Part shown: positions 1 through 47,784 of the stretch, piece after piece
Layout of the letters: the number at the start of each line of letters is the position of its first letter
Position numbering within the stretch: position 1 is the first letter of the stretch
DNA from: Chloroflexota bacterium
Lineage (GTDB): Bacteria > Chloroflexota > Chloroflexia > Chloroflexales > Roseiflexaceae
Direction of reading: 5' to 3'
DNA length: 47,784 bases
Assembly (NCBI GenBank): GCA_013388755.1
Contig: JACAEQ010000067.1
Location: 1-47,784 of the forward strand
Notes under the pieces: model-generated
Databases searched by the model: none
Told to the model about the DNA's origin: nothing
Seen by the model: the letters and a program-made list of their open reading frames with translations, nothing else
Program-made: the position numbers and the translations under genes

Positions 1-125
1 CATGGATCCTCCTGCTGACGATTGGGTGTGGTAACCATATCGTAGCAGAAGCATGCCGCACCTTCAAAAACCCTTGACACCATGCCACCGACTGCTGAAA
101 AACTCTACCCTTGAGAGCCGGCGCT

Positions 126-160
126 CCCACCCTCCCCCCAGCGGGGGGAGGTTGGGTGGG
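126..160. repeat. GC-rich palindromic hairpin element
   Basis: A perfect 9-bp stem (CCTCCCCCC / GGGGGGAGG, 131-139 and 143-151) with a three-base AGC loop is extended outward by CCCAC pairing with GTGGG across a two-base bulge. It lies downstream of the leftward lipoprotein gene. There is no T-tract, so a terminator role is uncertain. It resembles the short Pro/Gly-coding palindromes scattered in many high-GC genomes. The rest of 1-307 shows no convincing gene. Confidence 0.6.
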
Positions 161-307
161 GGGCTGTGCGATGCGTCGAGCCTTATTTGCAAGGTATTGA
201 ATCTAGCCCCGGTACTGGCAACAAGCCTGGATATGACGCGCGCCAGGCCGCAAAGGCGCGATCTTTCGGGATGCTGTGCCACGAGCAGGCGATCCCTGCC
301 GGTGTCC

Positions 308-1183
308 TCAGTCGTCCTTACCGTCGTCATCGCCGCTGCGGTCATCGTCATCGCCGCTGCGGTCATCGTCATCGCCGCTGCGGTCATCGTCATCGCCGCC
401 GTGGTCATCGTCATCGCCGCTGCGGTCGTCATTGGCGTTGCCGTGGTCGTCGTTGGCGTTGCCGTGGTCGTCGTTGGTGTTGCCGCGGTCGTCGTTGGCG
501 TTGCCGCGGTCGTCGTTGGCGTTGCCGCGGTCGTCGTTGGCGTTGCCGCGGTCGTCGTTGGCGTTGCCGCGGTCGTCGTTGGTTGCTGTAGCTTCGATCT
601 CACGGATGATGCGCATACCATCAGCGCGCACCGTGTAGTGGATCCTCACTCGGGTGCCTACCGCCAGAGCACCCTTGATCTCGGTGGCCATCAGGCGATA
701 CTGCCGACCATCAATGACAACGATCTGACCATCAATCGCATTGATGATACCGCTGATCTCAACCTCGGCTCCTCGCGCTGTGGTGTTCCGATCGGCACTG
801 CCATTGTTGTTTCTGTTATCGTTAGTATTGCTGCTGGTGGTATCGTCGTTGGCGTTGGTGTTGCTGTTGGCGGTATCGTCGTTGGCGTTGGTATTGCTGT
901 TGGCGGTATCGTCGTTGCCGCTGGCGGTATCGTCGTTGGCGTTGGTATTGCTGCTGGCGGTATCGTCATTGCCGCTGGCGATATCGTCGTTGCCCCTGGC
1001 GGTATTGTTGTTTCCGTTGGCGTTGGCATGCGGGTTGATGCTATCGTCCACAGGGACCAGCGTCGCCGTGGCGCGGGCAGGCGAACCAGCTGCAAGCTGT
1101 GTTGCGCAGGATGACAGACTGACGGCCACGGCGATGATCAGCAGGAGAAGCAGGTTTTTTCGTCGGTTCAAAGTCGGTTTCAT
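308..1183 (-). CDS. repeat-rich acidic lipoprotein with a DUF5666-like domain
   Basis: Predicted 291-residue exported lipoprotein. The N-terminus has basic residues, a Leu/Ile-rich hydrophobic core and a lipobox ending SSC at about residue 24. Next comes a Asn/Asp/Thr/Ser-rich low-complexity stretch (about 45-135), then one compact beta-rich domain (about 138-195, starting near VEISGIINAIDG) resembling DUF5666. The tail is tandem heptapeptides, first DDRGNAN-like and then DDRSGDD-like, ending GKDD. The start at 1183 has a good AAAGGAG site; a longer upstream frame lacks one. It lies 109 bp behind the leftward GT-C membrane protein and may share its transcript. Function unknown. The Asp-rich tail could bind cations and the Thr/Ser/Asn region could carry glycans (inference). 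Long ORFs on the opposite strand are shadows of the repeats. Confidence 0.8.
   Translation of the reverse strand: MKPTLNRRKNLLLLLIIAVAVSLSSCATQLAAGSPARATATLVPVDDSINPHANANGNNNTARGNDDIASGNDDTASSNTNANDDTASGNDDTANSNTNANDDTANSNTNANDDTTSSNTNDNRNNNGSADRNTTARGAEVEISGIINAIDGQIVVIDGRQYRLMATEIKGALAVGTRVRIHYTVRADGMRIIREIEATATNDDRGNANDDRGNANDDRGNANDDRGNANDDRGNTNDDHGNANDDHGNANDDRSGDDDDHGGDDDDRSGDDDDRSGDDDDRSGDDDGKDD
326..585. repeat. 21-bp tandem repeat inside the lipoprotein gene
   Basis: About twelve 21-bp units encode the C-terminal heptapeptides. Units from about 326-424 have a core GTCATCGTCATCGCCGCTGC (plus strand); units from 425-571 have the core GTCGTCGTTGGCGTTGCCGC. Several neighbouring units (488-571) are identical, suggesting recent expansion. 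The unit length keeps the reading frame. Confidence 0.9.
829..1025. repeat. in-frame imperfect repeats encoding Asn/Asp/Thr-rich segment
   Basis: Imperfect units built on GGCGGTATCGTCGTTGGCG and GTTGGTATTGCTGTT alternate at spacings of about 18 and 33 bp. They encode the low-complexity segment (NTNANDDTA, SGNDDTA) following the lipobox. Copy number probably varies between strains. Confidence 0.8.
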
Positions 1184-1292
1184 CGGGTTTGCTCCTTTCA
1201 CAAGATTGTCTGGTAGTGCGCTGACTCTGTCGCCGGCAGCGCACGAAAGTAACGGCTGGATCACGCGCGAGATCGCAACACGTGATGTTCCA

Positions 1293-2873
1293 TCACTGGA
1301 CCACCACAAAAACGATCGCATCGGTATCGCGGTAGACCTCACGCAGGTGGGGATCGCCCTCGATGGCGCGGAGAAATGCGCCGTGGGCATGGTCGGTGAC
1401 AACGTACTGTGCGCCGAAACGTTCGGCGATTCGTGCACCTGGTTCTGATACCTTGCCGCGGGTTATCGCCACCCATTCATCGTACAGGTCGGGATCGTAG
1501 AGCTGCATGTAGGTCGGGTCGAGGCCAATGGTGTAGCGGCTGGCAGTGTTGTAGAAGAATAGGCGCGGGAAGTCGTCCCAGTCGGTTTGAAATACCATGG
1601 TGCCGGGGTAGGCATGGGCGCGCAGCCATGCCGAGGCGCCGGCATACGTCTCCGCCGGTCGGGAGTCGGCCATCTGGGCGCGTGCCGCAGGCAGCGTCAG
1701 TGTCGCCAGCACGCCGATGACGATCGCAAAGGCGACAGGTATGCCGTACCGGCGCGCTCCCATGCGCCAGTGCTGCCGCAAGCTGGCATCGTGCCGTTCC
1801 AGAGCGGCGATTCGCCAGGAGCGAAGCAAGGGTGCGCAGGCGAGCGCGGCAAAGATGAGCGCGAAGGGGGGAAAGTACTCGACAAAGCGACGTGATTTGA
1901 AGAGCAGAATGCCGAAGAAGACGCTCAGGCCGAATGCTATCAAGGTTGAACGATCCATGCGCGAACCGCGCCACCCGATTGCAAACGTTCCAAGCAGCCA
2001 GGCTGCCAGTGCGCCACCGGAATTGCCAACCAGGGTCCATGTCTGGTACGGGTACCACTCATTGCCGACCGAAGTCTCCGGCTGGCCGATCTTGGGCGCC
2101 AGGTGATTGGCGATGAATATGAGATTCTCTGGAACGTATGGATTGATCAGCAGGCCGAGCACGATGCCTGCGACGGGAAACAGCAGCGCGCGCCATTCGA
2201 TACGCCGGTCGGTTACGATCGTGGCCAGAAACGTCGCGCCGCCCAGCATGAGAAGCAGTGGGAAGGCGTTGTACAGCCAGACATACAGGAAGCCGAGCGG
2301 CAACAGCCAGTGATAGCGGCGTTGCAGCAATACGTGAAGGCTGAGCGCCAGCACGAGGAGTGATGCCGACTGCGCGCGTGGCATACTCATGCGGTAGAGG
2401 AATGCTTCTGAGATGCCAAACAGGCCGAGCGCCCATATCCACGCCCACGGTACGTCCTCGGCGCGCAGCAACCACCAGATCGCCACAAAGGCCAGCGCTG
2501 GCATCATAATACTTGCCAGTTTCGCGCCCATGATCAGTGCATCGTCGTCCGGATTCCCTGCAAACATGGCCAGATAGGCATGGTAGAGAAAGTGATGATC
2601 GTAAAACGAATCAGCGTTGAGAATCGATGATGGCAACCAGACGAAGCGTGGCGTGAGACCTTCCTCCAGCATAAGGCGCGCCATACGCATGTGGTAGAAT
2701 CCGTCGTTGTCTGCCAGACCTGCTGTGCCGAACTGAACGAAGGCGAAGAGTGTGGTAAACAGCGCGAAGAGGCCGGTTGCGCTCAGGGCGCGGGCGGCGA
2801 GTGCGCGAATAGTTGCGCGGACTGGCCGGGTAGGAGCAGGTACGTCCGACCTGGCGCGGCAGGTTACGGTCAT
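1293..2873 (-). CDS. GT-C fold membrane protein, STT3/oligosaccharyltransferase-like
   Basis: A 526-residue polytopic protein with about ten hydrophobic segments between residues 30 and 400 and a soluble C-terminal domain. After the first membrane segment comes DNDGFYHMRMARLMLEEG, which resembles the acidic first-loop motif of STT3/PglB (D-x-x-YH-R followed by a helix ending in G). A second acidic loop has FYDHHFLYH. The C-terminal domain carries TDWDDFPRLFFYN, positioned like the WWDYG region of STT3. These features suggest transfer of a lipid-linked sugar at the outer membrane face. Exact reaction is unknown; a mannosyltransferase of the GT39/83 type is the main alternative. No strong ribosome-binding site is visible at 2873, so a slightly later start is possible. 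It is upstream of the repeat lipoprotein on the same strand. Confidence 0.6.
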   Translation of the reverse strand: MTVTCRARSDVPAPTRPVRATIRALAARALSATGLFALFTTLFAFVQFGTAGLADNDGFYHMRMARLMLEEGLTPRFVWLPSSILNADSFYDHHFLYHAYLAMFAGNPDDDALIMGAKLASIMMPALAFVAIWWLLRAEDVPWAWIWALGLFGISEAFLYRMSMPRAQSASLLVLALSLHVLLQRRYHWLLPLGFLYVWLYNAFPLLLMLGGATFLATIVTDRRIEWRALLFPVAGIVLGLLINPYVPENLIFIANHLAPKIGQPETSVGNEWYPYQTWTLVGNSGGALAAWLLGTFAIGWRGSRMDRSTLIAFGLSVFFGILLFKSRRFVEYFPPFALIFAALACAPLLRSWRIAALERHDASLRQHWRMGARRYGIPVAFAIVIGVLATLTLPAARAQMADSRPAETYAGASAWLRAHAYPGTMVFQTDWDDFPRLFFYNTASRYTIGLDPTYMQLYDPDLYDEWVAITRGKVSEPGARIAERFGAQYVVTDHAHGAFLRAIEGDPHLREVYRDTDAIVFVVVQ

Positions 2874-2984
2874 ATCGTTTCGCTTTCACACAGGGTCGAT
2901 CACACGATGGCGACGTGTTGAGCACGCCACCATCTCTGTCGCGGATTGGCAACAAAAGTCACGGGTGAGAAGGAGAAAGCTGCG

Positions 2985-3926
2985 GTGACGACACTGGTTC
3001 CGACTCCCACAACACGGGGCGCCAGACGTGCACGCCGGTTTGCACTATCGAGCGCAGTAACGCTGATCATTCTCGTGCTGGCACTGTATCTTGGCGTCTC
3101 GACATACGCTGCCAGCGTTGTCACATTGCCGCAGCGCGACGCAGTGGTGAACACGCCGGCGACGTTCGGGGCGCGTTTTGAGGAGGTGCGTTTTCCGGCA
3201 CGCGGCGGCGATGTGGAGATTGCGGGCTGGTACGTACCGCAGGTGGGCGCAACCCGCGCGATCGTTCTCGTGCATGGCAAGGATAGCAGCCGTTCTACGG
3301 AGTTCGATGGGCGATTCAGCGAACTGGCTGCGGCGCTGCACGATCGCGGCTTTACCGTGCTGTTGATTGACATGCGCGGGCATGGCGATAGTGGCGCCGC
3401 ACGCTTCAGTTTTGGCCTGGCTGAGCGGCGTGATATTATCGGTGCGGTTGACTGGCTCGAATCGCAAGGCTTCGGTCGTGGCCGTATCGGGGTACTGGGG
3501 GTATCCATGGGCGCCGCTTCGGCCATCGGCGCGGCTGCCGATGACCCTGACATTGGCGCACTGGCGGCGGATTGCAGCTACGCCGATATCGAGCCACTCC
3601 TGCAACGCCACTGGACGAACGCGAGTGGCCTGCCGCTCATTTTTCTCCCGTCTACATTGTTGATGGGCCGGCTGATGCTGGGGATGGACCTGGCGAGCGC
3701 TCGACCGGTCGAGGAGATTGATGACATTGCGCCGCGCCCGGTACTGATCATCCATGGCGCGGCGGATGCGTTCACACCGGTGGAGCATGGCAGGGAGCTG
3801 GCAGCGGCGGCACCGAGAGCCGAGTACTGGGAGGTTACCGGCGCCGGGCACGCACGCTCGTATGCGGTTGATCCGCAGGCGTATGTTGAACGGGTCGCGC
3901 GATTTTTTGAGCGCGGCCTGCGCTGA
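2985..3926 (+). CDS. membrane-anchored alpha/beta hydrolase
   Basis: A 313-residue serine hydrolase of unknown substrate. One N-terminal membrane segment (about residues 20-42) follows an Arg-rich stretch, so the catalytic domain is probably outside the membrane. The alpha/beta hydrolase fold shows the HG oxyanion motif (LVHGKD), nucleophile elbow LGVSMG (Ser174), acid in IHGAADAFTP (Asp261) and His289 in GAGHARSY. RGHGDSG is also typical of the family. I chose GTG at 2985 because GAAGGAG lies about ten bases upstream; the same frame also opens at TTG 2946 without a comparable site. It is divergent from the GT-C gene. Confidence 0.82.
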   Translation: MTTLVPTPTTRGARRARRFALSSAVTLIILVLALYLGVSTYAASVVTLPQRDAVVNTPATFGARFEEVRFPARGGDVEIAGWYVPQVGATRAIVLVHGKDSSRSTEFDGRFSELAAALHDRGFTVLLIDMRGHGDSGAARFSFGLAERRDIIGAVDWLESQGFGRGRIGVLGVSMGAASAIGAAADDPDIGALAADCSYADIEPLLQRHWTNASGLPLIFLPSTLLMGRLMLGMDLASARPVEEIDDIAPRPVLIIHGAADAFTPVEHGRELAAAAPRAEYWEVTGAGHARSYAVDPQAYVERVARFFERGLR

Positions 3927-3928
3927 AT

Positions 3929-3968
3929 GCCTATCCGAATAACGGAGTTGGATGTCATTGCGAGCGAG
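3929..3968. repeat. partial copy of the TIR-bearing dispersed repeat
   Basis: GCCTATCCGAATAACGGAG followed by TTGGATGTCATTGCGAGCGA matches the left end of the full copies. The right half and right terminal inverted repeat are missing. It begins two bases after the hydrolase stop codon. Confidence 0.75.
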
Positions 3969-4086
3969 TTGACAGACTCTTCAGCACACCTGCGCCGTCA
4001 GGCTGAACGCTCGCGGTCGGCGCAGGCGTCAAGCACCTGAGTGCGCCGCACTCTGCACCTGTGCAATGGCCCCGCCTGCTTCATCC

Positions 4087-4095
4087 TGCTATAAC
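4087..4095 (+). promoter_or_regulatory. candidate extended -10 promoter
   Basis: TGCTATAAC fits the extended -10 form TGnTATAAT in eight of nine defined positions. It lies 30 bp before the DUF4173 gene. No good -35 box is seen 16-18 bp upstream. Confidence 0.45.
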
Positions 4096-4124
4096 TGGAG
4101 CTGGATGAAGAGAAAGGTAGGGCC

Positions 4125-5666
4125 ATGCACCACACGTTCCAATCTCCCAACCGTCTGCTGTTGACGGCGCTTTTACTGGGCGTATGCGCCGATCTCCTCT
4201 TTTTTGGCCGTAGTATCGGCATTTCGGCGGCGCTCTTCGTCGTGCTCGGCCTGATGGCGCTGGCATGGCTTTCACACGTGGAAGAGCGCCCGCCGAATCG
4301 TGCCAGCGTCTGGCTCGGCGCCGCTGCGTCAGGTTTTGCGCTTTTGCTCGCACTGCGCGAGACGTCCCTGTTGAGCATGTTGAATGCCTGCACTACTGCG
4401 GGGCTGCTGTTGATGCTCGCTGCGACCTTCCGTGGGCATCCCCTTGGCACGCTCTCGTGGGCGCAGGCCATGGTGCACTCGCTGATTGTACTCGTTGAGG
4501 CGGCGTTCTACCCTGCGCCGCTGTTGATGCACGGCGCGCGCAGTGTTGCAGAGCACAGTGGCCATGTGCGGCGGCTCGCACCGGTGGGCCGTGGTCTGCT
4601 GCTGGCGGCTCCCACGCTCATGATCTTTACTGGCTTACTGGCAGCGGCCGACAGTGTGTTTGCCGGCTATGTCAGTGCGGTGCTCACGCTCCACCTCCCG
4701 TTTGACCTGCCGGCGACGCTGAACCACGTGCTGTTTACCGGCCTGGCTGGCTGGCTCTGCGCCGGTGGTTTGCTGGCAGCCTTGCGTAACGGGCCGCCCG
4801 GTCCGGTCAGAACCGAATTACCCGCCGAGGGCGACACGCAGCGTTTGCGGCCCGTGGCGCGTCGTCTGCTTGGCTTCGCCGAAGCACTGACCGTCCTGGT
4901 ATCGGTTGCGTGTCTGTTTGGCGCGTTCATGCTGGTGCAGGCGGCATATCTCTTTGGCGGGCGCGATACACTGGCGCAGACGGGGATGACCTATAGCACG
5001 TACGCCCGGCGTGGTTTCTTCGAGTTGCTGGCGGTAGCATGCCTGGCGTTGACGATGTTGTTGACCCTGGCGGCACTGACGCGGCGCGACTCGCGTGGGC
5101 AACGGTACGCCTTCAACATAGCCTGTGCAACAATCGTCGCGCTGGTGATTGGCATGCTGGTCTCGGCGTTTCAGCGTATGCTCCTGTATCAGGCCGCCTA
5201 TGGGTATACACATCTGCGGATCTATACGCTCAGTTTCATGATCTGGCTGGCGCTGGTACTGTTGCTCTTCCTGGTGGCGCTCTTCCGCGCTGCGCCCAGG
5301 CTCTTCAGCTGGGGAACGTTCGCTACGGCGCTGCTCTACCTTGTGGCGCTGAATGGCGTCAATCCGGATGCGCTGATCGCGCGTGGGAACCTGGCGCGCT
5401 ACCATCAGAGCGGCACTCTCGATGCCCGCTACCTGGCAACCCTCTCGTCCGACGCGACGCCTGAGCTGGTTGCGGCGCTACCGGCGCTGAATGGCGATGC
5501 GCAGACGATTATCGCCAGCGCGCTCGATGCCCAGCGGCAACGCCTGGAGCGAATCGAGACGACCAGCGGCTGGCCGGCGTGGCACTTCGGGCGCATGCGG
5601 GCGTTGCATGCGTTGCAGGCGGTGGAGCAGCGCTCCTTTACCTGCTGCAGCGTGACACCTCCGTGA
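4125..5666 (+). CDS. polytopic membrane protein, DUF4173/DUF4153-type
   Basis: A 513-residue integral membrane protein with about ten to twelve hydrophobic segments and a soluble C-terminal tail from about residue 430. The motif MTYSTYARRGFFELLAVACL (about 285-304) is characteristic of the DUF4173 family, and the long hydrophobic N-terminal half fits it. Family function is unknown. The start at 4125 is preceded by AAAGGTAGGG. The tail (APALNGDAQTIIASALDAQRQ and on) resembles a helical repeat. It stands alone, flanked by dispersed repeats. Confidence 0.75.
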   Translation: MHHTFQSPNRLLLTALLLGVCADLLFFGRSIGISAALFVVLGLMALAWLSHVEERPPNRASVWLGAAASGFALLLALRETSLLSMLNACTTAGLLLMLAATFRGHPLGTLSWAQAMVHSLIVLVEAAFYPAPLLMHGARSVAEHSGHVRRLAPVGRGLLLAAPTLMIFTGLLAAADSVFAGYVSAVLTLHLPFDLPATLNHVLFTGLAGWLCAGGLLAALRNGPPGPVRTELPAEGDTQRLRPVARRLLGFAEALTVLVSVACLFGAFMLVQAAYLFGGRDTLAQTGMTYSTYARRGFFELLAVACLALTMLLTLAALTRRDSRGQRYAFNIACATIVALVIGMLVSAFQRMLLYQAAYGYTHLRIYTLSFMIWLALVLLLFLVALFRAAPRLFSWGTFATALLYLVALNGVNPDALIARGNLARYHQSGTLDARYLATLSSDATPELVAALPALNGDAQTIIASALDAQRQRLERIETTSGWPAWHFGRMRALHALQAVEQRSFTCCSVTPP

Positions 5667-5685
5667 GGACGACTGCGCACTATGT

Positions 5686-5838
5686 GCCTATCCGAAACCC
5701 ATGGGCCTGCGGTCATTGCGAGGAGCGCCAGCGACCGCCTGCAGCGAGCGCAGCGTGGCTGAAGCAATCGAGCGGTGCGAGCGGAGATTGCTTCGCTCGC
5801 GCTCGCCATGACAGTGACCATCTGGTTCTCGGATAGGC
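5686..5838. repeat. full copy of the TIR-bearing dispersed repeat (copy 2)
   Basis: About 153 bp bounded by GCCTATCCGAAACCC and its near-complement GGTTCTCGGATAGGC. The interior carries CATTGCGAGGAGCG, CAGCGACCGCCTGCAGCGAG, GAAGCAATC and an opposing GATTGCTTCGCTCG, so it can fold into a long stem. It is most similar to the copy at 29688. A 10-bp direct repeat CTATGTGCCT (5680-5689 and 5840-5849) flanks it and could reflect target duplication, although the left one overlaps the repeat end. Confidence 0.88.
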
Positions 5839-5850
5839 TCTATGTGCCTT

Positions 5851-6957
5851 TCAGGAGCGGGGCGTTACCCCGTGCCCGGCGTTGATCTGCGCCAGGAAGA
5901 TACGACCGCCATCGTAGTGCATCCCGCCCGTGAAGGGATTGTCGGCAAGGAAGAGCGGTGTGTCGAGATCAACGAATGTGAAACCGCCCTGGCCGGCGGC
6001 GAAGCAGGCTGACACCGTCATCGCCAGGAGTGACTCGACCATGCCGCCGATCATCAGGCCAAGGCCGGTCGCGCGCGCGACGGCGGCTATGTCGAGTGCC
6101 TCAGCGATACCACATTTCATCAGCTTGATGTTGATCACATTCACTGTTCCCAGGCGCGCCAGCCGGGCGACCTCAGCAGCGCTGGCCGCACTTTCGTCGG
6201 CGGCGACCGGCACATAGCGCGTGGCGGTAATCTGCGCCAGGCCCGCAAGGTCGTCACGTGCGGTTGGTTGTTCGAACAACGCCGGTGAGATGCCCTGCGC
6301 AACGAGCATGTTCAGCAACCCGAGCGCAGCATCGGCCGTGTAACCGCCGTTGCCGTCCAGGATGAGGCGAGCGCCAGGTGCGGCATCCCTGACGGCGACG
6401 ATCCGTGCCAGATCGTGCTCGATGACTCGCGTGCTTATCGATGCCGGGTCGCCGGCGCCGACCTTGATCTTGATCGTGCGAACCCCGCGCGCGATAATAT
6501 CGCTGGCCGCGCGTGCCGCCGCGGCAATCGTTCCGGTGGTAATCGTCACATCGGTCTCCAGGCTTGTCGCTACGCCGCCAAAGAAACTCCACAACGGCAG
6601 ACGCGCCGCCCGTGCCAGGGCATCCAGCGTTGCCGTCTCGATCGCGCAGCGCGCCGAACCGGTCATGCCCGGGATCGTCGCGAGGATCGCCGCAATCCGC
6701 CGCCATTCACGCGCGTCGGCTCCCTCGATGCTCGCCTGTGCCGCCAGAACAGCGGCCCGCGCCGATTGCTGCGTCTCGCCGTTGAATGCCGGGAACGGCG
6801 CTGCCTCGCCATACCCGCGTGTGCCATTCGCAAGTTCAACCGTCACGAGCAGGTTGCGCGCGACATCCTGGGCGCCTCCAGCAATGCCGAACGGTTCATG
6901 CAACGGGATATTGAGGGTCTCAACGCTCAGGGTACGTATCAGTGTTGGCGAGGTCAT
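5851..6957 (-). CDS. L-Ala-D/L-Glu (dipeptide) epimerase, enolase superfamily
   Basis: A 368-residue member of the muconate-cycloisomerase subgroup. Catalytic lysines are in TIKIKVG (Lys163, Lys165); metal ligands are Asp201 (DGNGG), Glu229 (FEQP) and Asp254 (ADES); the second general-base lysine is Lys278 (INIKLMKCG). Spacing closely follows known dipeptide epimerases. The N-terminal capping domain covers about 1-125. The expected reaction is epimerisation at the C-terminal residue of L-Ala-D-Glu-like dipeptides, as in murein peptide recycling. It is divergent from the MurF-Alr fusion, which supports a cell-wall role. An o-succinylbenzoate synthase or another dipeptide specificity cannot be excluded from sequence alone. 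Confidence 0.82.
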   Translation of the reverse strand: MTSPTLIRTLSVETLNIPLHEPFGIAGGAQDVARNLLVTVELANGTRGYGEAAPFPAFNGETQQSARAAVLAAQASIEGADAREWRRIAAILATIPGMTGSARCAIETATLDALARAARLPLWSFFGGVATSLETDVTITTGTIAAAARAASDIIARGVRTIKIKVGAGDPASISTRVIEHDLARIVAVRDAAPGARLILDGNGGYTADAALGLLNMLVAQGISPALFEQPTARDDLAGLAQITATRYVPVAADESAASAAEVARLARLGTVNVINIKLMKCGIAEALDIAAVARATGLGLMIGGMVESLLAMTVSACFAAGQGGFTFVDLDTPLFLADNPFTGGMHYDGGRIFLAQINAGHGVTPRS

Positions 6958-7111
6958 GGCGGCGCTCCAGGATAGGATAATATAGACGGACGCACGTATT
7001 GTACCATTTGCGCATGTGTCGATATACGCAAGCGCGGCGGTATGCCAGGGGTATAGAGCAAATACGCCCTGTGCCGCTCATCGTGCCGGCAATACCGGCG
7101 CAGGGGCCTGT

Positions 7112-9655
7112 ATGATCGAACTTGGTGATCTTCTTGCGGCCGGTGGGCGGCTGGTGGCGCCGGCTGCAGCACGCAGCTTTGGTGATTTTTCGTACGACTC
7201 ACGGCTGACGAAGCCTGGCGACCTGTTTCTCGCATTGCGCACGGCGCGTGGTGACGGCCATGCCTATATCACCGATGCGCTTGCCGCCGGCGCGGCAGGG
7301 GTGGTGTGCGTCGAGACGCCGCCCGATCTGCCGGGCGCGACCGTGATCGCCGCCGACGACCCGGCACTCCTGGCGGCGCGCTGGGCCGCGACGCGTCTGC
7401 AGCGTGTCGCGCCGCATGTCGTGGCGGTTACCGGCAGTGTCGGCAAAACATCGGTGACGCGCGCGATCGCAGCCGTTCTCGCGGGCCTGGGGCCTACCTT
7501 CCGCAGCCGGCGCAGTTTCAACTCGTTCCTCGGATTACCGGTTGCGCTCGCCCGCCTGCACGACCAGCATCGCTTTGCCGTGCTGGAGTTTGGCACTGAG
7601 CAGCCGGGAGAAATTGACCGGCTGGCGACACTGTTCCCGCCACATACGGCCGTGGTGACGTCTGCCGGCGCGATGCGCCTGTCTACCTTTGGCTCCACGA
7701 CCTGCCTGGCGCGTGAGTTTGGTGCGCTGGTTGCGCGTCTTCCGGTTGGTGGCTACGCAGTGCTCAATGGCGATGACCCTCACGTGGCCGCGCTGCGGGG
7801 GTTGAGGCCCGTACAGAGCCTCACATTCGGCGTTGGCGAAAGGTGCGATCTGCGCGCCGAAGCATGGCACTACCGCCTGGATGCCACGGAGATACGCTTG
7901 AGCTATCGCGGCCAGCGTGTAGATATATTCGTCCCTCTGCTGGGCGAACTGGCGATCGGTGCAGCACTGGCTGCGGCAGGTGTAGCGCTGGCGTGTGGTA
8001 TGAACCTGGCGGAAGCCGCGGCGCGACTGGCATTGCTCGAGCCGCCGGCTGGCCGTATGCGACCACACCCGGCGCGGGGTGGGGCAATTGTGATCGATGA
8101 TAGCATCGGCGCCGAGCCGCCTGCAATGCTCGCAGCGCTCCGGACCCTGGCAGCCCTGCCAGCACGTCGGCGTATTGCTGTCCTCGGTGATCTGCCCGCC
8201 TCAAGTCTCGATGCCGGCGATGGTAACGATGCGCACGTACTTGCAGGCACGCTTGCGGCGCGCGTGGCCGATTATCTGATCTGGAGCGGCGATGGCGGCG
8301 CACATGCTGTTCGTGTCGCACGGCGGATGCGTCCCGATGTACCGGTCCACGTGGTTCACACAATCACAGCGGCGTTGGAGGCGTTGCCACCCGATCTTGG
8401 CGAAGGCGACCTGGTGCTGGTGTGCGGCGGCCCGGCAGCGCGGCTTGAGCGCCTGGTGGCAGCACTGCTTGCACCTCCGGTTGACGCAGCCACGGCGCTG
8501 GTCCGCCAGGATCGAGGGTGGCGCGCGGTGCGCGTTGCCGATCCCGGCCGGCCGACGTGGGCGCGAATTGACCTCGATGCCATTAGCGGCAATGTGCGCG
8601 CTCTACGTGCGCTGGCAGGTGTACCGCTGATGGCGGTGCTCAAAGCCGATGCGTATGGCCACGGCGCAGTGCGCTCGGCGCGCGCAGCGCTGACCGGCGG
8701 CGCTACTGCGCTGGCGGTCGCCACGCTTGGTGAAGCGCGCATCTTGCGAGAAGCGGGCATCGGCGCGCCATTACTGGTGCTGGGCTATACGCCGCCGTGG
8801 CAGGTGCGCGAAGCCGCCCGGCTTGGTGTCATGCTGACGATCTGTGAACACGATGCCGTGCGCGCCTGTATGGTCGTCGCCGAAACCGGCCTCCCGGTGA
8901 CGGTGCATGTTGAGGTTGATACCGGCATGGCACGCACTGGTGTATCCGTTGATAACCTGGGGCCTCTGTTGCGATGGCTGGCAGGTCTCCCGGGGGTGCG
9001 GGTAGAAGGATTGTATACGCATTTTGCTGCTGCCGACGCCGCGGATCCGGCAAACGCAGAAGCGCAGTTGCGCCGTTTCCAGCACGTGCTCACCGCACTC
9101 ACGTCTGCCGGGCTGCGTCCTCCACTGGTGCATGCCGCCAATAGCGCTGCGTTGTTGCGGTTTCCTGGAGCGCGCTTCGACATGGTGCGACCGGGCATCG
9201 CATGCTTTGGCCTGGCCCCATCGTCGTGCGTCACGCTTCCACCGGCGCTGAGACCGGCGCTTTCGTTCCATACCGAAGTGGCGCAGGTGCGTGAACTCCC
9301 ACAGGGCAGGCCAGTATCGTATGGTGGCGCATTTGTTACCGCCCGCCACTCACGCATCGCCACGATACCGGTCGGGTATGCTGATGGGTTACGGCGCGCG
9401 CCACCATGGCGCGAGGTACTGGTGCGTGGCCGGCGCGCGCCAATTGTCGGGCGGATCTGTATGGATTATGCCATGGTTGATGTGACCGATGTTCCCGGCG
9501 TGAAGCGCGGTGACCCGGTGACGTTGATCGGTGCCCAGTGCGACGACCGTATCACTGCTGACGAAGTTGCCAGCTGGTTAGGGACGATCAACTACGAGGT
9601 GGTGGCCACCATTCTGCCGCGTGTGCCGCGTGAAGTGGGGGAGGATCTGATCTGA
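7112..9655 (+). CDS. MurF-like ligase / alanine racemase fusion
   Basis: An 847-residue two-domain protein. Residues 1 to about 455 are a Mur ligase: ATP loop GSVGKT (108-113), GTEQPGEIDRL region (161-171) and IDDSIGAEPPAM (328-339). Residues about 480-847 are a complete alanine racemase: PLP lysine Lys511 in VLKADAYGHG, catalytic Tyr737 in VSYGG, IPVGYADG and GRICMDYAMVDV. The predicted role is making D-Ala and ligating D-Ala-D-Ala to the muropeptide in the cytoplasm. The ligase half departs from typical MurF at two conserved places, SYNANP read as SIGAEP and EMGMNHPGEI read as EFGTEQPGEI, so its ligase activity or substrate may differ. The start at 7112 matches the usual MurF beginning MIEL; the frame also opens at 7016. 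MurF-Alr fusions are known in Bacteroidetes. Confidence 0.87.
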   Translation: MIELGDLLAAGGRLVAPAAARSFGDFSYDSRLTKPGDLFLALRTARGDGHAYITDALAAGAAGVVCVETPPDLPGATVIAADDPALLAARWAATRLQRVAPHVVAVTGSVGKTSVTRAIAAVLAGLGPTFRSRRSFNSFLGLPVALARLHDQHRFAVLEFGTEQPGEIDRLATLFPPHTAVVTSAGAMRLSTFGSTTCLAREFGALVARLPVGGYAVLNGDDPHVAALRGLRPVQSLTFGVGERCDLRAEAWHYRLDATEIRLSYRGQRVDIFVPLLGELAIGAALAAAGVALACGMNLAEAAARLALLEPPAGRMRPHPARGGAIVIDDSIGAEPPAMLAALRTLAALPARRRIAVLGDLPASSLDAGDGNDAHVLAGTLAARVADYLIWSGDGGAHAVRVARRMRPDVPVHVVHTITAALEALPPDLGEGDLVLVCGGPAARLERLVAALLAPPVDAATALVRQDRGWRAVRVADPGRPTWARIDLDAISGNVRALRALAGVPLMAVLKADAYGHGAVRSARAALTGGATALAVATLGEARILREAGIGAPLLVLGYTPPWQVREAARLGVMLTICEHDAVRACMVVAETGLPVTVHVEVDTGMARTGVSVDNLGPLLRWLAGLPGVRVEGLYTHFAAADAADPANAEAQLRRFQHVLTALTSAGLRPPLVHAANSAALLRFPGARFDMVRPGIACFGLAPSSCVTLPPALRPALSFHTEVAQVRELPQGRPVSYGGAFVTARHSRIATIPVGYADGLRRAPPWREVLVRGRRAPIVGRICMDYAMVDVTDVPGVKRGDPVTLIGAQCDDRITADEVASWLGTINYEVVATILPRVPREVGEDLI

Positions 9656-9754
9656 TCCAGCCAGGCGTTCCAGCACCCTCAGGGCAGAAACGTCAACGAC
9701 ACAACCGACGCCTCGACGGTGCTGCCGCCTCGCGCGCGGTTAGCGCACCGCGTG

Positions 9755-10468
9755 TTACACGACGCCAAGGTACGCTTCTCGCACCATCGTATTCGTGCGC
9801 AGCGCCGGTGCCGAGTCCGCCAGGACGATCTGCCCGGTCTGCAGCACATAGCCGCGGTGTGCGATCGCCAGCGCCATCAGCGCATTCTGCTCCACCAGCA
9901 GAATGGTCGTCCCCTGAGCGTTAATATCGCTGATAATACTGAAGATCTGCTCAACGAGCACCGGGGCCAGCCCCATCGAGGGCTCATCGAGTAGCAGCAC
10001 TTTCGGGCGCCCCATCAGCGCGCGCCCGATCGCCAGCATCTGTTGTTCGCCGCCGGAAAGCGTGCCGCCACGCTGGTTGACGCGCTCATACAGCCTGGGG
10101 AAGAGCTGGAACACGCGATCCATATCCCTGGCCATGGCGGCCTTGTCGGAACGGATGAACGCGCCAATCTCCAGATTTTCCCGCACCGTCAGGCGTGGAA
10201 AGATCCGGCGTCCTTCCGGCGATTGCAGAACGCCAAGCTCAACAATCTTATGCGGCGGCGTAGTGTCAATCCGCTGCCCGTTGAAGAGCACCTCGCCCTG
10301 ACGCGGTTTGAGCAGCCCGGAAATCGTGCGCAGCGTGGTGCTTTTGCCGGCGCCGTTCGAGCCGATCAGTGTGACTATCTCGCCCTGTTCGACGGCCAGC
10401 GAGATACCTTTCAGGGCATGGATGTTGCCATAGTAGGTATGGACGTTTTTAAGTTCGAGTAAAGGCAT
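9755..10468 (-). CDS. livF: branched-chain amino-acid ABC transporter ATPase LivF
   Basis: A 237-residue ABC ATPase. Walker A is GSNGAGKST (about 36-44), signature LSGGEQQ (about 138-144), Walker B VLLLDEPS (about 157-164), and LLVEQNA contains the switch region in the form typical of LivF. It is the last gene of the liv operon and follows livG after a 71-bp gap containing period-7 sequence. With LivG it energises uptake of branched-chain or related amino acids through LivHM. The gap 9656-9754 to the convergent MurF-Alr gene shows nothing I can name. Confidence 0.93.
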   Translation of the reverse strand: MPLLELKNVHTYYGNIHALKGISLAVEQGEIVTLIGSNGAGKSTTLRTISGLLKPRQGEVLFNGQRIDTTPPHKIVELGVLQSPEGRRIFPRLTVRENLEIGAFIRSDKAAMARDMDRVFQLFPRLYERVNQRGGTLSGGEQQMLAIGRALMGRPKVLLLDEPSMGLAPVLVEQIFSIISDINAQGTTILLVEQNALMALAIAHRGYVLQTGQIVLADSAPALRTNTMVREAYLGVV

Positions 10469-10487
10469 AAAGAACCTGAAACCGAGA

Positions 10488-10554
10488 ACGATTAAGGGTC
10501 AGGGGCGCCTGCTCACCTTCAACGTGCAACGTGCAACTTTCACCCTTCAACCTG
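10488..10554. repeat. period-7 array between livG and livF
   Basis: From 10520 the plus strand reads CAACGTG, CAACGTG, CAACTTT, CACCCTT, CAACCTG in consecutive 7-base steps. ATTAAGGGTCAGGGG lies just before it. The array overlaps the 3' end of livG, whose last codons and stop (10540-10542) fall inside it. Confidence 0.7.
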
Positions 10555-11334
10555 CTCCCCGCCGTGGGCGGCCGCACCTTTGCCGAGGTAGGCCTCAATC
10601 ACGCGCGGGTTCGCCCGTATCTCATCGGGCAGCCCTTCGGCGATCTTCGTGCCATAGTCAAGAACCGTAATACGCTCCGATATCGTCATCACCACGCGCA
10701 TATCGTGCTCGATCAGCACCACGGTCAGGCCAAGATCGTCACGAAGCCTGCTGATCAGCCTGGTCGCTTCTGCAGTCTCTTGCGGGTTCATACCTGCCGT
10801 GGGTTCATCCAGCAGAATGAGCCGGGGCGATGTCGCCAGCGCGCGTGCGATCTCGAGCCGGCGCTGATCGCCGTATGGCAGGTTGCGCGCCAGCTGGCTG
10901 CGTTTATCGTCAAGATGGACGAAAGTCAGCAATTCGCGCGCCCGGTCGCGCGCGGCGCGTTCTTCGGCACGCACTACCGGCGTGTTGAAAATCGTCGGCC
11001 AGAGACTCGCGCGTAGCCGTGCATGCATGCCGACCAGCACATTCTCCAGCACGGTCATGGTACCGAACAGGCGGATGTTCTGGAAGGTGCGACAGATACC
11101 GAGCGTGGTGATCTGATCCGGCCGCAGACCGGCGATTTCCTTCCCATCGAAGGTAATCGTACCTTTCGTGGGTTTGTAGATCCCGGTCAGCACATTGAAA
11201 AACGTCGTCTTGCCGGCGCCGTTCGGGCCGATAACGCTGACAATGCTCCCTGCGTCGATCGTCAACGAGACATCATTCACCGCCGTGAGGCCGCCGAATT
11301 GCTTGGTGATATGGTGTGCGTGCAGCAACGTCAC
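10540..11334 (-). CDS. livG: branched-chain amino-acid ABC transporter ATPase LivG
   Basis: A 264-residue ABC ATPase. Walker A is GPNGAGKTT, the family-specific signature is LPYGDQRRLEIARAL, Walker B is LILLDEPTAGMNP and the switch His is in VLIEHDM. I start it at GTG 11334, with AAGGGG about eight bases upstream and the livM stop 11 bases away; a TTG at 11349 is the in-frame alternative. The last residues (EQVEG) and the stop codon come from a period-7 repeat array, so the C-terminal tail is likely variable between strains. Confidence 0.92.
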   Translation of the reverse strand: MTLLHAHHITKQFGGLTAVNDVSLTIDAGSIVSVIGPNGAGKTTFFNVLTGIYKPTKGTITFDGKEIAGLRPDQITTLGICRTFQNIRLFGTMTVLENVLVGMHARLRASLWPTIFNTPVVRAEERAARDRARELLTFVHLDDKRSQLARNLPYGDQRRLEIARALATSPRLILLDEPTAGMNPQETAEATRLISRLRDDLGLTVVLIEHDMRVVMTISERITVLDYGTKIAEGLPDEIRANPRVIEAYLGKGAAAHGGEQVEG

Positions 11335-11345
11335 AGGTCGCCCCT

Positions 11346-12713
11346 TCAACTTCCAGGTTCGGGCTTCGCTTCTGCCGCCGGCGCCGGCTGTTCCTGCTCG
11401 GCGGCGGGTGCCGGCAGGTCATCCTGATGCAATTCCTGGCGGCGACGATCCTCCGGCAGCAGACCTTCCGGCCGGAAGATCATCATAATCACGAGGAGCA
11501 GCCCGAAGAGCAGGCGCTGATACTGTGCCGGATCGAACCACGACGGGATGGGAACGCCACGTCGTTGCAGGATGGAAAGTTCGCTCGCGATACGCGGCAG
11601 CAGTTGCAGATCGAGCAGGGTCACGATCACCGCGCCGAGCATCGTGCCGGGAATGCTCCCCATGCCGCCGAGAATGACCATTGACAGAATCCCGATCGAT
11701 CGCAGCAGATCGAACGTTGGCGGATTGATAAACGTTTGCAGCGCGCTGAAGATCACCCCCATCGTGCCGGCAAACGACGCGCCGACGGCAAACGCCAGCA
11801 ACTTCATCCGCACCAGTGGAACACCCATCGCAATTGCGGCGGTCTCATCCTCGCGGATAGCCGTCCACGCGCGACCGATGCGGGAATTGTTCAGGCGATA
11901 GACCACCAGAACCGTTAGCGCCAGGATCAGCAGGACCAGGAAATAGAAATAGAGCTGGTATTCCTGGATCACGGAGATATTCAGCCCGAGCGCCTTGAAG
12001 AGCGGCTCAACAAACAGTGGCGGGCGGCCAACATCTTTGATCCCCTGCGCGCCATTCGTGATATTGACTGGCCGGTCGAGGTTCGTCGCCAGCACGCGGA
12101 TCACCTCGCCCAGACCGAGGGTCACGATCGCCAGGTAGTCGCCGCGCAGTCGCAACACCGGCAGGCCGAGGAGCACGCCGAACAATGCGCCAACTGCCAG
12201 ACCAATGGCCAGGAAGAGCCAGAACCACGATCCGTTCAGCGGCACCATTCCCGGCACGATATTCGAAATCTGTGGCGTACTGAAGATCCCCCACAGGTAC
12301 GCGCCAACAGCAAAGAACGCAACATACCCCAGGTCGAGCAGGCCGGCGAACCCGACAACGACATTCAGCCCGAGCGCCAGTGACGCAAACATGCCCGCTT
12401 TGGTGACAACGTCGATATAGAACGGATTGAGCACGCCAAAGACCGGCATGATGACGCCCAGCAGGATCGTGCCAAGCGTGAGTTTGAATGCCAGCATGGT
12501 TGGCGCGCGATAGATAACGAACATCAGCAACAGGAACAGCACAACGACCATATCGGTGCCGAGGCCGGTCGTCGGGTTGAGGAGGAGCAGCGCCGACACA
12601 ATGGTGGCATATGCCAGGGTCAGCACATACGGCGCAGGACCGCGCCCCGCCGTTGCGCGAAGTTGCGCCCAGAGCGACGTGAACTGGCCGGCCTGCCGAT
12701 TATCTGCCGTCAT
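11346..12713 (-). CDS. livM: branched-chain amino-acid ABC transporter permease LivM
   Basis: A 455-residue inner-membrane permease. It has about ten hydrophobic segments and LivM hallmarks such as FAGLLDLGYVAFFAVGAYL and RGDYLAIVTLGLGEVIRVL. It starts three bases after the livH stop codon, with AGAAGGTG inside the end of livH, so translation is probably coupled. Compared with the usual size it has an extra hydrophilic tail of about 40 residues rich in Glu, Pro, Ala and Gln after the final membrane segment (from about 416). The tail is low in complexity and probably cytoplasmic. Confidence 0.92.
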   Translation of the reverse strand: MTADNRQAGQFTSLWAQLRATAGRGPAPYVLTLAYATIVSALLLLNPTTGLGTDMVVVLFLLLMFVIYRAPTMLAFKLTLGTILLGVIMPVFGVLNPFYIDVVTKAGMFASLALGLNVVVGFAGLLDLGYVAFFAVGAYLWGIFSTPQISNIVPGMVPLNGSWFWLFLAIGLAVGALFGVLLGLPVLRLRGDYLAIVTLGLGEVIRVLATNLDRPVNITNGAQGIKDVGRPPLFVEPLFKALGLNISVIQEYQLYFYFLVLLILALTVLVVYRLNNSRIGRAWTAIREDETAAIAMGVPLVRMKLLAFAVGASFAGTMGVIFSALQTFINPPTFDLLRSIGILSMVILGGMGSIPGTMLGAVIVTLLDLQLLPRIASELSILQRRGVPIPSWFDPAQYQRLLFGLLLVIMMIFRPEGLLPEDRRRQELHQDDLPAPAAEQEQPAPAAEAKPEPGS

Positions 12714-12716
12714 AGA

Positions 12717-13898
12717 TTACACCTTCTGTGTCACCACTTCGCCCAGCAGACCAGAAGGACGGAAGATCAGGATCAAGATCAGGATGCTGAACGCAACAAT
12801 ATCGGCATAGCTTGGGCCCGAGAACTGCCCGCGTGTGAACAGCGACAGGTATGAGGCGACGAATGCCTCAAGAAAGCCAAGCACGATTCCGCCGACCATG
12901 GCGCCGGTGATATTGCCGATACCGCCGAGCACTGCCGCAGTGAACGCTTTGAGGCCAGGCAAGAAACCGATATAGGGATTGACCGTGCCGACGCGCATGC
13001 CGAAGAGGACGCCGGCTGCGCCACCCAGCGCGCCGCCGATCAAGAAGGTAATGGCGATCACCCGGTCGACGTCAATGCCCATCAGGCTGGCCGTTGGTCG
13101 ATCCTGCGCCACGGCGCGGATCGCCGTACCAAGTTTTGTAATATTGACCAGGTAATTCAACCCGGTCACCATCATGATCGCGACAATGATAAAAATCAGC
13201 GAACGGCTATCAATACTGATCGGGATGGTTCGGTCCGCCGCGATCTGCATCTGCCCCAGCACAATCGGCGCGCCGAGGTCGGGGGTCTTGAAGCTGGCAT
13301 TGAACCCCAGGCCCGAGTTGACCGCGATCATGCGCATGACATCCTGCAATACCAGCGAGACGCCGATCGCCGAGATCAGCGGCACCAGGCGTGGCGCATT
13401 GCGCAACGGACGATAGGCAACCCGTTCAATCGACATGGCCAGCAGGCCGGAGACCGCCATACCAAGCAGGACGGCGGCGAGTACGAAGAGCACCGGTCCG
13501 AGACCATCGAGCATCCCGGAAGCAGCCAGCGCAGCACTGAAAAAGGCGCCGGCGAAGGCGCCGACCATGAAGATCTCGCCGTGGGCAAAATTGATGAACT
13601 CCAGGACACCATAGACCATGGTGTAGCCGAGCGCGATCGTGGCATACAGGAACCCGCGCACCAGGCCATCAACAATGACCTGCGGCAGAATCGAAATGGT
13701 GCCCTGGAGCAGATCGATATCGGTGCGCGTTCCACGCAGCGCAGCCGCCACCAGCACCACCAGCAAGCCGAGAATGGTCGCACTGCCGATAACGAACGCG
13801 AGCACCTGGAGCAGCGGGCCAAACACCTCGCTCATAAATGAGCGGAAGGAGCGCCGCGCGACCAGCGGCTCCGGACCTGTCGTTGCTTCAACTGCCAT
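12717..13898 (-). CDS. livH: branched-chain amino-acid ABC transporter permease LivH
   Basis: A 393-residue permease partnering LivM. The conserved core begins near residue 75 with VIVDGLVRGFLYATIALGYT and includes GVLEFINFAHGEIFMVGAF and AVAQDRPTASLMGID. About 75 residues precede the core and include an additional hydrophobic helix (about 27-53), so the protein is roughly 90 residues longer than typical LivH. AAAGGTGAG lies about nine bases before the ATG. A stable hairpin separates it from livK upstream. Confidence 0.92.
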   Translation of the reverse strand: MAVEATTGPEPLVARRSFRSFMSEVFGPLLQVLAFVIGSATILGLLVVLVAAALRGTRTDIDLLQGTISILPQVIVDGLVRGFLYATIALGYTMVYGVLEFINFAHGEIFMVGAFAGAFFSAALAASGMLDGLGPVLFVLAAVLLGMAVSGLLAMSIERVAYRPLRNAPRLVPLISAIGVSLVLQDVMRMIAVNSGLGFNASFKTPDLGAPIVLGQMQIAADRTIPISIDSRSLIFIIVAIMMVTGLNYLVNITKLGTAIRAVAQDRPTASLMGIDVDRVIAITFLIGGALGGAAGVLFGMRVGTVNPYIGFLPGLKAFTAAVLGGIGNITGAMVGGIVLGFLEAFVASYLSLFTRGQFSGPSYADIVAFSILILILIFRPSGLLGEVVTQKV

Positions 13899-13936
13899 GA
13901 GGTGGTTCTCACCTTTGCTGCTACATCGTGTGAAAG

Positions 13937-13976
13937 AGGGCTCATGGGTGGTGGCTGCCGCCTACCCGTGAGCCCT
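13937..13976 (-). terminator. livK-livH intercistronic hairpin (attenuator or processing site)
   Basis: AGGGCTCATGGGT (13937-13949) pairs with ACCCGTGAGCCCT (13964-13976) with one T-G wobble over 13 bp; the 14-base loop can pair further. There is no T-tract on the leftward strand. Such hairpins after the binding-protein gene often protect the 5' mRNA and lower expression of downstream permease genes. Confidence 0.6.
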
Positions 13977-14011
13977 CGCAGGGCGCGTATGCGCCACAAC
14001 CATCGATCCTC

Positions 14012-15283
14012 CTAGGGTGCCGGGATCTCGAGGCGCTTCACCACGCTATTCTTGTTCCAGACTTCCTCAGGATTGCCGGCCTCGCTGCTGACCTGCAACA
14101 CGAAGTAGGTACCATTTACCGGGTCACCCTTATCGTTGAAGTCGTAGGTACCGGTGATACCCTTGTACGGCTCCAGTGCCTTCATCGCCGCCAGCACCTG
14201 CTCGCGGGTCGGCTTACCATTGGCCGTTTTTGCAGCATTGGCAATCGCCTGGATGCAGATACCTGCCGCATCGAATGCCTGGGCCGAGAAGGGGGGCGCC
14301 GCCTCATTGTACTTTGCCTGGTAATCCTCGGCATACTTGGCCGCATCGGGGAACTGGCTGACCGGCGCGGCGACCGAGGTATAGTACATACCCTTCACCG
14401 CATCGCCCGCCACCTCCAGCATCACCGGCGAGTCCAGGCCGTCCGGTCCAAGGAATGCCGCCGTAATACCGCGGTCGCGCGCCTGCTTGAACAGCGGCGC
14501 CGCCTGGTCATAGATCCCGCCGAAATAGATCAGATCCGGGTTGGCGGCCTGGATCGGCGTCAGGATCGAGTCGAAGACCGACTTCTCCTCAGTACCCTCG
14601 AAGCCCAGCACCGTGATACCGTTCTTCTCGGCATTCTGGCGGAAGAACTCGGCTACGCCCTGGCCGTAGTCGGTCTTGTCGTGGATGATATAGACGCTCT
14701 TGATGCTCAGTTCGGTGCGGGCAAACTCTTCGCCGACCGCGCCCTGCACATCATCGCGACCGACGATCCGGAAGGCGTTGGGATAGCCGCTCTCAGTGAT
14801 CTTGGGGTTGGTGTTGGCCGGCGAGACCATCACCAGACTGGCCGACTGGTAGTCGGGCAGCGAGGCGAGCGCAACGCCGGAGTTCAGGTGCCCGACCAGA
14901 CACAGAATGTCATTGTCGGAGATGATATTCTTGGCGTTGGCCGACCCGACTTCCGGCTTGGCCTGATCGTCGAACGGCGCCAGTTCCAGCGTGAAGCCCA
15001 TATCGGTCAGGGTTTTGCCGAGTTGCGCCAGACCCAGGTCGGCGCCGTTGCGGATGCCGGTACCGAGCGCGGCCTGGCCGCCGGAGAGCGGGCTCTGGGT
15101 GGCGATCTTGATCGTACCGGTCATGCCGGCCGGTGCAGCCGGCGCGGTGGTTGGTTCGGCAGCCGGCGCGGTGGTGGGAGCCGCAGGCGCAGCCGTCGGC
15201 GCCGCGGCCGGTGCGCCGCCACAGGCCGCCAGCAGCGCGCCCAGGACGGCGAAGATGAGAAACGCACTGACACGTTTCATCAT
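14012..15283 (-). CDS. livK: branched-chain amino-acid ABC transporter substrate-binding lipoprotein
   Basis: A 423-residue Leu/Ile/Val-binding-family protein, type I periplasmic-binding fold. The signal peptide ends at the lipobox LLAAC (Cys21). An Ala/Pro/Thr linker (about 22-53) follows, and the binding domain begins at GTIKIATQSPLSGGQAALG. A hinge-type region near VYIIHDKTDYGQG and LSGVALASLPDYQ-like loops fit the family. TAAGGAG precedes the paired ATG codons at 15283/15280. It is the first gene of the liv operon, which fits its need for excess over the permease. Substrate could be another amino acid, amide or urea-like compound. Confidence 0.92.
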   Translation of the reverse strand: MMKRVSAFLIFAVLGALLAACGGAPAAAPTAAPAAPTTAPAAEPTTAPAAPAGMTGTIKIATQSPLSGGQAALGTGIRNGADLGLAQLGKTLTDMGFTLELAPFDDQAKPEVGSANAKNIISDNDILCLVGHLNSGVALASLPDYQSASLVMVSPANTNPKITESGYPNAFRIVGRDDVQGAVGEEFARTELSIKSVYIIHDKTDYGQGVAEFFRQNAEKNGITVLGFEGTEEKSVFDSILTPIQAANPDLIYFGGIYDQAAPLFKQARDRGITAAFLGPDGLDSPVMLEVAGDAVKGMYYTSVAAPVSQFPDAAKYAEDYQAKYNEAAPPFSAQAFDAAGICIQAIANAAKTANGKPTREQVLAAMKALEPYKGITGTYDFNDKGDPVNGTYFVLQVSSEAGNPEEVWNKNSVVKRLEIPAP

Positions 15284-15385
15284 GAGTGTACTCCTTACGA
15301 AGAGAATCTGTTCCGGTACACTGGTAACGGTATGCCTACTCAGCGGTGGCCAGCCGCATCAACCGCTCATCGCGGTCGGGCGCCT

Positions 15386-15403
15386 GTCAGGCACCGGCCT
15401 GAC
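15386..15403. other. small hairpin in the liv leader
   Basis: GTCAGGC and GCCTGAC form a perfect 7-bp stem around ACCG. It lies within the predicted long untranslated leader of livK. No known riboswitch was recognised in this region. Confidence 0.4.
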
Positions 15404-15682
15404 CCGAGTGCAGCTTGAAAGCCGTCTTACCTCCTTTTGCATCTGCCCAGTCATACAGCCTGCCGCACACTGCAACGGCGTTCCCGGCATGTGTTCTGCC
15501 TGGAACATACCACCTCACCGGAGAGGTTGTGCTGCGTTGCTGTAATGACTGTGAGGCGCCCGGCGCTCAATACGCGAAATACACGGTTTGCGACAGGCTA
15601 CGCGCCAGATATGCGACAACAACCAGGTGTCACTGTTGCCGGGCACAAAGGAAGCAATACCGAATTCTTCGGGATGTGCGCG

Positions 15683-15712
15683 AGTGTACCCTATATCGCA
15701 GCGATCTGTCAA
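15683..15712 (-). promoter_or_regulatory. candidate sigma70 promoter of the liv operon
   Basis: On the minus strand a perfect TTGACA (15707-15712) is followed after 18 bases by TACACT (15683-15688, four of six matches to TATAAT). Transcription would begin near 15676 and leave a leader of about 390 nt before livK. A nearer promoter cannot be excluded. Confidence 0.5.
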
Positions 15713-15731
15713 GTTTTGTTAATGGAGGAAG

Positions 15732-15890
15732 TGCCTATCCGAAGAACGGATGGTTTGGATGTCATTGCGCGCGAAGCGAAGCAATCTCTGTAGCAAACAC
15801 CGAGATTGCTTCAGCCCCGCGTCGCTCGCTGCAGGCGGTTGCTCGCGCTCCGCGTGCGGCAAGCAACACTGGTATGCGCCTGTCCGAGTG
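15732..15890. repeat. full but diverged copy of the TIR-bearing dispersed repeat (copy 3)
   Basis: Starts TGCCTATCCGAAGAACGGAT and contains GTCATTGCGCGCGAAGCGAAG and GAGATTGCTTCAGCC. It ends in the decayed terminus GCGCCTGTCCGAGTG, which is not complementary to the left end in the usual way. It lies upstream of both the liv operon and the DUF4352-like gene. Confidence 0.78.
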
Positions 15891-15901
15891 ATCGCGCAAC
15901 T

Positions 15902-15926
15902 CCTGGTATTATAGTGCACTACCAGG
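15902..15926. promoter_or_regulatory. inverted repeat overlapping a possible -10 box
   Basis: CCTGGTA (15902-15908) and TACCAGG (15920-15926) are perfect inverted arms around 11 bases. The spacer holds TATAGT (15910-15915), a plausible rightward -10 about 100 bp before the anchored protein gene. An operator is possible; no clear -35 is seen. Confidence 0.35.
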
Positions 15927-16016
15927 TATGGTTGTGGGCGAGCGGCGGCAGGATGGTGGCTGTCTCAAACCTCTTGCCCCTGGCCTGTGCTCCAGGCATA
16001 TAGCATATCAGGTATC

Positions 16017-16601
16017 ATGCACGACCAGCGTAACAGCATAACGATGGTGCTGCTGGGCCTTGTGATCGCGGTTGTGTTGATTGCCCTGGCCGGTGGTGGC
16101 GAGCTCGGCAACCCGCAGTTGAGTCGGCGGTTTGCGCCGCAGCCCGCCGATCCCGCGGCACCTACGCCGCAACCCTTCGAATTGCCGCGGGTCGAACTGC
16201 CGCAGTTGCCGCCCGATGTCCAGCGCACCGTGCTCGATCTGCAAGAGCAACTCACCGGCGGCCAGGCGATCCCGGCGCTCACGCCGATCGCTGCCGGTCC
16301 GCGCGTTGAAGTGCGCCTGGACGAGATCCGTCGCCGCGGCGACCAGGTGATCGTGCGCGGCAATGTGCGCAACCTGGGCGATCGCATCCTGACGATCGCG
16401 CCCGGCGCCTTTGCCTTTCGCGATAGCAGCGGCGCGCGCTATACCACCGAGACCAGCGGTGGTGCAACGCTTGATCCCGGCGCAGCAACAGCTTTCGATT
16501 TCACCGTGCCCCTCCCGGCCGGTCGCGGCCTGACCCTGATCTTCGAACTGCCGCCTGATCCGCCCCTCGAACAGGTTCTGCTACTCGAAATAATCGAGTA
16601 A
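16017..16601 (+). CDS. membrane-anchored protein with DUF4352-like C-terminal domain
   Basis: A 194-residue protein. One membrane segment (about residues 7-27) is followed by a Pro-rich linker to about residue 90. The C-terminal beta domain (about 95-194) contains RVEVRLDEIRRRGDQVIVRG, GARYTTETSGGATLDPGAAT and VPLPAGRGLTLIFELP; this pattern (charged beta strand, dG.rY, lDPG, vP.g) resembles the immunoglobulin-like DUF4352 fold of secreted bacterial proteins. Function unknown. I prefer ATG 16017; an in-frame GTG lies at 15987. It precedes the lipid-degradation cluster but may be transcribed separately, as a hairpin follows. Confidence 0.62.
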   Translation: MHDQRNSITMVLLGLVIAVVLIALAGGGELGNPQLSRRFAPQPADPAAPTPQPFELPRVELPQLPPDVQRTVLDLQEQLTGGQAIPALTPIAAGPRVEVRLDEIRRRGDQVIVRGNVRNLGDRILTIAPGAFAFRDSSGARYTTETSGGATLDPGAATAFDFTVPLPAGRGLTLIFELPPDPPLEQVLLLEIIE

Positions 16602-16735
16602 CCTCCGGCCAACATATTCGCAACAATTCCCCAACATGGGCATGATACACTGCGTCACGAATGATATTCATCCCCGGGCGTAGCCTGATAGTGTCAGTGT
16701 GGACATGGATCACGCCGATGTTGGAGACCGGTAAA

Positions 16736-16756
16736 CAGGGGCGAATCGCGCCCTTG
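16736..16756 (+). terminator. possible terminator hairpin
   Basis: CAGGGGCG and CGCCCTTG form an 8-bp stem with one G-T pair around AATCG, followed by TTTCGTTG. The T-run is short. It lies between the anchored-protein gene and the SCP2 gene; the remainder of 16602-16817 shows no gene. Confidence 0.35.
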
Positions 16757-16817
16757 TTTCGTTGTGGCCACCACCTGCCATCAGGCGACATACGATCACA
16801 GAGAGGATTGACACCCG

Positions 16818-17363
16818 ATGAGCGACATCACCCCGAGCCTGTATTTTGCCGAGATTGTGCCGCAACGCTTCACCGCGGCGGTGGCAAACGCGCCGGAAGA
16901 TGTGCTGGCGCAGCCGCCATTCACCGTCACCTACGCCATTGATGGCGACGAGGGGGGCACGTATGGCCTGAAAATCGCAGACGGCACCGTGGCATATGTT
17001 GACGGCGGTATCGAAGGCGCGGACCTGCAGTTGATGTTGAGTTACGACCACTGGCGCGCCGCTGCGGAAGGCGATGCGCTGGAGCCATTTATCGACTATT
17101 TCCTGCGGCAAAAAGTGAGTGTGGTGAAGAGCCTGCGCGGTACGGTCAAACTTGAATTGACCCGCTCCGATGACAGCATATTTGAGAGTACAAGTGTGTT
17201 TGGTGGTCAGTCCGAACCATCGGTGACGTTGCGTATGACCACCGACGATTATCGCCAGATGCTGGCGGGCGAACTGAATGGGCAGATGGCGTTCATGACA
17301 GGCAAGCTGAAGTTCGAGGGCAGCCTGCCGCTGCTGATGCAGATTGGCGCGTTGAGCGGCTAA
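16818..17363 (+). CDS. SCP2 sterol-carrier domain protein
   Basis: A 181-residue single-domain protein. The central part (about 35-165) fits the SCP2 fold: FTVTYAIDGDEGGTYGLKIADG, then YVDGGIEGADLQLMLSYDHWRAAAEGDALEPF, and near the C-terminus TTDDYRQMLAGELNGQMAFMTGKLKFEG, which is typical of the lipid-pocket helix and strand. No signal peptide, so it is cytoplasmic. It probably binds acyl-CoA or another hydrophobic ligand and hands it to the enzymes encoded just downstream. AGAGAGG lies before the ATG; the acyl-CoA dehydrogenase starts 32 bp after its stop. Confidence 0.82.
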   Translation: MSDITPSLYFAEIVPQRFTAAVANAPEDVLAQPPFTVTYAIDGDEGGTYGLKIADGTVAYVDGGIEGADLQLMLSYDHWRAAAEGDALEPFIDYFLRQKVSVVKSLRGTVKLELTRSDDSIFESTSVFGGQSEPSVTLRMTTDDYRQMLAGELNGQMAFMTGKLKFEGSLPLLMQIGALSG

Positions 17364-17395
17364 CGTCGCGCCATGTTCGTTGAAGGAGACGACCG

Positions 17396-18490
17396 ATGAT
17401 TTCATTTGCACCTTCGGAAGAACAGCAGTTGATCATCGACACGGTGCGACGCTACGCCACTGATCGACTGCGACCGGCAGCGTATGACGCTGATGAGACG
17501 CGCACCATTCCGCCCGACATCGTCGCCAGAGGCTGGGATCTCGGGTTACTGCCGAGCGCCATTCCGGAACAGTACGGTGGTTTCGGTGAGTCGCACCAGG
17601 CACTGACCGGTGCGCTGGCGGCGGAAGAGCTGGCTTATGGCGATCTCGCGATGGCGCTGCACCTGATGACACCCAACCTGTTTGCGATCCCGGTGCTGCA
17701 TTGCGGTACCGAGGAGCAGAAAGCGAAGTGGCTGCCGCGCATGGTGGAAGGTGGTTTTGCGCCGTACACTGCCGCCTTGATCGAGCCGCGCTGGAGTTCC
17801 GATCCGCACACGATGCATACCGTCGCTGAACGCGAAGGCAATATGTACGAAATCAGCGGCCACAAGGCGCTGGTGCCGCTGGCTGCCGATGCGCAGGCGT
17901 TCCTGGTGTATGCGCGCGACGGCGACTCGACCCAGGCATTCATCATTGAGCGCGGCACCGAGGGTCTTGCAGTGCTCGAGCGTGAGAGCTACATGGGCAT
18001 CCGCGCGTTGCCGACGTATGAATTGCGCCTCGATGATGTGCGTGTTCCTGTGTCGTGTCGCCTTGGCGGTGAGCAGGGCAGCGATCTCGAGTTGCTGCTG
18101 AACTATTCGCGCGTTGCGCTCGCGGCGCTGGCGGTGGGGGTTGCGCGTGGTGCGTTCGAGTATGCGCGCGACTATGCCAAACAGCGCGAGGCGTTCGGCA
18201 AGCCGATTGCACAGAACCAGGCGATCGCGTTCATGCTGGCGGAAATGGCGATCGAGATTGATGCCGCGCGCCTGATGATGTACGAGGCAGCCTGGCATCT
18301 CGATAAGGGCCATAACGCGACGCAGACCGCTGTACTCGCCAAAGCGTATGCCGACGAGATGGCGCTCGTTGTGACCGACCGTGCTGTGCAGATCCTTGGC
18401 GGCCACGGCTATATTCGTGAGCATCCGGTGGAGCGCTGGCTGCGCAACGGGCGCGGCTTCCATACGTTCCTTGGCCTGGCGATGGTTTAG
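17396..18490 (+). CDS. acyl-CoA dehydrogenase-like flavoprotein without the usual catalytic Glu
   Basis: A 364-residue member of the acyl-CoA dehydrogenase family. N-terminal helical domain, central beta domain and C-terminal helices are all present, with REAFGKPIAQNQAIAFMLAEM and QILGGHGYIREHPVERWLRNG as family markers. The protein ends FHTFLGLAMV where relatives read YEGT and continue 15-20 residues. The usual base Glu is therefore Leu and the C-terminus is short. The alternative Glu position of isovaleryl/long-chain enzymes aligns with Ser in LLNYSRVAL. The central region also has IEPRWSSDPHTM in place of the usual TEP.aGSD. It may be a non-catalytic subunit, or act on an unusual substrate. 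GAAGGAGA precedes the start. Confidence 0.82.
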   Translation: MISFAPSEEQQLIIDTVRRYATDRLRPAAYDADETRTIPPDIVARGWDLGLLPSAIPEQYGGFGESHQALTGALAAEELAYGDLAMALHLMTPNLFAIPVLHCGTEEQKAKWLPRMVEGGFAPYTAALIEPRWSSDPHTMHTVAEREGNMYEISGHKALVPLAADAQAFLVYARDGDSTQAFIIERGTEGLAVLERESYMGIRALPTYELRLDDVRVPVSCRLGGEQGSDLELLLNYSRVALAALAVGVARGAFEYARDYAKQREAFGKPIAQNQAIAFMLAEMAIEIDAARLMMYEAAWHLDKGHNATQTAVLAKAYADEMALVVTDRAVQILGGHGYIREHPVERWLRNGRGFHTFLGLAMV

Positions 18491-18626
18491 AGCCTGTCCG
18501 AATATTATGGATGGTTGGATGTCATTGCGAGCGAAGCGAAGCAATCTACTGACACGAGAGGAGATTGCCGCGTCGCTGGCGCTCCTCGCAATGACAGGCA
18601 GCGTAGAGGTTTTCGGACAGGCGCTC
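18491..18626. repeat. full copy of the TIR-bearing dispersed repeat (copy 4)
   Basis: AGCCTGTCCGAATATTATGG at the left and TTTTCGGACAGGCGCT at the right are inverted ends. The interior has GTCATTGCGAGCGAAGCGAAG and CTCCTCGCAATGACAG, so the outer arms pair over a long stem. It lies in the gap between the two acyl-CoA dehydrogenase genes. Confidence 0.88.
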
Positions 18627-18641
18627 AGTGATGGGTTGATC

Positions 18642-18699
18642 GTTAAGGGTTGTCTTCACAATGGCTTCAGATGCACTGCCTTAACTTCTGACCCTTAAC
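18642..18699. repeat. inverted TTAAGGG / CCCTTAA element
   Basis: GTTAAGGGT (18642-18650) and ACCCTTAAC (18691-18699) are perfect 9-bp inverted arms around 40 bases. It ends 19 bp before the second dehydrogenase. The same TTAACCC-type words occur at 37017 and 40977. Confidence 0.6.
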
Positions 18700-18718
18700 C
18701 CGTTATAGGAGTGAAACA

Positions 18719-19978
18719 ATGATTGACTTCGAAATACCCACGCCAATCAAGCGCCAGGTGCAGTTCATCACGATGCTTGGCGAGCAGGTGATGCGCCCGG
18801 TGGCGCGCTACTACGATGAGCACGAGACCGAGCGCCCATGGGACTATATCAACCTGATCTGGCCGACGGTGCGCGACCGTGGCGGGCGCTCATTTTCGGT
18901 GGACGACACCAGGGGGAGCGTGGATAAGGACGGTAAGCCACGCCCACGTATCGGCTACCTGATGCTGGCGCATACTGTCGAGGCGTTGTCATGGGGCGAC
19001 GCGGGGCTCTATCTCTGCACCCCTGGCGGCGCGCTGGGTGGCGCGGCGGTTGACGCGACCGGTACGCCGGAGCAGAAGGAGCGCTTCCTGAAGCGTTTCG
19101 GTGAGGGTGAGCCAAAATGGGCCGCCATGGCGATGACGGAGCCGCATGCTGGCTCCGATACTGCTGCCATTCGCACGACGGCGCGCCTCTCCGAAGATGG
19201 GAAGGAGTGGATCCTCAACGGCGAGAAGATCTTTGTGACCGGTGGCCTCATGGCGGCCAGGGAGTCGCCAGGCTTTGTGGTCGTCTGGGCGACGGTTGAC
19301 CCGTCGGCGGGGCGTGCTGGCATGAAGCCATTTGTCGTTGAGTCCGGCACACCGGGTATGACCGTCGCTAAGCTGGAGCATAAGCATGGCATTCGCGCGT
19401 CGGATACGGCGGCGATTGTGCTCTCTGACTGCCGCATTCCCTACGACAATATCCTCGGCAGCGCGGAGGTGGCGAAGGGCGATGACGCCGGGCATAAAGG
19501 ATTCAAGGGAGCCATGCGCACCTTTGATGCCACGCGCCCGCTGGTGGCAGCCTCGGCGCTCGGCATTGCACGTGCTGCGCTGGAGTTTACCGCGTCGTAC
19601 CTGAAGGACCGCGGCGTGAAGGTGCGCTATGGTATCGCGCCCCACCTGCAAACGGCCATGGAGCGTGACCTGATCCAGATGGAGATGCAGCATCGTGCAG
19701 CATGGTTGCTGGTGCTGAAGGCGGTGACGAAGATGGATGCCGGTGAGGATAACGCTCTTGAGGCGTCCATGTCCAAGGTGAAAGCCGGCCAGGTGGCGAC
19801 CTTCGTTTCGCAAAAGGCGGTCGAACTGCTTGGCCCCGAAGGATATTCGTGCAAATTGCTGGTTGAGAAGTGGATGCGTGATGCCCGCATCAACGATATC
19901 TATGAAGGCACGGGGCAGATCAACCGCCTGATTGTCGCGCGCCGCTTGCTCGGGTATAGCAGCCGTGAGTTGCGGTGA
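18719..19978 (+). CDS. acyl-CoA dehydrogenase
   Basis: A 419-residue FAD-dependent dehydrogenase. It has AMTEPHAGSD (FAD/substrate loop), the NGEKIFVTGG strand, a TRPLVAASALGIARAALEF helix, and RDARINDIYEGTGQINRLIVARRLLG at the C-terminus with the catalytic Glu in YEGT. It should introduce the alpha-beta double bond of an acyl-CoA and pass electrons to ETF. An insertion of about 20 residues early on (near VDDTRGSVDKDGKPRPRIG) lengthens it compared with common enzymes. AGGAG lies nine bases before the ATG. Its neighbours point to beta-oxidation of a long or branched acyl chain; chain length cannot be read from sequence. Confidence 0.92.
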   Translation: MIDFEIPTPIKRQVQFITMLGEQVMRPVARYYDEHETERPWDYINLIWPTVRDRGGRSFSVDDTRGSVDKDGKPRPRIGYLMLAHTVEALSWGDAGLYLCTPGGALGGAAVDATGTPEQKERFLKRFGEGEPKWAAMAMTEPHAGSDTAAIRTTARLSEDGKEWILNGEKIFVTGGLMAARESPGFVVVWATVDPSAGRAGMKPFVVESGTPGMTVAKLEHKHGIRASDTAAIVLSDCRIPYDNILGSAEVAKGDDAGHKGFKGAMRTFDATRPLVAASALGIARAALEFTASYLKDRGVKVRYGIAPHLQTAMERDLIQMEMQHRAAWLLVLKAVTKMDAGEDNALEASMSKVKAGQVATFVSQKAVELLGPEGYSCKLLVEKWMRDARINDIYEGTGQINRLIVARRLLGYSSRELR

Positions 19979-19993
19979 AGACGAGGGTGACTC

Positions 19994-20032
19994 GCAGGGG
20001 TGCTTGCAGGGGTGACTTGCGAGCACCCCTGC
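19994..20032. other. strong hairpin before the FadN-type gene
   Basis: GCAGGGGTGCT (19994-20004) and AGCACCCCTGC (20022-20032) form a perfect 11-bp stem. The 17-base loop holds a second GCAGGGGTG. The structure ends seven bases before the AAGGAG ribosome-binding site, so it may influence translation, mRNA processing or polarity. Confidence 0.65.
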
Positions 20033-20050
20033 TCCAGGAAGGAGTCATTG

Positions 20051-22474
20051 ATGACCCAGATCAAAAAGGTGGCCGTGATTGGCGCCGGCACGATGGGCGG
20101 CGGCATCGCGGCCCATTGTATTAATGCCGGGTTGCAGGTGGTGCTGCTTGATGCGGTACCGTCGAGCCTGACACCTGAGGAGGAACAGCGTGGCCTGACG
20201 CTTGAGTCGAAAGCGGTGCGCAATCGCTTTGTGCATGGCGGTCTCGAACGGATCAAAAATGCGCGCCCGGCGGCGCTGTTCGATCCGCAAGGGCTCGCGA
20301 AGATCGTCGCCGGTAATGTCGAGGACGACTTTGACCTGATCGCCGACGCCGACTGGATCGTTGAGGCGATTATTGAGCAACTTGAGCCGAAGCGCGCCTT
20401 GATGGAGAAGATCGAGCGCGTGCGCAAACCGGGAAGCATCGTTTCGTCCAATACCTCGGGCATCCCGATTGCCGCAATCGCTGAAGGGCGCTCCGACGAG
20501 TTCCGCAAGCATTTCCTCGGTACGCACTTCTTTAATCCGCCGCGCTACCTCTACCTGCTCGAAGTCATTCCAACGCCCGATACCGCCCCGGAGACGGTGG
20601 CGGCAATCAGCCGCTTCGCTGATGTGACGCTCGGCAAGGGGGTCGTCGTCTGCAAGGATCGGCCCAACTTCATCGGCAATCGCATCTTCAGCTACGATAT
20701 TGCGACAACGGTCGGGTACGCGTTGCGCAACGGCTATACCGTCGAAGAGGTTGATAGCCTGACCGGCGAGTTGATTGGCCGCCCGAAGACGGCGACGTAC
20801 CGCCTGCTCGACCTGGTTGGTATTGATGTGATGCTGCACGTGCAGCGCAACCTGTACGACGCCCTTCCCGACGACGAAGAACGCGAAGCGTTGCGTATCG
20901 CGCCCGAAGTCGAGGCTATGGCAGCAAAGGGCTGGCTGGGGAACAAGACGCGCGTCGGCTTCTATAAGGAAGTCAAGGGTGCCTCCGGGCGCGAGTACTG
21001 GTCGCTCAATCTGAAGACCATGGAGCATGAGGCGCCGAAAAAGCCGCGCTTCGATCTGGTGGGCAAGGCGCGTAAGATCGAAGATCTGCGTGAACGCCTG
21101 CGCTTCCTGATGGATAATGCCGATACCGACCGGTCCGGCGTGTTCATCCGCGAGACGTTGCTGCGCACGCTGGCCTATACCGCGCGCCGTATTCCCGAAA
21201 TCTCCGATAGCGTCGTTGATGTCGATCGCGCGATGCGCTGGGGGTTCAGCCATCAGCTTGGCCCGTTCGAGGTCTGGGATGCGCTGGGCGTGCGGAAGGC
21301 CGCTGAACGTATGCGCGAACGCGATATCGCTATCGCGCCGTGGGTCGAGGAGATGCTGGCGAATGGCGGCGAGAGTTTCTATCGCCGTGACAATGGCCGC
21401 ATTACCGGCGTGTGGGACCCCACCGTGACGGCCTATGTGACCTACACACCGCCGGAAGGCGTCCTGGTGCTCGACGATCTGCGCGCGCAGGGTAAGGAAG
21501 TGGCGCGCAACCATAGCGCCTCGCTGATCGACCTGGGGGATGGCGTGCTCTGCTTCGAGTTCCATTCCAAAGTGAACGCCATTGACCCGCTGATCACCGA
21601 GATGGGCTGGAAGGCGCTGGAATTCCTGCAAGACGATCGCTGGGTCGGCATGGTGATCGGCAATCAGTCGTCCGATTTCTGCGCCGGAGTCAACCTGGGC
21701 GTGGTCTTGATGGCAATCATGGGCGGGAAGCCGGAAGATGCGGCGAAGTTTGCCAGGGGGACGCAAGATCTCTTCTTCCGCTTCCGTACCTGCCCCAAGC
21801 CGATCGTTGCCGCGCCGTATGGCCGCGTGCTCGGCGGCGGCGTCGAGGTCTGCCTGGCTGCAGCGCGGCGCGTTGCGGCAGCGGAGAGTTACATGGGGCT
21901 GGTAGAACTGGGTGTCGGGTTGATTCCTGGCTGGGGCGGGTGTAAAGAGTTTGTTCGCCGGCATGTCACGCCACACGCCACAACCCCCGGTGCGGACCCG
22001 CTGCCCTATCTCCAGCAGGCGTTCGAGACGATTGCCATGGCAAAGGTCAGCGAACTTGGCGCGGTGCAGGCGAAGCAACTTGGCTATCTGATGGACGACG
22101 ACAAGATCGTGATGAACCGCGAGCGCTTGATCGCTGAGGCGAAGAAGGAAGTGCTGCTGCTGGTCACTGAAGGGTACCAGCCGGTGCCGCCGGAGGGCGA
22201 ACCGGTGTATGCCATCGGGCGACGCGGCATCGCGGCGGTGAACTCGCTGATCTATGGCATGCGGCAGGGTGGCTACATCAGCGACTATGACATGAAACTG
22301 GCGCGCTCACTGGCGTATGCGATGTGCGGCGGCGATTTGACGCAACCGCAGCTGGTTACGGAGCAGTATATTCTGGATCTGGAATACGAACAGGCAAGCC
22401 AGCTCATCCAGCAGCCGAAGACCCAGGAGCGCATCATGGCCATCCTGCAGGGCGGCAAGCCGTTGCGGAATTAG
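20051..22474 (+). CDS. fadN: 3-hydroxyacyl-CoA dehydrogenase / enoyl-CoA hydratase, FadN-type
   Basis: An 807-residue bifunctional beta-oxidation enzyme. The dehydrogenase half comes first: NAD motif GAGTMGGGIA (10-19), SSNTSGIPI, HFFNPPRY with the catalytic His, and a second helical domain at about 360-440 (DRAMRWGFSHQLGPFEVWD). The hydratase half follows from about residue 490: oxyanion loop FCAGVNLG, then GGGVEVCLAAARR and VELGVGLIPGWGG carrying the two usual glutamates. This order matches Bacillus FadN rather than the hydratase-first FadB/FadJ. AAGGAG lies seven bases before ATG 20051; the frame also opens at 20000 inside the hairpin. The thiolase follows, as in fadN-fadA operons. Confidence 0.92.
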   Translation: MTQIKKVAVIGAGTMGGGIAAHCINAGLQVVLLDAVPSSLTPEEEQRGLTLESKAVRNRFVHGGLERIKNARPAALFDPQGLAKIVAGNVEDDFDLIADADWIVEAIIEQLEPKRALMEKIERVRKPGSIVSSNTSGIPIAAIAEGRSDEFRKHFLGTHFFNPPRYLYLLEVIPTPDTAPETVAAISRFADVTLGKGVVVCKDRPNFIGNRIFSYDIATTVGYALRNGYTVEEVDSLTGELIGRPKTATYRLLDLVGIDVMLHVQRNLYDALPDDEEREALRIAPEVEAMAAKGWLGNKTRVGFYKEVKGASGREYWSLNLKTMEHEAPKKPRFDLVGKARKIEDLRERLRFLMDNADTDRSGVFIRETLLRTLAYTARRIPEISDSVVDVDRAMRWGFSHQLGPFEVWDALGVRKAAERMRERDIAIAPWVEEMLANGGESFYRRDNGRITGVWDPTVTAYVTYTPPEGVLVLDDLRAQGKEVARNHSASLIDLGDGVLCFEFHSKVNAIDPLITEMGWKALEFLQDDRWVGMVIGNQSSDFCAGVNLGVVLMAIMGGKPEDAAKFARGTQDLFFRFRTCPKPIVAAPYGRVLGGGVEVCLAAARRVAAAESYMGLVELGVGLIPGWGGCKEFVRRHVTPHATTPGADPLPYLQQAFETIAMAKVSELGAVQAKQLGYLMDDDKIVMNRERLIAEAKKEVLLLVTEGYQPVPPEGEPVYAIGRRGIAAVNSLIYGMRQGGYISDYDMKLARSLAYAMCGGDLTQPQLVTEQYILDLEYEQASQLIQQPKTQERIMAILQGGKPLRN

Positions 22475-22632
22475 TGCCTGCCCGAATAACGGAGGGTTGG
22501 ATGTCATTGCGCGCCAGGCGACGCAATCGAGTAGCGCGAGAGGAGATTGCTTCGGCCATGCTGTGCTCGTTGCAGGCGGTCGCTCGCGCTCCTCACAATG
22601 ACACGGGGCATAGAGTTATTCGGATAGGCGCT
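22475..22632. repeat. full copy of the TIR-bearing dispersed repeat (copy 5)
   Basis: Starts GTGCCTGCCCGAATAACGGAG and ends AGTTATTCGGATAGGCGC. Inside are GTCATTGCGCGCCAGGCGACG, GAGAGGAGATTGCTTCGGCC and CTCACAATGACA. It immediately follows the FadN-type stop codon and separates it from the thiolase. Confidence 0.86.
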
Positions 22633-22648
22633 TGGCGAAGCATCGCGT

Positions 22649-22672
22649 CAGGGCGACTCGTGAGCCACCCTG
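22649..22672. other. imperfect hairpin before the thiolase gene
   Basis: CAGGGCGACTCG pairs with TGAGCCACCCTG with nine of twelve matches plus wobbles. It resembles the hairpin in front of the FadN-type gene in sequence (GGGTGACTCG words) and position, and may belong to the same small palindrome family. Confidence 0.4.
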
Positions 22673-22699
22673 GCGACGAACCATCATAATGGAGACACC

Positions 22700-23875
22700 A
22701 TGCGAGAAGCAGTAATCGTATCCGCAGTACGCACCGCGGTCGGCAAGGCGCCGCGCGGCTCGTTGCGCGGCGTCCACCCGAGCGACCTGGCAGCCACTGT
22801 GATCAAGGCGGCCGTTGAGGGTGTGGCAGGTCTGGATCCGAAAGAGATCGATGACGTTATCCTGGGATGCGCGATGCCTGAAGCCGAGCAAGGGCTCAAC
22901 ATGGCGCGGGTATCCTTGCTTCGCGCTGGCCTGCCTGCCGATGTGCCGGGGCAGACGGTCAATCGCTTCTGCGCCTCTGGCTTGCAGACAATCGCGCTCG
23001 CGGCGCAACAGGTGATGACCGGCATGGGCGATGTGGTCGTGGCGGGCGGCGCCGAAAGTATGAGCGCGGTGCCAATGGGGGGGCATCACTACGCGCCGAA
23101 CCCGGCGATGGCGGAACTCCACCCCGATGTCTACCTGGGCATGGGTCTCACGGCAGAAAATGTGGCGAAGCGCTATGAAGTGAGCCGTGCCGACCAGGAT
23201 GCTTTTGCGCTGCGTTCCCATCAGCGCGCGATTGCAGCGATTGACGCCGGGCGCTTTAAGGATGAGATCGTGCCTGTCGAGGTGGAAAACGTCTGGTTCG
23301 AGGGTGGTAAGGCGCAGCGCGCCACGCTGACGTTCGATACCGACGAAGGGCCGCGGCGCGATACGTCGGCGGAGGCGCTGGCGAAGTTGCGTCCGGTCTT
23401 TGCCGTGAATGGCACGGTGACCGCCGGCAATTCGTCGCAGACCAGCGATGGCGCGGCGGCGGTCGTGGTGATGAGCCGCGAAAAGGCCGATGCGCTGGGC
23501 CTGAAGCCGCTGGCGCGCTTCGTCTCATATGCCGCCGCCGGCGTGCCGCCGGAGATCATGGGTATCGGACCGATTGCGGCGGTGCCGAAGGTGCTGAAGC
23601 AGGCCGGCCTGACGATTGATCAGATGGACCTGATTGAATTGAACGAGGCGTTCGCGGCCCAGGCGCTCGCGGTGATTCGTTCACTCGAACTGGATGAAGC
23701 GAAGGTCAACGTCAATGGCGGCGCGATTGCGCTGGGTCACCCGCTGGGATGTACCGGCGCCAAGTTGACCGTCCAGTTGTTGCATGAAATGCGACGCCGC
23801 GGCGGGCGCTACGGACTGGTCACCATGTGCATCGGTGGCGGCATGGGAGCCGCCGGCATCTTTGAGGTGATGTAA
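22700..23875 (+). CDS. fadA: acetyl-CoA acyltransferase (thiolase)
   Basis: A 391-residue thiolase. The nucleophile is Cys91 in [14 protein letters not shown], His347 in [14 protein letters not shown] and Cys377 in CIGGGMG complete the active site. The expected reaction is cleavage of 3-ketoacyl-CoA to acetyl-CoA and a shortened acyl-CoA. ATGGAGACACC precedes the start. Its place directly after the FadN-type gene favours a degradative role over acetoacetyl-CoA synthesis. Confidence 0.93.
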
Positions 23876-23937
23876 TCCCTGGCGCGGCGGGCGCGGCGCG
23901 TGACACCCACGGGTCGTCATTGACCATACACACGTCT

Positions 23938-23965
23938 GTAGAGACGCAGCATGCTGCGTCCCTAC
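23938..23965. repeat. 28-bp near-perfect palindrome (GTAGAGACGCAGCATGC family)
   Basis: GTAGAGACGCAGCAT followed by GCTGCGTCCCTAC is self-complementary except for one base pair. The GTAGAGACGC...GCGTCTCTAC word recurs as a dispersed palindrome in many bacterial genomes. It lies between the thiolase and the GMC gene. The rest of 23876-24031 shows no gene. Confidence 0.7.
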
Positions 23966-24031
23966 CGCCCGCCCGGCACAATCGCACCCTCCACGCGCCG
24001 CGCCCACCGGCCGATGATGGAAGAGGGATCT

Positions 24032-25693
24032 ATGACCGGCGATGATGCAACCTTCGATTATGTGATTGTCGGCTCCGGCTTTGGCGGCAGCGTCTCGGCG
24101 ATGCGCCTCACCGAAAAGGGGTACAGCGTCCTGGTGCTCGAAAAGGGGAAGCGCTACGCCGATGAGGACTTTGCGCGCACTACCTGGAATGTGGCAAAGT
24201 ATCTCTGGTTTCCCGCAGCGCGCTGTTTTGGCATTCTCGAAATTGTGCCGTTCAAGGATGTGCTGGTGTTGCGCGGCGTCGGCGTCGGTGGTGGCAGCCT
24301 GGGGTATGCCAATGTGTTGATGGAGCCGAGCGACGAGTTGTTTGCCTCGCCGGCCTGGCGCCACCTGGCCGACTGGAAGACGCTGCTGAAACCGCATTAC
24401 GCAACCGCGCGGCGCATGCTTGGGGTGACGCCAAACCCGCGCCTCTGGGCTGCCGACGCTGTGTTGAGCGGCATTGCGCGCGAACTGGGCCAGGCAAGCA
24501 CCTTTCGCCCGACGGATGTCGGCACGTTCTTCGGGCCGGCAGGTGTTGAGGTCCCTGATCCCTATTTTGGCGGTGAAGGGCCGGCACGGCGCGGCTGCAC
24601 CCATTGTGGTGCCTGCATGGTCGGTTGCCGCCACAACGCCAAAAATACCCTCGTCAAGAATTACCTTTACTTTGCCGAGAAATGGGGTGCCGAGGTGCGC
24701 GCCGAGTCTGAGGTGACGGATATTCAGCCGCTCGCTCACCAGGCCGACGGTGCACGCTACCGCGTCGTCCATCGCAGTTCAACACGCTGGCGCAGCAGGC
24801 CGCAGGCGGTGCGGGCACGCAATGTGATCATCGCCGGCGGTACCGTCGGTACGCTCAAACTCCTCTTTCGCTGCCGTGATATCACCCGCTCGCTGCCGAA
24901 CGTTTCGCAACGGCTCGGCGATATTGTTCGCACCAATAGCGAGGCGTTGCTCGGCGTCGTGAGCCGTGGCCTGCGCACCAACTACTCCGAGGGGATTGCG
25001 ATTACCTCGATCTTCCACGCCGACCCGGTCACGACGGTTGAGCCGGTACGGTATCCCGATGGCTCGGATCTGATGCGTTTTCTGGCGGGGCCGCTGATCA
25101 GTGCCGGGTCGTTACCGCGACGTATTGGCCGGTCACTGCTGGATCTCTGGCGTCGCCCGGCTGACTTCCTGCGTACCCACGTGCTTCCCGGCTGGGCGCG
25201 CCGCACGACGATTCTGCTGGTGATGCAGACTGAGGACAACCAGCTCAAGATGCGCCTTGGGCGCAGTATCTGGACGTTGTTCCGTAAGCGACTTGTCTCG
25301 GTCTCCGATCCGGAACATCCGATTCCGACAACGCTGCCGATTGGCCATGAGGTGACACGGCGCTTTGCCGAGCGAATCAATGGTATTCCCAGCGGCACCA
25401 TCAATGAGGCGATGCTGAATGTTCCAATGACGGCGCATATTCTTGGCGGTTGCCCGTTCGGGCGCAATGCCGACGAAGGGGTGGTCGATCTTGACGCGCA
25501 GGTGCATAACTATCCTGGTCTGTATGTCGTGGACGGCGCAATCGTTCCGGCAAACCCGGGCGTCAATCCGAGCCTGACGATCACGGCGCTGGCAGAGTAT
25601 GTGATGAGCCGGATACCGCCGAAGAACGGCACGGTGCATCGCACAGCCTTACCTGGAGTCGAGACCCAACCGGCGGCTGAGGTGCCGGCATGA
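24032..25693 (+). CDS. GMC-family FAD oxidoreductase, cholesterol-oxidase-like
   Basis: A 553-residue flavoprotein. FAD-binding VGSGFGGSVSAMRL starts near residue 12; a second flavin region, VLVLRGVGVGGGSLGYANV, near 80. A Cys cluster CTHCGACMVGC with the following RHNAKNTLVKNYL (about 190-213) is characteristic of the cholesterol-oxidase-like GMC branch. The C-terminal GMC block has MTAHILGGCPFG with the active-site His and ends NPGVNPSLTITALAEYV. There is no signal peptide. It probably oxidises a hydrophobic alcohol, possibly a sterol-like one. I start it at 24032 after GAAGAGGGATC; the frame also opens at 23951 within the palindrome region. Position next to beta-oxidation and SCP2 genes suggests one pathway. 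Confidence 0.85.
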   Translation: MTGDDATFDYVIVGSGFGGSVSAMRLTEKGYSVLVLEKGKRYADEDFARTTWNVAKYLWFPAARCFGILEIVPFKDVLVLRGVGVGGGSLGYANVLMEPSDELFASPAWRHLADWKTLLKPHYATARRMLGVTPNPRLWAADAVLSGIARELGQASTFRPTDVGTFFGPAGVEVPDPYFGGEGPARRGCTHCGACMVGCRHNAKNTLVKNYLYFAEKWGAEVRAESEVTDIQPLAHQADGARYRVVHRSSTRWRSRPQAVRARNVIIAGGTVGTLKLLFRCRDITRSLPNVSQRLGDIVRTNSEALLGVVSRGLRTNYSEGIAITSIFHADPVTTVEPVRYPDGSDLMRFLAGPLISAGSLPRRIGRSLLDLWRRPADFLRTHVLPGWARRTTILLVMQTEDNQLKMRLGRSIWTLFRKRLVSVSDPEHPIPTTLPIGHEVTRRFAERINGIPSGTINEAMLNVPMTAHILGGCPFGRNADEGVVDLDAQVHNYPGLYVVDGAIVPANPGVNPSLTITALAEYVMSRIPPKNGTVHRTALPGVETQPAAEVPA

Positions 25694-25700
25694 CTCAGCA

Positions 25701-25835
25701 GCCTGTCCGAATAACGCTACGCCCATGGCATTGCGCGGAGCGCGAGCGACCGCCTGCAGCGAGTGACGCGTGGCTGAAGCAATCGAGCGGCGCGAGAGGA
25801 GATTGCTTCGCTTCGCTCGCAATGACATCCAGACA
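25701..25835. repeat. dispersed repeat lacking its right terminal inverted repeat (copy 6)
   Basis: Begins GCCTGTCCGAATAACGC and contains CGACCGCCTGCAGCGAG, GGCTGAAGCAATCGAGC and GATTGCTTCGCTTCGCTCG followed by CAATGACATCCAGAC. The right GGATAGGC end is absent. It runs almost to the rhamnosidase start. Confidence 0.83.
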
Positions 25836-25856
25836 TCAAACGGAATCGAGCATGCT

Positions 25857-28703
25857 ATGGCGCAGGAGCAGCTTGCACTGGACGCCGCTGCCGGAGCGGC
25901 CGAGATCGCCTCCGTTCGGTTTGAGCATCACCGCCAGGCATTCGGCATTGGCGAGGATCGCCCGCGTCTCTCCTGGATCGTTGCGACGACGACTCCAGCC
26001 TGGCGCCAGATGGCCTATGAGATTGAGGCGTATGGCGCAGACGGCCAGTTCCGCGGTCGGACCGGCACGGTCGAGTCGGATCAGTCCGCGCTGGTGGCCT
26101 GGCCGTTCGATGCGCTGAAATCACGTGAGCGGCTCAGCGTGCGCGTGCGCGTCCGGGGAAGCGATGGCCTGGTGTCGCCCTGGAGCGCTCCCGCTACGGT
26201 AGAAGCGGGACTCCTCGCAGCGCACGACTGGAGCGCGCGGTTCGTCACTCCGGATTGGGACGAGGATACGACCCGCCCGCAGCCCGCACCAATGATGCGG
26301 CGTGAGTTCAATGTCCGGCACGGCGTGGTTGCCGCCCGGCTCTATCTGACGGCCCTCGGTGTGTATGAGGCAGCGTTGAACGGCGCCATCATCGGCGACC
26401 ATGTCCTTGCCCCCGGCTGGACCAGTTATCATCACCGGTTGCGCTACCAGACGTTTGATGTGACCGGGTTGCTGCGCGAGGGGGCGAATGTGATCGGCGC
26501 CACGCTGGGCGACGGCTGGTATCGTGGCCGGCTCGGCTTCGGCAGTGGCAGGCGAAACGTGTATGGTGAGGGCCTGGCGTTACTCGCCCAGCTGGAGATT
26601 GTCTATGCTGACGGTACAACCGACCGGATCGTTACCGATGAAGCCTGGCGGGCGGCAACCGGCCCGATTCTGGCCAGTGATCTGTATGACGGCGAAACGT
26701 ATGATGCGCGCCTCGAACGCAACGGATGGTCAACTCCCGGGTACGACGACGGTGACTGGTCGGGAGTGCGATTGCTCGATTACGACCTCGCAACGCTGAT
26801 AGCTCCCTGCGGGCCACCGGTGCGTCGCATCGAAGAAGTCGCGCCGGTCGCCATCAGTACCTCGCCGTCCGGCCGTACCATTGTTGATTTCGGTCAGAAC
26901 CTTGTCGGGCGGGTGCGCCTGACCGTGAGCGGCCCGGCGGGCCAGACGATCACCCTGCGTCATGCCGAAGTTCTTGAGCACAACGAACTCGGCACTCGTC
27001 CACTACGCCATGCAGCGGCAACCGATCGCTACACATTGCGCGGCGGCGGTATCGAAACCTGGGAGCCGCGTTTTACCTTCCACGGGTTCCGCTATGCCGA
27101 GGTCACAGGCTGGCCCGGTGAACTGGCGCGCGATGATCTTGTCGCAGTGGTCATTCATTCCGATATGGAGCGCACCGGCTGGTTCACATGTTCGGATCCG
27201 CTGGTCAGCCGCCTGCACGAAAATGTGGTGTGGAGCATGCGCGGCAATTTCCTCGACATCCCGACCGATTGCCCGCAACGTGACGAGCGCCTGGGATGGA
27301 CCGGCGACATCCAGGTATTCTCTCCGGCGGCCAGCTTCCTGTACGATTGTGCCGGCTTGCTCCGGTCGTGGCTGGCCGATCTCGCAGCCGAGCAGCACGA
27401 AGCCGGCGGCGTGGTTCCGGTGGTCGTGCCGAATGTGCTCGGGCCGCCATTTGCCGCGGCAGCCTGGGGCGATGCAGCGACAGTTGTTCCCTGGGTGCTG
27501 TACCAGCGCTTCGGCGATGCCGCGATCCTCGCGGCGCAATTCGAGAGTATGCGTGGCTGGGTTGACGCCGTCGAACGCCTGGCCGGCGAGAGCCGGCTCT
27601 GGGACCAGGGGTTCCAGTTCGGTGACTGGCTCGACCCGGCGGCGCCGCCGGAGCGACCGGGCGATGCGCGCCCCCGCCCGCAGATCATCGCCACCGCCTA
27701 CTTCGCCCGTTCTGCCGAACTGACCGGCTACGCCGCCGGAGTGCTGGGTCGCGCTGCAGAGGAAGCGCACTATCTGCTGCTTGCTCGAGAGATTCGTAAC
27801 GCATTTGCGCGTGAGTATGTCACGCCGGCCGGGCGCATCATGAGCGATGCAACGACGGCCTACGCGCTGGCGCTCGAGTTTGCGCTGCTTCCCGATGCGG
27901 AGCAACGCCGGCATGCCGCCGAGCGACTGGCTGACCTGGTGCGCGCGAATGGCTACCATATCAGCACCGGTTTTGTGGGAACACCGTTGATCTGTGATGC
28001 CCTGTGCAACGCCGGTTACTATCGAGCCGCCTACCGCCTGCTGCTGCAGCGCGAGAATCCTTCCTGGCTCTACCCCGTAACGATGGGCGCCACAACGATC
28101 TGGGAGCGCTGGGACAGCATGCTCCCCGATGGCTCGATCAATCCGGGCGAGATGACATCATTCAATCATTACGCGCTTGGCGCCGTAGCAGACTGGTTAC
28201 ACCGCACGGTCGGCGGGCTGGCCCCGGCGTTGCCCGGGTATCGCCGGATTGAGGTGCGCCCACGACCGGGCGGTGGACTGACGCATGCTTCGGTGCGACA
28301 CCTGACGCCATACGGTCCCGTCGAGTGTGCCTGGACCCTTGCGAACGGCACATTTCAGATGACGGTTATCATCCCGCCTAATACGAGCGCGCTTGTGATC
28401 CTGCCGGGAAATGACGCAGAACCGATCGAGGTTGGCTCCGGCATATATCGCTGGTCGTACGCGTACCGGGACCCTGATGCGCGACCGCCGCTTACGATCG
28501 ACAGCACAATTGCCGATCTTATCGATGACGTGGATGCGTGGAATGCAGTGCGAGCAGCGTTATCCGAGGCAGCGCGGCGGAATCCATTCATCATCACCGG
28601 GCTGCAGAGTCAGAGCCGCGCGACGCTACGCCAGGCCCTTGCACGACTGCCGGGCGCCGATGCGCTTACCATGGCGGTTGAGCGCGCCCTCGTGGCGCGG
28701 TAG
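25857..28703 (+). CDS. GH78 alpha-L-rhamnosidase
   Basis: A 948-residue glycosidase without signal peptide, so probably cytoplasmic. Domain order is as in GH78: N-terminal beta domain (about 10-120), lectin-like domain (about 130-290, LGVYEAALNG and LGDGWYRGRLGF), a linker beta domain, the alpha/alpha-barrel catalytic domain (about 440-790) and a C-terminal beta domain. The catalytic block shows DIPTDCPQRDERLGWTGD, and later TTIWERWDS and MTSFNHYALGAVADWL, all GH78 hallmarks. Roughly 85 further residues at the C-terminus are unassigned. It should release L-rhamnose from oligosaccharides or glycosides. The frame opens at 25770, but those first 29 residues (with RLLRFARND) are translation of the dispersed repeat, so I start it at ATG 25857. 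Confidence 0.92.
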   Translation: MAQEQLALDAAAGAAEIASVRFEHHRQAFGIGEDRPRLSWIVATTTPAWRQMAYEIEAYGADGQFRGRTGTVESDQSALVAWPFDALKSRERLSVRVRVRGSDGLVSPWSAPATVEAGLLAAHDWSARFVTPDWDEDTTRPQPAPMMRREFNVRHGVVAARLYLTALGVYEAALNGAIIGDHVLAPGWTSYHHRLRYQTFDVTGLLREGANVIGATLGDGWYRGRLGFGSGRRNVYGEGLALLAQLEIVYADGTTDRIVTDEAWRAATGPILASDLYDGETYDARLERNGWSTPGYDDGDWSGVRLLDYDLATLIAPCGPPVRRIEEVAPVAISTSPSGRTIVDFGQNLVGRVRLTVSGPAGQTITLRHAEVLEHNELGTRPLRHAAATDRYTLRGGGIETWEPRFTFHGFRYAEVTGWPGELARDDLVAVVIHSDMERTGWFTCSDPLVSRLHENVVWSMRGNFLDIPTDCPQRDERLGWTGDIQVFSPAASFLYDCAGLLRSWLADLAAEQHEAGGVVPVVVPNVLGPPFAAAAWGDAATVVPWVLYQRFGDAAILAAQFESMRGWVDAVERLAGESRLWDQGFQFGDWLDPAAPPERPGDARPRPQIIATAYFARSAELTGYAAGVLGRAAEEAHYLLLAREIRNAFAREYVTPAGRIMSDATTAYALALEFALLPDAEQRRHAAERLADLVRANGYHISTGFVGTPLICDALCNAGYYRAAYRLLLQRENPSWLYPVTMGATTIWERWDSMLPDGSINPGEMTSFNHYALGAVADWLHRTVGGLAPALPGYRRIEVRPRPGGGLTHASVRHLTPYGPVECAWTLANGTFQMTVIIPPNTSALVILPGNDAEPIEVGSGIYRWSYAYRDPDARPPLTIDSTIADLIDDVDAWNAVRAALSEAARRNPFIITGLQSQSRATLRQALARLPGADALTMAVERALVAR

Positions 28704-28715
28704 AGAGACGCGAAA

Positions 28716-28740
28716 GCGCCCCTGTGTGTGAGGGGGGCGC
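28716..28740. terminator. hairpin between convergent genes
   Basis: GCGCCCC (28716-28722) and GGGGCGC (28734-28740) pair around an 11-base loop, 13 bp after the rhamnosidase stop. There is no T-tract; it may still end transcription from either side. Confidence 0.45.
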
Positions 28741-28830
28741 AGTGCCGTCGCTGGCTCGACGCGCTCGCAGGCGGCACATGCGGCCAGGGGCAACCTGGTG
28801 GCGGCACTCGCGCCTGGAAGGCCGGTGCCG

Positions 28831-29544
28831 CTAGCGCAGGTGAGCGTTGAAGAAGGCAATGATCCGCCGGCGGGCATCGCGCGCGGAAGGCTCATGGTAT
28901 TCCGACATCGTCAGCCTGCCCAGCACGCGCAAGATTGCCAGAACCTCACGGGGATCGTGATTATTCAGGAACGCATGCCCGGCTTCAGGGTATTCCTTGA
29001 CATCGTGCGCCACGCCGGCGGACGTCAATGCGCGTTCAAGCCGGCCGGCGGCGCCGCGTAGCGAGATGTCGCGAGCGCCATAGCTGGCGACGATCGGGCA
29101 GGACTCTGCCAGGAATTGTTCGAAATCCTTCGGTAGCGCGCCATAATTCACGCTCGACGCTGCGAACCCGTGGCCGGGGGCGAGCAACAGCGCAAACCCG
29201 CCCCCCATGCAGAAACCAATGACACCGATCTTGCCGGTGCAATCATCGCGTCGGGCCAGCCAGTCGCGCACGGCTTCGATATGCTGGAACATCATTCCCT
29301 GCCAGGTGAGATAATCGCGAAAGATGGAACGCAAGCAGGTCAGAATGGTTCCACCATCGAACAGGTCGGGCGCTGCCGCAATGAACCCCTCGGACGCCAG
29401 CCAGTCGGCCTGGTGCCGCATATCGCTGCTCATTCCCAGGGCATCGTGGATGATGACGACACCTGGCCAGGGGCCGTCACCGGCCGGCGTGGCGACGTAC
29501 GTTGCCAATGCACCGCCGGGCGCGGGAATCTTTGTCTCGGTCAT
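28831..29544 (-). CDS. dienelactone hydrolase family protein
   Basis: A 237-residue alpha/beta hydrolase. The nucleophile is a cysteine, Cys112 in GFCMGGG, with Asp159 in YGARD and His190 in EAGHAFLN, the triad of dienelactone hydrolases. It is cytoplasmic and probably opens a lactone or ester; true dienelactone need not be the substrate. AAAGGAG lies six bases before ATG 29544; the frame continues upstream to 29658 without support. A hairpin abuts the ribosome-binding site. It is convergent with the rhamnosidase gene. Confidence 0.87.
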
Positions 29545-29554
29545 TATTGCTCCT

Positions 29555-29573
29555 TTCCGCCTTTTCGGCGGAA
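29555..29573 (-). promoter_or_regulatory. hairpin abutting the dienelactone hydrolase ribosome-binding site
   Basis: TTCCGCC and GGCGGAA form a perfect 7-bp stem around five bases. On the mRNA its 3' arm runs straight into AGGAG, sharing bases with the extended Shine-Dalgarno sequence, so folding could modulate translation. Confidence 0.4.
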
Positions 29574-29687
29574 TGATACTGTGGTCGTGCCGTCGGCGGG
29601 CGGGCAAACCGGCCCACCACGACGCTGCCTGCGACGTGTCCCGCCTCTGGACCTCCACTGGTGCTACGTGTCGCCTCCGGTGTAAGT

Positions 29688-29844
29688 ACCTATCCGAAAA
29701 CCCATGGGCCTGCTGTCATTGCGAGGAGCGCCAGCGACCGCGTGCAGCGCGCGCAGCGTGGCTGACGCCATCGACCGGCGCGAGAGGAGCTTGCGTCGCT
29801 CGCGCTCGCCATGACAGTGACCATCTGGTTTTCGGACAGGCTCT
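29688..29844. repeat. full copy of the TIR-bearing dispersed repeat (copy 7)
   Basis: Begins TACCTATCCGAAAACCCATG and ends TGGTTTTCGGACAGGCTCT. The interior is close to copy 2, sharing GGGCCTGC, GTCATTGCGAGGAGCGCCAG and CCATGACAGTGACCATCTGG. The two are probably the most recently related copies in the window. Confidence 0.88.
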
Positions 29845-29852
29845 TAATACGA

Positions 29853-29908
29853 GTGCTGAGTGACGAGTACAAAGTGCTGAGTATTGAGTGCACAACGCTG
29901 AGCGCTGC
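29853..29908. repeat. degenerate period-7 array
   Basis: Eight consecutive 7-base steps read GTGCTGA, GTGACGA, GTACAAA, GTGCTGA, GTATTGA, GTGCACA, ACGCTGA, GCGCTGC. The period is clear although units diverge. It directly follows dispersed-repeat copy 7. Confidence 0.65.
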
Positions 29909-30018
29909 GTTGGTAGAGTGGATGGTCGCGCATATTGTATCACTCTCTGCCTGGCCGTCTTTGTTGCGCTTGACCGGGAGGTATAGCATTGAGGTAAGCG
30001 CTCGCCAGGTTTTGCGGA

Positions 30019-30219
30019 TTGTCACACCGGCGCGTTTGTGCAGGCGGGCATGGCCATGACGGTTCATGCACGATTCGTTTCCCGCGATCGGTTGGCGTAA
30101 CCGATGCCGATACAGGCGAGTTGTTGGGGCAGACGATTGACGCACTGGAGCTTGATATGCTGCGCTGGCGGATACGCGTTCTACCGATAACTATTGATGC
30201 AGAAAGGCCATTGTCGTGA
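30019..30219 (+). CDS. possible small ORF or gene remnant
   Basis: A 66-codon frame from TTG 30019 whose TGA overlaps the GTG start of the YhhN-family gene (GTGA), a layout common in real operons. The later half (VTDADTGELLGQTIDALELDMLRW) has protein-like composition; the first half does not. I recognise no family. It may be only the C-terminal remnant of a lost gene. Other parts of 29909-30215 show nothing. Confidence 0.25.
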   Translation: MSHRRVCAGGHGHDGSCTIRFPRSVGVTDADTGELLGQTIDALELDMLRWRIRVLPITIDAERPLS

Positions 30220-30947
30220 AACGCCGGCTCTATCCAGGCCGCCTGGCGTATGTTTTCCTGGGATTGGCGGCCTTGACGTTGTTGACTGGTCTTGCCCTGG
30301 GCAATCGTGAGGATCAACGGAACCGCATTCCACTGCCGCTGCGGATGCTTTCGTCGCTACTGGTGTGGGCCGCCGCGTTGCTGTTCTGGCGGTGCGCGCC
30401 TGCAGGCGAGTCGCGCAAGCAGGCCGCGCTGGCGGCGGCAGGCATGGGGTTCGGCTCGCTGGGCGATTTCGTGATGGCGCGGGTGATCCCATTGCCGGAA
30501 CATGTGATCTTCGGCATGCTTGCATTTGGCGCAGGGCATGGATGCTATATCGGTGCAACTGCCGGAAAGCTTGCGGAACGTGGGCAACCGGTGCTGCGTG
30601 GATTGGCGCCTGGAGCCCTGGTGTCGAGCGGGATTGCCGGCGTTATAGGGTGGCGATTGATGGCGTACAATCCGGCGAAACCGGTGGCGCTGAACTACGC
30701 GGCGCTGGCCTATGCGCTGCTGCTGGCGTCGATGGCTGGCCTGGGAGTGGCGCTGGCAACCCGCGATCCGCGCTACAACACGCTCGCGCTGGGCGGAGCG
30801 CTCTTCTTCCTCTCCGATCTTATCCTGGCGGGCGAACTCTTTCGCGATCTCTTCTTCCCGCATATCGGCGACGTGATCTGGCTGAGCTATATTGCCGGGC
30901 AAGGGCTGATCGTCGAGGCGCTGGGCGCCGCATATGCGCAGGGGTAA
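30216..30947 (+). CDS. YhhN/TMEM86-family membrane protein (lysoplasmalogenase-like)
   Basis: A 243-residue protein with about eight membrane segments. FGSLGDFVMARVIPLP, FGMLAFGAGHGCYIG and ALFFLSDLILAGELF are the conserved blocks of the YhhN family, each with an Asp or His in a membrane helix. Eukaryotic relatives hydrolyse the vinyl-ether bond of lysoplasmalogen; the bacterial substrate is uncertain. It starts with GTG at 30216. Confidence 0.78.
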   Translation: MKRRLYPGRLAYVFLGLAALTLLTGLALGNREDQRNRIPLPLRMLSSLLVWAAALLFWRCAPAGESRKQAALAAAGMGFGSLGDFVMARVIPLPEHVIFGMLAFGAGHGCYIGATAGKLAERGQPVLRGLAPGALVSSGIAGVIGWRLMAYNPAKPVALNYAALAYALLLASMAGLGVALATRDPRYNTLALGGALFFLSDLILAGELFRDLFFPHIGDVIWLSYIAGQGLIVEALGAAYAQG

Positions 30948-31011
30948 AGCGAAGTCCATCAAGCGGGCGCATCATGAGCCTGCCGAAGGAGCATGCCAAT
31001 CACCAGACCAG

Positions 31012-31049
31012 TGATGCCTTGACATCAACATGGTGATGTGTTAGCATCA
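31012..31049 (+). promoter_or_regulatory. vapBC promoter with two TGATG-N6-CATCA operators
   Basis: TTGACA (31019-31024) and TAGCAT (31042-31047) are 17 bp apart. Two inverted repeats of identical geometry overlap them: TGATG-N6-CATCA at 31012-31027 and at 31034-31049, exactly 22 bp apart, two helical turns. The first covers the -35 and the second the -10. This is what cooperative autorepression by a VapB-VapC complex would need. Confidence 0.65.
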
Positions 31050-31086
31050 CAGTGTTAGTCCAACAAGCAGCGTCTATCGTGATCTG

Positions 31087-31314
31087 ATGCGAACAACTGT
31101 CGATATTGAAGATGATGTTCTGGCCGCGGCAAAGGCGATAGCTCATCAGCGCGGTATTTCTATCGGGAAGGTTCTCTCGGAACTTGCGCGCCAGGCGCTT
31201 CTACGCGCAAACGCCACCAGAACGCGCAATGGCCTGCCATTGTTTCCTGTTCAACCAGGCGCCGGAATAGTCACACCGGAACTCGTGAACCAGTTGCGCG
31301 ATGAACTCCCATGA
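31087..31314 (+). CDS. vapB: VapB-type ribbon-helix-helix antitoxin
   Basis: A 75-residue protein. The first 40 residues (RTTVDIEDDVLAAAKAIAHQ, then GISIGKVLSELARQAL) fit a ribbon-helix-helix DNA-binding domain. The C-terminal half, containing NGLPLFPVQPGAGIVTPE, should wrap the toxin. Its stop overlaps the toxin start (ATGA). It probably represses its own promoter. Confidence 0.87.
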   Translation: MRTTVDIEDDVLAAAKAIAHQRGISIGKVLSELARQALLRANATRTRNGLPLFPVQPGAGIVTPELVNQLRDELP

Positions 31315-31742
31315 CAACCTTCTTGCTGGACGTCAATGCACTTCTGGCGCTGAGCGATCCCATGCACGTCCACCATGAGCCGGCGCATCGCTGGTTTGCT
31401 GTTCGAGGAAGAGCCAGCTGGGCTACGTGTCCGCTGACAGAAAACGGCTTCATACGGATTGCCAGCCACCCCAATTATCCCAATCGCCCGGGGGACGCGC
31501 CACAACTCGTGAGTCTTCTTCGCCAGATGTGCGCCGAAGCCGGGCATCAATTCTGGCCTGATGATATCAGCCTCCGGGATGTTCTTGCCCCCGATGCGCT
31601 CTTCACGCACTATCATGTGGCCGATGTCTATCTTCTCGGGCTCGCAGCGGCGCGTGGCGGGAAGCTTGCGACATTCGATCATCGAATCGTTCCTGCTCTT
31701 GTCCGTGGTGGTGAAGAAGCGCTGGAGATCATTCCAGTCTGA
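31311..31742 (+). CDS. vapC: VapC-type PIN-domain toxin
   Basis: A 143-residue PIN-domain protein, predicted Mg-dependent RNase. The acidic residues fall as in the family: Asp7 (LLDVNALLAL), Glu44 (TENGFIRI), Asp105 (HVADVYLLGLA) and Asp123 (ATFDHRI). It is translationally coupled to the antitoxin by ATGA overlap. Cellular RNA target unknown; tRNA or rRNA cleavage is usual for VapC. Confidence 0.9.
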   Translation: MTTFLLDVNALLALSDPMHVHHEPAHRWFAVRGRASWATCPLTENGFIRIASHPNYPNRPGDAPQLVSLLRQMCAEAGHQFWPDDISLRDVLAPDALFTHYHVADVYLLGLAAARGGKLATFDHRIVPALVRGGEEALEIIPV

Positions 31743-31760
31743 CGGTGTATGCTGCTATCA

Positions 31761-32585
31761 TCACGCCGGCTCGTTGAGCAACGCTCTCAGCGCTCGAATC
31801 GCGGCGCGCATCCCTTCCGCACCGCTGAAGCCCCCCGACGGCCCGGCAATCTGCAGGTGCGGTTCGAGCGTCAGGTATCCCTGGTAGCCACGTTCGCGCA
31901 GCGCTGCCAGTAATTCGGGCACCGCGCCGTCGCCCTGGCCGGCCGGGCGCACGCTGCCGTCGGCGAACACTGCATCCTTGATGTGCACATGGATCACATA
32001 GTCGGCCAGGAGCGGCCAGGCTTCGGCCATGGGGCGCACACCGCACTGCACAAAGTTGGCCGGGTCGAACGCTGCGCGTAAGGCCGGCGAGCCGACCGTT
32101 TGTAGGATGTCGAGACAGCGTTCGGCGGTATCACCGTAAATGCCGCGTTCATTCTCGTGCACGAGCGTAACGCCAAGCTCCGCGGCGCGGCGCGCCAGCG
32201 CGCCCATGCGGTGCATCACCGCCTCGCGGTGCGCATTCGCCTGGCCGGCAGGAACATAAAACGAGAAGACGCGAATCAGCCGCGTGCCGAGCGCGTCGGC
32301 GGCTGCCGCGGCGCGATCCAGGCGCCCCGGTTCGAAATCCGGCGCACCGTCGATTGGTGATTTACCGATTGGACTGCCAATGGCCGATACCGCAAACCCG
32401 CGCGAGTCGAGCAATTCGCGAGCGCGGCGCAGATCGTTGGCATCGAACTCAAGCACGTTCCTGCCCCACGCACCACGCAGTTCGAGGCTATGGACCCCCT
32501 CGGCCGCCAGAATATCGAGCTGTGCGGCAAGATCATCGGTGATCTCGTCGCCGAATGCGCTGAGGGTAAAGTGTGCGGATGTCAC
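31761..32585 (-). CDS. sugar phosphate isomerase/epimerase (xylose isomerase-like TIM barrel)
   Basis: A 274-residue TIM-barrel protein. ELRGAWGRNVLEF, LVHENERGIYG (Glu), FDPANFVQCG (Asp), HVHIKDAVF (His, Asp) and LTLEPHL (Glu) supply the metal-binding Glu/Asp/His/Glu set of the AP-endonuclease-2 / xylose-isomerase-like family. It is cytoplasmic, with an unknown carbohydrate substrate. I start it at GTG 32585, six bases after GGAGG; the frame is open far upstream to 32852 but without a site. A promoter with a built-in operator lies about 100 bp upstream. It is convergent with vapC. Confidence 0.82.
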   Translation of the reverse strand: MTSAHFTLSAFGDEITDDLAAQLDILAAEGVHSLELRGAWGRNVLEFDANDLRRARELLDSRGFAVSAIGSPIGKSPIDGAPDFEPGRLDRAAAAADALGTRLIRVFSFYVPAGQANAHREAVMHRMGALARRAAELGVTLVHENERGIYGDTAERCLDILQTVGSPALRAAFDPANFVQCGVRPMAEAWPLLADYVIHVHIKDAVFADGSVRPAGQGDGAVPELLAALRERGYQGYLTLEPHLQIAGPSGGFSGAEGMRAAIRALRALLNEPA

Positions 32586-32687
32586 CCTGTTCCTCCTTCG
32601 CTCCCGGTCAGGTTGTACCGTGTGAAACACATCATACGGTCGGCGAACCTGCAAGGTCTTCTGAGGACGACAAAAACTGGCGCGTGT

Positions 32688-32716
32688 AGTATCCCAATCG
32701 CCGGGATACCTGTCAA
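32688..32716 (-). promoter_or_regulatory. promoter with operator in the spacer
   Basis: On the minus strand TTGACA (32711-32716) and GATACT (32688-32693) are 17 bases apart. The perfect inverted repeat GTATCCC-N7-GGGATAC (32689-32709) fills the spacer and overlaps the -10. A repressor there would block RNA polymerase. Transcription would begin near 32681, giving a leader of about 95 nt. Confidence 0.62.
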
Positions 32717-32930
32717 GTATGGTTGTTATCATTCCGCTTCCAGGTCGAAACCCGATCGTTATCCATGGATGTCGCACGATACGGCATACTGTGTGCAGTA
32801 GGGCCGTGCGCAACCATTGTGCGCGTGAAAGCAGGCTTCTTGCTGAGATCACGCAGGGCTGATGCCCACCCTTTCACGTGTCACATCCATCACGTCCCTC
32901 CGCCTGTCATCATGCACTCATTATCACGAA

Positions 32931-33089
32931 GAGCCTATCCGAAAACGATACGCCGCGTGTCATTGCGAGGGGTGTCAGCGACAGCCTGCAGCGAGCGAAG
33001 CGCGGCTGAAGTAATCTCGGTGTTTGATGAGGAGATTGCTTCGCTTCGCTCGCAATGACATCCGGCTATCCATTGTTCGGATAGGCATC
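32931..33089. repeat. full copy of the TIR-bearing dispersed repeat (copy 8)
   Basis: GAGCCTATCCGAAAACGATACG at the left and CCATTGTTCGGATAGGCATC at the right. Inside, GTCATTGCGAGGGGTGTCAG and GCGAAGCGCGGCTGAAGTAATC oppose GATTGCTTCGCTTCGCTCGC. It ends 16 bp before the lipoprotein start. The other part of the gap (32717-32930) shows no gene. Confidence 0.9.
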
Positions 33090-33104
33090 AGGGAGGACAC
33101 GCCC

Positions 33105-34126
33105 ATGCAAGGTGCAATTTATTCGCAGCGCAGCGCACCTAGGGTCCTGGCAATCCTGGCCTGGTTTGTTGTCGTCGCCCTGGTTCTGAGCGCCTGCGGC
33201 ACACAACAGACGCCAAAGGTCTACCGGATCGGCGTTCTCTCCGGCCTGGAGTTCGTGGCCGATATCACCAACAGTTTCAAGGCTGGCATGACTGAGCTCG
33301 GTTATATTGAAGGCCAGAATGTCTCTACGACGTGCAACGGACAAATGTCGATATTGAGGCCTATCGGCGCATCCTGCAGGAGTTCGTGGCCAATGACGTT
33401 GATCTGATCTTCGTGTTTCCGACTGAGCCATCGCTGGAAGCCAGAGCAGCCACTGCGGGAACTAACATCCCGGTCGTATTTGCTTTCTCTCAGGTCGAAG
33501 GAGTCGACCTTATCAACAGCATTCGTGAGCCCGGTGGGAATATCACCGGCGTTCGTATTCCCGGGCCGGAGGTAGCTGTCAAACGCTTCGAGATCATGCA
33601 TGAGATTGCGCCTACTGCGCAACGGATGCTGGTACCCTACCTGGCCGGATACCCTATTGTCCCGCCTCAACTCGAGGCATTACGCCCGGTTGCCGCAGCG
33701 ACGGGAGTGACCCTGGTCGAAATGCCTGCCGCAAGTCCGGCAGAACTTGAGGCGGCGCTGAACGCGCAAGTGACCGGAAGCGATCCGGGCGTGGACGCAA
33801 TTGTGCAGATAGTTGAACCGGTCGCCGTGACTGCCGAAACGTTTGTTGTTCTGAGTGAGTTTGCGTCCCAGTACGGATTGCCGATTGGCGGTGCGACGAT
33901 GTCAGTGGATGGCCATGAGTCGCTCTTTGGCTTGAATGTTGATAATGGCGATACCGGGCGGCAGGCGGCGCTGCTGGTCGACAAGATCTTGAAGGGCACG
34001 CCAGCCGGTACCGTCCCGGTCGTATCGCCTCAGGTAGTGCTGCAGGTCAACTACCGCGCGGCACAGAACTCTGGTGTAACCTTGCCGAAAGGTCTGTTGA
34101 GCCAGGCGAACGAGATCATCCGGTAG
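33105..34126 (+). pseudogene. ABC substrate-binding lipoprotein (PF04392/TrpX-like), one frameshift
   Basis: The sequence encodes a lipoprotein with signal peptide ending LSACG (Cys near residue 28), then YRIGVLSGLEF and MTELGYIEGQNV. The frame breaks at 33324-33325: GTC TC is followed by TAC GAC GTG, so one base seems to be missing. The next frame continues as YDVQRTNVDIEAYRRI through NIPVVFAF, REPGGNITGV and the rest of the family's two-lobed domain, ending LLSQANEIIR. A single base restores about 340 residues. No other decay is visible, so this may be a sequencing error or a recent mutation. AGGGAGG precedes ATG 33105. No permease or ATPase gene is nearby. Confidence 0.8.
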
Positions 34127-34266
34127 GTGTGACCCGTATCGAGCAGGATGTGCGCGGTGGACGATCGCCTCACCACGTCCATTCTTCGCCCCGCATTGAT
34201 GTTGCCCCGGGCACGACCTGTGTATCGATCGCCAGTGCCAGCAACATCCAGGCAGTGAGGCAAGCA

Positions 34267-35841
34267 ATGAAGAGTAGTGTGAGAAAAACATCTTCCCAGA
34301 GTCTGGCCGCGACGCTGGCACTCGCGTTGATCAGCCTGAGTGTGCTGGCACTCCTGGTGACCAGCAGCCTCCAGCTCTTCTCAAATATCCAGACGCAACA
34401 GGGGGCCATTGCCAGCAATCAGCGCCTGGTGGCCCAGAGTGCTGCGAAGACCGTCAGCGGCTTTGTCAGCGAACGGTTCAACGCGCTTGCAACGGCGAGC
34501 CGGCTCGCGGATATGGCGACGGCATCCCCAGATACGCAATCACGCCTGCTCCAGAGCATGCTGGGTCTTGAGCAATCGTTTAAGCAACTGGTCCTGTTTG
34601 ATGATCAGGGGCAGATGCTGACCTACGCTTCGCGCCTCTCGCTGACTTATGGGAAGATCGGCGAGGAACACCTGAGCGATATATTCCAGCAGACTCGCCA
34701 GAACGGTTATTATATCAGCCCGGTATCCATCGATTCGATCACCAGTGAACCGGAAGTCATTCTTGCTGTGCCGGTGAACGACATCTTTGGCGATTATCAT
34801 GGAACGCTGGCAGCGACCGTGAATCTAAAGTTTATGTGGGATCTGGTTGCCCGGCTCGATGTTGGCGAGGGTGGCCATGCGTATGTGGTGGATAGGAACG
34901 GTAATCTGCTGGCGTTCCGCGATACGGAGCGAGTACTGCAGGGCGACAACGTGGCGGATATCCATACCGTTCGCGAGTTCATCGCGAGTCCGACCACCAG
35001 TGCCGCAACTCATATGAGCAGCTATGCCGGCATCACGGGCAACAATGTGGTCGGCAGCTACGTGGCGCTGGGAAAGCCGGATTGGGCGGTGGTCATCGAG
35101 GTGCCCTGGGCCGAGGCGTACAGCGGTATTATTCACGATACCGTTATCTCGATCGTGGTCCTTGCCATCACGGCAATCTTTGCGGGAGTGATGGGAGTGG
35201 TCATCGCACGGCGGCTGACGTCGCCGCTGGTGAATCTGATGGAGATAGCCAGCCGCATTGCCGGCGGAGAGCGCGATCTCCTCGTACCGGTTGCCGGGCC
35301 GCGCGAGATCGCCGCCCTGGCGCAAACATTCAATTCAATGACCTCACAACTGCGCTCTGTCCTGGAGGGTCTGGAACAACGCATCGCGCAGCGTACCGTC
35401 GATCTTGAGGTAGCGCTTGCCGAGGTCCAGGCACGGTCACAGGAGCAGGCTCGCTTGCTTGAGGAGAATGCGCAGCAACGACAGGCGATTCGCGAATTGA
35501 GCGTGCCGGTGTTACCGGTCACCGACGATGCACTGGTGATGCCATTGATCGGTGCGATCGACTCGGAGCGTCTGTCCAGCATCCAGGAGCGGGCATTGCA
35601 GGCGATTGAACATACGTCGGCGCATCATCTGCTGCTGGATATCACAGGTGTGCCGGTCGTGGACAGCCAGGTCGCTCAGGGCTTGCTCTCCGTTGCGCAG
35701 ATGGCCCGCCTGCTTGGCGCTGAAGCCATCCTGATAGGAATTCGCCCGGAGGTAGCTCAGACGATTGTCGGGCTGGGGCTTGACCTCAAGTCGCTGCGTA
35801 CGGCGGCGGATCTGCAGACGATCCTGCACGACATTCATTGA
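34267..35841 (+). CDS. dCache-HAMP-STAS signalling protein (RsbR-like output)
   Basis: A 524-residue membrane receptor. Two membrane segments (about 12-35 and 290-315) flank an extracytoplasmic domain fitting dCache (VEGGHAYVVDRNG-like region around GGHAYVVDRNGNLLAF). HAMP (about 316-368), a coiled coil (about 370-408) and a STAS domain (409-520) follow. The STAS part is close to RsbR: LDITGVPVVDSQVAQGLL and IGIRPEVAQTIVGLGLDLKS. Ser467 sits where RsbR has a phosphorylated Thr, and Thr499 is conserved. No kinase or cyclase domain is present. It probably signals through a stressosome-like partner-switching pathway. The start at 34267 follows GAGG; the frame opens earlier at 34129. It lies 140 bp after the frameshifted binding protein. 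Confidence 0.83.
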   Translation: MKSSVRKTSSQSLAATLALALISLSVLALLVTSSLQLFSNIQTQQGAIASNQRLVAQSAAKTVSGFVSERFNALATASRLADMATASPDTQSRLLQSMLGLEQSFKQLVLFDDQGQMLTYASRLSLTYGKIGEEHLSDIFQQTRQNGYYISPVSIDSITSEPEVILAVPVNDIFGDYHGTLAATVNLKFMWDLVARLDVGEGGHAYVVDRNGNLLAFRDTERVLQGDNVADIHTVREFIASPTTSAATHMSSYAGITGNNVVGSYVALGKPDWAVVIEVPWAEAYSGIIHDTVISIVVLAITAIFAGVMGVVIARRLTSPLVNLMEIASRIAGGERDLLVPVAGPREIAALAQTFNSMTSQLRSVLEGLEQRIAQRTVDLEVALAEVQARSQEQARLLEENAQQRQAIRELSVPVLPVTDDALVMPLIGAIDSERLSSIQERALQAIEHTSAHHLLLDITGVPVVDSQVAQGLLSVAQMARLLGAEAILIGIRPEVAQTIVGLGLDLKSLRTAADLQTILHDIH

Positions 35842-35869
35842 CCCTGGCAGATGAGTTGCAGAGCAGCGC

Positions 35870-36991
35870 TTACTCCTGTACCCAGGCATACACGTTCCAC
35901 TTGTCAGCGCCGTGCAATGGGCGCGACACGATATCAAGCTTGCCGCGGCCAAAGAGATCAACCAGGCGCGCATGGTGCGTACCGGTGCCTTCGTCGATGA
36001 TGTGCCGTGTGAACCGGCCATTCCCCATATTTTCAAACAACATCAAGCGGGGCGGCGCCTCGCTGTAGCGCTCTCGCACACCAATCTCACCCACCAGGAT
36101 GTCGAGCCGGCCATGGCCGCAGACATCGCCGAGTTGCAGCGAATGCGGGTCAAGCAGGTAATCTTCGACCACATGCTCTTCCCACAGGTCGCGTATATCG
36201 CTACGCCGGCGGAACCAGGAGAACTTCCCGCCCTGCGGTTTGCCGTAGATGCAGGCGTCCCCCTCGGTGACGACAATCTCCAGCAGGCCGTCACCGTCAA
36301 TATCCCCCGCGGCGACGAGGGTTGCAATGTAGCCGGCAGCATAGCGGTGGCGCTGCCATGCGCCCTGGCTGAACTTGTACCAGTGTGTGCCGGCGACGAT
36401 CTCGGTCTGGCCGTCGCCATCGAGGTCGGCAAGTGCCAGCCCTTCTTCCGGCTGGCCGTTTTCAAACATCCCTTCGGCGATACCCTCGACGCCGGGCCAG
36501 GGGCTGACGCGTGGATCGGCAGGCAGCGGCACGCGGTAGAGCGTGCCGCCACCCTGGTTCCAGAAGACCAGTGAGCGCACGCCGTCGCCGGTCACATCGC
36601 CAATGGCAACATCGTGAAACTGGCGCTTGCCAGTTTTGACGATGATGCGTCGATCCCACAACGCGCCGGGTATGCCGGGGTTTTCCCACCACGACAGTTC
36701 ATCGGATGAGCTGTCGCCACCATTGATCAGGTCGGGAATGCCATTACCGGTGAGATCCGCCAGGATACCGCCACACTCCTGATTGTGGACATAATCAACG
36801 TGGTGGCGTTTCCAGGGGCGATCGTCGCCGGGGTTCTCGAACCAGACCAGCGCGCCGTTCCTCCCTGACACAACAATGTCGGGCAACCCGTCACCGTTGA
36901 CATCGCCGACGGTCAGGAGTGTATTCATTGGCGCCGCGCCGTCGGGGTTTTCGATTGTTCCGATGAGCATTTTTCTGAAAGAAGGTATCAT
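35870..36991 (-). CDS. FG-GAP/VCBS-type seven-bladed beta-propeller protein
   Basis: A 373-residue protein with seven related Asp/Gly loops: DVNGDGLPD, DLTGNGIPD, DVTGDG, DLDGDGQTE, DIDGDGLLE, DVCGHGRLD and DLFGRGKLD. These are FG-GAP/VCBS-style Ca-binding loops, and seven suggests one closed propeller. Trp-rich strands such as GALVWFENPG and ELSWWENPG accompany the loops. No signal peptide or membrane segment is seen, unusual for a family that is mostly extracellular. It is the last gene of the leftward sugar operon (Gfo/Idh, Gfo/Idh, isomerase, propeller). It could be a carbohydrate-binding or lyase-type propeller; no catalytic motif was recognised. Confidence 0.75.
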   Translation of the reverse strand: MIPSFRKMLIGTIENPDGAAPMNTLLTVGDVNGDGLPDIVVSGRNGALVWFENPGDDRPWKRHHVDYVHNQECGGILADLTGNGIPDLINGGDSSSDELSWWENPGIPGALWDRRIIVKTGKRQFHDVAIGDVTGDGVRSLVFWNQGGGTLYRVPLPADPRVSPWPGVEGIAEGMFENGQPEEGLALADLDGDGQTEIVAGTHWYKFSQGAWQRHRYAAGYIATLVAAGDIDGDGLLEIVVTEGDACIYGKPQGGKFSWFRRRSDIRDLWEEHVVEDYLLDPHSLQLGDVCGHGRLDILVGEIGVRERYSEAPPRLMLFENMGNGRFTRHIIDEGTGTHHARLVDLFGRGKLDIVSRPLHGADKWNVYAWVQE

Positions 36992-37009
36992 GGCGGTATT
37001 TCCGACATG

Positions 37010-37097
37010 GGTTACGGGTTAAGGGTTAATTCAATGAATATCAATGCGATCAACGAAATCAATGAACCTAACCCCTAACCTCTAAACCCCTAACTCT
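37010..37097. repeat. period-7 TTAGGG-like inverted element
   Basis: GGGTTAC, GGGTTAA, GGGTTAA (37010-37033 region) face CCTAACC, CCTAACC, TCTAAAC, CCCTAAC (about 37068-37096). The middle holds three TCAATG words. The arms pair imperfectly. The 3' part ends inside the isomerase gene's last codons. Confidence 0.62.
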
Positions 37098-37860
37098 TCA
37101 TCCACTGCTCTCGCATGAACTTCAGTGCCACCGGAGCCTGCGTTTCAAGGTTGTCCCAGCTATTCTCTGCCGAAATACGCGCATCATAGCCGGCATCACG
37201 CAGGACCTGCATGAACCCCGCATAGTTGTAGCCGGGGGTATCAGGCGAACGCCGCCCGCCGCCGGCGACGTGTACATGCACCACCATGGGCATTGCGGCG
37301 GCTACCGCGCTGAGCGGTTCATGCTCGATTTCGACATGAAACAGGTCGGCGAGGAGCCGCACATCGCCCAGGCCGCGCTCGCGCACAAATGCCACACACT
37401 CACCAACGGTGTTGAATACATTGCATTCCTGGCGATTGAGGTGTTCGAGCGCCAGCGTGATGCCGGTACGTACAGCTTCTTCGCCGGCGAGCGTCAGGGC
37501 ATCGGCGAGCTGGTCAAGAGCCGTGTCGCGTGGCCAGTCGTCGGGGATGCGCCGCGCCGCGCCGCTGCCGAGCACGGCGATGGTGGCGCCGAGCGATGCC
37601 ATGCGGCCAAAGGCGCGTTGCAGGTACGAACGGAGGATCGCATGGTCGGCGCGTGGCCCGCAGAGCGGGATGTCCGCCGGCACAAGGACATTGAACGACT
37701 CCGGGCGAATCGGCTGAGCGGCGATGGCGCGCAACGCCGGTGCGGCGGTCGCGTCATCCTCGAATGGCAGCACCGCGCGCGCGGGCAGTTCGCAAAAGTC
37801 AAAACCGGCCTCTGCAACCGTCATGATCTGCTCAGGGCTGCAACAGACACCGAAGCGCAT
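37090..37860 (-). CDS. sugar phosphate isomerase/epimerase (TIM barrel)
   Basis: A 256-residue xylose-isomerase-like TIM barrel. FCELPARAV, LALEHLNRQECN (Glu), LLADLFHVEIE (Asp, His), VVHVHVAGGG (His) and ISAENSWDN (Glu) match the metal-site strands of the AP-endonuclease-2-like family. It is different in sequence from the barrel at 31761, so it is not a recent duplicate. AAAAGGAG precedes the ATG. It sits between the two Gfo/Idh genes upstream and the propeller downstream, probably in one transcript. Substrate unknown: keto-sugar or sugar acid is likely. Confidence 0.8.
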   Translation of the reverse strand: MRFGVCCSPEQIMTVAEAGFDFCELPARAVLPFEDDATAAPALRAIAAQPIRPESFNVLVPADIPLCGPRADHAILRSYLQRAFGRMASLGATIAVLGSGAARRIPDDWPRDTALDQLADALTLAGEEAVRTGITLALEHLNRQECNVFNTVGECVAFVRERGLGDVRLLADLFHVEIEHEPLSAVAAAMPMVVHVHVAGGGRRSPDTPGYNYAGFMQVLRDAGYDARISAENSWDNLETQAPVALKFMREQWMKS

Positions 37861-37919
37861 GGCTCACTCCTTTTCCCACGATGACCATTGAACGTACCGC
37901 GTTCTCATCTACAACGAGT

Positions 37920-38981
37920 CTACCCCGGTCGCACCGGTCGTCCTGCGCGGGCGGATTCGTACACCGCCAGCACCACTGCCAGCGCCCGGCGCGCATCTTC
38001 GCCGGTGACCAGAGGGGCGCGCCCTGCGCGGATCGCAGCGGCGAAATCTTCAATGATGCGAGTATGTCCCGACATATGAATATTCCGCGGGTCGGCGCCT
38101 GGCCCGGCGTCCTGCTGCCCGGAGCCGCTGGTTGCCACCTGCGGGCCGGCCTGAGCACCCTCAGCAGGCATGTGCGCCGTCTCCCAGCGCACGACGGCTT
38201 CACCTTCGATCTGCATGCCGCCCTGCGTACCGTAGACCTCGACGCGATGTGGAAACCCGGGCGCAGTCGCAGTGGTGGCGGCAATGGTGCCCAGCGCGCC
38301 GCTTGCAAAGCGCAGCGCGGCGGTGACCACATCCTCAACCTCGATGGTGTGCGCCAGAGTATCGGCGCGCGCCTGAACGTCGACCACCTCGTCGCTCATG
38401 AGCCAGAGGAGTAAATCAACCAGGTGCACTCCCTGGTTCATCAGTGCGCCGCCACCGTCGAGTGCCCAGGTACCGCGCCATGCTGCCGAGTCGTAGTAGC
38501 TCTGCGGGCGCAGGTAGGGAACGGTAATCGCGCCAAGCACCATGCGGCCGAGGGCGCCTGCGGCAATCGCGTTGTGCGCAGCGCGAAAGTTGGGATCGGT
38601 GCGGCGCTGCAGCGCAACGCCGAGTTGTACCCCGGCATCCCGGCACGCAGCGATCAGCGCGTCGGCGTCGTCCAGGGTCAGCGCCAGTGGTTTTTCGACC
38701 AGGACGTGTTTGCCGGCGCGTGCCGCCGCGATCCCCTGCTCCGCGTGCTGGCCACTTGGTGTGCAAATACTGACGGCATCAATATCGTCGCGCGCCAGCA
38801 GCGCCGCCAGATCCGGCACGACCTCGGCGTGGTACTGCGCGGCCAGGCCGGCGGCGAGTTCCGGGCGCGCGGCGCACACCGCCACCAGGCGCGCGTCGGG
38901 CGTCCGGTCGATCGCCCGGGCATGAAAGCCACCGGCAACGCCTGTACCGATGATGCCGAAGCGAATAGCGTGTTCGGTCAT
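37920..38981 (-). CDS. Gfo/Idh/MocA-family oxidoreductase
   Basis: A 353-residue NAD(P)-dependent sugar oxidoreductase. The dinucleotide motif is GIIGTGVAGGFHARAI (8-23). VSICTPSGQHAEQGIAAARAGKHVLVEKPLAL carries the EKP catalytic lysine (about residue 97). GGALMNQGVHLVDLLLWL has the His at the substrate site. It starts one base after the stop codon of the upstream Gfo/Idh gene, so the two are coupled. A Gly/Gln-rich insertion (SGSGQQDAGPGADPR, about 285-300) is unusual. Cytoplasmic; the sugar or inositol substrate is unknown. Confidence 0.88.
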   Translation of the reverse strand: MTEHAIRFGIIGTGVAGGFHARAIDRTPDARLVAVCAARPELAAGLAAQYHAEVVPDLAALLARDDIDAVSICTPSGQHAEQGIAAARAGKHVLVEKPLALTLDDADALIAACRDAGVQLGVALQRRTDPNFRAAHNAIAAGALGRMVLGAITVPYLRPQSYYDSAAWRGTWALDGGGALMNQGVHLVDLLLWLMSDEVVDVQARADTLAHTIEVEDVVTAALRFASGALGTIAATTATAPGFPHRVEVYGTQGGMQIEGEAVVRWETAHMPAEGAQAGPQVATSGSGQQDAGPGADPRNIHMSGHTRIIEDFAAAIRAGRAPLVTGEDARRALAVVLAVYESARAGRPVRPG

Positions 38982-38982
38982 G

Positions 38983-40098
38983 CTACACTGTTCGCTTTCC
39001 TGCCTTCAAATCCTCCAGCAGCCCATGATACGCCGCGCGATCCAGCGGCAGGGTCGCCGGCTGCCCGGTGACGCCGGAATAGATCACAGCATTCGCCAGT
39101 TCGAGCGACATCGTCGCCTCGCGCCCATCGCAGCGCGGGCGTCGTCCTTCGGCGATTGCCGCCACCAGGTCGCGGTACACTGCCAGGTGGCCGCCACCAT
39201 CGCCCGGTAGATGGACGGTCTCAACCTGATCGCCCGGGCGGCCCCACATTTCCTGCGCTGTGGCGCGGTAGTCGCTCAGCGACGGGGAGAATCGATGAAT
39301 CGTCAGGCGATCCTCGACCAGTTCCAGCGCGGCACGGTCGCCGACAATTTCCATGCGGCGATCAAGACCGGCTTCGACCGTGCTGAAATGCAGATAACCA
39401 GGTGCGCCATTGGGGTATTCCAGCATGGCCTGGGCCGAGTCTTCACATTCCATCTGATGACCGCGAACTTTGACCCAGCCCCAGACCTTCGCCGGCGGGC
39501 CGGCCAGGTGGCAGAGGAGATCGAGCGGGTGGGGGCCCTGGTTCATCAGTACGCCGCCGCCTTCGCCTTTCCAGGTGCCGCGCCAATCGGCGGAGTTGTA
39601 ATAGAACTGGGTGCGGAACCAGGGCTCGACACACAACACGCGCACAAGGTCGCCGAGTTCACCCGATTCAACCAGGGCGCGGGCGCGCTCGATTACCGGG
39701 CGAAACCGCTGCTGGAAATTGACCGCCAGGATACGACCGGCGCGATCCGCGGCGGCGACCATGGCATCGGCCTCGCCCACGCTGACCGCAATCGGTTTTT
39801 CGACCAGGACGTGCGCTCCTGCCTCCAGGCTGTCGATCGCCAGCGCGGCGTGGTGGGGATGTGGTGTGCAGATTACGGCAACATCGGGGCGCACCGCGTC
39901 GAGCATTGCGCGGTGATCGGTAAAGAACGGACAGCCGAACTCGGCGGCGCGGGCTGCACCACGCTCGGCGGCAATATCGGCCATGCCGGCAATTGAGGCG
40001 CCGGGGAGTTGCGCGAGCGCGTTCAGGTGCAGCGCCGCAATCCCGGCAGCGCTGCCGATGATGCCGAAACGCAACGTCGGGGTGTCGGCGGATTCCAT
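38983..40098 (-). CDS. Gfo/Idh/MocA-family oxidoreductase
   Basis: A 371-residue relative of the next gene. It has GIIGSAAGIAALHLNAL (dinucleotide site), VICTPHPHHAALAIDSLEAG followed by HVLVEKPIAV (catalytic Lys) and GGVLMNQGPHPLDLLCHL. It also has the YYNSADWRGTW motif shared with its neighbour, which reads YYDSAAWRGTW, so both probably act on related sugars. AAGGAGC lies nine bases before ATG 40098; the frame extends to 40164 without support. It is the first gene of the leftward operon and divergent from the class II aldolase. Confidence 0.88.
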   Translation of the reverse strand: MESADTPTLRFGIIGSAAGIAALHLNALAQLPGASIAGMADIAAERGAARAAEFGCPFFTDHRAMLDAVRPDVAVICTPHPHHAALAIDSLEAGAHVLVEKPIAVSVGEADAMVAAADRAGRILAVNFQQRFRPVIERARALVESGELGDLVRVLCVEPWFRTQFYYNSADWRGTWKGEGGGVLMNQGPHPLDLLCHLAGPPAKVWGWVKVRGHQMECEDSAQAMLEYPNGAPGYLHFSTVEAGLDRRMEIVGDRAALELVEDRLTIHRFSPSLSDYRATAQEMWGRPGDQVETVHLPGDGGGHLAVYRDLVAAIAEGRRPRCDGREATMSLELANAVIYSGVTGQPATLPLDRAAYHGLLEDLKAGKRTV

Positions 40099-40154
40099 CG
40101 CTGGTGCTCCTTGTGCTACATGGCTTCTGTCCTGGCTGCATATGGCGTCACCTA

Positions 40155-40209
40155 ACAATACCACATGTTACGTGCCTGGATAATCCACGTCTTGCTGGTG
40201 TGCTATACT
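40155..40209. promoter_or_regulatory. divergent promoter pair around a shared palindrome
   Basis: Rightward: extended -10 TGCTATACT (40201-40209). Leftward: extended -10 TGGTATTGT, its TATTGT at 40155-40160 on the minus strand. The perfect palindrome TGGAT-A-ATCCA (40177-40187) lies where the -35 box of both promoters would be, and neither has a good -35. One regulator could control both the aldolase side and the Gfo/Idh operon. Confidence 0.48.
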
Positions 40210-40225
40210 GAGGCATCATTGGGGT

Positions 40226-40363
40226 GTGGCAGAGCGTTCTACGGCTGAGCGCTTCCAGAAAGCGTACGACGTGGTACCAACCGGCGCGTTGACCCTCAGC
40301 GCAGGCGATCAGGCCCGGATGCTCGCCGCTGTAGAAAAGAGGGCATCCCATGGGCGCTCATGA
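40226..40363 (+). CDS. possible 45-residue small protein
   Basis: A GTG-started frame of 45 codons (begins AERSTAERFQKAYDVV, ends KRASHGRS) overlaps the aldolase start by 14 bases. It begins about ten bases after the predicted transcription start, so translation could be nearly leaderless. Composition is protein-like, with charged and Ala residues. No family recognised and no clear Shine-Dalgarno site. Confidence 0.4.
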   Translation: MAERSTAERFQKAYDVVPTGALTLSAGDQARMLAAVEKRASHGRS

Positions 40364-40997
40364 TGATCCGCGACCACTCATGGTCGAGATCGCCGGGTTG
40401 ATCTATGAACGATTCCTGACCAACAGCGCCGGGGGAAACATGAGTTGCCGGGTCGGCGAGCATATCTTCATCACACCGCGCTATCTGGGCAGCAAACATC
40501 GCTGGAAGTTGCGTCCTGAAATGGTGATCGTCTGTGATGGCAACGGCCAGGTGATTGAAGGCGACCCGGCCGTGGTGAGCCGCGAAAGCAAGATGCACTT
40601 CGCCTGCTATCGCGCCTTCCCCGACGTCCACGGCGTCATTCACGCGCACGCGCGCTATCTGAGCGTCTTCGCCGCAGCAGGGAAACCGGTACTGCCATTT
40701 ACCGACTATACGGAGAAATATGGCGTGACCGAGGTTGTACCCTATTTTCCCAGCCATTCCCAGGAGCTGGCCGATGCCGTTGTTGCGAAACTGATGCCAC
40801 GCCAGGCGGCGTTCCAGAAAAATGGCCTCGGCCTGGTGCTGGCATGGCACGGCGCGGTCGCCGTCGGGCGCGATCTGGCAGATGCCTATGATACGCTGGA
40901 GCGACTCGAATGGGCGGCGCATACGCAGCTCATGGCGCGGCTGCTGAACAACGATGAACCGCTGCCGTATTATAGGGGTCAGGGGTTAGATCAATGA
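40350..40997 (+). CDS. class II aldolase/adducin-family protein
   Basis: A 215-residue zinc aldolase-fold protein. NSAGGNMSCRV (phosphate-binding loop), SRESKMHFACYRAFPD, VIHAHARYLSVFA with two Zn-type His, and AWHGAVAVGRDLADAYDTLE with the third His are all in the order of L-fuculose-/L-rhamnulose-phosphate aldolases. It probably cleaves a ketose phosphate to dihydroxyacetone phosphate and an aldehyde. AGAGGG precedes the ATG. The rhamnosidase upstream in the window makes a deoxy-sugar substrate attractive, but no rhamnose isomerase or rhamnulokinase is seen here. The last codons run into a period-7 array. Confidence 0.83.
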   Translation: MGAHDDPRPLMVEIAGLIYERFLTNSAGGNMSCRVGEHIFITPRYLGSKHRWKLRPEMVIVCDGNGQVIEGDPAVVSRESKMHFACYRAFPDVHGVIHAHARYLSVFAAAGKPVLPFTDYTEKYGVTEVVPYFPSHSQELADAVVAKLMPRQAAFQKNGLGLVLAWHGAVAVGRDLADAYDTLERLEWAAHTQLMARLLNNDEPLPYYRGQGLDQ

Positions 40998-41042
40998 CTC
41001 AATGACTTCGTTGCGATAACCCTTAACCCTTAACCCTTAACC
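40977..41042. repeat. period-7 TTAACCC array with opposing GGGGTTA arm
   Basis: GGGGTCAGGGGTTAG (from about 40976) is followed by two TCAATGA words, then TAACCCT repeated in 7-base steps (41018-41042). It lies between the convergent aldolase and nadE genes and overlaps both 3' ends. The shared TCAATGA and CGTTGCGAT-like words link it to the element at 37010. Confidence 0.72.
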
Positions 41043-43084
41043 ACACGCAACTCCTCCAGCCATACCTCTGCCTCGGCGTCGCTCGGGGCGCGCCAGTCGC
41101 CACGTGGCGAGAGCGACCCGCCCGAACCGACCTTGGGACCATTCGGCAGGGCCGAGCGCTTGAACTGGCTCGTCTTGAAGAAGCGCCAGAGGAAGACCTC
41201 CAACCACCGCACGATTGCCGGCAGGTCATACTGGCGGTGCTCGTCACCCGGTAATCCTGCGGGCCACTCCCCACGTGATGCATCACCCCAGGCGTGGTAG
41301 CTGAGAAAGGCCACTTTACTTGGCCGGAAGCCGTAGCGCGTAATGTAGAACAGGTTGAAGTCCTGCAATTCATAGGGGCCGATGACCGACTGCGTGCTCT
41401 GGGCCGGGCGCGAACGATCGCCGCCGGCGCCAGGCGGCACCAGTTCGGGCGAGATTTCGGTGCCCAGGATTGAGTGCAGAATGGCGCTGGTAGCGTCGTC
41501 AAACTGGCCGGAGTCCGCCACCCAGCGAATCAGGTGCTGAATGAGTGTTTTCGGCACCGACGCATTGACGTTGTAATGTGACATCTGGTCACCGACACCA
41601 TAGGTTGCCCAGCCGAGCGCCAGTTCGCTCAGGTCGCCGGTGCCAAGAACCAGCGCCCCGTGCAAGTTTGCCAGGCGAAAGAGATGTGACGTGCGCTCGC
41701 CGGCCTGCACATTCTCGAAGGTCACATCATACACCGGTTCACCTGCTGCGAATGGGTGGCCGATGTCGCGCAGCATCTGCATACACGACGGGCGAATGTC
41801 GATCTCGCCGGCAGTGACGCCAAGCGCATGCATGAGGCCGCGCGCATTGCCGGCCGTCACATCGCTGGTGGCGAAACCGGGCATCGTATACGCCAGAATA
41901 TTTGTGCGTGGCAGGCCCAGACGATCCATGGTACGCGCGGCGACGATCAGTGCCTGCGTCGAATCAAGGCCGCCCGACACACCAATGACGATCTTTGTGA
42001 TGCCGGTACTGGTCAGCCGTTTCATCAAGCCGTGGACCTGGATGTTGTACGCTTCGTAGCAGCGTTCATCACGCTGCGCCGGGTCGCCAGGTACATACGG
42101 GAAGCGAGCGATGTCGCGTTGCAGCGCAACCTCGACTGCGGGCGATGTGAACGTGAATGCCACGCGGCGCATGGCCTGGAGCCGTTCGCGGTGATCGCCG
42201 GCTGCATCGGCGAAGCTCGTCGTACGCATCCGCTCCTGCACGATCCGTTCGAGATCAATGTCAGCAGTGATTAACTGCTCGTCCTGCGCAAAGCGGCATG
42301 CCTCGGCCAGTCGTTCGCCCAGTTCATAGATCAATGCATGCCCATCCCAGGCCAGGTCCGTGGTGGACTCGCCTGGACCGGCGGCGGAGTAGAGGTAGGC
42401 AGCGATGCATGTGCCGGACCGGGCGGCGCACAGGGTGCGCCGGTAATCGGCCTTGCCAATGGTAATGTTGCTTGCCGAGAGATTGGCGAGAACCGTCGCG
42501 CCTGCCAGCGCGGCAAAACTACTCGGCGGGATTGGCCCCCAGACATCTTCGCAGATTTCGATGTGTAGTGCGAAGCCCGGCACGTTCTCCGCAACGAACA
42601 GCAGATCGGCGCCGAATGGCACGACGGTTTCCAGGAGCCGGATCTCGCGACTGACGGCGGCACGGGCGGCGCTGAACTGGCGCTTTTCATAGAACTCGCG
42701 ATAATTCGGCAGATAGCTCTTCGGTACCACACCAAGGATCTGGCCGCGATACACAATGACGGCGCAATTGTAGAGCGCGCCCTCGACCCGGAGTGGCGCA
42801 CCAACCAGCAGTAACGGCATCAGGTCGCGGCTGGCGTCGCGCAGTTGTGCCAGGCCGGCCAGCACCGCTTCCAGGAGGGCATCCTGCTGAACCAGATCAT
42901 CACTGGTATAGGAAGAGAGGCCGAGTTCAGGAAAGAGGGCGATGGCCGCGTGGGAGGCGCTGGCACGTTCTGCCATCGCAATGGTGCGCGCGGTATTGTA
43001 GGCCGGGTCGGCGACGCGGAGCGATGGCACACAGACGGCGACACGGATGAAACCGTGCGAGTAGATGGAATTGAAGGGGCGCAT
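41030..43084 (-). CDS. nadE: glutamine-dependent NAD+ synthetase
   Basis: A 684-residue two-domain enzyme. The N-terminal nitrilase-type amidotransferase has the triad Glu53 (FPELGLSSY), Lys122 (VPKSYLPNY) and Cys178 (EICEDVW). The C-terminal synthetase has the pyrophosphatase loop SGGLDS (370-375) and [19 protein letters not shown]-type signature. It converts deamido-NAD+, glutamine and ATP to NAD+, the last step of NAD synthesis. I start it at ATG 43084 after GAAGGGAA; the frame opens at 43111. The final residues (VVKG) and stop codon lie inside the TTAACCC array. Confidence 0.94.
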
Positions 43085-43116
43085 GATGTTTCCCTTCCGC
43101 ATACCGGTCAATTTGT

Positions 43117-43125
43117 GTCATTATA
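43117..43125 (-). promoter_or_regulatory. nadE promoter, extended -10
   Basis: On the minus strand TGTTATAAT is a perfect extended -10 (TATAAT at 43120-43125; TG lies three bases upstream, so the motif spans to 43128). The -35 region is weak. Transcription would start about 30 nt before the nadE ATG. Confidence 0.6.
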
Positions 43126-43188
43126 ACACTTTTCGGGCTGGCATGGAAGCCCTGTGATAATTTGTGATACGCAGTGCTATTTTCGATA

Positions 43189-43197
43189 TGGTATAGT
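43189..43197 (+). promoter_or_regulatory. extended -10 promoter of the YeiH-type exporter genes
   Basis: TGGTATAGT fits TGnTATAAT in all but one defined position. No -35 consensus precedes it. It lies 36 bp before the small ORF. Confidence 0.55.
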
Positions 43198-43232
43198 CGC
43201 GCCTGCTGTGTTGCCGTGAAGGGGGTGCTCGT

Positions 43233-43361
43233 ATGGATCAGACAGATCCGCAGGTTCAGCCATGGTGGCGCCGGATCGGCGAGGACTGGTGGTCGGTGAT
43301 CGTTGGCGGTGGGTTGATTGCGCTGGTGATGCTGGGCGTCATCCGCGGGATTCCGTGGTAG
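43233..43361 (+). CDS. 42-residue membrane peptide, split N-terminal piece of YeiH-type exporter
   Basis: A small protein beginning MDQTDPQVQPWWRRIGEDWW and followed by one hydrophobic helix (about residues 21-40), ending RGIPW. AAGGGGG lies nine bases before its ATG. Its stop is 15 bases before the exporter ATG, with AAGGAG between. Longer exporters of this family carry an EDWW segment plus helix at their own N-terminus (family knowledge), which the downstream protein lacks. The two probably assemble as one transporter. Confidence 0.7.
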   Translation: MDQTDPQVQPWWRRIGEDWWSVIVGGGLIALVMLGVIRGIPW

Positions 43362-43376
43362 CGGAAGGAGCGCGGG

Positions 43377-44426
43377 ATGGCGACAGAAGTGATGCGTGCG
43401 CGTGTGCCGTGGCCAATGCGGTTGCTGGAGTTGCTCGGTTCGGCGGTGTTGCTGGGTGTGCTCGCCTGGCTGGTGAACATGATCGTCAAAGCCGGGCCGA
43501 AGGAACTGGAGTTTCCTATCTGGGCCGCCGGGCTCGGCCTGACCGTGAATGTCCTGGCGAGTGTGGTGCGGGCCAGGCGGTATCTTGGTGGCGCGTTTCG
43601 CACCGAGCTGTTTCTGAAAATCGGGCTGGTGCTGCTTGGCGCGAGCGTGGATTTTACCCGGATTCTGAGCGTTGGTGTGCGCGGTGTGGCGCAGGCGGCA
43701 ATCATGATCGCGGCGGTCTTCCTGTTTACCTGGTGGCTTGGTGGCCGGTTTCAGCTTGACAAGAAGTTGCGCGCCGTGCTGTCGGCGGCGGTCGCTGTGT
43801 GCGGCGTCTCGGCGGCGATCGCTGCGACCGGGGCGGTGCTGGCGAAGAAGGAACAACTGGCATACGTGACGGCCCTGGTGATTCTGGTATCGCTGCCGCT
43901 GATGGTGCTGATGCCGCTTGCGGCACGGGTGCTGGGAATGCCGCCGGCGTGGGCGGGCGCATGGTTCGGCAGTAACATTGATACCACTGCCGCAGTGGTT
44001 GGCGCGGGCACCATCTATGGGGAGCAGGCGGTCCAGATCGCGTCAATCGTGAAACTGTCGCAGAATGCGATGATGGGGGTCGTGGCGTTTGCGCTGGCGC
44101 TCTACTGGGTGACGCGCGAAGAAGGGCGTGCGGAGGCGCGCCCCGGCGCCGGCGTGATCTGGCAGCGGTTCCCCAAGTTTGTGCTCGGTTTCCTGCTGGC
44201 GTCGGCGGTGGTGAGCCTGGGGCTGCTGACCAGGCCACAGCTTGCCGACGTCAATGCGCTGCGCCACTGGGCGCTGACGCTGGCGTTTATCAGTATTGGC
44301 TGGGAGATCTCCCTCAGTGAGGTGCGCCAGGCGGGCTGGCGGCCCATCGCCGTGTATCTTGTGGCAACCCTGTTCAACACGACGCTTGCGCTGGGGATCG
44401 CCTGGATCTTCTTCGGGCAGGGATGA
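43377..44426 (+). CDS. YeiH-family putative sulfate exporter
   Basis: A 349-residue membrane protein of the UPF0324/YeiH family with about ten hydrophobic segments. LFLKIGLVLLGASVDF, AVAVCGVSAAIAATG, WFGSNIDTTAAVVGAGTIYG and SIVKLSQNAMMGVVAFAL are the conserved blocks. The family is annotated as a putative sulfate or sulfonate exporter; direct evidence for substrate is limited. AAGGAG precedes the ATG. It begins closer to the first conserved helix than longer relatives, the missing piece being the upstream small ORF. Confidence 0.85.
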   Translation: MATEVMRARVPWPMRLLELLGSAVLLGVLAWLVNMIVKAGPKELEFPIWAAGLGLTVNVLASVVRARRYLGGAFRTELFLKIGLVLLGASVDFTRILSVGVRGVAQAAIMIAAVFLFTWWLGGRFQLDKKLRAVLSAAVAVCGVSAAIAATGAVLAKKEQLAYVTALVILVSLPLMVLMPLAARVLGMPPAWAGAWFGSNIDTTAAVVGAGTIYGEQAVQIASIVKLSQNAMMGVVAFALALYWVTREEGRAEARPGAGVIWQRFPKFVLGFLLASAVVSLGLLTRPQLADVNALRHWALTLAFISIGWEISLSEVRQAGWRPIAVYLVATLFNTTLALGIAWIFFGQG

Positions 44427-44471
44427 TCATTTCCCTGTATCATGGCGAGCAGTTTTGAGGAGGTGTGATCA

Positions 44472-45554
44472 ATGAGTGAGCTCCCCGCAACCATGCCGGC
44501 GGTCGTGTGCCGCGGCCCGCGCGATTACCGACTCGAAGAGTGGGCCGTACCGCGGCCTGGCCCTGGCGAGGTCGTCATTCGCGTGTCGGCAGTCGGGATC
44601 TGCGCCAGCGATTTGAAGTGCTATCTTGGCGCGCCGCTGTTCTGGGGTGACGCTCACCGCGATGGCTACTGCCAGCCGCCGGTGATACCCGGCCACGAGT
44701 TTGTCGGCGAGGTTGCGGCGCTCGGCGAGGGTGCCGCCGAGCAGTACGGCCTGCAGGTCGGCGACATGGCCGTGTCGGAACAGATCGTGCCGTGCTGGGA
44801 ATGCCGCTATTGTAAGCGCGGCCAGTACTGGATGTGCGCCGTTCATGACATTTACGGCTTCCGCCAGCGCACATTCGGCGCAATGGCCGGGTACATGCTG
44901 TTTCCGAAGGGGGCGTTGAACTACCGGGTGCCGCGCGAGATCCCGCCGCATCACGCAGCGTTCATCGAACCGCTCGCCTGTTCGATCCACGCGGTGCAGC
45001 GCGGCAATATCGAGTTTGGCGACGTGGTGGCGATTGCCGGTGCCGGGCCGCTCGGCCTGGGCATGATCGCCGCCGCGCGAATGAAGAATCCTGGCCTCTT
45101 GATCGCCCTCGACATGGATGACAGCCGGCTGGAAACGGCCAGGGCATGCGGCGCCGATATGGGGCTCAATCCGCGCTACGAGGATGTTATTGCGAAAGTT
45201 CGCCAGTTGACCGGCGGGTATGGGTGTGATGTCTATATTGAGGCGACCGGCCATCCCTCGGCCGTCGAACAGGGGTTACACATGATCCGCAAGCTCGGCA
45301 CATTTGTCGAGTTCAGCGTCATGCGCGAGCCGGTGACGGTTGACTGGACGATTATCGGCGATACCAAGGAACTGACGATCCACGGTTCGCACCTTGGCCC
45401 CTACTGTTACCCGATTGCGATCGATATGCTGCGCAGGGGCTTGCTACCGATGGATCGCATTGTCACCCATCGTCTGCCGCTCTCCGATTTCCAGCTAGGG
45501 ATTGATCTGGTCGGCGCGGGGGATAAGTCGATTAAAGTGACGCTCATTCCGTAG
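44472..45554 (+). CDS. zinc-dependent dehydrogenase, erythritol/L-threitol dehydrogenase-like
   Basis: A 360-residue medium-chain dehydrogenase. [15 protein letters not shown] and PGHEFVGEV hold the catalytic zinc ligands; [15 protein letters not shown] is the structural zinc site; [15 protein letters not shown] binds [12 protein letters not shown] with FWGD shortly after is typical of the erythritol/threitol-dehydrogenase branch. It would oxidise a polyol to a ketose in the cytoplasm. GAGGAGGTG precedes the start. It is followed by a second dehydrogenase and a kinase in one direction with short gaps. Confidence 0.87.
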
Positions 45555-45598
45555 CATGGGAGGGTGTTGCACATTGTCTGTGGCGAGAGGTACAGCAG

Positions 45599-46606
45599 AT
45601 GCAGGCCGTTGTTTTTACCGCTCCCGAACATGTTGCTGTGTGCCAGGTGCCGGATCCTGCGCCTGCAGCGGATGAAGTGATCATCAGGGTTGCCGTGTGC
45701 GGCATCTGCGGCACGGATCTGCATATCTTCCGTAATGAGTATGGTTCGACGTTTCCGCTGACTCCCGGCCATGAGTTTGCCGGCGAGGTGGTTGCCGTGG
45801 GTGCGGCGGTATCCGAGCCATCGATCGGTACACGCGTGGCCGTCGATCCGAACCTGTCGTGCGGCGCGTGCGAGAACTGCCGGCGGATGCAGTTTCATCA
45901 TTGTGTGCGCTGGCAGGGCGTTGGTGTGACGCGGCCTGGCGGTTTTGCAGAATATGTTGCGGTGCCGGCCCGCGCCTGTTATCCTCTACCTGACGGTCTC
46001 AGCGATGCACAGGCGGCCTTTATCGAGCCACTGTCGTGCGTGATCCACGCCCTGCGGCGGGTACGCCTCCCGCCAGGCGAGGATGTGTTGCTGCTCGGCG
46101 GCGGGCCGATCGGCCTGCTGCTGGCACAGGGCCTGGCGCGTGCTGGCGCGTCGCGGGTGGTCATTGTGGAACGGCAGCCGGAACGTCTGGCGCTGGCCCG
46201 GTCATTTCACCTGGGTGACGTCGTTGCGGCAGGCCCTGATCAGGATGGCATCCTCCATACCCTGGCGCCGCGTGGCTTTGGCCTGGTGGTTGATGCCACG
46301 GGCCAGCCGGCGGTCATCGAGCGGGCGCCGGGCCATGTGCGCCCGGGTGGGTCGTTCATGCAGTTTGGTGTGGCACCGATGGGTGCCATGGTTCGCTGGG
46401 AACCGTACGATATCTTCCGCCGTGAGCTGACGATCCTTGGAACGTTTGCGCTGTGTTATACCTTCGGCCCGGCGATTGACTGGCTGGCGCGTGGCGTGGT
46501 TGAGACGGCGCCGCTCATCAGTGATACGCTGCCGCTGGCCGGCTTCGCCGACGCCTTCGCCCGCTTTGGCCGCGGCGAGACGCTCAAGGTGCACGTGCGG
46601 CCATGA
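45599..46606 (+). CDS. zinc-dependent alcohol/polyol dehydrogenase
   Basis: A 335-residue medium-chain dehydrogenase. [11 protein letters not shown] and PGHEFAGEV carry catalytic zinc ligands; [15 protein letters not shown] is the structural zinc site; [18 protein letters not shown] binds the nucleotide; [11 protein letters not shown] is shared with the preceding gene. Sorbitol-, threonine- and galactitol-phosphate-dehydrogenase-like activities are all possible. GAGAGG lies before the ATG. Its TGA overlaps the kinase start (ATGA), so the two are translationally coupled. Confidence 0.86.
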
Positions 46607-47556
46607 TCGTGACGGTTACACCTAATCCGACGCTTGACCGCGTGGTCTTTGTGCGTGGTTTCCGTCTCGGAGCGATCGTGCGCGGTGAACGCGAAACGCT
46701 GACGCCAAGCGGGAAGGGTGTGGATGCGTCACTGGTGTTGCACGCGCTGGGCCTGCCAACCCTGGCGACCGGGTTGCAGGCGGGGAGGCAGGGTCGCCTG
46801 GCAGTGGAATTACTTACTGAACTGGGCGTACCGCATGAGTTTGTGTGGGCCGATGGGGAAACGCGCCATGCCCTGGTGCTGGTTGACCTGGAGGCCGGCG
46901 CACAATCCACCATCAGTGTAGCGACCCTGCGCGCCACGCAATGGCATCTGGCGGAACTTGCCGCGATGATTGAACGCTACCTGCCGCAGGCGCGGTTCGT
47001 GGTGCTGGCCGGCAGTCTACCGAATGGCTGGCCAGTGGATGCCTATCGCCGATTGATTGGTATCTGCCGGGATTCCGGCGTTCCGACGCTGCTCGACACA
47101 TCCGGTGCCGCACTGGCTGCGACGCTTGCCGCTGATGGCGGTAGCCTGCCTGATATTGTGAAGGTCAATGCTGCCGAACTGGAAAGCCTGTTTCCCGTTG
47201 ACAGCCAGCCACGTTTGCCCGGGGAACGCGCTGCTGATCTGCGCCTGCGTTCCGGGTGCAATGCCGTGGTGGTGACGCTTGGTGCAGCGGGGGCCATTGC
47301 CGTCACTGCAGAAGGCGCATGGCGCGCCATACCGCCGCAGGTTGATGTCGTCAATGACGCCGGGGCGGGTGATGCGCTGGCAGGATGCCTGGCCTGGGCG
47401 CGGAGCGTCGGGCAGGACTGGCCGGCTGCGCTGCGCCTGGGTGTCGCGGCGGCGGTGGCGGTGGTCACAACGCCTGGTACGGCTGCATGTGACCGGGCCT
47501 CGGTGGATCGGTTGATGCCGCTGGTCAGGGTCGAACCTGGAGCTGATAGCCGATAG
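46603..47556 (+). CDS. PfkB-family sugar kinase (1-phosphofructokinase / tagatose-6-phosphate kinase type)
   Basis: A 317-residue kinase of the FruK/LacC branch. It starts [15 protein letters not shown], has [11 protein letters not shown], and ends with the ATP/catalytic signature [11 protein letters not shown] (Asp base). The usual N-terminal GGKGxN sugar-binding signature reads SGKGVDAS, with Asp replacing the conserved Asn, so substrate preference may differ. It overlaps the dehydrogenase upstream by ATGA. Together they may oxidise a polyol and phosphorylate the ketose. The last residues (ADSR) and stop codon are inside a period-7 array. Confidence 0.87.
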
Positions 47557-47596
47557 CCGATAGCTGATAGCCAATAGCCGATAGCCGATAGCGCAC
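47541..47596. repeat. period-7 array (AGCCGAT units)
   Basis: Eight consecutive units read AGCTGAT, AGCCGAT, AGCCGAT, AGCTGAT, AGCCAAT, AGCCGAT, AGCCGAT, AGCGCAC. The second and third units provide the end and stop codon of the kinase gene. Confidence 0.88.
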
Positions 47597-47597
47597 A

Positions 47598-47632
47598 GCC
47601 TATCCGAAAAACGATACGCCTCGCAATGACAG
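47598..47632. repeat. internally deleted fragment of the TIR-bearing dispersed repeat (copy 9)
   Basis: GCCTATCCGAAAAACGATAC is joined directly to GCCTCGCAATGACAG, the inner end of the right half. The centre and the right terminal inverted repeat are gone. Confidence 0.75.
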
Positions 47633-47660
47633 AAGATGTCTGGTTGTCAGTACGAGCGCA

Positions 47661-47784
47661 GCGATGCACGCACCCATCTTCCGGGTCAGTGCGCGCGATA
47701 GCGACGCACGCACCCATCTTCCGGGTCAGTGCGCGCGATAGCGACGCACGCACCCATCTTCCGGGTCAGTGCGCGCGATAGCGA
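47661..47784. repeat. 40-bp tandem repeat continuing past the window
   Basis: Three full units (47661-47700, 47701-47740, 47741-47780) plus the start of a fourth. The unit includes CGCACGCACCCATCTTCCGG then GTCAGTGCGCGCGATAGCGA. The last two are identical; the first differs by one base (GCGATG for GCGACG). Each unit can fold: GCACGCACCC pairs with GGGTCAGTGC at eight of ten positions. There are no spacers, so it is not CRISPR. Confidence 0.9.

Follow-up and report, generated by a model that had tools for sequence, protein, structure and literature searches.

On the forward strand of the window (the whole stretch of DNA that was analysed, 47,784 nucleotides from a Chloroflexota bacterium of the Roseiflexaceae), a small open reading frame (ORF) precedes a gene encoding a YeiH-type transporter (Table 1). 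The small ORF starts with ATG, encodes the 42-residue product MDQTDPQVQPWWRRIGEDWWSVIVGGGLIALVMLGVIRGIPW and ends with TAG. Its Shine-Dalgarno (SD) sequence, AAGGGGGTG, has one mismatch relative to AAGGAGGTG, as read by eye and by automatic SD scoring. The gap to the transporter gene is 15 nt and the two ORFs share a reading frame, the TAG and five codons being all that separates them. An earlier note on this DNA had described a 42-residue ORF with an EDWW motif, one membrane helix, a spacing of 15 bp and its own ribosome-binding site, and all of these hold when coordinates, SD sequence and hydropathy are examined. Profile searches placed the small protein in no Pfam or NCBIfam family. A promoter and terminator pattern scan of the region before the small ORF gave nothing useful, and Rfam had no matches within 38000-47784. 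Elsewhere the window carries tandem repeats at 41017-41042 (TAACCCT, 3.7 copies), 47541-47592 (AGCCGAT, 7.4 copies) and 47646-47784 (a 40-bp unit, 3.5 copies), the last of which reaches the end of the contig, and the contig perhaps ends there because of the repeat.

Table 1. Features of the small gene and the transporter gene, with positions in the window.
Feature	Position	Strand	Basis or remark
SD sequence of small ORF, AAGGGGGTG	43219..43227	+	5 nt to small ATG
Small one-helix membrane protein gene, 42 aa, EDWW motif, C-terminus IPW	43233..43361	+	Stop TAG
Predicted helix, small protein residues 11-33	43263..43331	+	pLDDT ~96-89, AlphaFold2 model of read-through chain
SD sequence of transporter gene, AAGGAG	43365..43370	+	6 nt to transporter ATG
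YeiH-type transporter, PF03601, CPA/AT clan, 349 aa	43377..44426	+	PF03601 169 bits, fold Z ~16
Predicted first membrane helix of transporter, counterpart of fused helix 3	43413..43493	+	Model and profile comparison
Predicted first broken-helix hairpin of core, ICGVSA-type motif	43761..43838	+	Model helices 177-188/192-202
Predicted second broken-helix hairpin of core, GAWFG.NIDTT motif	43944..44018	+	Model helices 238-248/252-262

The transporter, the sole PF03601 protein of its genome, belongs to that family (Cons_hypoth698, CPA/AT clan) with 169.4 bits against a curated cut-off of 24.5. For TIGR00698, the YeiH subfamily, it scores 75.1 bits against a curated cut-off of 232.6, which by sequence score puts it outside the YeiH subfamily proper. 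Enterobacteriaceae YeiH, a short PF03601 member belonging to TIGR00698, thus shares the Pfam family and the CPA/AT clan fold with the window transporter but differs in that short members have no detectable EDWW helix and in that the window protein falls far below the TIGR00698 cut-off. PF03601 is placed in the same clan as NapA in PMC8562792, and the YeiH model presented in PMC4602095 has two pairs of broken helices. A search of solved structures by sequence gave no match to the window transporter up to E 10.

A structure was predicted with AlphaFold2 for the read-through chain, in which the TAG was read as Q, using 66 sequences. The model has a mean pLDDT of 87.7 and a pTM of 0.86; helix 11-33 is confident, and the linker at residues 44-60 has a pLDDT below 50. 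The part of the model from residue ~61 onward matches NapA (Z 16.3, 261 residues, 3.6 A), and KefC and NhaP also match, with the small-protein helix lying outside the matched region in all three. The oxaloacetate decarboxylase beta-gamma complex (6iww) is among the fold matches as well, with a Z of 13.7, and a Foldseek search with the read-through model returned no matches at E <= 0.001. The model displays the NapA-like two-domain fold with two broken-helix pairs (177-202 and 238-262), and its helices fit nine crossings plus two hairpins if 264-296 is one helix.

Conservation of the pair was followed in a locus set (L002-L111) obtained by scanning the genome's own contigs and 200 related genomes. 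The close clade consists of 45 distinct loci with at least 45.6% identity to the transporter (tblastn), the duplicates L082-L084 having been removed. A separate small ORF lies upstream of the transporter gene at 43 of the 45 loci, with gaps from -7 to 136 nt. The two ORFs are in frame in 21 of these pairs and out of frame in the other 22, so that all three frame relations occur, and the small ORF stops with TAG, TAA or TGA. Over 20 pairs that are not independent of one another, pN/pS pools to 0.26 for the small ORF and to 0.16 for the transporter; the three pairs from the window's own group give 0.36-0.46 and 0.26-0.32, respectively. Judged from these comparisons, the small ORF is a real, conserved coding gene under purifying selection. 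That E, D and W are invariant among the 43 small proteins stems in part from the extraction pattern, which demanded EDW. At 30 further split loci found with a profile, the E varies (SLDWW, SPDWW, TKDWW and STDWF, among others) and the D-W pair is kept everywhere except at L119 (DGW). The clade and the profile-found loci together give 73 distinct split loci. At the split loci L124 (genome G268) and L104/L128 (G026), the transporter is broken into two or three frames and the small ORF is intact; the broken transporters may represent either decay or sequencing error.

The small gene is missing, with the transporter kept, at the remaining two clade loci, L021 and L025. These are sister branches on the transporter tree described below, and the loss is therefore counted as one event. 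No convincing relocated copy of the small gene was found in the two genomes: searching with A2 yielded E 0.26 in one genome, and the best matches to the small-protein alignment, A1, had E 0.03. In one of the two genomes (L166) the best A1 match was rejected as a relocated small gene since it lies among proteins which we take to be components of respiratory complex I. The two loci are treated as a loss, and may alternatively have a strongly diverged copy. Absence of the small gene at L021 and L025 means that it is not always essential. The earlier note had named conservation of the split in relatives as a check and frequent loss of the small ORF as grounds for abandoning its proposal; the split is indeed conserved, out-of-frame pairs included, and loss is infrequent.

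The small proteins of the clade come in two lengths, 28 having 30-57 residues and 15 having 142-155 (L015, L017-L020, L024, L026-L029, L034, L036, L037, L042 and L065). After the helix, the long proteins carry an extra beta-rich domain of about 90 residues with two invariant cysteines and a conserved WP.F end, for which no Pfam or NCBIfam family was found. A model of this domain from L019 has one helix and eight strands (pLDDT 74.9) and no clear solved relative, with no Foldseek match at E <= 0.001 and a best Z of 4.2. The lack of a fold match shows neither that the fold is new nor that a relative is missing.

The A1 alignment was also run at E <= 0.001 on four phylum samples totalling 1091 genomes: 400 of Chloroflexota, 196 from the phylum of a Methanoperedens record, 246 from the phylum of a Microbacteriaceae record and 249 from the phylum of a Clostridia record. 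Matches were obtained in 66 of the 1091 genomes. They make up 70 match rows, which include six A1 source sequences and a seventh (G159) identical to one of them. All 70 lie beside or inside PF03601 genes, 35 as a split gene adjoining the transporter gene and 35 fused at the N-terminus. Together with the presence of the small ORF at 43 of 45 clade loci, this recurrence greatly exceeds what chance would produce. The split rows comprise 16 from Chloroflexota, 1 archaeal, 5 from the Microbacteriaceae phylum and 13 from the Clostridia phylum, and the fused rows 2, 5, 2 and 26 from Chloroflexota and the Methanoperedens, Microbacteriaceae and Clostridia phyla, respectively; two of the fused rows, L212 and L214, were below threshold in the six-frame scan and were assigned because the profile match shares the open frame. 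Ubiquity of the family does not account for the coupling, as only 61 of the 400 Chloroflexota genomes contain PF03601. The gene order is reversed in G237 and G230, two Chloroflexota genomes where the small gene follows the transporter gene on the same strand. Some carriers are metagenome bins, and single taxon names (e.g., L009, L033, L041 and L066) may be wrong. In these genome sequences the small gene keeps its place beside the PF03601 transporter, whether the record is from Chloroflexota, Bacillota, Actinomycetota or archaea, and it does so despite changes in frame, spacing and gene order.

The relationship of the small protein to the fused N-termini was examined by comparing profiles (HMM-HMM). 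The small-protein profile matched helix 1 of the fused proteins with Prob 97.9 and E 5.8e-13, an E-value that is optimistic because the test used EDW-based trimming and fused proteins (30 of 34) that had been selected for having both four hydropathy peaks and an ED motif. The informative part is the contrast with fused helices 2, 3 and 4, for which the same profile gave Prob 1.1, 0.4 and 2.6. When a profile of the separate small ORFs only was run against 15,727 six-frame pieces from 111 loci, the matches at iE < 0.2 were small ORFs beside transporters and fused N-termini, and nothing else. The statement in the earlier note that longer family members carry a comparable segment at the N-terminus is thus borne out, with the similarity confined to helix 1 and absent from the next three.

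Hydropathy profiles reveal a further difference between the two forms. Before the core, the fused proteins have four peaks in 30 of 34 cases and three in the other four, and the split transporters have two in 43 of 45, with one peak in one case and three in another. The small proteins have a single peak in 43 of 43. The first helix of the split transporters resembles fused helix 3 best (Prob 52) and fused helix 2 little (Prob 4), indicating that the helix missing from the split systems is helix 2. Fused members thus have one more helix, which separates the EDWW helix from the transporter and which split members lack, so that the split is not a mere cut. In the fused proteins the helix 2-3 loop is short and positive (1.8 K/R and 0.5 D/E in 6.4 residues), and the helix 1-2 loop is long and charge-balanced. 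Compared with the fused PF03601 proteins bearing an N-terminal EDWL/EDWW helix, the window pair therefore has a homologous transporter and a homologous N-terminal helix, but these reside on two chains instead of on one chain with a connecting helix. Two fused alphaproteobacterial proteins (L047 and L048) have helices 1 and 2 set apart by an insertion of ~80 residues. Its position matches that of the extra domain in the long small proteins, but its sequence differs.

A quick tree of 186 transporters contains 71 split forms, 69 fused forms and 46 without a detectable helix. The latter constitute a short PF03601 branch in which no EDWW helix was detected, either fused or separate. A broadened profile gave a weak EDWW-like match roughly 1 kb upstream of three short-type transporters (L091, L094 and L095), within a long open frame. 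Explaining the split, fused and helix-less states needs four changes on the tree; when only presence or absence of the helix is scored, whatever its form, two suffice. Split forms make up two separated groups, one large and including the window and the other of 13 rows. The fused groups are joined at a support of 75-84 only, where long branches meet, and the tree is compatible with either direction of change, from split to fused or the reverse.

The absence of helix 2 has consequences for topology. A fused protein would run from helix 1 through a loop to helix 2 and then, via the short positive loop, to helix 3, which would correspond to the first helix of the split transporter. With helix 2 between them, helices 1 and 3 cross the membrane in the same direction. 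Were these two helices joined directly, in the absence of helix 2, helix 1 would end on one face of the membrane and helix 3 would begin on the other, so that the topology of the fused proteins can be kept only if the two parts are separate chains. This argument against direct joining of helices 1 and 3 holds for either orientation in the membrane. As to which orientation applies, nine helices, two broken-helix pairs on the same side and a periplasmic C-terminus are predicted for YeiH in PMC12880088 and PMC4602095. Nine helices and a periplasmic C-terminus place the N-terminus of YeiH inside, and the loop charges of the transporter fit an inside N-terminus. In NapA and KefC the N-terminus is outside, and by analogy with these best fold matches this would count against the inside reading. 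The small protein would insert on its own, probably with its N-terminus inside and its C-terminus outside, and pack against the transporter, where its helix would serve a structural or regulatory role. The beta-domain that follows the helix in the long variants would then probably be extracytoplasmic.

Judging from these sequence relationships, the 42-residue protein is quite probably a dedicated one-helix subunit of the transporter, acting in trans and supplying the N-terminal helix of the fused members. The suggestion in the earlier note that the first helix can function in trans is supported to this extent, the out-of-frame pairs and the reversed gene order in G237 and G230 pointing in that direction. 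The subunit reading is weakened by L021 and L025 and by the short branch that has no small gene. It might be supposed that the TAG is read through to give one fused protein, or that the locus is a fused gene with a recent nonsense mutation or base error, as the ORFs of the window are in frame with a single stop between them and 21 of the 43 clade pairs are in frame too. Yet 22 pairs are out of frame, the stops vary, the transporter has its own SD sequence and start, the small gene is downstream in two genomes, and the product would have a poorly modelled linker and lack the connecting helix of true fused proteins. Read-through of the TAG was rejected on account of the varying frames and reversed order, and an explanation of this general kind is exceedingly improbable. 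Alternatively, translation of the small ORF could tune expression of the transporter in cis, the peptide having no role of its own. The short distance at most loci makes translational coupling plausible, but the amino acid sequence is conserved (pN/pS 0.26), the peptide has a homologue in a fused helix, the gene order is reversed in two genomes and 15 of 43 small proteins have the extra 90-residue domain, all of which render a purely cis-acting upstream ORF very unlikely.

The small protein could also be a hydrophobic toxin or holin-like peptide unrelated to transport, since 4 of 27 short small proteins have weak matches to Pfam Hol_Tox (best E 1.9e-4) and 3 of 27 match NCBIfam PepG1 (best 0.0034). 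The window protein, however, matches neither PF16935 Hol_Tox at E <= 1 nor PepG1, for which reason this assignment was rejected. With 70 of 70 genome matches tied to PF03601 genes and the homology to a transporter helix, it is scarcely credible. Many small membrane proteins of bacteria are regulators, and retention of the transporter at L021 and L025 after loss of the small gene would suit a separate, conserved factor for assembly or stability, or a regulator, that departs once assembly is complete and is not a permanent subunit. Such a transient role is unlikely, though, as in 69 rows of the tree this helix is joined covalently to the transporter, which favours a permanent position.

The gene neighbourhood bears on the likely substrate. 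Among the 39 clade loci with at least 1.3 kb of downstream sequence, the pair is directly upstream of dsrA and dsrB on the same strand at eight (L005, L007, L010, L011, L012, L013, L016 and L023), most of which belong to organisms other than that of the window, and the other 31 gave no dsr match. dsrC is next at seven of the eight, the sequence of L010 ending within dsrB, and one of the eight is labelled Candidatus Desulfolinea. dsrA also adjoins the split locus L187 and the fused locus L087. Neighbours of the window pair itself are NAD synthetase, two zinc alcohol dehydrogenases and a PfkB kinase, with no sulfur gene beside it. In Salmonella, YeiH is reported in PMC12880088 to be required for sulfite resistance. 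The transporter is probably an elevator-type exporter. By analogy with this distant homologue and from the dsrAB neighbourhood, sulfite or another sulfur oxyanion would be its likeliest substrate. At the eight Chloroflexota loci where it heads a dsrAB(C) cluster, the split pair is a candidate module for sulfite transport in dissimilatory sulfite reduction.

Comparable arrangements occur in other transporters. The Q subunit of TRAP transporters has several helices, as opposed to the single helix of the small protein. A likeness is seen in the fusion within this unrelated family, where according to PMC10942642 fused SiaQM carries an extra membrane-crossing fusion helix that the non-fused, two-gene system lacks. 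The oxaloacetate decarboxylase beta subunit, which is in the same fold group as the transporter, binds a separate small membrane gamma subunit (PMC7274780). The gamma subunit differs from the EDWW protein in that its cytoplasmic tail serves to recruit the alpha subunit.

No description of the split system or the small protein was found in open-access full texts, a scope outside which most subscription journals fall, and within the profile libraries and open-access literature searched the small protein represents an undescribed family. It is conceivable, as a tentative extension, that a whole branch of YeiH/PF03601, spanning four or more phyla with archaea among them, consists of two-subunit transporters with a near-obligatory one-helix partner, that the one-chain members are fusions that gained a connecting helix (or the split ones lost it), and that the extracytoplasmic beta-domain of one lineage, with its two invariant cysteines, could sense or capture the extracellular sulfur substrate. 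YeiH-type proteins, which are widespread, have been poorly characterised, and a role in sulfite resistance has been reported for them only recently. The annotated one-gene 'sulfate exporters' of Chloroflexota and many Bacillota are probably incomplete systems, and cloning the annotated gene alone may yield an inactive or unregulated protein. Split pairs, pairs in reversed order, pairs with an extra domain, fusions with a connecting helix and loci that have lost the small gene form a natural series in which one may learn how transporters split or fuse with their topology intact, and what role the extra helix has.
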